NCBI GenBank assembly: GCA_020050685.1
Contig: JAGVKG010000032.1
Span: 1-43,904 of the forward strand
Length of the DNA: 43,904 nucleotides
Direction: 5' to 3'
From: Candidatus Obscuribacterales bacterium
Lineage (GTDB): Bacteria > Cyanobacteriota > Vampirovibrionia > Obscuribacterales > Obscuribacteraceae
In this document: in pieces, positions 1 to 43,904 of the stretch
How the letters are laid out: each line of letters opens with the position of its first letter
How positions within the stretch are numbered: position 1 is the first letter of the stretch
Made by a program: the position numbers and the translations under genes
The notes under the pieces: model-generated
The model's database searches: none
What the model saw: the letters and a program-made list of their open reading frames with translations, nothing else
Told to the model about the DNA's origin: nothing

Positions 1-220
1 GCTTTAGCTGTTTGCTCGCGCACAGTGTCTCTTAACCTGCGCTATGCACTGCCCTTCTTTCACCGCCGCCCATCAAGCGCTGCGCATACATACCATCTTT
101 ACTCCGCATTGCTCCTCGCAATGCTGCGTTGCGCTAGTTTTCGCTCGCGGTTTGTTTGGGCGCTCGGTCAAGCACTAGCTTCTCCGCGCGTTACGACGTT
201 AGGCTCTCTCTGGCGCTCCG
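1..220. other. Left-edge region without a recognisable gene
   Basis: This stretch lies downstream of the minus-strand histidine kinase and is cut by the window edge. It is rich in short GCG, AGCG and GGAG-like words. The only open frame across it, on the plus strand, gives an Arg/Ser/Leu-rich composition with no recognisable domain and runs into the kinase gene. I see no promoter, tRNA or clear terminator. Confidence 0.4.
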
Positions 221-1324
221 CTAATTCTGGTCTTGTTCTCTTATCGCGGCGGGCAGGGTGATACTAAAGGTGGTGCCCGTGCCGGATGAGCTTTCGCAGT
301 TGATCTCGCCGGCATGGGCTTCGGCGATTTGGCGGCAGAGATAAAGTCCTAGGCCGGTGGACGCAGGATATTGACGGCCGGCGCTGCCTTGCCAAAAGCG
401 TGTGAATAACATTTGTCGATCCGCTTCGGGAATGCCGATGCCGGAGTCAATCACTTTGATTTCAATTTTGGCATCGAGATTGCGCACTTTCACAACGATG
501 TAGCCGCCTGCTGGCACGTATTTGAGTGAATTGTCCAAGAGATTGATAATCAGTCTGCGAATGGCGGAGGCATCGGCCATCACTTGTTGCAAGTCTTCTT
601 CGATATCCACTTCTACAGTCAGTTGATTTGATTGTGCCAGTGGTGTCATCTCTGCAACACAAGTGGAAATGAGTTGAGCTAGATCTACTTCGGCGAGACT
701 CAATTGTGCAGATGATGTCTCATAGCGATAAACTTCAAGCAAATTCTGTACAGTATCGAGCAAGGAGCGATTATTGCTGCGTAAAAGGGAAACCACCTTT
801 TCTTGAGCTGGAGCAAGTTTGCCAAGTGCGCCTTCCACCAATAATTCCAGAGCGCGTTCGGCGCCAACTAGCGGAGTCTTCAAATCGTGAGCCAATGTGG
901 CCATAAAATCTTCGCGCTGCTGGGCTAATTTGACGCGCTCGGTCACATCCAGCGTAATGACAATAGCGCCTTTGGCCATGCCTGCACCGTTCCAAATTGG
1001 CCAAGCCGCCCAATCCCAATAAGTGCTTACATGTGACGGTTGACAGTTTAAGGTGATTTTGTAGCTGTCGTGACGATAAGGTTGACCAGTCCGCAGCGCG
1101 TTCTTTACTTGGTTTCTCAGATCCTCAGGAACGCTTTCGAAAATGTCCTTATTGAGCAATTCTGCTTTAGTCTTATTCGCTTGAGCAAGCCCAGCTGGAT
1201 TTACCTCGATGATACGAAATTGCTCGTCCAGCTTCCAGATTCCTACTGGAGCAAATTCGAGGATTTCTCGGAACATGAGTTTATCAGGCTCAATCAAACT
1301 AGAACCGCCACCTATGGATACCAC
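221..1324 (-). CDS. PAS-domain sensor histidine kinase, soluble
   Basis: This 367-residue protein is a two-component histidine kinase. A PAS domain (about residues 18-130) is followed by a dimerisation/phosphoacceptor helix with H146 in a LAHDLKTPL H-box. The catalytic ATPase domain has an N-box around 256-270, DSGIGIP at 293-299 and TGLGLYL at 323-329. No membrane helix or signal peptide is visible, so it should sense a cytoplasmic cue through PAS. No response regulator lies beside it within the window, so it looks like an orphan kinase. The start is uncertain: the longest form uses GTG at 1324 without a clear ribosome site, and ATG at 1276 would still keep the whole PAS domain. The family call is firm; ligand and partner are unknown. 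Confidence 0.9.
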   Translation of the reverse strand: MVSIGGGSSLIEPDKLMFREILEFAPVGIWKLDEQFRIIEVNPAGLAQANKTKAELLNKDIFESVPEDLRNQVKNALRTGQPYRHDSYKITLNCQPSHVSTYWDWAAWPIWNGAGMAKGAIVITLDVTERVKLAQQREDFMATLAHDLKTPLVGAERALELLVEGALGKLAPAQEKVVSLLRSNNRSLLDTVQNLLEVYRYETSSAQLSLAEVDLAQLISTCVAEMTPLAQSNQLTVEVDIEEDLQQVMADASAIRRLIINLLDNSLKYVPAGGYIVVKVRNLDAKIEIKVIDSGIGIPEADRQMLFTRFWQGSAGRQYPASTGLGLYLCRQIAEAHAGEINCESSSGTGTTFSITLPAAIREQDQN

Positions 1325-1449
1325 AAATTACGTTATACCTTTTTGCCCTTTACTTTCACATCACCTTATGGGGGATAATGCGTAACTCGAAAGAGTGTCT
1401 ACAGATTAGATCACGCCAGCCAGAGCCACTTTCAGCAGAGCAAAAAAAA

Positions 1450-1929
1450 TTATGGCAAGTCGAAACTTATCGAATCACCTTCATGAATATTATGGGCTTT
1501 GGCGAAACCGGCATTCACTTCTAAAACTTCTGATGCTTCCACGCCGGTGCCACCTGGATATGTCGGGCAGCCAGAGGGATTCTCCGACTTGCATGGTGGC
1601 ACATTCTCCATTAATTTGGCAATTTTGCCATCTTTGATGAAAAACATGTCGAGAGGAATTAATGTGTGATACATCCAAAAGTTCACGTGTCTGGCTGGAT
1701 GAAAAAGAAAAACCATACCGTGATCAGAAGCTAGTGATGTTCTAAACATCAAGCCTTTGGTAATTTCTTGCTCGGTTGAGGCCACTTCCAATTTGACGAT
1801 AGTCTGATTTTCGCCTGTGCCAACTTTGGCAATCGGTACCTTTGCATATACTTGTGTGCCACAGGTTGCGACGCTCAGAGCTGCGACAAATAGGAGAGAA
1901 AAAAGTGCAGAACGAATATTTGTTTTCAT
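1450..1929 (-). CDS. Exported DUF192 family protein
   Basis: About 159 residues. An N-terminal signal peptide (MKTNIRSALFSLLFVAAL, likely cut after VYA) is followed by a compact DUF192 domain. Typical family features are the GLMFR segment, the HGMVFLF block, NFWMYHT, PLDMFFI and a C-terminal VLEVNAG. The family is small, periplasmic or secreted, and of unknown biochemical function. The ATG at 1929 is chosen because it overlaps the stop of lnt in an ATGA junction, which suggests translational coupling. Two in-frame GTG codons just upstream (1938, 1935) are less likely starts. It sits last in the lnt transcription unit. Confidence 0.85.
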   Translation of the reverse strand: MKTNIRSALFSLLFVAALSVATCGTQVYAKVPIAKVGTGENQTIVKLEVASTEQEITKGLMFRTSLASDHGMVFLFHPARHVNFWMYHTLIPLDMFFIKDGKIAKLMENVPPCKSENPSGCPTYPGGTGVEASEVLEVNAGFAKAHNIHEGDSISFDLP

Positions 1930-3617
1930 AGCCACCACATTTTAGTAAAGGGCGTTTTCTTGTAGAGAAATTGTACTCGATCCAAAAGAACTCCACGCTT
2001 GCCGAAAATTGATTGGCTGACAACCGTGCCACATGGATCAATTACGGCAGATGTACCTGTGTTTGTCGATAAAACCAGATAGCGACCGTTCTCCACTGCA
2101 CGCATTTGAGCGCAGGCTAGAATTTGTCGATTCAAGCTTGATGAGTGAAACCAAGCGAGGTTTGATAAATTGACCAGCAAACTTGCACCATTGCGTACTT
2201 CTTGTGCCACCAAATTGGGATAGATAACTTCAACACAAATGGATGTGCCAACTTTTCCCCAAACCGAATTTAAGAGCTGAAGCTGAGCAGCTTTGACAAA
2301 AGGTTGATCGGCTCCGAGGAGCAAATGCTTAACCGGCTGTGGTAAGAAGCCTGTGATGAAGCCGCCAGGGAAAAATTCACCAAATGGTACGAGGCGCCGC
2401 TTGGCATAAATTGGATCTTTGAGCGAGCCATCATGCAAGCTGGCGGCAGCATTGAATGTCGCTTTGTCCACAGTTTCAATTATGCCAACAATACAAGCTT
2501 TCTTTTCTCTTGCGGTTATTTGTTGCAATGCGGGCAAAAGCATGCCAGGTTCTTTTTGCACGGAGCCAGCCACACCTTCAGGCAAGACCAAAAGGGAAGC
2601 ACCTAAGCCTGTGCCAAGCTGAGCATAAGTGGCGGCAACTTGCGCCGGTGTCACCAGACCAAGCCGTTCGTCTTCGATGGTGACGTTGCCTTGCAAAACA
2701 GCCACATCAATTATCGGCACGGCAGGCTTTTGATCTTCTTTCTTGAAGATTGAGGCAGTTACCTCACCTTCTCCCCAGAAGGAAAGCCCCAGTACACAAA
2801 GAAGTACGAGGAATAAATCAACGGCAACACCGGATTTGCTAGAGAACCAATCGACTCTCCTGCCTAATCGCTGCACCAAGCGCCCGTGCTCAAATAAAAA
2901 CGCGGCAATTGCACAGTTTGTGATCACAATCATTATGTCAAGCAGTTGGCTGCCGCCAAGCTTGGCCATTTGGATGATTGCCGGCTGTTGATATTGAGAG
3001 TAAGCCAGCTGATTGACGGGCGTGCCAAGAAAAAATTCTTGCGGTCCAATCACCCACTGAAAGAAAACCCAAATTAGCGGTGCACTGATGAGATAAGGAA
3101 AATAGGGACGTTCAAAGTGGGGAAAAAATCCGGCGCGCATCGGTAAAGTTGCAAGTAGCAAACCAAAGCCAAGAAATAGAAGTGCTTGGTGCGCCGATTC
3201 CAAAATCCAAATGATGCCCACGCCTTGAATGGCCAGCACATCGTGCAAGCCCAACCAAGAGAGCGGATACAAACCCAAATACCAGCGCAAACAAACCAGA
3301 TAATAACCAAAACCAAATAAGAGGCTAATCACGCCAGCATCAAAATGACGACGCGGACTTGCCTGACAACTCTGTACCAATAACAAAAGCGGCACCAGCC
3401 CAATCCAGGCAAGCCACCAAAAATCAAAACCAGGCGAAGACAAACCAAGCAAGCAGCCAAAGCCAAAGGCAAGTGGTGCTTTGTCAAAGAGTCCAAGCTG
3501 GGCTAAAAAGCCGATTGAACGCTGAGAGGACTCATCGTCGTCAGTTTCTTCTGCTCTTGGCCCTAAAGCAAAGCGCTCTTGTTTCATAAATGCTTGGGCG
3601 AATTGTTGTACTGGCAT
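1926..3617 (-). CDS. lnt: Apolipoprotein N-acyltransferase
   Basis: This 563-residue inner-membrane enzyme would transfer the third acyl chain from a phospholipid to the N-terminal cysteine of lipoproteins. The N-terminal half has several hydrophobic segments (roughly 45-280), followed by a periplasmic nitrilase-like domain. Likely catalytic triad residues are E347 in VLPEGVAG, K406 in YAKRRLVPFGEFFP and C461 in GTSICVEVIYP, matching the Glu-Lys-Cys arrangement of the family. The N-terminus carries a charged extension of about 40 residues (an EETDDDES run) before the first membrane segment, which is unusual. The gene is divergent from ruvC and overlaps the downstream DUF192 gene by four bases. 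Its presence supports a diderm envelope with triacylated lipoproteins. Confidence 0.93.
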   Translation of the reverse strand: MPVQQFAQAFMKQERFALGPRAEETDDDESSQRSIGFLAQLGLFDKAPLAFGFGCLLGLSSPGFDFWWLAWIGLVPLLLLVQSCQASPRRHFDAGVISLLFGFGYYLVCLRWYLGLYPLSWLGLHDVLAIQGVGIIWILESAHQALLFLGFGLLLATLPMRAGFFPHFERPYFPYLISAPLIWVFFQWVIGPQEFFLGTPVNQLAYSQYQQPAIIQMAKLGGSQLLDIMIVITNCAIAAFLFEHGRLVQRLGRRVDWFSSKSGVAVDLFLVLLCVLGLSFWGEGEVTASIFKKEDQKPAVPIIDVAVLQGNVTIEDERLGLVTPAQVAATYAQLGTGLGASLLVLPEGVAGSVQKEPGMLLPALQQITAREKKACIVGIIETVDKATFNAAASLHDGSLKDPIYAKRRLVPFGEFFPGGFITGFLPQPVKHLLLGADQPFVKAAQLQLLNSVWGKVGTSICVEVIYPNLVAQEVRNGASLLVNLSNLAWFHSSSLNRQILACAQMRAVENGRYLVLSTNTGTSAVIDPCGTVVSQSIFGKRGVLLDRVQFLYKKTPFTKMWWL

Positions 3618-3679
3618 TTTTGAACAGAAATTAGGTGAGATTCGATAGTAATCAACAGCTAGGGCTGAGCTAAACTGAT

Positions 3680-3708
3680 GTTACACTGGCTTCAGAAGCA
3701 AGTGTAAC
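3680..3708. promoter_or_regulatory. Strong inverted repeat between lnt and ruvC
   Basis: Perfect 8-base arms GTTACACT (3680-3687) and AGTGTAAC (3701-3708) flank a single G/A mismatch and a further 4-base stem, GCTT (3689-3692) with AAGC (3696-3699), closed by CAG. The left arm contains TACACT preceded by TG, an extended -10-like element that could serve ruvC. The symmetry could be an operator or a 5' UTR hairpin. A terminator is unlikely because both flanking genes are transcribed away from it and there is no T-run. Confidence 0.45.
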
Positions 3709-3734
3709 GTAGAAACACATGCTGTTGTAGATCT

Positions 3735-3753
3735 GAGGAGTGGCTAAATCATT
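3735..3753 (+). promoter_or_regulatory. Ribosome site pointing to a non-canonical ruvC start
   Basis: GAGGAG at 3735-3740 lies 34 bases before the first in-frame ATG (3775), too far for a normal start. It is 7 bases before in-frame ATC (3748) and 10 before in-frame ATT (3751). An in-frame TAA sits at 3745-3747, so no start further upstream is possible. Initiation at ATT or ATC would restore the usual few residues before the GIDPG motif of RuvC. Confidence 0.45.
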
Positions 3754-3774
3754 AAAACCTCGGGCTTACGAATA

Positions 3775-4245
3775 ATGGGCATTGATCCTGGCACCGCTTC
3801 TGTTGGCTATGGTGTCGTGGACTGTCAGCCTGCGCAGCAATTTCACTGTGTTGCCTCCGGAATTATTCGCACAGAATCGAAACAGCCAATGGGGCAGAGG
3901 TTGGCAATCATTCGTCAAGACATGATGAGTTTATTGGCTGAGTATCGTCCCGATGTTTTGGTTATCGAGGCGATTTTCTTTTTCAAGAATGCCAAGACCT
4001 TGGTGCCGGTCTCTCAGGCGCGTGGTGTGATTTTGGAAGCGGCATACAGCTCTGGCGTTCCCTCTGCTGAATACACCCCGATGCAAGTAAAAATGAATTT
4101 GACTGGCTTTGGCAAAGCAGACAAGAAACAAGTGCAAATGTCAGTGGCGAGAATTCTGGCGCACGAGGAAGTGATAAAACCGGATGATGCGGCCGATGCT
4201 GTGGCAATTGCCATTTGTCATGCGCGCAGTTATGTTTGCGTTTAG
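3775..4245 (+). CDS. ruvC: Holliday junction endodeoxyribonuclease RuvC
   Basis: RuvC resolves Holliday junctions as a Mg-dependent dimer working with RuvAB. The protein shows an RNase H-like fold: the first catalytic Asp in GIDPG at the very N-terminus, the Glu in VLVIEAIFFFKN, and the C-terminal acidic cluster KPDDAADAVAIAICHA. At 156 residues from this ATG it is slightly shorter than the usual 160-180. The frame is open upstream to 3748 and encodes IIKTSGLRI before MGIDPG, which resembles the normal RuvC N-terminus. A ribosome site at 3735-3740 fits that earlier rare start better than ATG 3775. No ruvA or ruvB is adjacent. Its 3' end overlaps the convergent TIG-domain gene by four bases. 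Confidence 0.93.
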   Translation: MGIDPGTASVGYGVVDCQPAQQFHCVASGIIRTESKQPMGQRLAIIRQDMMSLLAEYRPDVLVIEAIFFFKNAKTLVPVSQARGVILEAAYSSGVPSAEYTPMQVKMNLTGFGKADKKQVQMSVARILAHEEVIKPDDAADAVAIAICHARSYVCV

Positions 4246-5990
4246 TTGTTAACGAATTCGATTCTGGTGCTGGCAGTTTGTTGATGCTGCTTAGGTTTTT
4301 TTGCGCCTAAGGCTCTGCCCAGCAAACTTTTCTTTTGGCTAGTGGCTGTTTGTTTGACTGGTTCAGCTGGTGGTGCCATGACCAAGAATGTCTTGGCTGT
4401 GCTAGCTAAGCCTTGGGTTTGAATCACAATTGCATGTTGACCAACAGCCAATGTGGAAGGTACGTCCACTTTAAGTTGCATAGGAGATGCAGCAAGAATG
4501 CGCGCATCTGTTTTGCCGTCGATGCTGACTTTGTTCTTTTCCGCAATGCCATCAAAGTTATGTCCGTTGATTGTCAGCGTTCCGGCCTTTGGTACCGTCG
4601 GTGATACTAAGTCAATTAGTGGTGTCTGGGGGCTGGTGACTTTCACTAAGGGTTGCAGCACTTGAATTGGTGCTGCTTCCGGTTTGCCAGTTAGGCTGAC
4701 TTGCAAAGTTGGTCCTGGTGTTAAGTCGTCAGGCACAAGAAACTTAGCCTGACCAGAAGAAGATGTTATGGCTTTTGTACCATTGAAAGTCAGCTCGACT
4801 GATTTCTCAACTTGGCGATTTGCGCTAATTACTGAAACTGTTAAGTACTGTCCGGCCATGGCTTTATCTGGAATGACTAATTGAGCCGATTGGCTGGGCG
4901 GTTTAACTTGATTCGGCTTTGGTGTCAGTGGTACTGGTTCTGATACAACACTTGTGGCTCGTGGTGCGTCCGCATTGGTAGTTTGTGACACGGCTGGCGA
5001 AGGCTCAGCAGTTTTTAGATCGACTGCTGTCACGCTTGCTTGTGGACTAATTGTTGCTTGCTCTGGTTGCCTGGTTACTTTAGCCAGTAATTCTCTTTTT
5101 TTTTCGGTTAGCGGACCTTCCAAAATAATGTTCGTGCTTACGGAGTTACTAGCTTTGTTGTTTACGACATCCGATGCATCAACTTCAAAGCCGGACAATT
5201 TGCCGAGCCAATAACTAACTGGAGCCTGAGTTTGAATATCAAAACCATTTTCAATATTGGACTTACCGGAAAGGACGAAAACAAATTCTCCGACTTTCTC
5301 TGTACTTGTTTGATTGTTCGCTCCCCTGCCGGCAAATACTAAGTTGACTAAACCATTGGACTTCTTTGCCCAAAGTGCACTAAAGGAAGCATGACCACCA
5401 TCGCCAATGGCGATATCACCAGAGTTCCAAACTTCACAGGAAAGCGCCTTTTCTGCCGAGGATTTTTCGCTCTGGGCAATAATTCTGTTGGAGTCCAAGT
5501 CGGGATTGTTTACGGCTGCTTCCAAGGCAAGCTTGGCAATTTGAGCCGCGGCTTTCTTGGTGGGATCTTCAATCTTGTTCAAATCCGGTGAATCGGCAAG
5601 CGACTTGATTATGTCTTTCAAGATACTCACAAGTGCCGGATCTGGTGCCGATAACGATTTAGCGGAGGCATTGATGCCGATGGTGTTGATTTTGATAGTC
5701 TCGCGAACTTGTGAATCGCTAACTTTTGCTTGGTTGGCGTCGGTTTGATCAAGTTGCAGATGGGGATTGGTTTGGCTCGCGGCTTGCGTGTCCACCTTCT
5801 CTTTGGTTTTCTTACGTTTGGACAAATAACTAAACTTGCCGCTGCTTGTTGATTTTTCTGCTTCCGACGACTCTGTGGTTGCCGCATGGGCCAATGGGGA
5901 TTGTGATACCAAAGACACCAGAGCAAAAAGAATCAGAAGATGCTTGCTTGATATTTGTTTTCTATCTTGTGTATTCATAAACCTCGTCAC
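4242..5990 (-). CDS. Exported IPT/TIG-domain protein
   Basis: This 582-residue protein has an N-terminal signal peptide (hydrophobic core LLILFALVSLVSQS, likely cut after AHA) and then a low-complexity Ser/Thr/Lys/Gln linker. A Pro/Thr-rich middle leads to a C-terminal Ig-like IPT/TIG module (around 470-545, with GTLTINGHNF and VSIDGK). Such folds usually act as structural or binding modules in surface proteins. It is the last gene of a tight minus-strand run and follows the M23 peptidase gene by 7 bases, hinting at a periplasmic or surface role alongside it. GTG at 5990 is preferred because a GAGG site lies 5 bases upstream; ATG 5978 is possible. No catalytic motif is seen. Confidence 0.7.
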   Translation of the reverse strand: MTRFMNTQDRKQISSKHLLILFALVSLVSQSPLAHAATTESSEAEKSTSSGKFSYLSKRKKTKEKVDTQAASQTNPHLQLDQTDANQAKVSDSQVRETIKINTIGINASAKSLSAPDPALVSILKDIIKSLADSPDLNKIEDPTKKAAAQIAKLALEAAVNNPDLDSNRIIAQSEKSSAEKALSCEVWNSGDIAIGDGGHASFSALWAKKSNGLVNLVFAGRGANNQTSTEKVGEFVFVLSGKSNIENGFDIQTQAPVSYWLGKLSGFEVDASDVVNNKASNSVSTNIILEGPLTEKKRELLAKVTRQPEQATISPQASVTAVDLKTAEPSPAVSQTTNADAPRATSVVSEPVPLTPKPNQVKPPSQSAQLVIPDKAMAGQYLTVSVISANRQVEKSVELTFNGTKAITSSSGQAKFLVPDDLTPGPTLQVSLTGKPEAAPIQVLQPLVKVTSPQTPLIDLVSPTVPKAGTLTINGHNFDGIAEKNKVSIDGKTDARILAASPMQLKVDVPSTLAVGQHAIVIQTQGLASTAKTFLVMAPPAEPVKQTATSQKKSLLGRALGAKKPKQHQQTASTRIEFVNN

Positions 5991-5997
5991 TTAAGCC

Positions 5998-7815
5998 TCA
6001 CTTGCAACCGCAACCAAATATATCTTCGAGTACAAAAAGAGTTTCCTGTGGCGTCATGCCAAAACCTAAATACTTCCCCTCCAGCCAGATCTCAAAGTGT
6101 AAATGAGGATGTTTGGACTGTCCAGGATAGGCGCCTCGCGTGCCAGATACACCAACATATGCGATTAAATCACCTTTTTTTACAGAAGAACCTTTAGTAA
6201 TGCCGTCCTTGATTTTACTAAGATGTGCATATCGTGTCATACATCCGCCACCATGGTCTATCCAAACTTGTTGCCCACGAAACAAGTCTTCATTAGCGGC
6301 TGACGTTGCATGTTCTCTGCGGCACTGACTCAGAACTTGAAGATATTTTGTTCTCGACATTTCTTGAAAGTTGGTATCGGCTCTAACTACTTTGCCAGAA
6401 GCGGAAGCGCGTACTTCACTACCGACATCTACTTTCGTTTGGCAAGCAGAATCAACAAAGAAGTCAATACCCTCATGTACTCCGTAACGGTAAGGACGGC
6501 GAGTGCCAGGCAGCGCACCGAAGTTGTAGGGCAAATGTACTTTCTTCATCGGTAAGGCAAGTTGGGCAAGCCTGGGATCTAATTTGCGCATTTTAGCTCT
6601 TGGGAAAAAACTTTCTTTTTGATCTAAGTTACGGCGTTCAAGACTAGAACCATTGATAATCCAAAATCCTTCTTTGTCCAAAATCATGCCGCGAAGGTTG
6701 GAGCTTGAGGAAAAAGAAAATTGGCTGAGTTTTGTCTCTTCCTTGTCAAGGAAAAGAACACGGTTTTTGTCTGGCTCAACTAAAAATGAAAAACCGGGCG
6801 AAGAAATGAACAAGCGACTGGTGTGCAATAGCTGTGGTGGTCTCCACAACATTCTGGTTGGCAAAGCGGCCGCGAGCGAGAGCTCTTGCCTTTTCGGCTT
6901 TGCTGCTTTAGCTGATTTGTTTTCTACCGGTTTCTTTTGCGTCTGACTTTTGTTACGTTTTTTGCGGACACGTAATGTTTTCTCGGCTTTTGCTACTGGT
7001 GTATTGCTTTGGAGATATCCGTTGCGCCAAGAAATGTACATCGCTTGGTCAAAGGCGAAGTTGGTGGCAGAAGCAAGTGATGGATGCGAGCCAGCCTGTT
7101 CAAGTTTCAAGGTCTGGTCAATTTGAGTCGGTGCTTGAGCCAGCCGCCAGACATGGCGGCTTTCCGGATCTAAAAAAGCAACAGAATTAAAAATTGGGCA
7201 AGCATCAATTAAATCCGGATCTGGTGAGGCCTTTAAATATCCGGCTCGCATTGCCACTTTCCAGCTGCCAGTGGTGGTATCGAATTGCAATATGTCGCCT
7301 GATTTGTCCAAGACAAAAAGGACTTTCTCTTCCGGCATAAAAGTAAAGGCACTGAATTCGTGAATTGGAATGTCATTTGGTTTCTGACCGATTTTGGTGC
7401 CAATAGCAATTACTTGTGTGCAGCGAAGCAGATTTCTTTCGATGGCAATTCTTGTCGCCTCTTCGCTTGACTGATCTTTTGTAGCCGGTGTAGCTGGTGT
7501 GGCTGGATTCTGCTTGGGCTGATTTCGTCCTGCCAGTTTATTTAAGCCATCACTTACTTTCCATACCGATTGAGGACAAAGGAAGTAAAGATCGTTTTTA
7601 CAGGCGCAAATAGCCAGCGGGCGTAAGGGAATCCCTTTATCGGTAACGATTACAAATTTCCGGTTGCGGACAAAGGCTTTGGTATCTCTTGCCGCTGCGC
7701 CTTTTGGATCCGTCTTCTCACCGGTAGCCCAAACACTGCCGATTGTAAAAGCACTAACAATTGCCACCCAAATGAAAAATGGTTTGGGTGACTTTCTTGA
7801 TCTGAGGCAAAACAT
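5998..7815 (-). CDS. Exported M23 (LytM-type) metallopeptidase
   Basis: This 605-residue protein has a short hydrophobic N-terminal segment (FFIWVAIVSAFTIGSVWA), either signal peptide or anchor. A long middle region contains short segments resembling beta-propeller blades, and a C-terminal M23 domain occupies about 440-590. Zinc-site motifs are complete: HEGID (H447, D451) and HLHFE (H571, H573). An active peptidoglycan endopeptidase is therefore plausible, rather than a degenerate EnvC-type activator. Between the HxxxD strand and the WIDHGGG strand there is an insert of about 30 residues (roughly 482-515). A CGCK tail ends the protein. The start has an AGG site 6 bases upstream and follows the previous stop by 7 bases. 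Neighbouring Maf and IMS-domain genes suggest work at the cell wall or septum. Confidence 0.88.
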   Translation of the reverse strand: MFCLRSRKSPKPFFIWVAIVSAFTIGSVWATGEKTDPKGAAARDTKAFVRNRKFVIVTDKGIPLRPLAICACKNDLYFLCPQSVWKVSDGLNKLAGRNQPKQNPATPATPATKDQSSEEATRIAIERNLLRCTQVIAIGTKIGQKPNDIPIHEFSAFTFMPEEKVLFVLDKSGDILQFDTTTGSWKVAMRAGYLKASPDPDLIDACPIFNSVAFLDPESRHVWRLAQAPTQIDQTLKLEQAGSHPSLASATNFAFDQAMYISWRNGYLQSNTPVAKAEKTLRVRKKRNKSQTQKKPVENKSAKAAKPKRQELSLAAALPTRMLWRPPQLLHTSRLFISSPGFSFLVEPDKNRVLFLDKEETKLSQFSFSSSSNLRGMILDKEGFWIINGSSLERRNLDQKESFFPRAKMRKLDPRLAQLALPMKKVHLPYNFGALPGTRRPYRYGVHEGIDFFVDSACQTKVDVGSEVRASASGKVVRADTNFQEMSRTKYLQVLSQCRREHATSAANEDLFRGQQVWIDHGGGCMTRYAHLSKIKDGITKGSSVKKGDLIAYVGVSGTRGAYPGQSKHPHLHFEIWLEGKYLGFGMTPQETLFVLEDIFGCGCK

Positions 7816-7822
7816 TTTTTGC

Positions 7823-9019
7823 CTAATGAGTATGGTTAGGCGTTGACTTGCTTGAGATTACACTGGAATCAACTATAAACCAATGTTCGCCAATTTTTTC
7901 AATTGTATAAGTAACTTTGTAGAAGTCCTCTGTATCTTTTAGTGTCCGTCCTGACACCTCATCGATATATTTCGACGACTCCTTTACCTCGGCGTTAACG
8001 GCGTACTTCTTGTCCGGAATCAATTCGGAGAAATTGGTGACCACAATTGGACCTGGCACCATTTCAAAATATTTACGGTTGGTGGCAAGCCACTTGAGCG
8101 CCTCGCTTTGCTTGACCAAAGCCTTGCCGGAAAGAATGCTGGATAGCTTCTGCGGATCGCGTTGGCGGATGGCAGTTTTCTTTACTTGCTGCCAGGTTTT
8201 CAAACAGGTGGCAAATTCGGATTTCAGATCCGGGGTCTGCGCGCTGGCAATTTTGTTGGGATTTTGATCTGGTGTGTCTTTTGAATCATCGGCAGGCTTT
8301 TGTACCAGTGTTTGTGAGTGCTGCTTGATAGCTTGTTGGCTAGCATTGCGATTTCTCACTCTAATCAAAAATTGGCTGCTCTTGTTTTGGCTTTGCCCTT
8401 GCTTGATTATTGTCACAAGCAAATTGCCCGAGGTAATTGCTAATGGTTGGCCATCTGATTTGAAGAAACTATCTACCTTGGATTTTTCAATTTGACGGTT
8501 AAACTCGACAATTGTTTTTGGTTTGCTGCCGCAAGCCTCTAACAAAAAATCACTAGCCATTTCTAAATCTAAAGCTGTTTGATCTGATTGCCCAACCGTA
8601 AAAGTTAATTCGCAACCAGTAACATGTGCGTCTGCTGTTTCCAGGCGCAAAATATTGGTGTTGGCATCGACAAGCGAAAGTGGATCTTCCGGATTGGATT
8701 TAAATGGACCAATGCCCGGCCAAGCACCTTTTTTTACTAAGTCGCTGCCATTGAATTGCTCAAGGGAAACCAGCGGTGCCGATACAGGAGTGGCGGTGCT
8801 GGATATTGACATGCCCGGTTTGGGCTGAGCAACACTTTGCTCGGACCAAAGACTATCAAGCGATCCCGATGCACCCGTTGATCCAGAGTCGTCTGCTGCA
8901 CGCACAATGGCAATTGTGGAGGTCAACGACAGGGCTAATAAAATTGATTTCGATAAAGCTGACAACTCAAATCTCAAATGGCTTGCTCCTATCTTTTGGG
9001 ATTGAGCCTCGAGGTTCAT
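7823..9019 (-). CDS. Exported protein with ARC6/Ftn2-like IMS (DUF4101) domain
   Basis: This 398-residue protein carries an N-terminal signal or anchor (SILLALSLTSTIAIVRA), a Ser/Gln-rich linker and a C-terminal alpha/beta domain (about 270-390). The spacing of that domain matches the IMS domain of ARC6/Ftn2-type division proteins: an opening LKTWQQVKKTAI helix, a middle YFEMVPGPIVV strand, an AVNAEVKES strand and a closing VTYTIEKIGEHWFIVD. I know that domain mainly from Cyanobacteria and plastids, where ARC6 tethers the FtsZ ring. The J-domain of ARC6 is absent, so an ARC6 function is not implied. ATG 9019 has a weak ribosome site. TTG at 8977 has AGGAG 8 bases upstream and would give a cleaner signal peptide. 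The domain call is by pattern and moderately sure. Confidence 0.6.
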   Translation of the reverse strand: MNLEAQSQKIGASHLRFELSALSKSILLALSLTSTIAIVRAADDSGSTGASGSLDSLWSEQSVAQPKPGMSISSTATPVSAPLVSLEQFNGSDLVKKGAWPGIGPFKSNPEDPLSLVDANTNILRLETADAHVTGCELTFTVGQSDQTALDLEMASDFLLEACGSKPKTIVEFNRQIEKSKVDSFFKSDGQPLAITSGNLLVTIIKQGQSQNKSSQFLIRVRNRNASQQAIKQHSQTLVQKPADDSKDTPDQNPNKIASAQTPDLKSEFATCLKTWQQVKKTAIRQRDPQKLSSILSGKALVKQSEALKWLATNRKYFEMVPGPIVVTNFSELIPDKKYAVNAEVKESSKYIDEVSGRTLKDTEDFYKVTYTIEKIGEHWFIVDSSVISSKSTPNHTH

Positions 9020-9030
9020 TTTACATCATT

Positions 9031-10176
9031 TTAGTGCCGGGACATTTTGCTGCGGGCAAGTTTTAGGGCTTCCAGTGCAGTCAGGCTGGCTTCCCTTTCA
9101 ACCGATGGCGGTATGGGGTTTTCTCCATTGGCAAGCTTGCCTCTATTGCTGTTGGTCGAAATCAGCGCCTCTAAGCATAATATTTCTGTTGTCAGGTGAA
9201 TTAATGTGGGTTCAATTGAGCCAGTGAGTAAAACCACATTGACTGGATGTCCCTGGCAAGCAAGCAGTATAGGTTTGTTTTCTACTCCCACTGAATATTC
9301 ATCCACGTGTTGAGAGAGGGCACGATGCGAATTGGCTGATTGTTTAAGGGCCTCTACGTCAATTTCTTCGGCGAAGTGCCCAACATTAACCAGTAAAATT
9401 CCTGGACGCAGGTACTGGAAGCTCTCTTTGCCGAGCAGTTTATTGGCCCCGGTGGCCGAGACAAATAATTCTGAAGAAGCTAATGCTGATTCCATGCTTG
9501 TGATTTTGTAACCATCATAATGAGCAATCAGTTGTTTAATTGGATCGCTTTCGACAATTTGTATTTTTGCACCAAGCTTCTGCAAATATAAGGCGCAGCC
9601 TGAACCTACCTGCCCATAACCACAAACCGTGACTACTTTGCCTTGCCAGTTTTTTTCAGCCAGCAACAATGGCAAGGCTTCCACTAATCCATCGCCAACG
9701 CCATGGAAATTTTCAATTCTCGATTTCAATTGACCGCTGTTGATATTCACCACCGGTAGTGGCACGTCTTTTTGTTCTCTTAAGCGGTTGATCCCGGATG
9801 TGGTTATTTCGCAAGCACCAAGGGCAAAGTCCTTGTCGCTTGCCAGATATTTTGCAATCAAGTCAAAGCCTGTATCGGAAAGGACATTTGGTTGATGGCT
9901 GAGCACTTGGCTGCAAGAATCTTTGCCTAAATAAACTTGCGCGCCGAAATTGCGCATCTGCTCAACGGCATTTGACGATGTAGTTTGACTGTTGCATTCG
10001 CTCAGAAATACTTCTGCACCGGCAGCCATTAAAGGTTGAATAGCCGGAGCGGTTAATTCAGTTAGGTGGCAGTGCCAACCAATTTTGGCGCCAGCAAATA
10101 TTTTGCGCTCGGCCAGTCTTTTAGCCAAGACTTCGAAGATGGGAAATCTTTTGCAGTTGATACTTGCTTCACTCAT
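9031..10176 (-). CDS. Short divergent S-adenosylhomocysteine hydrolase-like protein
   Basis: At 381 residues it aligns by eye along the SAH hydrolase fold but is shorter than the usual 430-470. A substrate-side segment (WHCHLTELTAPAIQ, then LSECNSQTTS) precedes a DTGFDL stretch, an ITTSGINRL helix and NINSGQLKSRIENFHG, which matches the region holding the catalytic Lys and Asp. Here the Lys is kept (K151) and the Asp looks replaced by Glu (E155). The NAD-binding Rossmann motif is GYGQVGSGCA (186-195), and a late GHPVNVV matches the GHP motif. The C-terminal KPDHYRY dimerisation tail is missing. It may bind NAD and a nucleoside yet not be a classical AhcY. Its start overlaps the maf stop by one base (TAATG). 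Confidence 0.7.
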   Translation of the reverse strand: MSEASINCKRFPIFEVLAKRLAERKIFAGAKIGWHCHLTELTAPAIQPLMAAGAEVFLSECNSQTTSSNAVEQMRNFGAQVYLGKDSCSQVLSHQPNVLSDTGFDLIAKYLASDKDFALGACEITTSGINRLREQKDVPLPVVNINSGQLKSRIENFHGVGDGLVEALPLLLAEKNWQGKVVTVCGYGQVGSGCALYLQKLGAKIQIVESDPIKQLIAHYDGYKITSMESALASSELFVSATGANKLLGKESFQYLRPGILLVNVGHFAEEIDVEALKQSANSHRALSQHVDEYSVGVENKPILLACQGHPVNVVLLTGSIEPTLIHLTTEILCLEALISTNSNRGKLANGENPIPPSVEREASLTALEALKLARSKMSRH

Positions 10177-10784
10177 TAAGGCAAACCAAAAATTGAAACA
10201 CCGGCTTGCCTGAGCAATTTAACCGTTAGCGGCATGGGCAAGCCAATCACGTTTGTAAAACAGCCCTCAATCTTTTCCACAAATGCCGAACCGGATCCTT
10301 GTAAAGCATATGAGCCGGCTTTGTCCAAAGGTTCCCCTGTTTTTACGTAGGCGCTAATTTCTTTGTCTTCTAAATTACGAATATAAACAGATGAAATTGC
10401 ATAATCAACTAATTGCTTGCCATCCGCCGGGCGATAGATTGCCACTCCTGTAAATACCTTGTGGCAATTTCCGGCTAGCAATTTTAGCATTGCGCAAGCT
10501 TCGTCGTCATCGTTGGGCTTGCCTAAAATTTTTCCGTCAAGAACGACAATCGTGTCAGCCCCAATTACCAGGCTTGATTGCCCGTTTAGCTTGTGTTTGG
10601 CAACGTGTTCTGCTTTTAAACAAGCTAGAGAGGTGACCACTTGCTCTGGTGTCATCTTCGGATCAAAACTTTCATCAACATCAGCCGGTATGACTGTGAA
10701 TGGTAACTTTAGCCCACCGAGAAGCTCTAAGCGGCGTGGTGAGGCGGAAGCCAAAATTATCTGGGGATATGATTGTGGATTCAT
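10176..10784 (-). CDS. maf: Maf family nucleotide pyrophosphatase
   Basis: This 202-residue cytoplasmic protein has the Maf signature near the N-terminus (ILASASPRRLELL). It also has VIGADTIVVLDGKILGKP and a C-terminal KIEGCFTNVIGLP segment. The family hydrolyses non-canonical or pyrimidine nucleoside triphosphates to monophosphates. Overproduction of the Bacillus homologue blocks septum formation, hence the historical name. The AD-TIVV segment and the usual length indicate an intact enzyme, probably of the dTTP/UTP-cleaving group. It is placed 6 bases after the NHL gene and is translationally coupled to the SAH-hydrolase-like gene. Confidence 0.93.
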   Translation of the reverse strand: MNPQSYPQIILASASPRRLELLGGLKLPFTVIPADVDESFDPKMTPEQVVTSLACLKAEHVAKHKLNGQSSLVIGADTIVVLDGKILGKPNDDDEACAMLKLLAGNCHKVFTGVAIYRPADGKQLVDYAISSVYIRNLEDKEISAYVKTGEPLDKAGSYALQGSGSAFVEKIEGCFTNVIGLPMPLTVKLLRQAGVSIFGLP

Positions 10785-10790
10785 GTCGAC

Positions 10791-11654
10791 TTATGATTCG
10801 GAAAAGCTGAGGGAGAAAGTTTGAACACGCTGATTGCCTTGATCGCAAACGTAGAGCAAGTCTTTGTTTTGATCGTAAACAATTCCGGCGGGACCGGAAA
10901 ATTGTCCGGCGTCTTGACCGCGAGTACCAAAAGCATAAAGCCAAGTGCCGCTTTGGTCAAAGATCTGGATGCGATGATTGATAAAGTCAGATATGTAAAT
11001 GCGGTTGGCCCGGTCCAAAGCAATGGCTCTTGGCACATTAAACATGCCTACGCTTATTCCTTTACCACCAAATCCGCTTACATATTTTCCGGCTTTAGAA
11101 AAAATTGAAACGCGAGCTAAACCAAAGTCAACGACGTAAATTTGGCCCGACGAATCCACGGCTACTGCACAAGGAAGTTGAAACTGTCCTTCTCCTTTTC
11201 CCTTGCTGCCAATCTGTCCCAAATACGCTCCGGTTTCTGCTTGCAAAATCTGCACGCAACCACTTTCGCTATCGCAAACGTATAAGCGAGATGATTGATC
11301 AAGACAAAGACCTTGCAGTCCACCTGCGGTATTGCACGGGTTGGTGAAAGTTTTGCTTGGCTTGCCTGTTTGATCAAAGACGCGAATTTTTTGATCGGTT
11401 GAGTCGGTCAAATAAACGTGTCCCTGTCTGCCGCAAGCAAGTCCTGCCGGATTTGTAAAATGGCCATCGGCATTTGCCTCAAGCTTTAAGCGGAAGATGC
11501 CGCGACTCGTAAATGATTGCAGAGATCCAGAGCCAACATCGCCGACAAAAAGATTTTCTTGCCACTGACCAATAGTCGAAGGCTTGAGAAAGCGACCGTT
11601 TCCTTCGCCGGGCTCTCCAAAGATATGCGTAACTTTGGCTTGAATTACGGTCAT
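10791..11654 (-). CDS. NHL-repeat beta-propeller protein
   Basis: These 287 residues consist almost entirely of about six NHL repeats. The recurring pattern is a glycine-rich FGEPGEGNGRF-like turn followed by P-x-x-I-A-x-D and then IYVxDxxNxRIQxF, for example IYISDFINHRIQIF and LYVCDQGNQRVQTF. No signal peptide or membrane helix is visible, so it should be a cytoplasmic propeller that serves as a binding scaffold. It overlaps the upstream FHA gene by four bases (ATGA), a strong sign that the two are made together. It could be a partner or sensor domain split from a phospho-signalling protein. No enzymatic motif is seen. Confidence 0.88.
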   Translation of the reverse strand: MTVIQAKVTHIFGEPGEGNGRFLKPSTIGQWQENLFVGDVGSGSLQSFTSRGIFRLKLEANADGHFTNPAGLACGRQGHVYLTDSTDQKIRVFDQTGKPSKTFTNPCNTAGGLQGLCLDQSSRLYVCDSESGCVQILQAETGAYLGQIGSKGKGEGQFQLPCAVAVDSSGQIYVVDFGLARVSIFSKAGKYVSGFGGKGISVGMFNVPRAIALDRANRIYISDFINHRIQIFDQSGTWLYAFGTRGQDAGQFSGPAGIVYDQNKDLLYVCDQGNQRVQTFSLSFSES

Positions 11655-12001
11655 CTCAATTCAAAGACAAGCTCAGTTCTGCCAAGTTTGATACAGTCAC
11701 CAGCAGCAATTTGCTTGCGCACTTGCAAAGGATCGCCATTCAAAATAGTGCCGTTTGTTGATCCCAGATCTTCAACCCACCAAGCTTCTTTGATCAATAA
11801 GACCCATGCATGGTGCCTGGACACATACGCATCATCACTAAGCGAAATGTCGTTATTCTCATCACGGCCAATTTTGCAAACAGGAGAGGAAAGCAGAAAT
11901 TCAGACTTGGTTGTCTTGTCAGTCAGAATGGCCTGTTTGCCACCAACCAGAAAAGCATCTTTATTTTTGGTTGCCTGATCTTCTTGATTGGAACTGCTCA
12001 T
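11651..12001 (-). CDS. FHA-domain phosphothreonine-binding protein
   Basis: A 116-residue single-domain protein. The forkhead-associated core is clear: CKIGRDENNDISLSD, then SRHHAWVL and DLGSTNGTILNG, holding the conserved Gly-Arg, Ser-x-x-His and Asn-Gly residues that grip phosphothreonine peptides. It heads a seven-gene minus-strand run, and a PP2C phosphatase gene lies 112 bases upstream. A Ser/Thr phosphorylation circuit is therefore likely, though no kinase of the Hanks type occurs in this window. The start is ATG 12001 with a CAGGG-like ribosome site. Confidence 0.92.
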   Translation of the reverse strand: MSSSNQEDQATKNKDAFLVGGKQAILTDKTTKSEFLLSSPVCKIGRDENNDISLSDDAYVSRHHAWVLLIKEAWWVEDLGSTNGTILNGDPLQVRKQIAAGDCIKLGRTELVFELR

Positions 12002-12080
12002 TTTGCCCTGTACCGTCTAAGTTCCCGCCCGACTTGTTTGCTTATTGCTTGAGCGCGAGGCGCTAGTGCGAATAGACAAA

Positions 12081-12092
12081 TGTAATATTACA
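12081..12092. promoter_or_regulatory. 12-base perfect palindrome upstream of the FHA gene
   Basis: TGTAATATTACA reads identically on both strands and lies 80 bases before the FHA start codon in the 112-base gap after the PP2C gene. It could be an operator, and its minus-strand copy also holds an AATAT -10-like core. A small perfect hairpin (AGCGC 12052-12056 with GCGCT 12060-12064) lies between it and the FHA gene and could be a leader or weak terminator structure. Confidence 0.35.
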
Positions 12093-12113
12093 GCGACTGA
12101 TAGGTTTTTCGAC

Positions 12114-12878
12114 TTAGCTTGCGCCGTTATCAGAACTTTCATCAAAATATTGAATGGCTACGACTGTAACATTATCAGGCGCACCGCCGGCAATTGTTTG
12201 TTTCACCAGCTCTTGGCAGACAGCCTCTGGGTCGGTAACCGTATCCAAAACAGCACCGATTTGCTCATCACGTAACACGGTCGAGAGTCCGTCTGAACAC
12301 AGCACTATCCAATCGGCAGCCTTCAGCTCAATTGGTGTTTGATCTACTTCCACTTCCACTTCGTGACCAAGACAACGAGTAATTAGATTTTTGTAAGGAT
12401 TGATTCTCGCCTGCTCTTCTGTCAAGCGGCCAGCTCTTACCATCTCCTGCACGACGGAATGGTCGTTTGTCAGGAGGATTGAGCGTCCGTCTCGCAATAA
12501 ATATGCACGTGAATCACCCACGTGAGCAATTTGCAAAAAATTGTCTTCCGACTGCACGGCAACAACCACGGTGGTGCCCATGCCGCGCACCGAAGCGTCT
12601 TTTTTCGCTACCTGAAATACTGCCTTGTTGGCAAGTGCCACGGAATCTTCCAACCATTGCTTAATGGCATCGCGATCGCTTGCGTGTGGCGGGGTTTCGT
12701 TCCACAACTGCTCGATTGCCTCGACGGCTAGCTTGGAGGCTTTCGCTCCGCCCACGGCTCCGCCCATGCCATCGGCAACAACGAAAACCCTTTGGTCGTC
12801 GCTGACAAAATAATTGTCTTCGTTGCGCTCACGCTGGCAACCAGGATTAGTGATTGCAGCAGCACGCCATTTGAGCAT
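12114..12878 (-). CDS. PP2C-type Ser/Thr protein phosphatase
   Basis: A 254-residue soluble phosphatase of the bacterial Stp/PppA type. All metal-binding motifs are present in order: RERNEDNYFV near the N-terminus, VADGMGGAVGG, GDSRAYLL, the DHSVVQEMV flap region, VLCSDGLS and the closing PDNVTVVAI. It should remove phosphate from Ser/Thr in a Mn/Mg-dependent way. It lies directly upstream of, and in the same direction as, the FHA gene, and probably counteracts the kinase whose product FHA reads. GGAG lies 6 bases before ATG 12878. Confidence 0.95.
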   Translation of the reverse strand: MLKWRAAAITNPGCQRERNEDNYFVSDDQRVFVVADGMGGAVGGAKASKLAVEAIEQLWNETPPHASDRDAIKQWLEDSVALANKAVFQVAKKDASVRGMGTTVVVAVQSEDNFLQIAHVGDSRAYLLRDGRSILLTNDHSVVQEMVRAGRLTEEQARINPYKNLITRCLGHEVEVEVDQTPIELKAADWIVLCSDGLSTVLRDEQIGAVLDTVTDPEAVCQELVKQTIAGGAPDNVTVVAIQYFDESSDNGAS

Positions 12879-12974
12879 CTCTGTCTCCGTCGCCCTACTT
12901 CAGGTCAATAAAAATCAAGTGAATAGCCTGTTTTTAGTGCTAAATAATTATTGCCCAGAATAACCTAATTCCTA

Positions 12975-14489
12975 TCAAAAAATATTACCTTTTGATTGAG
13001 TTTGCACATACTTCGACAAACTCGAATTGCCGCCACCGCCCCAATTTGAAGCTATATGAATCGCCCACCTGCCAAGATAGGGCTGCAAGGCTTGGCCAAA
13101 CTGGAATTTGGGTTCGACCAATCTAGTTATGCCCTCTAAACAAGTGCCAGTCCTCACCAGATAGGCAAGATTAGCAGGTAAGACAAAGAAATTTTGCTTG
13201 AGCAACAAATCAATCTCCCTGTCTAGCTGACACCGGTTGGTCTGAGATAAATTGCCATCGGACCAGTAGCTGATAATTGTTTGCAGGCGTTTGACAATTT
13301 TGCCTTGCTCTATTTCCTGGGCAATTACGCCAAGATTAATCAAATTTCGAGCCAGTCCTTCTAAGTCTGCCTCGACTGCTGCCCTGATACAACCAGCTAA
13401 TGAGTCCTTTTGATTTTGGCTGAGGGCGGCGACCATACCAAAGTCATAAACAATCAAATTGCCTTGGCTATCTACTGCCAAATTCCCCGCATGAGGATCA
13501 GCGTGATAATAATCGGCAAACAAAATTTGTTCGGCATAAAAATCGACAATTAAATGAGCCAGTTTATTGAGATTTACTTCTGCTTCTACTAATTGATTCA
13601 CCCGGCTTACTTTTATGCCTGGTAAATATTCTGAGACTATTAGCTTTCTCGTTGTATAACGCCAAAAGGTTCGAGCAATTTTGATGTCGGGCCGATAACG
13701 AAAGAAGTGTCGCAAGTAAGCGGAATGTTGTGCTTCTTGTATGTAGTCTATCTCGGCAAATAATGTGTGACCGAACTGATCAAATAAATCAAGCCAAAGC
13801 TGGCTTTTAAAGCTGCTTCTGAAAAACTTGATCAAGCGAATATAGGCCTTGGCATAACCTAGATCGCGATAAAGCATTTCTCTCAGTTCCGGTCTTTGGA
13901 TCTTTATGACACAGAGTTCTCCTGATCTCAATTTTGCTTTGTGCACTTGGCCGATCGAAGCAGAGGCAAGTGGATTTGGATCAATCCAGGCAAAAACAGT
14001 ATCACGCGGTATTCCCAGTTCATGCGTAATCTGGTGTTCGACAAGCAAGTAAGGCATGGGCAAAACATGATCTTGCAAGAGACCAAGTTCTGCGGCGATC
14101 TCTTGTGGCATCAGATCTGTGCGAGAAGAAAGAAACTGGCCGATTTTGATGAAGGCAGGACCAAGATCTTGAAAGAACTCGCGCAAATGTTTGCCGGACA
14201 AGGCGTAACGCTGGCTGGCTGTTGTTTGGCTATTTTTACCAGCAAAGGTCTTAAACCATTTGACAAGAAAAACTAAAAACGCAGAAAAGATTTGCCAAAA
14301 GCGCAGGTCAAGTAAAAATTGAACCGGCAATATTCGCTCGGCTCGGCCAAAGTTGTCGGCAATTTCCGGGCGATATGAGTGCCTTTCGCTCCGAACTGCA
14401 GCCAGACCAACAAAACTGCTCGCATTACTTTCTTGACTTTTGAGGTCTTGACTATTGCGGTGCGATGCAGTGTTTAAAGCTTGCGCCAT
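12975..14489 (-). CDS. ABC1/UbiB family atypical kinase
   Basis: A 504-residue member of the ABC1/AarF/UbiB family of protein-kinase-like ATPases, usually tied to isoprenoid quinone or lipid metabolism. The family KxGQ motif is seen in FIKIGQFLSSR (about 114-124), then SIGQVHKAKL, the Lys in CVIKIQRP, and the catalytic ADPHAGN and VYDFGMV segments. A hydrophobic stretch near 65-85 may associate with the membrane. No C-terminal transmembrane pair is obvious. The start is taken as ATG 14489; a TTG one codon upstream is less likely. The preceding coiled-coil gene ends 13 bases before it, so they probably form an operon. The exact substrate is unknown. Confidence 0.92.
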   Translation of the reverse strand: MAQALNTASHRNSQDLKSQESNASSFVGLAAVRSERHSYRPEIADNFGRAERILPVQFLLDLRFWQIFSAFLVFLVKWFKTFAGKNSQTTASQRYALSGKHLREFFQDLGPAFIKIGQFLSSRTDLMPQEIAAELGLLQDHVLPMPYLLVEHQITHELGIPRDTVFAWIDPNPLASASIGQVHKAKLRSGELCVIKIQRPELREMLYRDLGYAKAYIRLIKFFRSSFKSQLWLDLFDQFGHTLFAEIDYIQEAQHSAYLRHFFRYRPDIKIARTFWRYTTRKLIVSEYLPGIKVSRVNQLVEAEVNLNKLAHLIVDFYAEQILFADYYHADPHAGNLAVDSQGNLIVYDFGMVAALSQNQKDSLAGCIRAAVEADLEGLARNLINLGVIAQEIEQGKIVKRLQTIISYWSDGNLSQTNRCQLDREIDLLLKQNFFVLPANLAYLVRTGTCLEGITRLVEPKFQFGQALQPYLGRWAIHIASNWGGGGNSSLSKYVQTQSKGNIF

Positions 14490-14502
14490 CAAAAAAACTT
14501 AC

Positions 14503-14880
14503 TTAAACGGGGGTGCGCATTGATTTCATTTCAGCAATCTCTGCACGCAAAGTGGCAATTTCTGCTCTTAATTCGTTGATTTCCGTTGAATCGCCGAGTG
14601 CGCCCAAAGAAAAATCGGCAACTTGACGGCGAATGCGTTCGCGAACTTGTGCTTCCAAGACCTCGGAGCGTTGCCAAACTTGCTGTGTGAACTCATAAGC
14701 AAATTCTTGGACAATATCTCTTGATTGGTTGACCTTTTCTGATCCTGTGGACTTGTACTCTTCCGCTTTAGAAGTAAATGTATCAATGCAATCTTCGAGG
14801 CGCTCGCGGCCTACTTCGAGGGCTGCCTTGAGCAGAAACAACAATTTGATCATGGGTTGAGCTGCGTCATTGAACTCCAT
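14503..14880 (-). CDS. Small phasin-like coiled-coil protein
   Basis: About 125 residues, mostly helical. An N-terminal amphipathic LLFLLKAALEVGRERLEDC segment is followed by a charged middle, and the C-terminus is a clear coiled coil (INELRAEIATLRAEIAEM). It resembles small phasin-like or DUF6825-type proteins I associate with Cyanobacteria, though that link is only by general pattern. A longer frame reaches TTG 14899, but GGGAGG lies 11 bases before ATG 14880, which I take as the start. Its position just before the ABC1 kinase suggests a shared role at a membrane or lipid body. Confidence 0.65.
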   Translation of the reverse strand: MEFNDAAQPMIKLLFLLKAALEVGRERLEDCIDTFTSKAEEYKSTGSEKVNQSRDIVQEFAYEFTQQVWQRSEVLEAQVRERIRRQVADFSLGALGDSTEINELRAEIATLRAEIAEMKSMRTPV

Positions 14881-14991
14881 ATGTCTAGCTGCCTCCCTCA
14901 AAAATTCTTAATGATTTGTATCAGACCGGGTCCCGGCGCATCACTTGGTATGTCCTAGTAAGACTTGCTTAAGACAAAAACCAGAAGAAAT

Positions 14992-14997
14992 TATACA
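14992..14997 (+). promoter_or_regulatory. Candidate -10 element for the arginase leader
   Basis: TATACA at 14992-14997 has a weak AAGACA-like -35 about 15 bases upstream. Transcription would then begin near 15001-15005, exactly where a run of complementary segments begins. This is inferred from sequence only. Confidence 0.3.
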
Positions 14998-15000
14998 CTA

Positions 15001-15124
15001 GGAAGCCCTTGATGCGAGATGGCATGATATCAGGGGAGAGCCCATTTATGCTGGTTTTCGGGCTGAGCGCCCGCAATCAGGCTTGGCGCAGTAGAGCCGA
15101 TAGCTAAGCAAAAGAAGAAAAATA
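15001..15124 (+). ncRNA. Candidate structured 5' leader of the arginase gene
   Basis: Three hairpins can form in a row. CCCTTGAT (15006-15013) pairs with ATCAGGGG (15029-15036) with one G-U pair. AGCCC (15039-15043) pairs with GGGCT (15060-15064). GCGCC (15067-15071) pairs with GGCGC (15085-15089). AAGCC (15003-15007) can alternatively pair with GGCTT (15080-15084), which would break the first and third hairpins. Mutually exclusive pairings are typical of regulatory leaders. I could not match it to a known riboswitch class, including guanidine classes. Confidence 0.35.
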
Positions 15125-16033
15125 GTGAATAAACAAGTCACACTTATTTACGTTCCACTCTACCTTGGTGGTAGTCATCGTGGTGCAGCGCTTGGCCCGG
15201 CGGCGATGAAAGTAGCAGATTTGAGAGAGCGCATCAAAGCTTGCGGTTGGCAAATAGCTAAGGAAGTAGAAGTAAGTGTACCGGAGTCGGCTGCTTGGTT
15301 CGAGGAAGATACATATGCGCGCTGCTTGCCGGAAATAATTGACCTTTCAAAGGAATTAGCCAAACTAGTGGAAGCGGCTCTGGATGCCGGCACTTTGCCA
15401 ATCACAATTGGTGGTGATCATAGTTTGGCCATTGGCACCATTGCCGGATCATCAAACTACTTCCGCAAGCGCAAGGAAAGTTTCGGTTTGCTTTGGTTTG
15501 ATGCGCATGGTGATATCAATACGCCCGAAACCTCGCAATCAGGAAATGTGCATGGCATGCCGCTAGCGATTTGTCTTGGTCATGGTCCTGAGTCCGTCAC
15601 ACAGTTGAATCAATACAGTCCGAAAGCGGAAGCCAGTCTGACGGCATTGGTTGGGATTCGCGATCTTGATCCACCAGAACTTGAAATGATTACCCGCACC
15701 GGTATCGCTGCGTACAATATGAGTGACATCGATAAATTGGGCATAGCGACCGTGGTTGAGCGAGTCCTGAGCAGGGTGGCGGACAATTCGTCCGGCATCC
15801 ATCTTTCTTTCGATATTGATGTTCTCGATCCGGAAATTGCCCCAGGAGTTTCCACGGTGGCAAAAGATGGCATTGGTCAAAAGGACATTATGCAAGCATT
15901 GTCGATGATCGCCAAGACTGGTCTTGTGCGGTCCATTGATATGGTCGAGCTAAATCCGACTCGCGATATACAAAACCGTACGGCAGAAATTGCCGTAGAT
16001 ATGATCGCTGCTTGCTTGAGTGGCAAAGCCTAA
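15125..16033 (+). CDS. rocF: Arginase (ureohydrolase family)
   Basis: A 302-residue cytoplasmic ureohydrolase that would hydrolyse arginine to ornithine and urea using a binuclear Mn centre. Mn-ligand motifs are complete: GGDHSLAIG, then DAHGDINTPETSQSGNVHG, and SFDIDVLDP. The ETSxSGNVHGMP segment and the length fit arginase better than agmatinase or guanidinase, although these relatives are hard to separate by eye. Translation probably starts at GTG 15125 with a weak AGAAG site. A structured leader of about 120 bases precedes it. The next gene is convergent, so it is a single-gene unit. Confidence 0.88.
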   Translation: MNKQVTLIYVPLYLGGSHRGAALGPAAMKVADLRERIKACGWQIAKEVEVSVPESAAWFEEDTYARCLPEIIDLSKELAKLVEAALDAGTLPITIGGDHSLAIGTIAGSSNYFRKRKESFGLLWFDAHGDINTPETSQSGNVHGMPLAICLGHGPESVTQLNQYSPKAEASLTALVGIRDLDPPELEMITRTGIAAYNMSDIDKLGIATVVERVLSRVADNSSGIHLSFDIDVLDPEIAPGVSTVAKDGIGQKDIMQALSMIAKTGLVRSIDMVELNPTRDIQNRTAEIAVDMIAACLSGKA

Positions 16034-16048
16034 TTACAGGCTCAATTC

Positions 16049-17173
16049 TTACTGAGGATAATAGCCGCCGCCTGCACCGTACATGGGTGATTGCCCGCCT
16101 GGTGCACCATAGACTGGTGGTGTGGGTGCAGCAGTAATTTGCAGTGGTGCATCGAGACGAATTGGCAAAGTGGTGCCTGCGGTAATTCTTGTTTCTGCAC
16201 CTTTTCTTATACCAGCATCGATTAAGCCGACGCCACCACCCATGGCTGTACCGAAGACAGCGCCCATACCTGTCGCCATGCCCATTCTGCCACCGGACAT
16301 GCCACCAACAATTGCTCCTAAGCCTGTGCCTAAGGCGGCACCACCAGCAGCACCAACACCGGTTGTGAGCAAGCCTTTGCCCACACGTCCTGCGGTTGTG
16401 CCACCAGTCAATCTCAATTGGCTGGTATCAATAGAAGCGGAAATGGGAAACTGCCTGCCATCAGGTGTTTGCACTTGTGTGAAACTCATGTCCACTTTGC
16501 CATTGGCACCAAAGCGAAAATGTTTGGCTGAAATTACATTGGTGATTTGACCGGAAATTACAGAGCCGGCAGGTATAACAATTTGTGAGCCGGAATATAA
16601 GGGTTCGGTGAGAGTGGCTGCAACTGGCTCACCAACTTGGGTAGCGCCGGAATCAATTGAATTGCGTAAAGATGCATGCATCTCTGTTCCTGCTGCTACT
16701 GATGCAACATAGCCTTGATAGGTTGGTGTTTGTTGTTGCGCATAACCACCTTGTTGGCCATAACCAAATTGTGGTGGCTGTGCATACTGCCCTTGACCAT
16801 ATCCTGGTTGAGCATAACCGGCCTGGCCGCCTTGTGGTGCACCGTATCCTGGTTGCGCACCATATTGAGGCTGCTGCATACCTTGCATACCTTGCGTACC
16901 GGGCATGGCCGCTTGATCTTGCGGCATGGCAAAACCTTGCATATTAGGATCGCCCGTTTGTTGCTGTTGTACTTGTCCCTGATATTGAGGCTGTGCATAC
17001 TGCCCTTGGTATTGGGGCATTTGTCCTTGCGGTGGCGAGCCTTGTGGCAACTGATATTGATTGCTCGGAGCCGCATTCTGCTGATAAGCATTGGCACCGT
17101 AATCTTGTGCCGATGCGGGACTTTGGGTTGTGGCGAGCGAAAGGCTGAAAGCAAGTAAAACGAGATGGCGCAT
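16049..17173 (-). CDS. Exported Gln/Gly/Tyr-rich glycine-zipper protein
   Basis: About 374 residues. After a signal peptide (MRHLVLLAFSLSLATTQ, cut near ASA) comes a repetitive Gln/Gly/Pro/Tyr-rich region of roughly 140 residues with recurring GYGQ, YAQP and QYQGQ units. A compact beta-rich segment follows (VAAGTEMHASLRNSIDSG, then SQIVIPAGSVISGQ), resembling TrbI/VirB10-type or surface-assembly domains. Next is a glycine-zipper stretch (GAAGGAALGTGLGAIVGG) able to insert in a membrane, and a Pro/Gly-rich tail. The function is unknown; an envelope or surface role is likely. ATG 17173 is chosen because GAGG lies 8 bases upstream; a TTG at 17206 would spoil the signal peptide. Confidence 0.7.
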   Translation of the reverse strand: MRHLVLLAFSLSLATTQSPASAQDYGANAYQQNAAPSNQYQLPQGSPPQGQMPQYQGQYAQPQYQGQVQQQQTGDPNMQGFAMPQDQAAMPGTQGMQGMQQPQYGAQPGYGAPQGGQAGYAQPGYGQGQYAQPPQFGYGQQGGYAQQQTPTYQGYVASVAAGTEMHASLRNSIDSGATQVGEPVAATLTEPLYSGSQIVIPAGSVISGQITNVISAKHFRFGANGKVDMSFTQVQTPDGRQFPISASIDTSQLRLTGGTTAGRVGKGLLTTGVGAAGGAALGTGLGAIVGGMSGGRMGMATGMGAVFGTAMGGGVGLIDAGIRKGAETRITAGTTLPIRLDAPLQITAAPTPPVYGAPGGQSPMYGAGGGYYPQ

Positions 17174-17227
17174 GGATTGAGCCTCATAAGAGAAATAGCA
17201 ATCCAAATGATATCAAGAAAACGAGCT

Positions 17228-17599
17228 TTATATGCCCATTTGGCTAAGTTGTTTTGCTTGCTCTTCGACCGAACGAATCAGCCCATCTAAGTTGATGCGC
17301 TGTCCTGGGGCGGTGAGCACCACCAGGTAATGCTTAGGAATTTGATAGAAGTGCACAACGCCTTGGTCGGTGAGCAAAGTCATTTGCTCCAATCCGCCCA
17401 TGTTCATTCTTTGCAAAGAGACATCGTTATTTGCAAATAAGGTTGCTGAAAGCGCGCCCAAAGTTTGCAGATCCATATCTTCTGGTAACGAGGAAGACAC
17501 CATTACGCCTTCCTCTGTGACTAGCAAACAACCTAGAATCCCATGCTTGCCATTGAGCGTATCAAGCAAAGTCTTGATTGCCGCGGGCTCAGATGCCAT
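17228..17599 (-). CDS. Roadblock/LC7 domain protein
   Basis: A 123-residue single-domain protein with the roadblock/LC7 pattern: a first helix (IKTLLDTLNG), then GILGCLLVTEEGVMVSSSLP, a central helix (LGALSATLFANNDVS), the LLTDQGVVHFYQI strand and a final helix. Such proteins usually dimerise and control small Ras-like GTPases in polarity, motility or signalling. No such GTPase is in the window. AAGGAG precedes the ATG with good spacing. It lies 54 bases before the glycine-zipper gene and 34 after the secreted Lys/Ser-rich gene, so all three may be co-transcribed. Confidence 0.85.
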   Translation of the reverse strand: MASEPAAIKTLLDTLNGKHGILGCLLVTEEGVMVSSSLPEDMDLQTLGALSATLFANNDVSLQRMNMGGLEQMTLLTDQGVVHFYQIPKHYLVVLTAPGQRINLDGLIRSVEEQAKQLSQMGI

Positions 17600-17633
17600 G
17601 TTGATTCTCCTTTGTTATTTTGCAGCTTAACTG

Positions 17634-18500
17634 CTATTTCTTTTGTGTCTTACCGGCAGGAGCTTTGGCAGGCTGTCTGGGAGCCGCACCCTTACCAGAC
17701 TTCGGCATCTTCATGATTACATCCGGTGGATGATTTTTGGTTTCCGGTTGAATTGATTTGTTTGGTTGCGATTTGGATTTTGATTCAGGCTTTGATTCTT
17801 TGGAATCAGTTTTGGAATCGGACTTGGTGTCGGTCTTTGATTCGGACTTGGATTCTGCGTCGCCTGTGGCTTTTGCTTCTTTGTCATCAGTAGACTGAGC
17901 TTTCTTCTCTTCGCCAAGTCTTTTCAACTGAAATACTTCGACCCAAGGATCGTCTAAAGCTGTACTAAAAACTTTTCCGACCAATTCCAATTGATCGCCT
18001 TCTTTCAGGGTTGCCAACAAGGCGTTTTCCGGATCCTTTTCTTTTGGCATAGCCATGGCCAACTTCAATTCTGAAAGTGGCACTTTGCTTTGGGGACGGA
18101 AAATCAAAAAGGACAAATGAGTTTTCGAGGAACGCATTGCCGGCTTGTAATCGAGAGCCAAGCTGGAAAAACCTGCGAAATTTGCTAAGAACTTGACATT
18201 CTTGTTCAAGTAGTCATTAGGCTTGCTGACAAGATCTTCGGGGATGACTGTAACAGCGCTATCCAGAATTGGTTTTAAATCAATCTGTGGTTTTGGTTTT
18301 TCTTGTGTAGCCGCTTCTGCCGGTTTCTTTTCTTGTTTTTCCGGCGCTGTCTTGTTCTGTGCAGATATTTGCACCTGACCTTTTGCCAGTGAGACTGGGC
18401 TTGCCAAAAGTCCAAAGACCAAAAGGAAAGACAAACAATTGCTCAAGCCGGCTTGCTTTGAGGAAATGATTGTGGGAGAAAAAATTTGTTTGCCTGTCAT
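17634..18500 (-). CDS. Exported protein with Lys/Ser-rich repeat tail
   Basis: A 288-residue protein. A hydrophobic export signal (LSNCLSFLLVFGLLASPVSL) precedes a Lys/Pro/Ala linker. A globular part of about 110 residues (around 85-195, from DLVSKPNDYLNKNVKFLANF to WVEVFQLKRL) has the strand and loop rhythm of an OB-fold. A low-complexity Lys/Ser/Asp/Glu tail with recurring SKTDSK-like units (about 208-250) follows, and a Pro/Lys-rich basic C-terminus ends it. I recognise no catalytic motif. The basic tail could bind acidic polymers such as nucleic acid or wall polymer. AAGG lies 9 bases before the start. Confidence 0.6.
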   Translation of the reverse strand: MTGKQIFSPTIISSKQAGLSNCLSFLLVFGLLASPVSLAKGQVQISAQNKTAPEKQEKKPAEAATQEKPKPQIDLKPILDSAVTVIPEDLVSKPNDYLNKNVKFLANFAGFSSLALDYKPAMRSSKTHLSFLIFRPQSKVPLSELKLAMAMPKEKDPENALLATLKEGDQLELVGKVFSTALDDPWVEVFQLKRLGEEKKAQSTDDKEAKATGDAESKSESKTDTKSDSKTDSKESKPESKSKSQPNKSIQPETKNHPPDVIMKMPKSGKGAAPRQPAKAPAGKTQKK

Positions 18501-18569
18501 TTGCTGTTACCTTACGAACTTTTTAGCGTATTTATATTACCAGAAGCTTATTAAACTTGTTGGCTCTCG

Positions 18570-18590
18570 CACGATATTATTCACGATATT
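18570..18590. repeat. Direct repeat upstream of mutS
   Basis: CACGATATT occurs at 18570-18578 and again at 18582-18590, a 12-base period, within the 126-base divergent gap before mutS. It may be a regulator binding site on one face of the helix or simply chance. Confidence 0.3.
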
Positions 18591-18626
18591 CTCGGCCTGA
18601 TTCCATTTGCCCAAGGTAGGTTGGCG

Positions 18627-21218
18627 ATGTCAAATGAAAGCGAAAACACCAAAGAATTGACGCCATTGATGCGCCAGTACTGGGATGTGAAAGAACAAAA
18701 CCCGGATTGTCTGCTTTTCTTTCGCATGGGCGATTTTTATGAGATGTTCGATTCCGATGCGCAAGTTGCTGCACGTGAATTAGATATTACGCTTACAAGC
18801 CGTCCTGAATCTGCTTATCCTGGTGGTCGCATTCCCATGGCAGGAGTGCCAGTGCGCTCTTGCGATCTTTACTTGGCGAAACTTTTGGCCAAGGGTTATT
18901 CGGTGGCCATTTGCGAACAAGTGGGACCGGTTGGTGTGACGCGCGGACCAATGGAAAGAAAAGTGGCGCGCATATTTACACCAGGCACGATTATCGAAAC
19001 AGATTTGTTGCCGTCGCGCCAGAATAATTATTTAGCAGCGATTGTGCGGGCAGGCGATCTTTGGGGGCTTGCTTATGTTGATGCATCAGTTGGTGAATTT
19101 GCTTCGTGCCAATTGACCGAGCCAGAACTTTGTTTGGAACTTTCACGTTTGAATCCCAGCGAAGTATTGGTTGCCTCGCGTGTGGTCAAGCCAGGTCCGA
19201 ACCAAGTGGTACCACAGGAGATACTCGAGGCACCAAAGGGAACAGATGCGCAATTTCGTCTTTGCGGTCGGCCGGCAATGTTCTTTCAAGTGGAACCAGC
19301 GCGCCGGCGCATTATGGATCTTTTCAAAATCAGTACGCTGGAAGGATTCGGTTTGCAGTCGATGCCTCTGGCAATTGCTGCAGCCGGGGCAATTATTGAA
19401 TATTTGCAGCGCACCCAAGCAAAAGAAATGCCCCAGTTCCCTGGCATTGCCACATACTTTCCCGGTGGTCACTTAATCCTGGATGCAAATACCAAACGCA
19501 ATTTGGAATTGACAGAAACTGTGCGCGATCGCAGTTTTGCGGGCAGCTTGCTTTCGGTGCTCGATAAAACAAAAACAGCCATGGGCGGACGCCTTTTGCG
19601 CAGCTGGTTGCTCAAGCCACTATATTCGGTGCCCGAGATTAGCCAAAGACAAAAGGCCATTGGTGAGCTTTTGTCCGATCAATATCGGGCAAGTGTTGTG
19701 GAAGACTCACTGGACAAAGTATCCGATTTAGAAAGACTGGCAATGAAACTTCGCTCGGCAACAGTTGGGCCAAAAGATCTTGTTGCCATCGGTCAATCGC
19801 TTGCCGTATTGCCGTCTGTTGGCGAAGCACTATCAGGTGCGGATAGCGAATTTCTGTCAGCCTTATCCAAAGTGCCTTTTGCTTTGATTGAGCTTGGTGA
19901 AAAAATTCGCAGCGCTGTGGCCGACGATGCATCCAGAGAACTGACCGAAGGGGGAATTTTTAAATCCGGGTTCTCTCCTGAATTGGATGAAATCAGATCT
20001 TTGCTTTCCGGTGGTCGTGACTGGATTGAGAAATTCCAATTGCAAGAACAAGAACGTACTGGAATTAAATCGCTCAAGGTTAGTTTCAACAATAACTTTG
20101 GTTATTACATTGAAATTACTCACGCTAACAAAGGCGCAGTGCCGGAAGACTACATTCGCAAACAGACTTTGACGAATGCAGAGCGGTACATTACGCCTGA
20201 GCTAAAAGAATACGAGGCAAAGATTCTTAACGCAGAGAAAAATCAATCGACTCTCGAGTACAAACTCTTTGTTGACTTCCGCCAAGGCTTGTCGGGATTC
20301 GGTGATCATTTGTTGAAAGCGGCCCGTGATCTGGCGGCATTAGATTCGTTGCTGTCGCTTGCTAAAGTTGCACGTGAGCGCCGTTATATTTGCCCAACCG
20401 TCGATGATTCACTTTGTTTGGATATTGTTTCCGGCCGGCATCCGGTTTTAGAAAGCATTTTGCCGATGGGCAAATATGTGGCGAATGACACTAAATTGAT
20501 TGGTGCCAGCGCGGAAAATCAGTTGATTATTCTCACTGGTCCAAACATGTCCGGTAAGTCAAGCTTGCTCAGACAAGCAGCACACATAGTAATTTTGGCC
20601 CAAATGGGATCTTATGTGCCGGCAGAGTATGCCCATATTGGACTTTGTGATCGCATATTCACAAGAATTGGTGCTGTCGACGATCTGACTGCCGGGCAGT
20701 CAACGTTCTTGGTGGAGATGAGCGAAACAACAGAGTGTTGTTTGTCCGCCACTGAGCGATCGCTTATCCTATTAGATGAAGTTGGTCGCGGCACAAGCAC
20801 TTATGACGGTGTGGCAATCGCTTGGTCAGTGGCTGAATATCTTGCTCGTGACGTCAAGGCAAGAACAATATTTGCCACCCACTATCATGAATTAAATGGC
20901 TTGGCCAATTTCTTACCGCAAATTGCGAACTTTCAAGTTTTGGTGAGAGAGATGGAAGGACAAGTCGAATTCTTGCGCAAAGTGGTGCCTGGTGGTGCCA
21001 GCCGCAGCTTTGGTATTCAAGTTGCCAAAATGTCTGGCTTGCCGGAACAAATTATCTCGCGTGCTCAGCTTTTGATGAACCAAATGGAACGCAAGAGTGC
21101 TGCTAGTAAAATTCTCGATGGGCCGAAAGTTCGTGCAGTCGATCTAGGTGATGTTTCACAACTGTCCATTTTTAGTCCAATAAATGTTCCAGCAAGCGGG
21201 CAAGAAGTTCTCACATGA
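18627..21218 (+). CDS. mutS: DNA mismatch repair protein MutS
   Basis: About 863 residues, full length for MutS1. The N-terminal mismatch-recognition domain carries the Phe-x-Glu region in FRMGDFYEMF. The clamp and lever domains follow. The C-terminal ABC-type ATPase has Walker A GPNMSGKSS near 638, the LLDEVGRGTSTYDG Walker B and signature region, and FATHYHELNGL. It should detect mismatches and small loops and recruit MutL. The ATG at 18627 is preferred because AAGGTAGG lies 6 bases upstream; TTG 18621 overlaps that site. No mutL is adjacent. Its stop overlaps the next gene's ATG (ATGA), coupling it to an exported TPR protein. Confidence 0.97.
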   Translation: MSNESENTKELTPLMRQYWDVKEQNPDCLLFFRMGDFYEMFDSDAQVAARELDITLTSRPESAYPGGRIPMAGVPVRSCDLYLAKLLAKGYSVAICEQVGPVGVTRGPMERKVARIFTPGTIIETDLLPSRQNNYLAAIVRAGDLWGLAYVDASVGEFASCQLTEPELCLELSRLNPSEVLVASRVVKPGPNQVVPQEILEAPKGTDAQFRLCGRPAMFFQVEPARRRIMDLFKISTLEGFGLQSMPLAIAAAGAIIEYLQRTQAKEMPQFPGIATYFPGGHLILDANTKRNLELTETVRDRSFAGSLLSVLDKTKTAMGGRLLRSWLLKPLYSVPEISQRQKAIGELLSDQYRASVVEDSLDKVSDLERLAMKLRSATVGPKDLVAIGQSLAVLPSVGEALSGADSEFLSALSKVPFALIELGEKIRSAVADDASRELTEGGIFKSGFSPELDEIRSLLSGGRDWIEKFQLQEQERTGIKSLKVSFNNNFGYYIEITHANKGAVPEDYIRKQTLTNAERYITPELKEYEAKILNAEKNQSTLEYKLFVDFRQGLSGFGDHLLKAARDLAALDSLLSLAKVARERRYICPTVDDSLCLDIVSGRHPVLESILPMGKYVANDTKLIGASAENQLIILTGPNMSGKSSLLRQAAHIVILAQMGSYVPAEYAHIGLCDRIFTRIGAVDDLTAGQSTFLVEMSETTECCLSATERSLILLDEVGRGTSTYDGVAIAWSVAEYLARDVKARTIFATHYHELNGLANFLPQIANFQVLVREMEGQVEFLRKVVPGGASRSFGIQVAKMSGLPEQIISRAQLLMNQMERKSAASKILDGPKVRAVDLGDVSQLSIFSPINVPASGQEVLT

Positions 21219-23710
21219 AATTATTTGATAAGCAATTTGGATTCAGAAATAAATATGCGGCCACATTTCTGACAAGCATTTTTTTGAGCTCGTCATTTGC
21301 CAATCTGCCGATTTTGGCAGCCAGTGCAGATAGTAGTACGACACAGCCTGAAAGCAAAAGAGCAGAGAATCTGCCGACAATCAAACGTCTTGGTATCACG
21401 GCTAAGACTTACCATCTGATCAATCAAGGTAATTGGCAACAAGCGAGAGAAGAAATTGAAAAAGCTGCGGATGCCTCTGCCTTTTCTAAGCAATCAGCCT
21501 GGCTGGCATTTGCTTATTTCTATTTGGGTAATTGTGCTGGGCTGAGTAAATTATCCAATGGCCTAGGCGCCAACCAATCTCAATCAAAGAACGAAGACAC
21601 CGCCAAAGAAATGACGCGAGTCTTAGTCTTGGCTTTGAACGATCTCTGCCAAAAGAAAGTTGATGATGCACAAGATATTTTGTTTGCCTTCCAACAAATT
21701 CATTCTGTGCCGTGCGATCAAGACACGCTTTTCAATTTTTGCTTGGCGGCAGTTTATGCCAAAAAGCAAGATCAGGTAACCGCGGAAAAATATTGTGCCA
21801 AGACGCTTGCATTAGCACCGGATTTTGCTTGGGGATATCGAACTGATGGCATGCTCTTTGAAAAATCATTGAATAAGCCAACACTTGCTATCGCTCAGTA
21901 TCGCCAGGCGCTTGCGCTTGAACCAAACTTTTCCGAAGCAAGAGACTTGTTAGTTAATCTTTTGCTCTCCAGAAATAATTTCGATCAAGCAATTGAGGTT
22001 TCGCAGCAAGGTATCAAAGCCGATTCACACAATGCCGCGAATTATTTTCGCCTGGCGCAAATTTATATCGAGCAATGGCGTTTGAAGGAAGCTTTGAAGT
22101 TGCTTGATAAAGCAATTTACATTGCTCATTCGGAAAGTCCGAGTACGGCTCGCTTTCATCATGCGAAAGCTTCCATATTGCGTTTCCAAGGAAATTTGCC
22201 GCAAGCGATTTTAGAGCAGCAAAAGGCAGTCGCGGTGAGCAAGGACAAAGCATTTGAGTTGATTGAGCTGGCTCATTTAAATGCCCTGTCCGAAAATGCC
22301 ACGAGTGCTGCCGACAATTTGAAGCAAGCACTGGCTATTGATCCAAGCAATAATTTTGCCCACGATAAATTGGTCGAGATTTTATTGGCGGAAAAACGCT
22401 TTGACTTGCTTGAAGGCGAATATGCGCGCGTGATTGCTTTGGAACCAAAAGATAGCAATCACCATGTTGGTTTAGCGCGCGTGTTTATTGCCGAAGGCAA
22501 AAATGATCAAGCAATTGGTGAGCTGAAGCAGGCAAGCCAATTAAGTGAAACGAACGCGCTTGCTTATGAACTTCTGGGTGGAATCTACCTTGAGAAAAAG
22601 GAGTATGCAAGTGCGGCGAAAGAATTTACCAAGGCGTTGAATATAAGCCCCGGATCGCTTTCGAACTTGCTTGCCCTTGGTTATGCCTACAAGAAAAACG
22701 GCGATTATCTGCAAGCAGAAACTGCACTGGTTACGGCGATTGCTCTTAAGCAATTGAATCAAACCACGGGTGTAGTGCAGGGTTCTTCCGCACCAGGCAA
22801 CCAATCAATTGGCAAGAGCCCAGACGCAAGTGCAACGGCTCGTCCTGATAATAGTTCAGCACCACTTTTGCGAGAGCTAGGCGAATTGTTTCTGGAAGAA
22901 GGAAGATTTACAGAAGCGTCTCAGCAATTTGAAGCAGTCGGTGCACTGAATAGAGATCAGGTCAGTCCTAGACAACAAGAAATTGATCTTTACTTGTTAG
23001 CTAAGGCAAATCTATTACGTGATCGCACACAAGCGATGAGTGGTGCGCTCATGGAAGCATTCGACAAGTTGCCGGCTGAGGTTAAGTCCACGCAGTCTCA
23101 ATCGGCTGTGAAGGCACTCTTACAAGCTGGACGTGTGCAGCAAGCGCAAGCATTGCTAGATAAATACAAGCCAGCACAGGCGGATGATTACAATTGGCTT
23201 TTGTTGGAAGCCGAGATCATGCGTGCTCAAGGTGCTTTGAAGGAAGCGCGCGCGCAAGCGCTTGAGGTTGCATCCAAAAGTAAGGATGAAGCATTGCAGG
23301 CGCATGCCTATGTTCAGCTGGCACTCTTGGCCTTGGCAAACAATGACACGGCTCAAGCCAGAACAAATATCACACATGCTTTGGAGATCAACACCAAATC
23401 AGCTGTGGCGTATTCCGTACTTGCGAGAATTTCGCTTCTGGAAAAGAATCCAGTAGCGGCAATTGAGCAAGCTAAAATTGCTCTCGAGGTCAATCCCTAT
23501 TATGCGCCAGCCTATCTTTTGCTTGGTGATGTCTTGATGCTGCAAGGCGATGCAAAAAACGCCCTTGATACTTATAGAAAAGCCTTGGAGCTTCATCCTG
23601 GTTTCTTGGACGTGCACAAGTCTCTGCTTGCTGCCTACAAGAAATTAGGACTGACACGCGAAGTACAGCAAGAAGAAACTGCAATCAGCAATATCCAAAG
23701 TAGGCAATAG
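21215..23710 (+). CDS. Large exported TPR-repeat protein
   Basis: An 831-residue protein. The N-terminal signal peptide or anchor (ATFLTSIFLSSSFANLPILA) is followed by tetratricopeptide repeats across nearly the whole length. Typical TPR signatures are GYRTDGMLFEKSLNKPTLAIAQYRQAL, YFRLAQIYIEQWRLKEALKLL and AYLLLGDVLMLQGDAKNALDTYRKALEL. A Gly/Ser/Ala-rich linker near 520-550 divides two TPR blocks. It is probably a periplasmic or outer-membrane scaffold for protein assembly, as in lipoprotein or polysaccharide export TPR proteins. It overlaps mutS by four bases, an odd functional pairing that more likely reflects shared transcription than shared function. Confidence 0.9.
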   Translation: MKLFDKQFGFRNKYAATFLTSIFLSSSFANLPILAASADSSTTQPESKRAENLPTIKRLGITAKTYHLINQGNWQQAREEIEKAADASAFSKQSAWLAFAYFYLGNCAGLSKLSNGLGANQSQSKNEDTAKEMTRVLVLALNDLCQKKVDDAQDILFAFQQIHSVPCDQDTLFNFCLAAVYAKKQDQVTAEKYCAKTLALAPDFAWGYRTDGMLFEKSLNKPTLAIAQYRQALALEPNFSEARDLLVNLLLSRNNFDQAIEVSQQGIKADSHNAANYFRLAQIYIEQWRLKEALKLLDKAIYIAHSESPSTARFHHAKASILRFQGNLPQAILEQQKAVAVSKDKAFELIELAHLNALSENATSAADNLKQALAIDPSNNFAHDKLVEILLAEKRFDLLEGEYARVIALEPKDSNHHVGLARVFIAEGKNDQAIGELKQASQLSETNALAYELLGGIYLEKKEYASAAKEFTKALNISPGSLSNLLALGYAYKKNGDYLQAETALVTAIALKQLNQTTGVVQGSSAPGNQSIGKSPDASATARPDNSSAPLLRELGELFLEEGRFTEASQQFEAVGALNRDQVSPRQQEIDLYLLAKANLLRDRTQAMSGALMEAFDKLPAEVKSTQSQSAVKALLQAGRVQQAQALLDKYKPAQADDYNWLLLEAEIMRAQGALKEARAQALEVASKSKDEALQAHAYVQLALLALANNDTAQARTNITHALEINTKSAVAYSVLARISLLEKNPVAAIEQAKIALEVNPYYAPAYLLLGDVLMLQGDAKNALDTYRKALELHPGFLDVHKSLLAAYKKLGLTREVQQEETAISNIQSRQ

Positions 23711-23724
23711 GGCAGACAATAAGT

Positions 23725-26457
23725 CTAAACTTCTTGCTTTTCTTTGGATGGTTCGGGTGTAGGTTGCAGTTCATTGCCTAATTGCTCAATTGATTCACGC
23801 ACTCGGCGAGTCAGATCCTGACAGGCTTTCAGATCGGCATTACCAGGTGTTGGGTAAATTGGCAAACCGAAGGATACTTTGACATTTTTGGGTGCGACAA
23901 CTGCTTTGCCCTTGGGTAGAACATCAAAAGTGCCTTTTATATAGGCTGGAATAATTGGACAATTACAGAGTATTGAAAGTTTGGCAATACCAGGTTTGAA
24001 TTGACCCATCGAGCCATCCAGTGAACGTTTGCCTTCTGGATAAATAATCAATATCTTGCTTTGCTTCAAAAGATCTTCGCAGTCTTTCATTGACTCTTCA
24101 AAGTTGCCATAACGTTCAAACGGCACAGCATTGAGAATGTAACCTGAAAATGCAGCGGCAAGCGGTGAATTAAACCAATAGTCCGCAGCGGCAACTGGAT
24201 GTACGTGCTTCAATAATCCTGTCGGGAAGCTGCCAACTATTGCGGCTGTGTCGAAATGACTTGCGTGATTGGCAGCCACAATATACGGAGGTTCAATGAG
24301 TAAGCGATCGGCGCCAACCGTTTCGAAATTGTTGTAAATCTTGAGGAATGCTTTCAGTCCAGTACCAAGCAGTCGTCTGCTGGCTGCCACTAGTGGATTG
24401 TCTTGCAATGGATAATTCATATCGGCTAGCCATTCACGCGGCCAGGGTTTTGATTCAACCAAAATTGCATCAACAACCTGTTCTTCGAGGGCCGATTTTT
24501 CGCCTGATAGTACTTCTATGCGGGTTGCACAAAGTTTGCGTGCGCCTTTGACGTTGAGCACAAGATCTTCTACGGTTTGTGCATCTTGCAGGGCGTCTTC
24601 CTCAAGAGCAATACCAAACTCTTCTTCCAATTTGCAAGTCAATTCCAGTCGAGCAAAAGAATCCAGACCGAGATCGGCTGTAAGATTAGCTTGTGGCGAA
24701 AAGAGCCGATCGCCGGATGGAGAAAGTCCTGCTAGGGCGTCCGGATCCATAACGTCGCCGATGATGCGGCAAACTCTTTGGCCGTCGTCGTCCCACTTCA
24801 CGCCTTCAACCGGTGTTCTTTCTTGGGAGCGATTTTGTTGTTTCAAGGCGTATAACCGGGCAACCTCACCGCGGCGCATTTTGCCTATGCCTGTGCGTGG
24901 CAAGTCTTCATCCCAGATTTGATAACTAGCAAGTCGCTTGTAGTCAGCCAGATCGCTGAGACAAGTTGCAACTTCTTCTTTTATGCGTGCTTCTTTGTCC
25001 GGCCGAGCTTGGAACGAAACTTCCGGAACAATCGCCGCTGCAACTTCTTCACCTTGCGGTGTCTGGTAGCCGATGACGCAAACTTCTTTGATCATTGAAC
25101 TCTTGGATAAAGCTTCTTCCAACTCTTCTGGGAAAATGTTGTAACCACCGGCGGTGACAATCATGGATTTTAGGCGGCCGGTAATGTGCAAGTAGCCATC
25201 TTTGTCCAGATAACCGCTATCGCCTGTATGCAACCAACCATCCTTAACTGTCTTGGCTGTTTCCTCTGGGTTTTCAAAATAATGCGACATGATATTGGGT
25301 CCGCGCACTAAAATTTCACCTGATTTGCTGTCCTCGCTTGAGCGTTCAATTTTTACTTGCACGCCGAGAATTGGACGACCAACTGATTCGGCTTTGCTGG
25401 CACCTTTGTTGTTTGCTGCAACAATTGGACCGGCCTCGGTCAAACCGTATCCGGTAAGTAAAGGTAATCCGAAGCTAGCAAACTGGGCAATAACATCAGG
25501 TGGTGTTGGTGCGCCACCGGCAAACCAAAACTTGATTTTGCCACCAAGCTCATTATGCAAATCGCGGAAGAGCACTGGTCCCAATGCCGGGTTTGCTTTC
25601 ACAACTTGTCTGAGAGCCGCCGCGGCAATCTGTTTTGATCTGGGTAATTTCTCGATTTCAGCATGTATGGCTTGAAGCAAGGCTTGGAAGACCATTGGTG
25701 TGGCGAGCATGACGGAGATTTTCTCCACCTTCATCAATTCCTTGAGATGGCTTGCGCCCTTCAATTGGCTGTAGACGATGGTGGCACCTTTGTGCAAAGG
25801 ACCAATCATGCCGGCTGTAAATTCAAACATATGCGAAAGCGGCAAAATAGAGAGCAAACGATCATCGACATTTACGTCGTGGCTTTGCGATACGGAAAGA
25901 GCATTAGTCAAGATATTGCCGTGAGTTAGGACCACTCCCTTGGAAGCACCAGAAGTGCCGGAAGTAAAGACGATCATGGCTGGCTGATCGGAACCAACCA
26001 CTTGAATGCGCGGCAATTCTTTTGACAAATCTACCGAACCGACTGGTGCGGAAAGTTCGTCAATTAATGCCAGTTGATCCGCTTCTAAGCGCTCTTGAAT
26101 TCGCACAAATTGTTTTCTGCCGGTCAAGACAAGCTTGGGAGAAGTGCGTTCGATGACTGGGAAAACTTCTGAGGCACGTGCGCGAGAATCCAAGGGAACT
26201 ACAACCAAACCAAGCCGCCAAGCAGCCAAGCAGGCAAGTACCCATTCTGGCGAATTGTCAGCCCAAATAGCTACATAATCGCCGGGACGCAAACCGCGTA
26301 CCCAAAATGCCTCGACAATGCGATAGCTGAGTTTAGCCAGTTCACTATATTTGAACGAGCGTACACGACCGGACGCGATGTGACGAAAAGCAACTTTGTC
26401 TTTCCAACGTGTTGACGCCGCAAGAATTAGTTCTTGAAGGTTTTTATACTTGGCCAT
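23725..26457 (-). CDS. Acyl-adenylating enzyme / acyl carrier / PlsC acyltransferase fusion
   Basis: A 910-residue three-domain protein. Residues 1-540 form an AMP-dependent acyl ligase: P-loop SGTSGASKG (166-174), YGLTEAG (337-343), TGD (411-413) and catalytic K526 in RTGIGKMRRG. Residues about 555-640 are an acyl carrier domain, with the attachment serine S600 in DLGLDSFARLEL. Residues about 700-890 are a PlsC-type acyltransferase with NHASHFD (HX4D at 731-736), FERYG, YPEGKRS and IIPAYIKG. The protein could activate free fatty acids, load them on its own carrier and esterify a lysophospholipid, resembling the Aas concept with a built-in carrier. It is followed upstream by cdsA-like and CDP-alcohol transferase genes, 21 and 1 bases apart, forming a lipid operon. 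Confidence 0.92.
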   Translation of the reverse strand: MAKYKNLQELILAASTRWKDKVAFRHIASGRVRSFKYSELAKLSYRIVEAFWVRGLRPGDYVAIWADNSPEWVLACLAAWRLGLVVVPLDSRARASEVFPVIERTSPKLVLTGRKQFVRIQERLEADQLALIDELSAPVGSVDLSKELPRIQVVGSDQPAMIVFTSGTSGASKGVVLTHGNILTNALSVSQSHDVNVDDRLLSILPLSHMFEFTAGMIGPLHKGATIVYSQLKGASHLKELMKVEKISVMLATPMVFQALLQAIHAEIEKLPRSKQIAAAALRQVVKANPALGPVLFRDLHNELGGKIKFWFAGGAPTPPDVIAQFASFGLPLLTGYGLTEAGPIVAANNKGASKAESVGRPILGVQVKIERSSEDSKSGEILVRGPNIMSHYFENPEETAKTVKDGWLHTGDSGYLDKDGYLHITGRLKSMIVTAGGYNIFPEELEEALSKSSMIKEVCVIGYQTPQGEEVAAAIVPEVSFQARPDKEARIKEEVATCLSDLADYKRLASYQIWDEDLPRTGIGKMRRGEVARLYALKQQNRSQERTPVEGVKWDDDGQRVCRIIGDVMDPDALAGLSPSGDRLFSPQANLTADLGLDSFARLELTCKLEEEFGIALEEDALQDAQTVEDLVLNVKGARKLCATRIEVLSGEKSALEEQVVDAILVESKPWPREWLADMNYPLQDNPLVAASRRLLGTGLKAFLKIYNNFETVGADRLLIEPPYIVAANHASHFDTAAIVGSFPTGLLKHVHPVAAADYWFNSPLAAAFSGYILNAVPFERYGNFEESMKDCEDLLKQSKILIIYPEGKRSLDGSMGQFKPGIAKLSILCNCPIIPAYIKGTFDVLPKGKAVVAPKNVKVSFGLPIYPTPGNADLKACQDLTRRVRESIEQLGNELQPTPEPSKEKQEV

Positions 26458-26478
26458 ATTTCTCTCCAGAAGTTCCGT

Positions 26479-27453
26479 CTAACGGAAGTCTGCCACCAGC
26501 AAGAGGAAGTAGTAAAAGGCTGGCGTTGCAAAGATAAGGCTGTCGCAGCGGTCCAACAATCCACCATGTCCTGGAATAAGCGTACCACTATCTTTGACTG
26601 CCATGTCACGCTTAATTACAGAAATTATCAAATCTCCAAGCGGCGCAGCTATGCCAATTATCAAGGCTGCGGTAATCACTTCCAGCGAGGTTAAATCCGG
26701 CACGGTGTAACCGAAAACGCAGGCAGAAAAGACAGATCCGAGAATGCCTCCCAAAGCGCCCTCCCAGGTTTTCTTTGGCGAGATTTCCGGAGCCAATTTG
26801 TGCTTGCCAAATAGACGACCAGCGGTATATGCAAGTACATCATTAAGCACCACAGTCATGGTTAGAAAAATGACATAACCAAATCCGTTTGGCAGCTTGC
26901 GCAAAAAGACAAGATGACCAAGGAACCAACCAAAGTAAAGAGTGCCCAGAATTGTAAATGACTCTTTGACTACCATGCCTTGATATTTGCGCAGGAAAAC
27001 TGGGATTGCCAGGACCAACATGATGGTGAAGACAGGCAAAATGTAAAAGATGTGCACGTGGTGCATTTGACCGTTGACGGGAAAAGCAAATCTTGGACTG
27101 ACTTCGGCAAAGGCTGAGGCAATAATCGCTAGACCGGCAACGCGGCCGGACCATCTCAATATCGGTGTGTCATCGCGCAAGTGAACGATAGAAAAGAATT
27201 CGCGCAGACACCAAAGTGATAACGTCAAAACCAACAGAGCAAATGCTAGTCCGCCATAATAAGATGGCACAAGCACCACCGGTGCAATAAAGTACCAACT
27301 GAAGTAACGCTTGCGCAGATTTTCGTCTTTGCCCTTGTTCTTTATTTCATAGAAGGCTAGTGCGCCGCCAGCCAAAAGAAAAAAGGAAACCAAAATTAGC
27401 AATGTTTTGGCGGCAATTGGATTTAGGGGAATGGCGGCAATTAATTCGTTCAC
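26479..27453 (-). CDS. CdsA-like phosphatidate cytidylyltransferase (YnbB-like)
   Basis: A 324-residue polytopic membrane protein with about eight hydrophobic helices. The C-terminus holds the CTP-transferase signature SVIKRDMAVKD, then PGHGGLLDRCDS. An ISPKKTWEG segment precedes it, as in CdsA. It would make CDP-diacylglycerol from phosphatidate and CTP. From memory, the C-terminus is closer to E. coli YnbB than to housekeeping CdsA, matching the YnbA-like neighbour. Translation starts at GTG 27453, one base after the stop of the upstream gene, so the two are coupled. The cognate acyl donor may be the neighbouring fusion protein. Confidence 0.88.
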   Translation of the reverse strand: MNELIAAIPLNPIAAKTLLILVSFFLLAGGALAFYEIKNKGKDENLRKRYFSWYFIAPVVLVPSYYGGLAFALLVLTLSLWCLREFFSIVHLRDDTPILRWSGRVAGLAIIASAFAEVSPRFAFPVNGQMHHVHIFYILPVFTIMLVLAIPVFLRKYQGMVVKESFTILGTLYFGWFLGHLVFLRKLPNGFGYVIFLTMTVVLNDVLAYTAGRLFGKHKLAPEISPKKTWEGALGGILGSVFSACVFGYTVPDLTSLEVITAALIIGIAAPLGDLIISVIKRDMAVKDSGTLIPGHGGLLDRCDSLIFATPAFYYFLLLVADFR

Positions 27454-27454
27454 T

Positions 27455-28072
27455 TTAGGTTTTGTTTTTTAAGAGTGAAAGTATGCGTATGGTGCGTTGA
27501 GCAATTGTGATCGCGGAAAGCACAATGAAGAATATAAAGAGCCAGTTGAACAAAGAAATTCCCAAGGCTCTGGTGTGCGGTTTGATGCCATAGATCAAGC
27601 AGCAGACCATGAGGGTAAACAGGCGATCGGCTTTTCCTAGCACTCCTGAATAAACGCGTTCTGTTCCTACTGCTTTGCCCAGAATTCCGACATAAGAAAC
27701 CATAAGCAAACAAATCACGGCGCAAAAGCCCAGCAAATGATTTGATGATGGTGAAAGAGCAAGACCGCCGTAGATAAAAATATCGGCAAAGCGATCAGTC
27801 ATTTCATTGAGCACTTCACCGGCAGGACGTGCCTTACCAGTTTGTTGCGCCAGCAAGCCATCGAGAGCATTGAGTGCTAAGCGGACAAAAAGCAGTGGTA
27901 TCACAATCACGGCAAAGTAAGGATGTCGATAAGAATAGTAAAGAAGCAATCCGCAAATTGCCGAGATAACTAATGCAGACCAAGTGAGCACATCAGGATG
28001 CACATTCCATAGAAGCTTAACTAGCGGTTGAAGCTGCGCGCGAAACCAGGGCTTGATGCCGTAAATGCCCAC
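27455..28072 (-). CDS. CDP-alcohol phosphatidyltransferase (YnbA-like)
   Basis: A 205-residue protein with about five to six membrane helices. The active-site motif reads NALDGLLAQQTGKARPAG and then EVLNEMTDRFAD. The canonical motif is DG-x2-AR-x8-G-x3-D-x3-D. Here the AR is AQ and the third acidic position is Asn. The LNE-x2-D form is how I recall E. coli YnbA, so the Asn may be normal for that branch, but the Arg-to-Gln change is not expected. It would join CDP-diacylglycerol to an alcohol acceptor of unknown identity. First gene of the lipid operon, divergent from the toxin-antitoxin locus. Confidence 0.85.
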   Translation of the reverse strand: MGIYGIKPWFRAQLQPLVKLLWNVHPDVLTWSALVISAICGLLLYYSYRHPYFAVIVIPLLFVRLALNALDGLLAQQTGKARPAGEVLNEMTDRFADIFIYGGLALSPSSNHLLGFCAVICLLMVSYVGILGKAVGTERVYSGVLGKADRLFTLMVCCLIYGIKPHTRALGISLFNWLFIFFIVLSAITIAQRTIRILSLLKNKT

Positions 28073-28179
28073 TGTCGAAAACCCTCATAAGTTTTGAGAT
28101 CTTTCGTTACATTCTACAGCAGCAATTTGAACTTTTTTGCCCCCCGAGCGTCTTAACAATATCGGCGCCAACTCGTCTG

Positions 28180-28211
28180 TTGTCTTGACAATCAGTTGGC
28201 ATTATGTCAAC
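28180..28211 (+). promoter_or_regulatory. Palindromic operator region of the higBA locus
   Basis: TTGTC (28180-28184) and GACAA (28187-28191) form a short inverted repeat. A second one is the 17-base imperfect palindrome GTTGGCATTATGTCAAC (28195-28211), with 7 of 8 symmetric positions matching. Both lie just before the toxin start at 28229 and overlap TTGACA at 28185-28190. HigA-type antitoxins commonly repress their own operon at such sites, so this is the likely autoregulatory operator. The spacing of a -10 box is unclear. Confidence 0.5.
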
Positions 28212-28228
28212 ATGAAAGGGGGTTTGCT

Positions 28229-28519
28229 ATGGAAGTTTACGGGGAGGAGCAGCTATCCATCTTCAGCCGAAAGCATTCCCAAGCTCGTGGCCCATTAAAT
28301 GATTGGCTGAAGACTGCTAGGAAATTGAAGTGGAGAAATATCATTGAATTGAGAGCAGTTTATTCCAGTGCGGACGGTGGTATAAAAGGATGCTACACCG
28401 TATTCAATATAAAAGGAAACGATTATAGATTGGTAATTATTGTCAATTATAAAGCTCAATACGTTCGTGTTTTGCGAGTCTTTACCCATGCTGAATATAC
28501 AAAGTGGAGCCGGTTATGA
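28229..28519 (+). CDS. higB: HigB-type mRNA interferase toxin
   Basis: A 96-residue toxin of the HigB family, which cleaves mRNA, usually on the ribosome. The core pattern is intact: SQARGPLNDWLKTARKLKW, NIIELRAVYSSAD, then the strands CYTVFNIKGNDYRLVIIVNYK and VLRVFTHAEYTKW, closely resembling the family outline I know. ATG 28229 is chosen over an upstream TTG because GAAAGGGGG sits just before it. The end overlaps the antitoxin start by four bases, the usual toxin-first higBA order. Confidence 0.9.
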   Translation: MEVYGEEQLSIFSRKHSQARGPLNDWLKTARKLKWRNIIELRAVYSSADGGIKGCYTVFNIKGNDYRLVIIVNYKAQYVRVLRVFTHAEYTKWSRL

Positions 28520-28932
28520 ATGTGGTGATTAAAGCGACGCCCGAATTGAACTATGCGGCGTTGCTAAAAAAATATTGTCCTCGTGTCATTGAGACCAAAC
28601 GGGATTACAGGCGGATGTGCAAGCAAGCTAGTGAGCTGTTGCTATTGGGCGATGAAATTTCCGAAGAAGAAATCTTGATCGTAAAACTTCTTGGAACGCT
28701 TATTCAAGCGTATGAGCGTGAGCACTTCAATTTCGGTACCGAGGACGTGACTCCGCTGAGAGTATTAAAGCATTTGATGGAAGCAAATGAGCACACAGCA
28801 AGAGATCTTTGGGATGTAATCGCTGACAAGGGCACCATATCCAAAATCTTAAGTGGGCAAAGATCCATTAGCAAAGCACAGGCCAAAAAGCTGGCAGCTT
28901 TCTATCATGTGACGCCAGCTCTATTTATATAA
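28516..28932 (+). CDS. higA: HigA-type antitoxin with C-terminal HTH
   Basis: 138 residues. The C-terminal third (about 84-134) is an XRE-like helix-turn-helix (LMEANEHTARDLWDVI, then GTISKILSGQRSISKAQAKKLAAFY). The N-terminal part is a helical region probably used to bind the toxin. It should neutralise HigB and, with it, repress the operon at the upstream palindromes. ATG 28516 forms an ATGA overlap with the toxin stop and has GGAG 6 bases upstream. A GTG four codons earlier is possible. Confidence 0.88.
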   Translation: MNVVIKATPELNYAALLKKYCPRVIETKRDYRRMCKQASELLLLGDEISEEEILIVKLLGTLIQAYEREHFNFGTEDVTPLRVLKHLMEANEHTARDLWDVIADKGTISKILSGQRSISKAQAKKLAAFYHVTPALFI

Positions 28933-28941
28933 TTTGTGAAA

Positions 28942-29337
28942 TTAGTAGATTAAAAGAAAAGTGCAGCCGTCTTTGCTGTGGAAGCCTGATTCTTCTGTTC
29001 CGGGGTTGGCGATAGCGAGAGTTCCAGCAGCGAGTTTGTTTCCGCATTGGTGGGCCTCGCCTTCGATCATATAGATGAATTCGGGACGTTCGTGTTCATG
29101 CAAAGGGAACGAAGTGTTTGGTTCAAAGCGAACTAGTTGAATTGTTTGACTGTTAGTTTCTGCGATGTCCTTTACCCAGACGCCGTCTGCGAATGTTGAT
29201 TTGCGCCATTCAAGTCCATTGGTATCGATGGCTGCAAAGCCGGCTATGTTTGTTTTAGACACGCGGTGGCAGACCCATGGCGGATTGGGCAGCGTGTAGG
29301 GTTTGATTGGCGACGGCTTCGGCGCGTTCGCGTCCAT
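28942..29337 (-). CDS. Cupin-domain protein
   Basis: A small single-domain cupin. The metal-site strands read PNTSFPLHEHERPEFIYMIEGE and later GTLAIANPGTEESGFHS, giving the His-x-His ... Glu ... His pattern, so a bound metal is likely. It resembles ChrR-type anti-sigma cupins, but no sigma factor is nearby. The longest form starts at ATG 29337 inside trpS, an unusual 83-base overlap. GTG at 29262 overlaps trpS by only eight bases and would still keep the whole cupin (106 residues). Which start is used cannot be settled from the sequence. Confidence 0.8.
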   Translation of the reverse strand: MDANAPKPSPIKPYTLPNPPWVCHRVSKTNIAGFAAIDTNGLEWRKSTFADGVWVKDIAETNSQTIQLVRFEPNTSFPLHEHERPEFIYMIEGEAHQCGNKLAAGTLAIANPGTEESGFHSKDGCTFLLIY

Positions 29338-30265
29338 CTTTCAAAATTGAATCTACGTAGGCTTGATCGGAAATGACTTCGTGGAAACGTTTCTGAATAG
29401 GTGCAAGATGTGCCACCAAGGCTTCGGCCAACATGGGTTTGAATTGTCCCCAGGACATTTCGGCACATTCTTCGGCAACTGCTTCGCGAGATTTTTCTGT
29501 GACTAGTTGATAGATAGTCAAAAGATTGTCGCATTGCGGACGTTCCGGATCACCAAATTTCAGTCCGATGATTGAATCGGTACGGCAACGTTTGATTTTC
29601 TTGGTGATTTGATCGGCAGTGTCGAGCAAGTTTATTCGGCTTTGATCGGATGGATCTGATTTGGACATTTTTTGCGTGCCGTCACCAAGGCTCATCACGC
29701 GTCCACCAGCTTTCATGATCAATGGTTCTGGTAATTTGAAAGTCGGGTTCTTACCATTGCTAAATGCACCATTGAATTTGATGGCGATATCACGCGTCAG
29801 TTCGATGTGTTGTTTTTGATCTTCACCAACGGGAACAAGATCTGCTTGATAAAGCAAAATGTCTGCTGCCATCAAAACCGGATAGTCCATCAATCCGACA
29901 TTGACATTCTCGCCTTGTTTAATCGCCTTCTCTTTGAACTGGATCATGCGTTCAAGCCAATTGAGAGAAGTGACGCAATTGAGCAGCCAGGTAAGTTGCG
30001 TATGGGCAAAAACATGTGACTGGATGAAGATGGGAGAAAGTTTTGGATCGACACCGGCAGCAATAAACCAGGCAGCTAATTCGTAACTGGTTTTGGTCAA
30101 TACCTTGGGATCAAAATCCGCGGTTAAGGCATGCAGGTCAACTACGCAGAAAAACGTATCGTAGTTTTGTTGCAGTGGCACCCAATTGCGAATTGCACCA
30201 AGATAATTTCCCAGGTGCAAATTTCCGGTTGGTTGAACTCCTGATAAAACACGTTTCTTGGTCAT
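29255..30265 (-). CDS. trpS: Tryptophanyl-tRNA synthetase
   Basis: A 336-residue class I synthetase, the usual length for bacterial TrpS. The ATP-binding HIGH-like motif is PTGNLHLGNYLGAI near the N-terminus, and the KMSKS loop is present as KMSKSDP. The tryptophan pocket region with VLMAADILLYQADLVPVGEDQKQH is typical. GGAG lies 9 bases before the ATG. It charges tRNA-Trp for translation. No trp biosynthesis genes are near, so this is probably the housekeeping enzyme. Its 3' end runs into the cupin frame. Confidence 0.97.
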   Translation of the reverse strand: MTKKRVLSGVQPTGNLHLGNYLGAIRNWVPLQQNYDTFFCVVDLHALTADFDPKVLTKTSYELAAWFIAAGVDPKLSPIFIQSHVFAHTQLTWLLNCVTSLNWLERMIQFKEKAIKQGENVNVGLMDYPVLMAADILLYQADLVPVGEDQKQHIELTRDIAIKFNGAFSNGKNPTFKLPEPLIMKAGGRVMSLGDGTQKMSKSDPSDQSRINLLDTADQITKKIKRCRTDSIIGLKFGDPERPQCDNLLTIYQLVTEKSREAVAEECAEMSWGQFKPMLAEALVAHLAPIQKRFHEVISDQAYVDSILKDGRERAEAVANQTLHAAQSAMGLPPRV

Positions 30266-30402
30266 ATATAATCGCTCCGGCGGCTTACGCCTTCTCCGCT
30301 CTTTTGACGCTCGGCTGCGGAAAGCTCATCGCTGTCCTTCGCCTCGCTTGGTGGGCACTCTTTTACTTGGGAGGTGTCTTCGTTCTCGGGTTCCTATTAT
30401 AG

Positions 30403-31719
30403 CTACAAAGAATGACCAGTAGTGGCAAACTGTGTCGGTTTTGTATCGCGACTTTCCAAGCGCTGAGCGAGATCGCGGTTCTGGGCAATTGCGGCCACGA
30501 CTTTATCAATCAACTTCTTGCCACCATTGCCATTCATGTGCGCGGTGTCACGAAAGTCGGACTTGTTAAACTCGGTTGTCGAGTTCAGGTCAACAAACGT
30601 CGAGCCAAATTCATGAGCTGCGACTTTTGCTGATTGCAAATAACGCTCGTAAAAAAGTGGCGGCATAAGCTGCATATTTTCTGGACGCAGTGGCATATTT
30701 ACTAGAACAACTGGAATATGGCGTGACGCTGCCAGAGCCAGGAACTTGCGTAAGAAGACCAATTGACGATTGAACATATCATGATGGTTGCCACGGAAGC
30801 GGGCGCGATATTCGCTGGAATTATCTTCGTACGGATGTGAATCGTTAGGATGAACAATAAACATGCCGGGTTCAATTTCCGGTTTGAGCTGACCAGCAAG
30901 GCCAGAACCGGTCGGGGCTACCGTTGCTAAATGATTTAGCGCGCTCTCGCGGTATAACTGAGAAAAATATGGACTGAGTGTCGTCTTTGTGTTTTCTGCA
31001 AGCACAGCTTGGAGATCCAATTTCTTGCCCCAAAGATAAAGCCCCTTGCCGGCCAAATAATCGAATCTTTGCCAGACTTGTGGCATGGATAGATCGACAA
31101 GATCATCAATATTGTCAAAGCGTTGAAGATAGCGGAAAGTATCGGTGGATGCAGGACATTGCATGTGGCTATCGATGAAGTCACGCAAAGTAAGACCAAG
31201 GACAATTGCTTTTGGTTTGCGATCGCCGTTAAACAATGCACGTGCCACCATGTAGTCATCGGAGATCATGCCGCCGGGTAAGGCAAAATTGAAACATTGT
31301 AGGGGCGAGGTTTCCTCGCCCTCAGCAGGGACATGCCCTCGATGAGGGCGGGGTAACCCCGCCCCTACGGATTGTTTTAGTGCATGTTCCATGTAATTAG
31401 AGCGATGGTGGTTCGTGGCATCAAGATCGCTTTTGAGAAAGTTCGCATCTTGCAAGCAGACGGGAATCATTACAAGCGATGATCCCAAAAGCACAACGTC
31501 CGGTGCGCTACTTTCTTTTTGACATTCTTGCAGATACTCTTGTGTTCCCCACCAAACCCAAGTGTGCGTTGATGGCAAACGTTCAGGGCTGATTTTGGCC
31601 AGCGGTTGCCAGGCAAGCAAGATCAGATTGACGAAAAGCAAAACCACCACGCCCAAAAATATCCGGCTAGAAATTAGCGTTTGCGAGCAATTCTTGATTG
31701 TTTGAATAAGCTCTTTCAT
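30403..31719 (-). CDS. SGNH-like protein, AlgJ/DltD-type acylation partner (copy B)
   Basis: 438 residues: one N-terminal membrane helix (about 20-38), then an exported SGNH-hydrolase-like domain. The nucleophile block is VVLLGSSL (about 76-82). A FNFALPGGMISDDY block follows, and the C-terminal DxxH motif is DTAH in FRDTAHMNGNGG. Proteins of this type finish acyl transfer started by MBOAT membrane acyltransferases. It is a tandem paralogue of the next gene and lies in the same operon as MBOAT. Residues about 118-141 are encoded by an inserted palindromic repeat and interrupt the domain in frame. The substrate is probably a surface polysaccharide, but this is inferred. Confidence 0.75.
   Translation of the reverse strand: MKELIQTIKNCSQTLISSRIFLGVVVLLFVNLILLAWQPLAKISPERLPSTHTWVWWGTQEYLQECQKESSAPDVVLLGSSLVMIPVCLQDANFLKSDLDATNHHRSNYMEHALKQSVGAGLPRPHRGHVPAEGEETSPLQCFNFALPGGMISDDYMVARALFNGDRKPKAIVLGLTLRDFIDSHMQCPASTDTFRYLQRFDNIDDLVDLSMPQVWQRFDYLAGKGLYLWGKKLDLQAVLAENTKTTLSPYFSQLYRESALNHLATVAPTGSGLAGQLKPEIEPGMFIVHPNDSHPYEDNSSEYRARFRGNHHDMFNRQLVFLRKFLALAASRHIPVVLVNMPLRPENMQLMPPLFYERYLQSAKVAAHEFGSTFVDLNSTTEFNKSDFRDTAHMNGNGGKKLIDKVVAAIAQNRDLAQRLESRDTKPTQFATTGHSL
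31299..31368. repeat. Palindromic GTAGGGGCG repeat inside copy B
   Basis: A 70-base element with GTAGGGGCG at one end and CGCCCCTAC at the other, entirely inside a coding region. Each arm also folds on itself: GGGCGAGG with CCTCGCCC (31303-31321), and GGGCGGGG with CCCCGCCC (31346-31364). Together with two flanking bases it adds 24 codons without breaking the frame, giving a VGAGLPRP-containing peptide. A second copy lies at the same place in the paralogue. Confidence 0.85.
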
Positions 31720-31745
31720 GTGGGCGTGAAAGTCCTGTCCTGTGT

Positions 31746-33023
31746 TTAAAGAGAATGCCCATGCCCTGCAAGCTGTGCGCCTTGGGGATCTTTTCTTTGC
31801 AAAGCAAAAGCAATTTCCTGATTGTTGGAGATTGCTTCAATCAACGAATCAACCAGCTTCTTGCCCCCATCCCCATTCATATGGGATGTGTCATAAAAAT
31901 CGGTGACCTGGAATTTGTCTTGCGCATTTAGATCGACAAAACCAGTCTGCCATTTCTGCGAACAATTTTGCAGAAGCTGGACATAGCGTTGATAATAGTT
32001 TGGTGGCATCAAGGCGAGGTTAGCTTTGGTCAGCGGCATATTGACTAAGATGACTTTAACATTGTCCTTCTTGGCCAAATCAAGAAGCCTCTCCAAGAAT
32101 TTCGTCTGATTAGCAAACAATGATTCATTGCCTTGACGGTAACGCTTGCGATATTCGCTTGAATTGTCTTCAAAAGAATATGGCTGATGCGACTTAACAA
32201 TGAACATGCCTTCTTCTACTTCTGCGCGTGCATTGCTTGGTAGATTGCGGGTTAAGTCTAGGCTGTTAAGCGCGCTCGGGTAAAAGATCTGGGTGGCAAA
32301 TGGTCCGCACAATCTCTTGGTGCTTTCTGCCAGAAGCACTTGCAAATCGAGCTTCTTACCCCAGAGGTAAATAGCCTTGCCTTGCCAGTAATCAAAGCGC
32401 TGGAAAATCTGCGGCATGGAAATATCGACAATGTCATCGACATTGCAAAAACGGTTGAGATAACGGAAAGCCGGAGTAGCGGCAGCGCAGTGAACGCCAT
32501 TATCAATAAAGTCGCGCAACGAAAGTCCGAGCACAATTACTTTTGGCTTGCGTTCGTTTGTAAATAGCGAACGATAGACGATGTAGTCATCCGAGACCAT
32601 GCCGCCGGGCAAGGCAAAATTGAAACATTGTAGGGGCGGGGTTACCCCGCCCTCGTCGCACACATGTCCTCGATTAGGGCGGGGTAACCCCGCCCCTACG
32701 CAATTCCGTTTCAAAGTTGTGGCAAGGCCATCAGCTAAATATTTCGAACTGTGATGGTGCACATAATCCAAATCTTTGTTCAAGTAATCAGCGTCCAAGC
32801 GTGAAACTGGATGCATTACCAAAGATGAGCCGAGTAAGACAACATCTGATGGTTCTTTCTGCTCGAGAAATTCTTGAGCTGCCCACCATACCCAGGTGTG
32901 CGCCGCCGGCAATGATTCCGGATCAACTTGTGTTAGCGGCTTTTCTTTCCATAGCCAAATATTGAAGGTAAGTAAAAGCAGCATGCCCCAAATAAAGGAC
33001 GAGCCAAGCAGACTCCTCATCAT
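31746..33023 (-). CDS. SGNH-like protein, AlgJ/DltD-type acylation partner (copy A)
   Basis: 425 residues, paralogous to the next gene downstream. One N-terminal membrane helix (about 8-26) is followed by the SGNH-like domain: VVLLGSSL at 61-68, CFNFALPGGMVSDDY at 133-147, a VILVNMPL strand near 324-331 and the DTSH motif (D378, H381). It lies 69 bases after the MBOAT gene and 26 before copy B, consistent with one transcript. Residues 109-132 come from an inserted palindromic repeat. An AAGGTGG site precedes ATG 33023; a second ATG follows directly. Two partners for a single MBOAT suggest two acceptors or a heterodimer. Confidence 0.77.
   Translation of the reverse strand: MMRSLLGSSFIWGMLLLLTFNIWLWKEKPLTQVDPESLPAAHTWVWWAAQEFLEQKEPSDVVLLGSSLVMHPVSRLDADYLNKDLDYVHHHSSKYLADGLATTLKRNCVGAGLPRPNRGHVCDEGGVTPPLQCFNFALPGGMVSDDYIVYRSLFTNERKPKVIVLGLSLRDFIDNGVHCAAATPAFRYLNRFCNVDDIVDISMPQIFQRFDYWQGKAIYLWGKKLDLQVLLAESTKRLCGPFATQIFYPSALNSLDLTRNLPSNARAEVEEGMFIVKSHQPYSFEDNSSEYRKRYRQGNESLFANQTKFLERLLDLAKKDNVKVILVNMPLTKANLALMPPNYYQRYVQLLQNCSQKWQTGFVDLNAQDKFQVTDFYDTSHMNGDGGKKLVDSLIEAISNNQEIAFALQRKDPQGAQLAGHGHSL
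32630..32699. repeat. Palindromic GTAGGGGCG repeat inside copy A
   Basis: A 70-base element whose outer 24 bases (32630-32653 and 32676-32699) are perfect inverted copies. Each arm also forms its own hairpin, for example GGGCGGGG (32634-32641) with CCCCGCCC (32645-32652). It sits in frame within the SGNH-like gene at the same codon position as the element in the paralogue, just before the conserved CFNFALPGG block. Confidence 0.88.
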
Positions 33024-33092
33024 GCCACCACCTTTTGCGGCATCATCTTTTGTTTGAGAGCTAGTATTTCGACTGACGATTTTCCTGCCCTC

Positions 33093-34592
33093 CTAAAACT
33101 GGAAGTAAATGAAGCGCGGGGATGCATCTGGTGAAAAGATCATCAGCAAGCAAATTACGATTGCAACATAAGCAGCACGTGCCGGTATGGGCAGCTTGGC
33201 TAAAAACGGAACGCCCAGATCGTGTTCTCCGTCTTTGGTATTTTTGGTTTGCAGCCAGGAGTAGAATTGGCCGGCAAAAAGCAAAATCAAAATTAAAGGT
33301 AAGAGCATAAAGATGATTGGATCTTGGGTGGTCGGCAAACTGACAGCCAGGGCTGGTAATGCTTGATTGGCTTGCGGTAGAAAGAGCAACTTTTGAATAA
33401 TTGCCCAGGCACATTCAATAGTTTCTGCTCGGAAGAAAACCCAGCCGATGCAAACAACATGGAAAGTGAAGATGACTGAAAATACCTGAAATGCTTTCGT
33501 GGTACGCAGATTATTCAAAGGCGCAAATGCCGAAGCGATGCGTTGGAATTCCTTATGTAAAATCAGCATGATGCCTTGATAGGCTCCCCAGACAACAAAG
33601 TGCATTGATGCACCGTGCCAAAGTCCACCGAGCACCATTGTGATCAACAAATTGCGATAGTTGAAAATATTTGAGCCACGACTGCCGCCCAAAGGAATAA
33701 ACAAATAGTCGCGCAACCAAGAGGAAAGCGATATGTGCCAGCGGCGCCAGAAGTCGGATATTGAGGAAGCAAGGTAGGGCAAATTGAAGTTTGGCGGGAC
33801 GTAGTAGCCAAATAACGCAGCGGAGCCACGAGCGATGTCGGTGTATCCGGAAAAGTCAAAATAAATCTGGAAGGCGAATGCATAAACGGCTAGCCAAAGA
33901 TCTGCCGAGCTCAATAATTCCGGATGGTCAAATGCACTTTGAACAACAGTCGACAAATTGTCAGCAAATATGACTTTCTTGAACAGACCGAACAAGATCA
34001 GGTTTATGCCTTGATCGAAGTCAGCAACAGAAAGCTTCTTGTCATTAACCAATTGAGGAATGAAATTTTGATAGCGCTTAATCGGTCCGGCAATTTGTGT
34101 AGGGAAAAATGAAGCAAACAAAGCAAAGTCAATAAATGATTTGACCGGCTTGCTGCCACGGTAGATATCAACTACATAATGAATGAATTCAAAAACGAAA
34201 AAGGAAATTCCCAAGGGCAAAAGAATCTGGAAGGTAATTGGTGGCAAGGTTTTGCCAAACGGTGTGATCGCTTGGTTGATTAGATCATGCGTGAAATAAG
34301 CATATTTGAAATAAGCGAGCGTAATTAGATTCGCAGCCACAGCCAGTGCAAGCCAGGGCTTGGGCCCAAATCCGGCAAATGGTTTTTCCACTGATTTGTA
34401 AACTGCCCTGCCAAAGAAAAAGTTTGCCAGGGTCAAGCCAAAGATCAAAATGCCATAAATTGGCTTCCAGCTCATGTAGAAAACATAGCTGGCAATCAGC
34501 AAGAGTGGCGTGCGCAACTTTTGTGGACTAAGCCAGAAAAGAAAGACCACTACTGGAAGAAAAATCATGTAAGCGAAGCTGTTAAAAAGCAT
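33093..34592 (-). CDS. MBOAT family O-acyltransferase (AlgI/DltB-like)
   Basis: A 499-residue polytopic membrane acyltransferase with about ten hydrophobic helices. It has the AlgI-type core: GISFFVFEFIHYVVD, the FQIYFDFSGYTDIARG block, FWRRWHISLSSWLRDYLFIPLGG with H286, and catalytic H326 in GGLWHGAS. The family moves acyl groups, commonly acetyl, across the membrane onto polysaccharides or teichoic-type polymers. Two SGNH-like genes follow it, and a histidine kinase gene ends 10 bases before it. GGAGG lies upstream of ATG 34592. The operon layout implies a regulated surface-acylation system. The acceptor cannot be deduced because no polymer-synthesis genes are in the window. Confidence 0.92.
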   Translation of the reverse strand: MLFNSFAYMIFLPVVVFLFWLSPQKLRTPLLLIASYVFYMSWKPIYGILIFGLTLANFFFGRAVYKSVEKPFAGFGPKPWLALAVAANLITLAYFKYAYFTHDLINQAITPFGKTLPPITFQILLPLGISFFVFEFIHYVVDIYRGSKPVKSFIDFALFASFFPTQIAGPIKRYQNFIPQLVNDKKLSVADFDQGINLILFGLFKKVIFADNLSTVVQSAFDHPELLSSADLWLAVYAFAFQIYFDFSGYTDIARGSAALFGYYVPPNFNLPYLASSISDFWRRWHISLSSWLRDYLFIPLGGSRGSNIFNYRNLLITMVLGGLWHGASMHFVVWGAYQGIMLILHKEFQRIASAFAPLNNLRTTKAFQVFSVIFTFHVVCIGWVFFRAETIECAWAIIQKLLFLPQANQALPALAVSLPTTQDPIIFMLLPLILILLFAGQFYSWLQTKNTKDGEHDLGVPFLAKLPIPARAAYVAIVICLLMIFSPDASPRFIYFQF

Positions 34593-34602
34593 AGCGCTAG
34601 TC

Positions 34603-36057
34603 CTAACCTCCTACACCAATTGCTTTAGTTGCCAAAGCTGTTTGCCCTGAGGCTACTGCCTGTGGCTTGAAGAACTGAACATGGAAACATGTGCCCTGAC
34701 CGTTCGGTCCGGAACTTAGAGAAACTTTTGCATCGAGTGCGTTGGCAATTTCGCGGACAATTGCTAAGCCGAGCCCCGAACCGGAGACACTTGTGCCGAG
34801 CACGCGATAGAACCTTTCGAAAACCTTGTCGTGTTCCTGATCAGGAATGCCCGGACCATTGTCTTCAATTATCAAGTTGATTGTTTCAGTGATGGTGACA
34901 CGCACCGTCACATTGCCGCCATCTTGCGTGTAACGCACAGCGTTTTCAATCAAGTTGAACGCCAGTTCGTGCAGGCTGAGTGGTTCGCCATAAACAATTG
35001 CCACTGCTTCTGTGCCGTCTGCTTTCAGCGGCCCTTCAAAGCCAAGGTCAATTCCTTTTTTAATGGCTTCCGGCACAAGCTCTTCTGTTGCCGAGCGAGC
35101 CGCCGAGGTCAAATCCTGCATGCCAAAGTGGCGGCCTTCAATTGCACCGGGCACTACGCGTGCTAAAACCAAAAGTTGATTGACCAAGCGAGCGCAGCGA
35201 TCGGCAGAGGTGTGGATCTTCATCAGAGCATGATGAGTATCTTCCGGCGTAGTTCGGCGCAGAGCTAATTGTGTTTGTGTTTTGAGTCCGGCAAGCGGTG
35301 TGCGCAACTGATGGGCTGCGTTAGCCACGAATCTTCTTTGTGCCTCAATGTCTTTTTGCAGGCGCCCAAGCAAGTCGTTAATTGCGTGTACAAGCGGTTG
35401 TACTTCTTTGGGCGCATCATCTTCCGATAGCGCGCTCAAGTCCCATTGCGAACGAGAGGCAACTGCATCAGCAAGAACTTTTAGAGGAGCCAAGCCCCGG
35501 CTAACACCAAAGAACACTGCCATAGCAGCAAAAGCAATGAGCAACATTTCCGGCAAGACAACCGACACCAAAATTTTGCGTACTAGTTCTGTTCTTTGTG
35601 TGAGAGTCTGGGCGATCTGTATCAAGACTAGCTGATCAGGCTTTCCTGGCACAGGTCGAATCATTGCGGCAATTCTCACCGGTTCTCTATTCACAAGACC
35701 GTCGCGGAACTTCGGTTGGTGATAAAGTTCGGTGCGATTTTCCGGAGCAGGAATAGAATCACCAGCAAGAATTTCACCAGTTGGTGTAACTATTTGGTAA
35801 TAAAATTCGTCTTGGTCTCCATCTTTTAAAATGGCTAAGGCTGCCGGCGGTAAATCTACCGCAACAGTTTTTCCAGAAAAATCCAAGCGACTGCTAACTG
35901 TTTTGGCTGAATCGCCAAGGTCTCTATCGTAAGCGCTATAGGCCAGATCTTTGGCAATGAAGTATGTCACCGCGCCGCAAATCAACCAGAGGCCGATGAT
36001 TGGTATCACAAGCCACGACAATAGTTGTCTGCGAATTGAGGATTTGAATGGCTTCAT
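34603..36057 (-). CDS. Membrane sensor histidine kinase (TctE/QseC-like)
   Basis: 484 residues. TM1 (about 11-35) and TM2 (about 162-184) enclose a periplasmic sensor of roughly 125 residues that resembles the 2CSK_N type. A HAMP-like linker follows, then the H-box with H249 in ANAAHQLRTPLAGL. The ATPase domain has the ENAVRYT N-box, EDNGPGIP and GSGLGLAIV. It overlaps the response-regulator gene by four bases, and the MBOAT gene follows at 10 bases. It probably controls its own operon in response to an envelope cue. The signal is unknown. Confidence 0.94.
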   Translation of the reverse strand: MKPFKSSIRRQLLSWLVIPIIGLWLICGAVTYFIAKDLAYSAYDRDLGDSAKTVSSRLDFSGKTVAVDLPPAALAILKDGDQDEFYYQIVTPTGEILAGDSIPAPENRTELYHQPKFRDGLVNREPVRIAAMIRPVPGKPDQLVLIQIAQTLTQRTELVRKILVSVVLPEMLLIAFAAMAVFFGVSRGLAPLKVLADAVASRSQWDLSALSEDDAPKEVQPLVHAINDLLGRLQKDIEAQRRFVANAAHQLRTPLAGLKTQTQLALRRTTPEDTHHALMKIHTSADRCARLVNQLLVLARVVPGAIEGRHFGMQDLTSAARSATEELVPEAIKKGIDLGFEGPLKADGTEAVAIVYGEPLSLHELAFNLIENAVRYTQDGGNVTVRVTITETINLIIEDNGPGIPDQEHDKVFERFYRVLGTSVSGSGLGLAIVREIANALDAKVSLSSGPNGQGTCFHVQFFKPQAVASGQTALATKAIGVGG

Positions 36058-36725
36058 GTCGTTGGGTTTTCCAAAAGATATCCTAATCCGCGGATCGTAC
36101 GAACGTTTATACCAACCGGTTCTAATTTCTTTCTCAAGCGGTGCATGTTCACTTCGATAGTGTTGTGACTAAATTCGTCCTCCCAACCATAAAGATGCTC
36201 AGCCAGATTTTCTTTGGTGACAATCCGGCCGACTCTTTGCAAAAGTGTTTCCAAAAGCGAAAGTTCGCGCGCGGAAAGTTCAAACGGTTGATCGTGTACA
36301 AGAACTCGTCTGCCTACAGTGTCGAAGCGAATTGGCCCGTAAGTAATCTCAATTGAGTTGCCCCAATTCCCGCGCCGCAATAATGCTCTGATACGCGCTT
36401 CTAATTCCGGCAAATCAAATGGTTTGGTCAGGTAATCGTCCGCACCAATGTCCAAACCGGTGACACGGTTTTTCAAGCCTTCGCGTGCAGTAAGAATAAT
36501 TACAGGCGTAGGTTCACCACGGCTGCGCAAACGCTTTAAGACTTCCAGCCCATCCATTTGCGGTAAGCCAAGATCAAGAACGACCAGATCATAAGGGGCC
36601 TGAGTCAGTGCATGATCAGCGTCCAAGCCGGACAAAACCTGATCAACTGCAAAGCCGCTTTGTCTTAGTGCTTGAGAGATGCCGTCAGAGAGAACGTCAT
36701 CATCTTCGGCTAAGAGTATGCGCAT
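36054..36725 (-). CDS. OmpR/PhoB-family response regulator
   Basis: 223 residues. The receiver domain has the acidic pair in LLAEDDDVL, the phosphoacceptor D51 in VVLDLGLPQMDG, ILTAREG and K101 in YLTKPFD. A winged-helix output domain (about 125-218) is typical of OmpR/PhoB, with NTIEVNMHRLRKKL and IRTIRGLGYLL. It pairs with the downstream kinase and would activate or repress the MBOAT/SGNH unit. GAGGAAGAGG precedes the ATG. Confidence 0.96.
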   Translation of the reverse strand: MRILLAEDDDVLSDGISQALRQSGFAVDQVLSGLDADHALTQAPYDLVVLDLGLPQMDGLEVLKRLRSRGEPTPVIILTAREGLKNRVTGLDIGADDYLTKPFDLPELEARIRALLRRGNWGNSIEITYGPIRFDTVGRRVLVHDQPFELSARELSLLETLLQRVGRIVTKENLAEHLYGWEDEFSHNTIEVNMHRLRKKLEPVGINVRTIRGLGYLLENPTT

Positions 36726-37039
36726 TTCAACTAAGCCTCTTCCTCAAGTCTGAACGTCTATCGCCAGACAGCAACTTCAATATTTTGACGTTGTAAACAA
36801 TCCCTCAATTATCATCTAAATATAGGCAGAAATTGAGTCTATTAGTAATGAATTAGGATGATGGCATCAGGCTTTTGATCTGTCACCAGATTTATTTCTG
36901 ACGGTGCTTTTGTTTTGGATGTCAATGGCGAGAAGTTAAATGAATACAATCGAGATGCGGATATTGTAAGTTTCGTGCAAGGAACTCTGCTTAAGCTTTG
37001 GCAGGAAGCCCGAGACAAGTTATTTGGGATGTATATATC
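36726..37039. other. Divergent intergenic region between the response regulator and aminotransferase genes
   Basis: About 314 bases. The first 120 or so are AT-rich and promoter-like, including TTGACG near 36778 followed by TTATCAT and TAAATATAG words. A small hairpin, ATCTG (36878-36882) with CAGAT (36887-36891), is followed by a T-rich stretch. The right half (36858-37043) reads as a possible small or decayed coding frame, described separately. No clean ribosome site for the aminotransferase is seen. Confidence 0.4.
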
Positions 37040-37043
37040 ATGA
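36858..37043 (+). pseudogene. Possible small ORF interrupted by an in-frame TGA
   Basis: From ATG 36858 the frame reads six residues (MMASGF) and meets TGA at 36876-36878. It then stays open for 54 codons with a natural-looking composition (for example DVNGEKLNEYNRDADIV and LLKLWQEARDKLFGMY). It ends in a TGA that overlaps the ATG of the aminotransferase. The overlap is like true operon junctions. It may be a decayed gene, a small protein with a non-ATG start (TTG 36915 is possible), or chance. I recognise no family. Stops elsewhere in the window use TGA normally, so recoding is not supported. Confidence 0.25.
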
Positions 37044-38500
37044 CAACCAGTGTTCAAACCCCTTTTGCAGCCACCACATCTTCTATGTTTGCCCCAGTCA
37101 CACCAAGTCAATTATCGGCAGAAGAAGTAGATAAAAAAGAACAAGAATTACTGGAATTGGAAAGCCGTGTGTGTTCACAGGGTGATACCGTTCACTATGC
37201 AGAGCGTCCCAAATTTTTCACGCATTGCTCAGGCAGTTATTTGTATGACGGGCATGAGAATCAGTATCTCGATTTGCAAATGTGGTATTCCGCCGTCAAC
37301 TTGGGTTATGCCAATCAAAGAATCAATAATGCTTTGAAGTCGCAAATCGATAGATTGCCACAATTAGCATGCCAATATTTGCATCCGGAAAAAGTTGAAT
37401 TAGCATCGATGATTGTTGATTCAGTGCAAAATGGTTTCAATCAAACAGGTAGAGTGCATTTCAATGTCGGCGGTGCGCAGGCAGTGGAAGATGCACTAAA
37501 GCTTGTACGTAAGCACACTGGCAAATCGCGCATGTTTGCCTTCCAGGGTGGTTATCACGGCCGCACACTTGGTGCATCAGCAATTACATCTTCTTATCGT
37601 TATCGTGAAGCCTATGGTGAATTTGGCGATCGCGCTGAGTTCGTACCATTTCCATATTGTTTCCGTTGCCCTTTGGGCAAGAAGCCTGATTCATGTGAGA
37701 TGGCTTGCTTGAATGAATTCGAAGCGAAGTTTGAGCACGAATACACTGGTGCCTGGAATCCGAAGACCGGTAAGTCGGAGTTCGGTGCATTTTTTGTGGA
37801 ATCAATTCAAGGTACTGGCGGCTACATCATTCCGCCAAAGGGCTACTTTGAAAAGTTGGCCAAAATTTGCCGCGAGCGCGGAATTCTTTTGGTTGATGAT
37901 GAAATTCAAATGGGCTTTTTCCGTACAGGTAAGCTCTGGTCAATGGAGCATTTCAATACCAAGCCGGACATCATTGTTTTTGGTAAGGCTCTGACAAATG
38001 GCTTGAATCCGCTTTCTGGCATTTGGGCCAAAGAAGAATTGATCTCGCCAGATAAATTTGGACCAGGCTCAACTCACTCGACGTTCTCGTCCAATAGTTT
38101 GGGCACGGCAACAGGACTGGAAGTAATGAAAGTCTTTGCTGAAGGCGACTATGAAACGACCGTGATGGAAAAGGGTGCTTACTTCCTCAACTTGTTGCAA
38201 GACTTGAAGAAAAAGCATAAAGAAGTTGGCGATGTTGATGGATTGGGATTGGCTCTGCGCATGGAAATGTGTCAGGCAGATAGCTTTACACCAAACCGCG
38301 CCTTGGCTGATGCCATGTTCCAACGCGGCCTAGAAGCCGATTTAGTTGTGAATGGTAAGAAAATGGGATTGGTGCTGGATATCGGCGGCTATTACAAGAA
38401 CGTCGTTACGCTGGCTCCGTCTCTGGAAATTACCTATGAGGAAATGGATCTGGCCCACGATTTGTTGGATCTGTTGATAACCGAATGTAAGAAAGGTTAA
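37040..38500 (+). CDS. Class III PLP-dependent aminotransferase
   Basis: 486 residues, fold-type I class III. PLP-binding landmarks are GGAQAVEDALKLVRKHTG, FQGGYHGRTLGAS, the Asp in LVDDEIQMGFFRTG and the Schiff-base Lys in FGKALTNGLNP. Between them is a cysteine cluster, C-x2-C-x8-C-x3-C (in PYCFRCPLG, then CEMAC), which some 4-aminobutyrate-type enzymes share and which may bind metal. The amino donor could be lysine, ornithine, 4-aminobutyrate or putrescine; I cannot choose. ATG 37040 is preferred over the longer TTG frame because the extension has no family resemblance. A HAD phosphatase gene follows after 101 bases. Confidence 0.9.
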   Translation: MTTSVQTPFAATTSSMFAPVTPSQLSAEEVDKKEQELLELESRVCSQGDTVHYAERPKFFTHCSGSYLYDGHENQYLDLQMWYSAVNLGYANQRINNALKSQIDRLPQLACQYLHPEKVELASMIVDSVQNGFNQTGRVHFNVGGAQAVEDALKLVRKHTGKSRMFAFQGGYHGRTLGASAITSSYRYREAYGEFGDRAEFVPFPYCFRCPLGKKPDSCEMACLNEFEAKFEHEYTGAWNPKTGKSEFGAFFVESIQGTGGYIIPPKGYFEKLAKICRERGILLVDDEIQMGFFRTGKLWSMEHFNTKPDIIVFGKALTNGLNPLSGIWAKEELISPDKFGPGSTHSTFSSNSLGTATGLEVMKVFAEGDYETTVMEKGAYFLNLLQDLKKKHKEVGDVDGLGLALRMEMCQADSFTPNRALADAMFQRGLEADLVVNGKKMGLVLDIGGYYKNVVTLAPSLEITYEEMDLAHDLLDLLITECKKG

Positions 38501-38601
38501 TTAACCGATTCCGGCTCTTGACTTCTGGGCATTAATCAAGCAATATCGAATTAGTGGCCAAGAAAATCACAAATAGGAAACTCAACGCGAAAGGCTAATT
38601 T

Positions 38602-39327
38602 ATGTCTCTGGAAATATACTGTGATTTTGATGGAACGATAACCAAAAAAGACACTGTGGACTTTCTACTTGAGGAATTAGCAGATCCGGCCTGGAAAGAA
38701 ATTGAAGCGCGTTGGGAATCGGGAGAAATTGGCTCTCGCGAATGCATGGCCAAGCAAGTTGCTTTGATTAAGGGCGGCTGGAAAGCAATTGAGCGGGCAC
38801 TTTCAAGAGTGGAATTCGATCCGACCTTTGTAGATTTTGCTTATTGGTGCAGAGCAGAAGGTATTCCTTTACGCATTGTTTCCGATGGTATTGATCGGGT
38901 TGTGCATTATTTACTTTCCCGCGAGCGCATTCAAGTTAGCTCGATTGTGGCCAATCGCCTAGTTGAATTTGAAGGCGGCAAGCTCGGACTTGAGTTTCCC
39001 TATGAAGCGAGAAACAATCACTGCTCATCGGGTGTTTGCAAATGCCAGGTATTATCCGGTGTACGCGCATTCGGCTCGCAATATATCAAGATCCGCACCG
39101 GTCACACGAATGTTGTGATTGGCGACGGCAAATCAGACATTTGCTGGGCACCGGTAGCAGACTGCTTATTTGCCAAATCCAAATTACTAAAATACTGCAG
39201 CGCAAACAACATTCCATATATCCGCTACGACAACTTCAACAACATTCGTGCCGTGCTTGAAGAGCAATTCGTTCCGGTCAAGATGCCAACATTCGTGCAG
39301 CCATCCTTCCAGCCTGTCACTGCCTAA
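38602..39327 (+). CDS. HAD-superfamily phosphatase, MtnX/SerB-like
   Basis: 241 residues, HAD subfamily IB. The nucleophile motif DFDGTITKKD is at residues 8-17, the second motif is the Ser in IVSDGID, and the acidic metal site is VIGDGKSDICWA. The W-x5-W-x2-GEIGSREC stretch resembles MtnX, the 2-hydroxy-3-keto-5-methylthiopentenyl phosphate phosphatase of methionine salvage, more than phosphoserine phosphatase. No other methionine salvage gene is visible, so the substrate is open. Its single-gene unit lies between the aminotransferase and the carbon cluster. Confidence 0.85.
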   Translation: MSLEIYCDFDGTITKKDTVDFLLEELADPAWKEIEARWESGEIGSRECMAKQVALIKGGWKAIERALSRVEFDPTFVDFAYWCRAEGIPLRIVSDGIDRVVHYLLSRERIQVSSIVANRLVEFEGGKLGLEFPYEARNNHCSSGVCKCQVLSGVRAFGSQYIKIRTGHTNVVIGDGKSDICWAPVADCLFAKSKLLKYCSANNIPYIRYDNFNNIRAVLEEQFVPVKMPTFVQPSFQPVTA

Positions 39328-39368
39328 TTGTTTGTCACGGACTAGCGAACATTTTGCAGAAGTTGTAA

Positions 39369-39390
39369 CTTGGGAAAACGCGTTTCCAAG
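39369..39390. promoter_or_regulatory. Inverted repeat between the HAD and ArsR genes
   Basis: CTTGG (39369-39373) pairs with CCAAG (39386-39390) and the inner AAA and TTT runs pair around CGCG with single bulges. There is no following T-run, so it is a weak terminator candidate or a regulator site. It lies about 75 bases before the promoter of the ArsR gene. Confidence 0.3.
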
Positions 39391-39440
39391 CAGGGTTGAT
39401 CGCAACCTCAGTCCATCTTACAGGGCGATAGCGCCGTCCT

Positions 39441-39481
39441 TTGGGTTGTGTTATACTCTTTATATATTCAAACGTTTGAAT
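39441..39481 (+). promoter_or_regulatory. Promoter and perfect palindromic operator of the arsR-carbonic anhydrase cluster
   Basis: A -35-like TTGGGT (39441-39446) and a -10-like TATATT (39463-39468) are 16 bases apart. The perfect 16-base palindrome ATTCAAACGTTTGAAT (39466-39481) overlaps the end of the -10 and the start site, ideal for repression. Its location just before the ArsR-type gene suggests autoregulation. A weak half-site, CGTTTGAT at 40648-40655, lies before the bestrophin gene. Confidence 0.55.
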
Positions 39482-39501
39482 GTATAAAGAGGTGGGCGCT
39501 G

Positions 39502-39870
39502 ATGCCTTATAGAAGCTTGGTCACAAAGCAATTGGCAGAATTATTTGGTGTTCTCTCGCATCCTCTTAGAATCCGCATTGTTGAGGAATTGCACAGTGGA
39601 GAGAAAGATGTAAATTCTCTTGCCGAGATCCTGCAAATCAGTCAATCAGGTGTATCGCAACACCTTTCTCTATTGCGTGCTTACAGGCTAATTATTGAGC
39701 GTAAGCAGGGCAGGAATGTCTACTATCGCTTGCGCCATGAGGAACTTGCATCCTGGGCGCTCGATGGTTTGAAATTCACAGGTCCGCAGCAGGAAGACGT
39801 TCAGGAATTCCTGTCGGCCGTCGAGAAAGCGCGAGCTCTTTGGTCAGATGACACGGTGCAATCAGGTTAG
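39502..39870 (+). CDS. ArsR-family winged-helix regulator without cysteines
   Basis: 122 residues. The N-terminal part shows the ArsR winged helix (LFGVLSHPLRIRIVEEL, then SLAEILQISQSGVSQHLSLLRAYRLI as recognition helix, and YYRLRHEEL as wing). It has no cysteine at all, so the usual metal-sensing sites built on Cys are missing; any effector is different. ATG 39502 has an AAAGAGG site; a longer frame would start inside the promoter palindrome. It heads a run with carbonic anhydrase (20 bases), bestrophin and SulP genes, whose expression it probably controls through the upstream palindrome. Confidence 0.9.
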   Translation: MPYRSLVTKQLAELFGVLSHPLRIRIVEELHSGEKDVNSLAEILQISQSGVSQHLSLLRAYRLIIERKQGRNVYYRLRHEELASWALDGLKFTGPQQEDVQEFLSAVEKARALWSDDTVQSG

Positions 39871-39890
39871 ACACAAAGGAGCAAATTTAT

Positions 39891-40562
39891 ATGCTAAAGC
39901 TCATAACGGGGCTGCATCACTTCCAGTCGGAGATATTTCTTTCGCATAAGGAATTGTTCGAACGGTTGGCCCATGGACAAAATCCGGACGCCTTGTTCAT
40001 TACCTGTTCTGATTCACGGATCAATCCCAATCTCATTACTCAGACCAACCCGGGTGACTTGTTCATTTTACGCAATGCGGGGAACATCATCCCACCCTAT
40101 GGAGCCGCTAATGGTGGTGAGGGTGCAACGATTGAGTTTGCAGTGGCAGGGCTGGGCGTCAAAGATATCATTGTGTGCGGACATTCACTTTGCGGTGCTA
40201 TGAAGGGACTGTTGTATCCGGAAGAGCTGCGTGATCTACCGACCGTTTCGGCGTGGCTTTGTCATGCTGAAGCGACACGACGCACTGTGAAAGAGAACTA
40301 CACCGATCTATCCGGTGAGCAATTACTGAACGTCACTATCCAAGAGAACGTGCTTGTGCAACTCGAAAATCTCAGAACTCACCCGGCGGTTGCGGCTCGC
40401 TTATCCCGTGGACAGCTGAATCTCCACGCCTGGACGTACAAGATCGAAACAGGTGAGGTGTTCAGCTATCAACCAGATGAAGGACAATTCCTGCCACTAA
40501 CAGAAGTGTCGACAGGTATAGAACGACGGCGTCCCAGGCTTGCCACAGCCAGTTCCATTTAG
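39891..40562 (+). CDS. Beta-class carbonic anhydrase
   Basis: 223 residues. It interconverts CO2 and bicarbonate. Zinc ligands are C39 in CSDSR, H98 and C101 in CGHSLCGA. D41 and R43 form the usual Asp-Arg pair. The RNAGNIIPPYG block and GGEGATIEFAVAGL are typical of the class. GGAG precedes the ATG with good spacing. Position directly after the regulator and before two anion-transport genes points to inorganic-carbon or pH handling. No signal peptide, so it is cytoplasmic. Confidence 0.96.
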   Translation: MLKLITGLHHFQSEIFLSHKELFERLAHGQNPDALFITCSDSRINPNLITQTNPGDLFILRNAGNIIPPYGAANGGEGATIEFAVAGLGVKDIIVCGHSLCGAMKGLLYPEELRDLPTVSAWLCHAEATRRTVKENYTDLSGEQLLNVTIQENVLVQLENLRTHPAVAARLSRGQLNLHAWTYKIETGEVFSYQPDEGQFLPLTEVSTGIERRRPRLATASSI

Positions 40563-40696
40563 GGTGGGCAGTCATGAACTCATACAGTTATTTGCTATCA
40601 GATTGCGGAGTTTAAGCGGCACTCTTGAGCATCATTATTAATATCGCCGTTTGATGAACGATAAAACTATCCATGACTGGTCGAGGTAGGAAGAAA

Positions 40697-41653
40697 ATGA
40701 ATAATACGGAATTTGCGCCCGAGCTGCCGAAGACACCTTTGCCCGAGTCACGGGTATCTACTTTCTGGCGCCATGCTTTCGCGATTCAAGGATCAATCAC
40801 ACCTCATATAATGCCCAATGTGTGCATCATTGGCGCACTGGCTGTCACTATTTGCATGATTGATTGTGCCGTACAAAATTTTTATGGAATCAAATTAGGT
40901 TTGCCGATTGCACCTTACGAATTTACTGGCACCGCTCTCGGTCTGCTTCTAGTCTTGCGCACCAACGCAGGATATGATCGTTGGTGGGAAGCCCGCAAAC
41001 TCTGGGGCGGCATTGTCAACCAATGCCGAAACCTCGCTATAAGTGGCATCAGCTACGGTCCTCAAAATCGTCAATGGCAAGCAGAATTCATACGCTGGAT
41101 CGCTGTGTTCGCTCATGCATCTCGCATCTCCTTGCGCGGGCAGTGGCAGTGCCCTCAAATCGTGTCGCTGGTAGGCGAATCGGAGGCAGCAAAATTGACT
41201 CGCGCCCAGCACATGCCGACCGCCGTTGCATTGAAATTGTCTAGACTAATAAACGATGCGCGAGCCAACAATGAATTGGATGGCTTTGCCTTCACGCAAT
41301 TAGATCGTGAACGAGCGCAATTGATCGACCACGTTGGCGCCTGTGAACGTATTATGAAAACTCCACTGGCATTAGCATACTCCATAAAAATTCGCCGATT
41401 CATAACCATATTTTTGTTCACGTTGCCGTTCGGACTCATACACGAGTTAGGTTCATCCTGGCTCGTTCCTTTTCTGACCATGCTCGTCGCTTACCCACTT
41501 TTTTCACTGGATCAGATAGGCTCTGAATTGCAAAATCCCTTCGACTTGAGAAATCTCAGTCACCTTCCGCTCGATGAAATCTCAGATACAATCACGAGCA
41601 ATGTACTTGCCCTGGAAGAAACAGCGGCTTCATCCGAAAAGGCCTATGTGTAA
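40697..41653 (+). CDS. Bestrophin-family anion channel
   Basis: About 318 residues, four hydrophobic regions, bacterial bestrophin/UPF0187 (YneE-like) family. The hallmark RTNAGYDRWWEARKLWG block is near 77-93, and a late LPFGLIHELGSSWLVPFLTM segment matches the family. These proteins form pentameric anion channels; algal and some other homologues carry bicarbonate. Being between a carbonic anhydrase and a SulP transporter supports bicarbonate here, by inference. ATG 40697 is favoured because GAGGT lies 9 bases upstream; ATG 40673 is possible. 134 bases separate it from the carbonic anhydrase gene, so it may have its own promoter. Confidence 0.88.
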   Translation: MNNTEFAPELPKTPLPESRVSTFWRHAFAIQGSITPHIMPNVCIIGALAVTICMIDCAVQNFYGIKLGLPIAPYEFTGTALGLLLVLRTNAGYDRWWEARKLWGGIVNQCRNLAISGISYGPQNRQWQAEFIRWIAVFAHASRISLRGQWQCPQIVSLVGESEAAKLTRAQHMPTAVALKLSRLINDARANNELDGFAFTQLDRERAQLIDHVGACERIMKTPLALAYSIKIRRFITIFLFTLPFGLIHELGSSWLVPFLTMLVAYPLFSLDQIGSELQNPFDLRNLSHLPLDEISDTITSNVLALEETAASSEKAYV

Positions 41654-41703
41654 GGAAGCTCCGATGGGACGCTGTGGTAACTTCCCATTTAGGAAGGCCG
41701 CTC

Positions 41704-43278
41704 ATGAATTTAACTACAGACTTACAGTCATTTGCTAGCTATTGCCGCAAGAATTTTGCCAAAGATTTTCTCGCATCTATCGTCACCTTCCTTGTTGCGC
41801 TGCCGCTCTGCATGGGGATTGCCATCGCATCAGGCGCTCCGCCTGCCACTGGCCTTATTACGGGCATCATTGGTGGATTGGTGGTTGGATCGTTGAGTGG
41901 TTGTCCGTTACAGGTCAGCGGTCCGGCGGCTGGCTTGACCGTCATCGTTTGGGAGATTGTTCAAGAGTACGGACTTGGAATGCTCGGTGTGATAGTCTTG
42001 CTTGCCGGATTTATACAATTGGCCGCTGGCTTGCTAAAACTAGGACAATGGTTTCGGGCGGTATCACCAGCAGTGATTAATGGCATGTTGTCTGGAATCG
42101 GCGTTCTTATTCTTGCTAGCCAGTTCCACGTAATGCTCGATGGTAAGCCGAAGGGCAATGGTATCACCAACCTTCTTTCAATTCCGCAAGCTGTTTGGGA
42201 TTGCTGGCAGCAAGTGGAAATTGGTAACAGTCATGTGGCTGGGGGCATCGGCCTTCTAACGATAACTGTTTTGGTCATATGGTCCAGTACCGCACCTAAG
42301 AAGTTGAAACTGATCCCGGCTCCGCTTGTAGCGGTGCTGGTTGCCACTGCGGCCACAATTGCCTTTCACTTCGATATCAAGACTGTCTTGCTTCCAGACA
42401 ATCTTATGTCCGTAGTTCAATTACCCAAAACAGAAGCGCTTGGACGACTAGTTGAGTGGAAGATTTTCCTTGAGGCCATGGCACTTGCATTGATAGCAAG
42501 TGCGGAGACGCTGCTAACCGCTACGGCGGTAGACAGAATGCAACAGGGACCAAGAACGAAGTACAATCAGGAGCTGGCCTCTCAAGGCCTGGGCAACGTC
42601 ATATGCGGTGCCCTGGGCGCGCTTCCAATGACTGGAGTCATTGTTCGTTCTAGCGCCAATGTTAACGCCGGAGCCAGGACTCGCGCATCAGCTATTTTGC
42701 ATGGCGCGTGGCTGCTGTTGTTTGTCGTGTGTATGCCCTCTGTGATCAGGCTTATACCGACAGCGTGCTTGGCTGCACTTCTTGTGTACACGGGTTACAA
42801 GCTCACCAACTTCACCGTGATCAAGACTCTCCGGCCTTATGGCAGGAGCGAAGTAGCAATTTATTTGATTACCATTCTAACCATTGTAGCGACCGATCTT
42901 TTGACAGGCGTGGTGGTCGGTATGGTCTTAACTACAGCCAAGCTCACATACTTACTCTGTCGCCTTGATATTCAGATGGACACGCTCACAGCTGGACAGA
43001 CGGTGCTTTACGTCAAGGGAGCTGCTACGTTCCTTAGCTTGCCAAAGCTGGCCGCAGCTCTGGAAAGTGTTCCAAACAACACGGAGCTACATATTCATTT
43101 CGAGGAATTGGACTACATAGATCACGCGTGTCTCGATCTGCTGATGAACTGGGAGGATCAGCATAAGGGTCAAGGCGGGACACTTGTTATCGACTGGGGT
43201 GCGCTCGGAGCGATGTTCCGAAAGTGGCGCAGGCGTGTGCGAAAGAGCGATAAAAGATCGCACGAATCGCTAGATTAA
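41704..43278 (+). CDS. SulP-family anion transporter with STAS domain
   Basis: 524 residues. The membrane part (about 20-410) has the SulP signature region around LVALPLCMGIAIASGAPP and LQVSGPAAGLTVIV, then the NVNAGARTRASAILHG segment near helix 8-9. A cytoplasmic STAS domain fills the C-terminus (about 430-510, with LHIHFEELDYIDHACLDLL). SulP proteins carry sulfate, bicarbonate or dicarboxylates; the cyanobacterial BicA is a bicarbonate importer. The neighbours suggest bicarbonate. AGGAAGG precedes ATG 41704 with good spacing. The gene ends the carbon cluster. Confidence 0.92.
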   Translation: MNLTTDLQSFASYCRKNFAKDFLASIVTFLVALPLCMGIAIASGAPPATGLITGIIGGLVVGSLSGCPLQVSGPAAGLTVIVWEIVQEYGLGMLGVIVLLAGFIQLAAGLLKLGQWFRAVSPAVINGMLSGIGVLILASQFHVMLDGKPKGNGITNLLSIPQAVWDCWQQVEIGNSHVAGGIGLLTITVLVIWSSTAPKKLKLIPAPLVAVLVATAATIAFHFDIKTVLLPDNLMSVVQLPKTEALGRLVEWKIFLEAMALALIASAETLLTATAVDRMQQGPRTKYNQELASQGLGNVICGALGALPMTGVIVRSSANVNAGARTRASAILHGAWLLLFVVCMPSVIRLIPTACLAALLVYTGYKLTNFTVIKTLRPYGRSEVAIYLITILTIVATDLLTGVVVGMVLTTAKLTYLLCRLDIQMDTLTAGQTVLYVKGAATFLSLPKLAAALESVPNNTELHIHFEELDYIDHACLDLLMNWEDQHKGQGGTLVIDWGALGAMFRKWRRRVRKSDKRSHESLD

Positions 43279-43333
43279 ATTTGCCTGCCCGGCAATAAAA
43301 TGAAGTGCTGCAGAGGGAAGCTAGTACCAATTA

Positions 43334-43415
43334 ACCCAATGCTCAATTGATACGACAGTGTGGTTAGAACGCATGAGGCCTTTAGACCTGCGTTGGTGGG
43401 GAAGTCTAATTGGGT
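43334..43415. other. Complementary segments between the SulP and exonuclease III genes
   Basis: ACCCAAT (43334-43340) and ATTGGGT (43409-43415) can pair over a 68-base interior that holds AACGC (43368-43372) with GCGTT (43390-43394) and AGG with CCT inside it. Both flanking genes point inward, so it could be a shared terminator or a small RNA. There is no long T-run on either side. Confidence 0.3.
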
Positions 43416-43433
43416 CAAAAAGCGGACACGGTT

Positions 43434-43904
43434 TCAAGCTTTTATTTCAAGGGTTACTGGACAGTGGTCTGAGCCTTGGATATGGGGCGTGATGTGGGCG
43501 TGAATTAGATTGTTTTTTAGGCTTTCGGCAACGAAGAAATAGTCGATGCGCCAGCCGACGTTGCGCTCGCGCGCTGCGGTGCGCATGTGCCACCATGTGT
43601 AGTTGTCTGGGCTGTTGTTGAAGGCTCTGAATGTATCGATGTAGCCGGCTTTGACAAACTTGTCCATCCAGGCGCGTTCGATAGCTAAGAAACCTGATTC
43701 GTTGACATTTTCTTTTGGGCGGGCCAAATCGATTTCGTTATGGGCAGTATTGAAGTCGCCGCAGACAATTAACTTCTTGCCTTGTTTTCTGACTTTGAGT
43801 GCGTAATCTAAAAATGCGTCGTAGTAATCGAGTTTGTATTGCAAGCGCACGTCATCTTTTTTGCCATTGGGGAAATAAACATTGCAGAGGAGAAAGTCGC
43901 CATA
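43434..43904 (-). CDS. xth: Exodeoxyribonuclease III (partial, 5' end off the window)
   Basis: The right edge cuts this gene; 156 C-terminal residues are visible, against about 255 for the family. The endonuclease/exonuclease/phosphatase fold motifs are seen: CNVYFPNGK at the edge, [15 protein letters not shown] with the catalytic Asp-Asn pair, [15 protein letters not shown] and the final GSDHCPV with the catalytic Asp-His. It repairs abasic sites as an AP endonuclease. The frame stays open to position 43904 without a start, and a GTG at 43850 is internal. Confidence 0.93.

Follow-up and report, generated by a model that had tools for sequence, protein, structure and literature searches.

Palindromic repeats tagged by GTAG, termed GTAG REPs, were treated by Di Nocera et al. 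in 2013, who listed 24 families and recorded them from Cyanobacteria, Chloroflexi, and others (PMC3733652). They form head-to-head dimers, in which the GTAG lies outside and the two units are separated by a spacer of 20-100 bp, their intragenic copies code for 20-30 amino acids, and the TAG of the GTAG can serve as the stop codon of a neighbouring gene, while REPtrons can be absent in species that bear REPs (PMC3733652). The classic case of palindromic repeats read in frame is that of the Rickettsia palindromic elements (RPEs; Ogata et al. 2000, 2002, cited via PMC10969869 and PMC3733652), which are either about 150 bp long or CGTC-tagged and reside in obligate intracellular bacteria.

Herein, we describe a stretch of 43,904 nucleotides (the window; contig JAGVKG010000032.1 of assembly GCA_020050685.1) from a Candidatus Obscuribacterales bacterium, in which two paralogous genes each harbor a palindromic insert. 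The repeat resembles the GTAG REPs of PMC3733652 in its GTAG-ended palindrome, head-to-head dimers, intragenic copies, and a TAG stop, which is here that of rarA; it differs from them in that no transposase gene was found in the host genome, in that the genes struck are mostly metabolic rather than devoted to DNA repair, and in the twin insertion at the same site of paralogues. Like the RPEs, it is a palindromic repeat that stands in frame inside numerous functional genes unrelated to one another (here about 12), mostly in a preferred reading. In contrast to them, it is made up of hairpins of 23 nt tagged by GTAG and of dimers of 70 bp, its host genome measures 4.2 Mb, and neither the CGTC tag, nor the RPE-1 sequence, nor a Rickettsia host is present, so that it behaves like an RPE yet is not one. 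With the REPtrons it shares the Group 3 type of REP, with 23 nt, a perfect 8-bp stem, and a 3-nt loop (PMC8266576, PMC2817692), and the layout of the hairpin equals that of the S. maltophilia REP (PMC8266576). The kind is already known from intragenic GTAG REPs and RPEs, and what is new is the host and the occurrence at the same site; we have seen no description of two old paralogues occupied at one homologous position, along with an unrelated gene having the same flank. Both inserts are very probably head-to-head dimers of a GTAG-type REP of the RAYT-associated kind, which entered the two genes at the same spot after their duplication.

Two palindromic elements in paralogous SGNH-like genes

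The genes, the elements, and their hairpins are located in the window as follows.

30403..31719, minus strand: gene 1, DUF1574/SGNH-like, 438 aa, with element 1; PF07611 at E 3.7e-5, below the Pfam cut-off
31746..33023, minus strand: gene 2, paralogue of gene 1, 425 aa, with element 2; PF07611 above the Pfam cut-off
31299..31368, minus strand: element 1, head-to-head REP dimer, 70 bp, translated VGAGLPRPHRGHVPAEGEETSPL(Q)
32630..32699, minus strand: element 2, head-to-head REP dimer, 70 bp, translated VGAGLPRPNRGHVCDEGGVTPPL(Q)
31299..31321, plus strand: REP hairpin of element 1, GTAG GGGCGAGG TTT CCTCGCCC
31346..31368, minus strand: REP hairpin of element 1, GTAG GGGCGGGG TTA CCCCGCCC
32630..32652, plus strand: REP hairpin of element 2, GTAG GGGCGGGG TTA CCCCGCCC
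32677..32699, minus strand: REP hairpin of element 2, GTAG GGGCGGGG TTA CCCCGCCC

Genes 1 and 2 show 53% identity, and their GSS and D-x-x-H-like motifs are compatible with an SGNH-like identity, a label taken over from an earlier, sequence-only reading of this DNA. The PDB yielded no sequence relative of gene 2, and a structure prediction for gene 2 made from the two window sequences failed (mean pLDDT 38). Directly upstream of both genes lies a gene for an MBOAT-like membrane protein (33093-34592, minus strand), and the combination of MBOAT-like and SGNH-like genes suggests a putative sugar O-acetylation cluster. The host genome contains about ten further paralogues of genes 1 and 2, several of them in tandem, all devoid of the insert.

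That the same palindromic repeat stands in frame at the same position of two paralogues, as the sequence-only reading had claimed, was borne out, since both palindromes (31299-31368 and 32630-32699) were recovered beyond chance. A search of the window for GTAGGGGCG returned 31299(+), 31360(-), 32630(+), and 32691(-), which are four matches versus 0.09 expected (no shuffle had four), and each pair makes up the ends of one 70-bp palindrome, the arms being complementary to 80% and 93%. Folding of the palindromes as single-stranded DNA gave z = -8.6 and -10.4, with no shuffle as stable, and the two elements are identical at 59 of 70 positions (84%). The in-frame gain in the two genes is VGAGLPRPHRGHVPAEGEETSPLQ and VGAGLPRPNRGHVCDEGGVTPPLQ, immediately N-terminal of CFNFALPGG, and both ORF translations agree with the proposed 24 codons directly before this block, which are composed of the 70 bp and two flanking bases. 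The 70-base unit held as a palindrome and gave way as a single repeat, because each element is a pair of genome-abundant 23-nt hairpins, arranged head-to-head so that each outer end carries GTAG, and separated by a spacer of 24 nt. All four hairpins are constructed of GTAG, an 8-bp stem, and a 3-nt loop, a short (near-)perfect palindrome with GTAG at one end, and translation of the hairpin in frame 1 gives the peptide VGAGLPRP. Rfam contained no match above the gathering score, the sub-threshold matches being to long-hairpin models only.

Copies in the host genome and their predicted translation

The host genome (4.2 Mb, 70 contigs, 98.7% complete) was surveyed by pattern searches together with the sequence stretches around the matches, which disclosed the further copies that the earlier reading had proposed to look for. 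GTAGGGGCG occurs 85 times, compared with 12 for the reversed control pattern, and the hairpins number about 64 (63-64), of which about 15 were judged intragenic, the dispersed copies thus being mostly intergenic. Once copies with the common TGTCATCC flank are excluded, pyrimidines occupy both positions before GTAG in 37 of 47 copies, versus 25% expected (p = 3e-14); this bias, as in the REPtrons, is compatible with joining at a preferred cleavage step, for example between C and T (PMC8266576). Four dimers with intact ends and GTAG outside were found, in both SGNH genes, in PurQ, and at the end of rarA, whose stop codon is provided by the TAG of the GTAG; the control pattern gave none.

A second common repeat, roughly TGTCATCCTGAGGAGCGAAGCGACGAAGGACCTCTCA, was also observed at six host loci and others. 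Many of its copies carry a GTAG hairpin in the middle, between TGTCATCC and CGACGAAGGA, and such a composite is read in frame in KsgA (L057).

About 15 hairpins would be translated inside about 12 host genes, a gene number that is approximate because the frames were assigned by eye without a gene finder, and open frames with the hairpin 5' of the likely start (e.g. L036, L059, and L034 near 4405) were excluded. Besides the SGNH pair, these genes are PurQ, ThrB, KsgA, QueA, MurT, and MetH, as well as those for a Y-family-polymerase-like protein, a group 1 glycosyltransferase, a MATE transporter, and an M16 peptidase, the names ThrB and MurT coming from solved relatives. The usual readings are VGAG(L/F/S)PRP or GGETPPLQ, and a stop closes the frame in which GTAG yields TAG. 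Aligned with solved relatives, KsgA and QueA each show a break at the repeat, where the query has about 40 extra residues, and the PurQ insert site is occupied by different, variable residues in relatives. The proposal of a protein-tolerated mobile repeat gains support from its absence in 29 relatives' genes, from its in-frame presence in about ten unrelated host genes, and from two of five dimers of other phyla that stand in frame in restriction-modification genes. A literature search gave no paper on VGAGLPRP and, for the DNA word, primer-type matches only.

Transposase genes and hairpins in other genomes

Neither a Y1 transposase nor a RAYT was found in the 98.7% complete host genome, so that the search for a transposase with matching ends, which had been advised, came back empty there, and it is in relatives that RAYT genes adjoin such hairpins. 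Among 53 genomes of the order, 11 gave a RAYT match. Inverted GTAG hairpins bracket the gene in the relatives G006, G051, and G019, and a single GTAG hairpin flanks it on one side in G005, all four relatives belonging to the same family as the host. Against NCBIfam REP_Tyr_transpos, the proteins of G005 and G006 reach E about 2e-22, and their scores fall half a bit short of the curated cut-off. RAYT genes bracketed by inverted GTAG-GGGCG hairpins recall the REPtrons, from which the host genome differs in that none was found in it. The stem flanking the G019 RAYT (L304) is different, being GGGGAGGGG-like (GGGAGGGG), and therefore only the general kind is common with the host hairpins, which suggests that divergence of the stem goes with divergence of the transposase. 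A search of eight further RAYT loci in relatives detected no GTAG hairpin.

Relatives within the order also possess dimers that share the GTAG-GGGCG foot and differ in their stems. The GGGCGRGG hairpin is present in 19 of 292 genomes sampled from the phylum. The frames of hairpins at other relatives' loci were mostly doubtful. In G005 (L142, L147, L151), nested units such as GTAGGGGCGGCT-GTAGGGGCGGCTCGAGAGCCGCCC were observed, which look as if one hairpin had inserted, or been copied, within another.

The strict dimer pattern was met in public genomes in five stretches titled Chloroflexi, Deltaproteobacteria, and Thermodesulfovibrionales, and it was not found in viral contigs. In a protein that bears an NPPY methylase motif, one dimer (L219) is in frame as VGARFPRPQGTTMQQGGGTPPLQ, and a second (L217) is in frame in another reading in an HsdS-like protein, both proteins being named from reading of the sequence, whereas at L215 the GTAG tag terminates a SurE-like frame. 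About 500 bases past the in-frame dimer, the L219 restriction-modification protein also contains STPPLQGGVTEGRGG and ATPPYQGGELRE, apparently a further repeat that is read in frame.

Origin and age of the twin insertions

According to the post-duplication entry proposed above, the GTAG-type REP would be a non-autonomous mobile hairpin of the kind linked to REP-associated tyrosine transposases (RAYT/TnpA-REP). Dimers would have entered the two SGNH-like genes, each at the same spot, when these were already distinct, and the mover would have been a RAYT that may since have been lost or is unassembled in the host genome. The dimers would persist because a dimer and two flanking bases amount to 72 nt, because the VGAG..PRP / ETPPLQ reading is stop-free, and because the peptide sits in a variable stretch before the conserved block, and the proteins with inserts presumably still work.

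Two other histories would spare the assumption of twin entry into separate genes. If the 24 residues were part of the native fold and the palindrome incidental, the stretch would be expected to be open and residue-similar in both paralogues, as it is; such a native protein loop was ruled out by the relatives' genes that could be aligned, 29 of 29 of which lack the insert, the residues having been looked for within the order and not found in any orthologue. The stretch is also missing from the other host paralogues, and the same DNA recurs in unrelated genes and in intergenic positions, which leaves this history practically no credence. Entry before the duplication with retention in both copies, one of two alternatives offered by the sequence-only reading, accounts for the same site in both genes, and forcing genes 1 and 2 together was not formally rejected by the AU test (p = 0.059). 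It is disfavoured by both trees built with the insert removed, where genes 1 and 2 remain unpaired and insert-free relatives stand around each (the exact placement of gene 1 is not the same in the two), and it requires repeated precise losses. Moreover, the elements are far more alike than the silent sites around them, since outside the insert, where both genes encode an identical residue by a degenerate codon, only 89 of 192 codons agree, compared with 59 of 70 element positions; we regard this entry as highly improbable. The same comparison indicates that the inserts are probably much younger than the gene duplication, unless constraint or correction between the copies maintains their likeness. 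The compared relatives, all of them outside the host genus, revealed neither a target-site duplication nor a precise empty site.

The question of why one site was used twice is sharpened by a 15-mer next to each element.

31282..31296, minus strand: TGTTTCAATTTTGCC (codons CFNFA), two bases off element 1, with the same spacing at the rarA dimer
32613..32627, minus strand: TGTTTCAATTTTGCC, two bases off element 2

In gene 1, gene 2, and rarA, the 15-mer stands two bases from the same element end. The closest insert-free SGNH orthologue (L095) has TGTTTCAATTTTGCT at the site, which matches the 15-mer at 14 bases; rarA genes devoid of the insert encode GFEGKI there, several with near-identical bases, so that most of the 15-mer is older than the insertion, although only about 12 of the 15 bases at rarA are callable as native. 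The second alternative of the sequence-only reading, targeting to the site, gains real but incomplete support from this common 15-mer, for which homology-guided copying could account as well. Were the dimer to favour TGTTTCAATTTTGCC-like DNA, the paralogues and rarA would have been struck independently at a largely pre-existing sequence, in keeping with the fact that three of the four exact 15-mers of the host genome abut an intact dimer, at the same end and distance, when intact dimers total four. This flank is nevertheless absent at the PurQ dimer and at single hairpins, the fourth exact copy is unoccupied, and the site choice of known RAYTs and IS200/IS605 elements extends to 2 to 5 bases, not 15 (PMC8266576); we consider such a preference somewhat less likely than not. 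Alternatively, conversion or template switching would have carried the dimer between the paralogues and either to or from rarA, with the common flank serving as anchor on one side and the other side joined irregularly. The elements of gene 1 and rarA are indeed identical across the 35 bases adjoining the common flank, and, of the first 20 comparable codons of genes 1 and 2, 15 agree to the right of the insert against 4 of 20 to the left and 46% overall. Yet this codon excess is not significant over all windows and is located in a conserved block, and the elements of genes 1 and 2 resemble each other less on the anchored side (26/35) than on the other (33/35), the reverse of what this account in its simple form predicts; we give copying of this sort a chance somewhat short of even. 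Target preference and sequence-guided copying each account for part of the junction data.

Implications

Although REPs were named as extragenic, they are read in frame here within genes for core enzymes of purine, threonine, and queuosine metabolism, rRNA methylation, and peptidoglycan synthesis, and the host lineage joins Rickettsia and the species listed in 2013 as a case of protein-coding REP-like repeats. It is a tentative and on balance unlikely idea that a specific sequence of about 15 nt is chosen by the REP dimer, or receives it by copying, and that two paralogue sites and an unrelated gene were thereby filled successively. If true, a selection of about 15 nt would make the spread of REPs sequence-directed far beyond the known dinucleotide cleavage choice. 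The twin insertions and the rarA junction provide three natural events for testing the target choice of REPs, and the RAYT genes of the relatives provide the enzyme.
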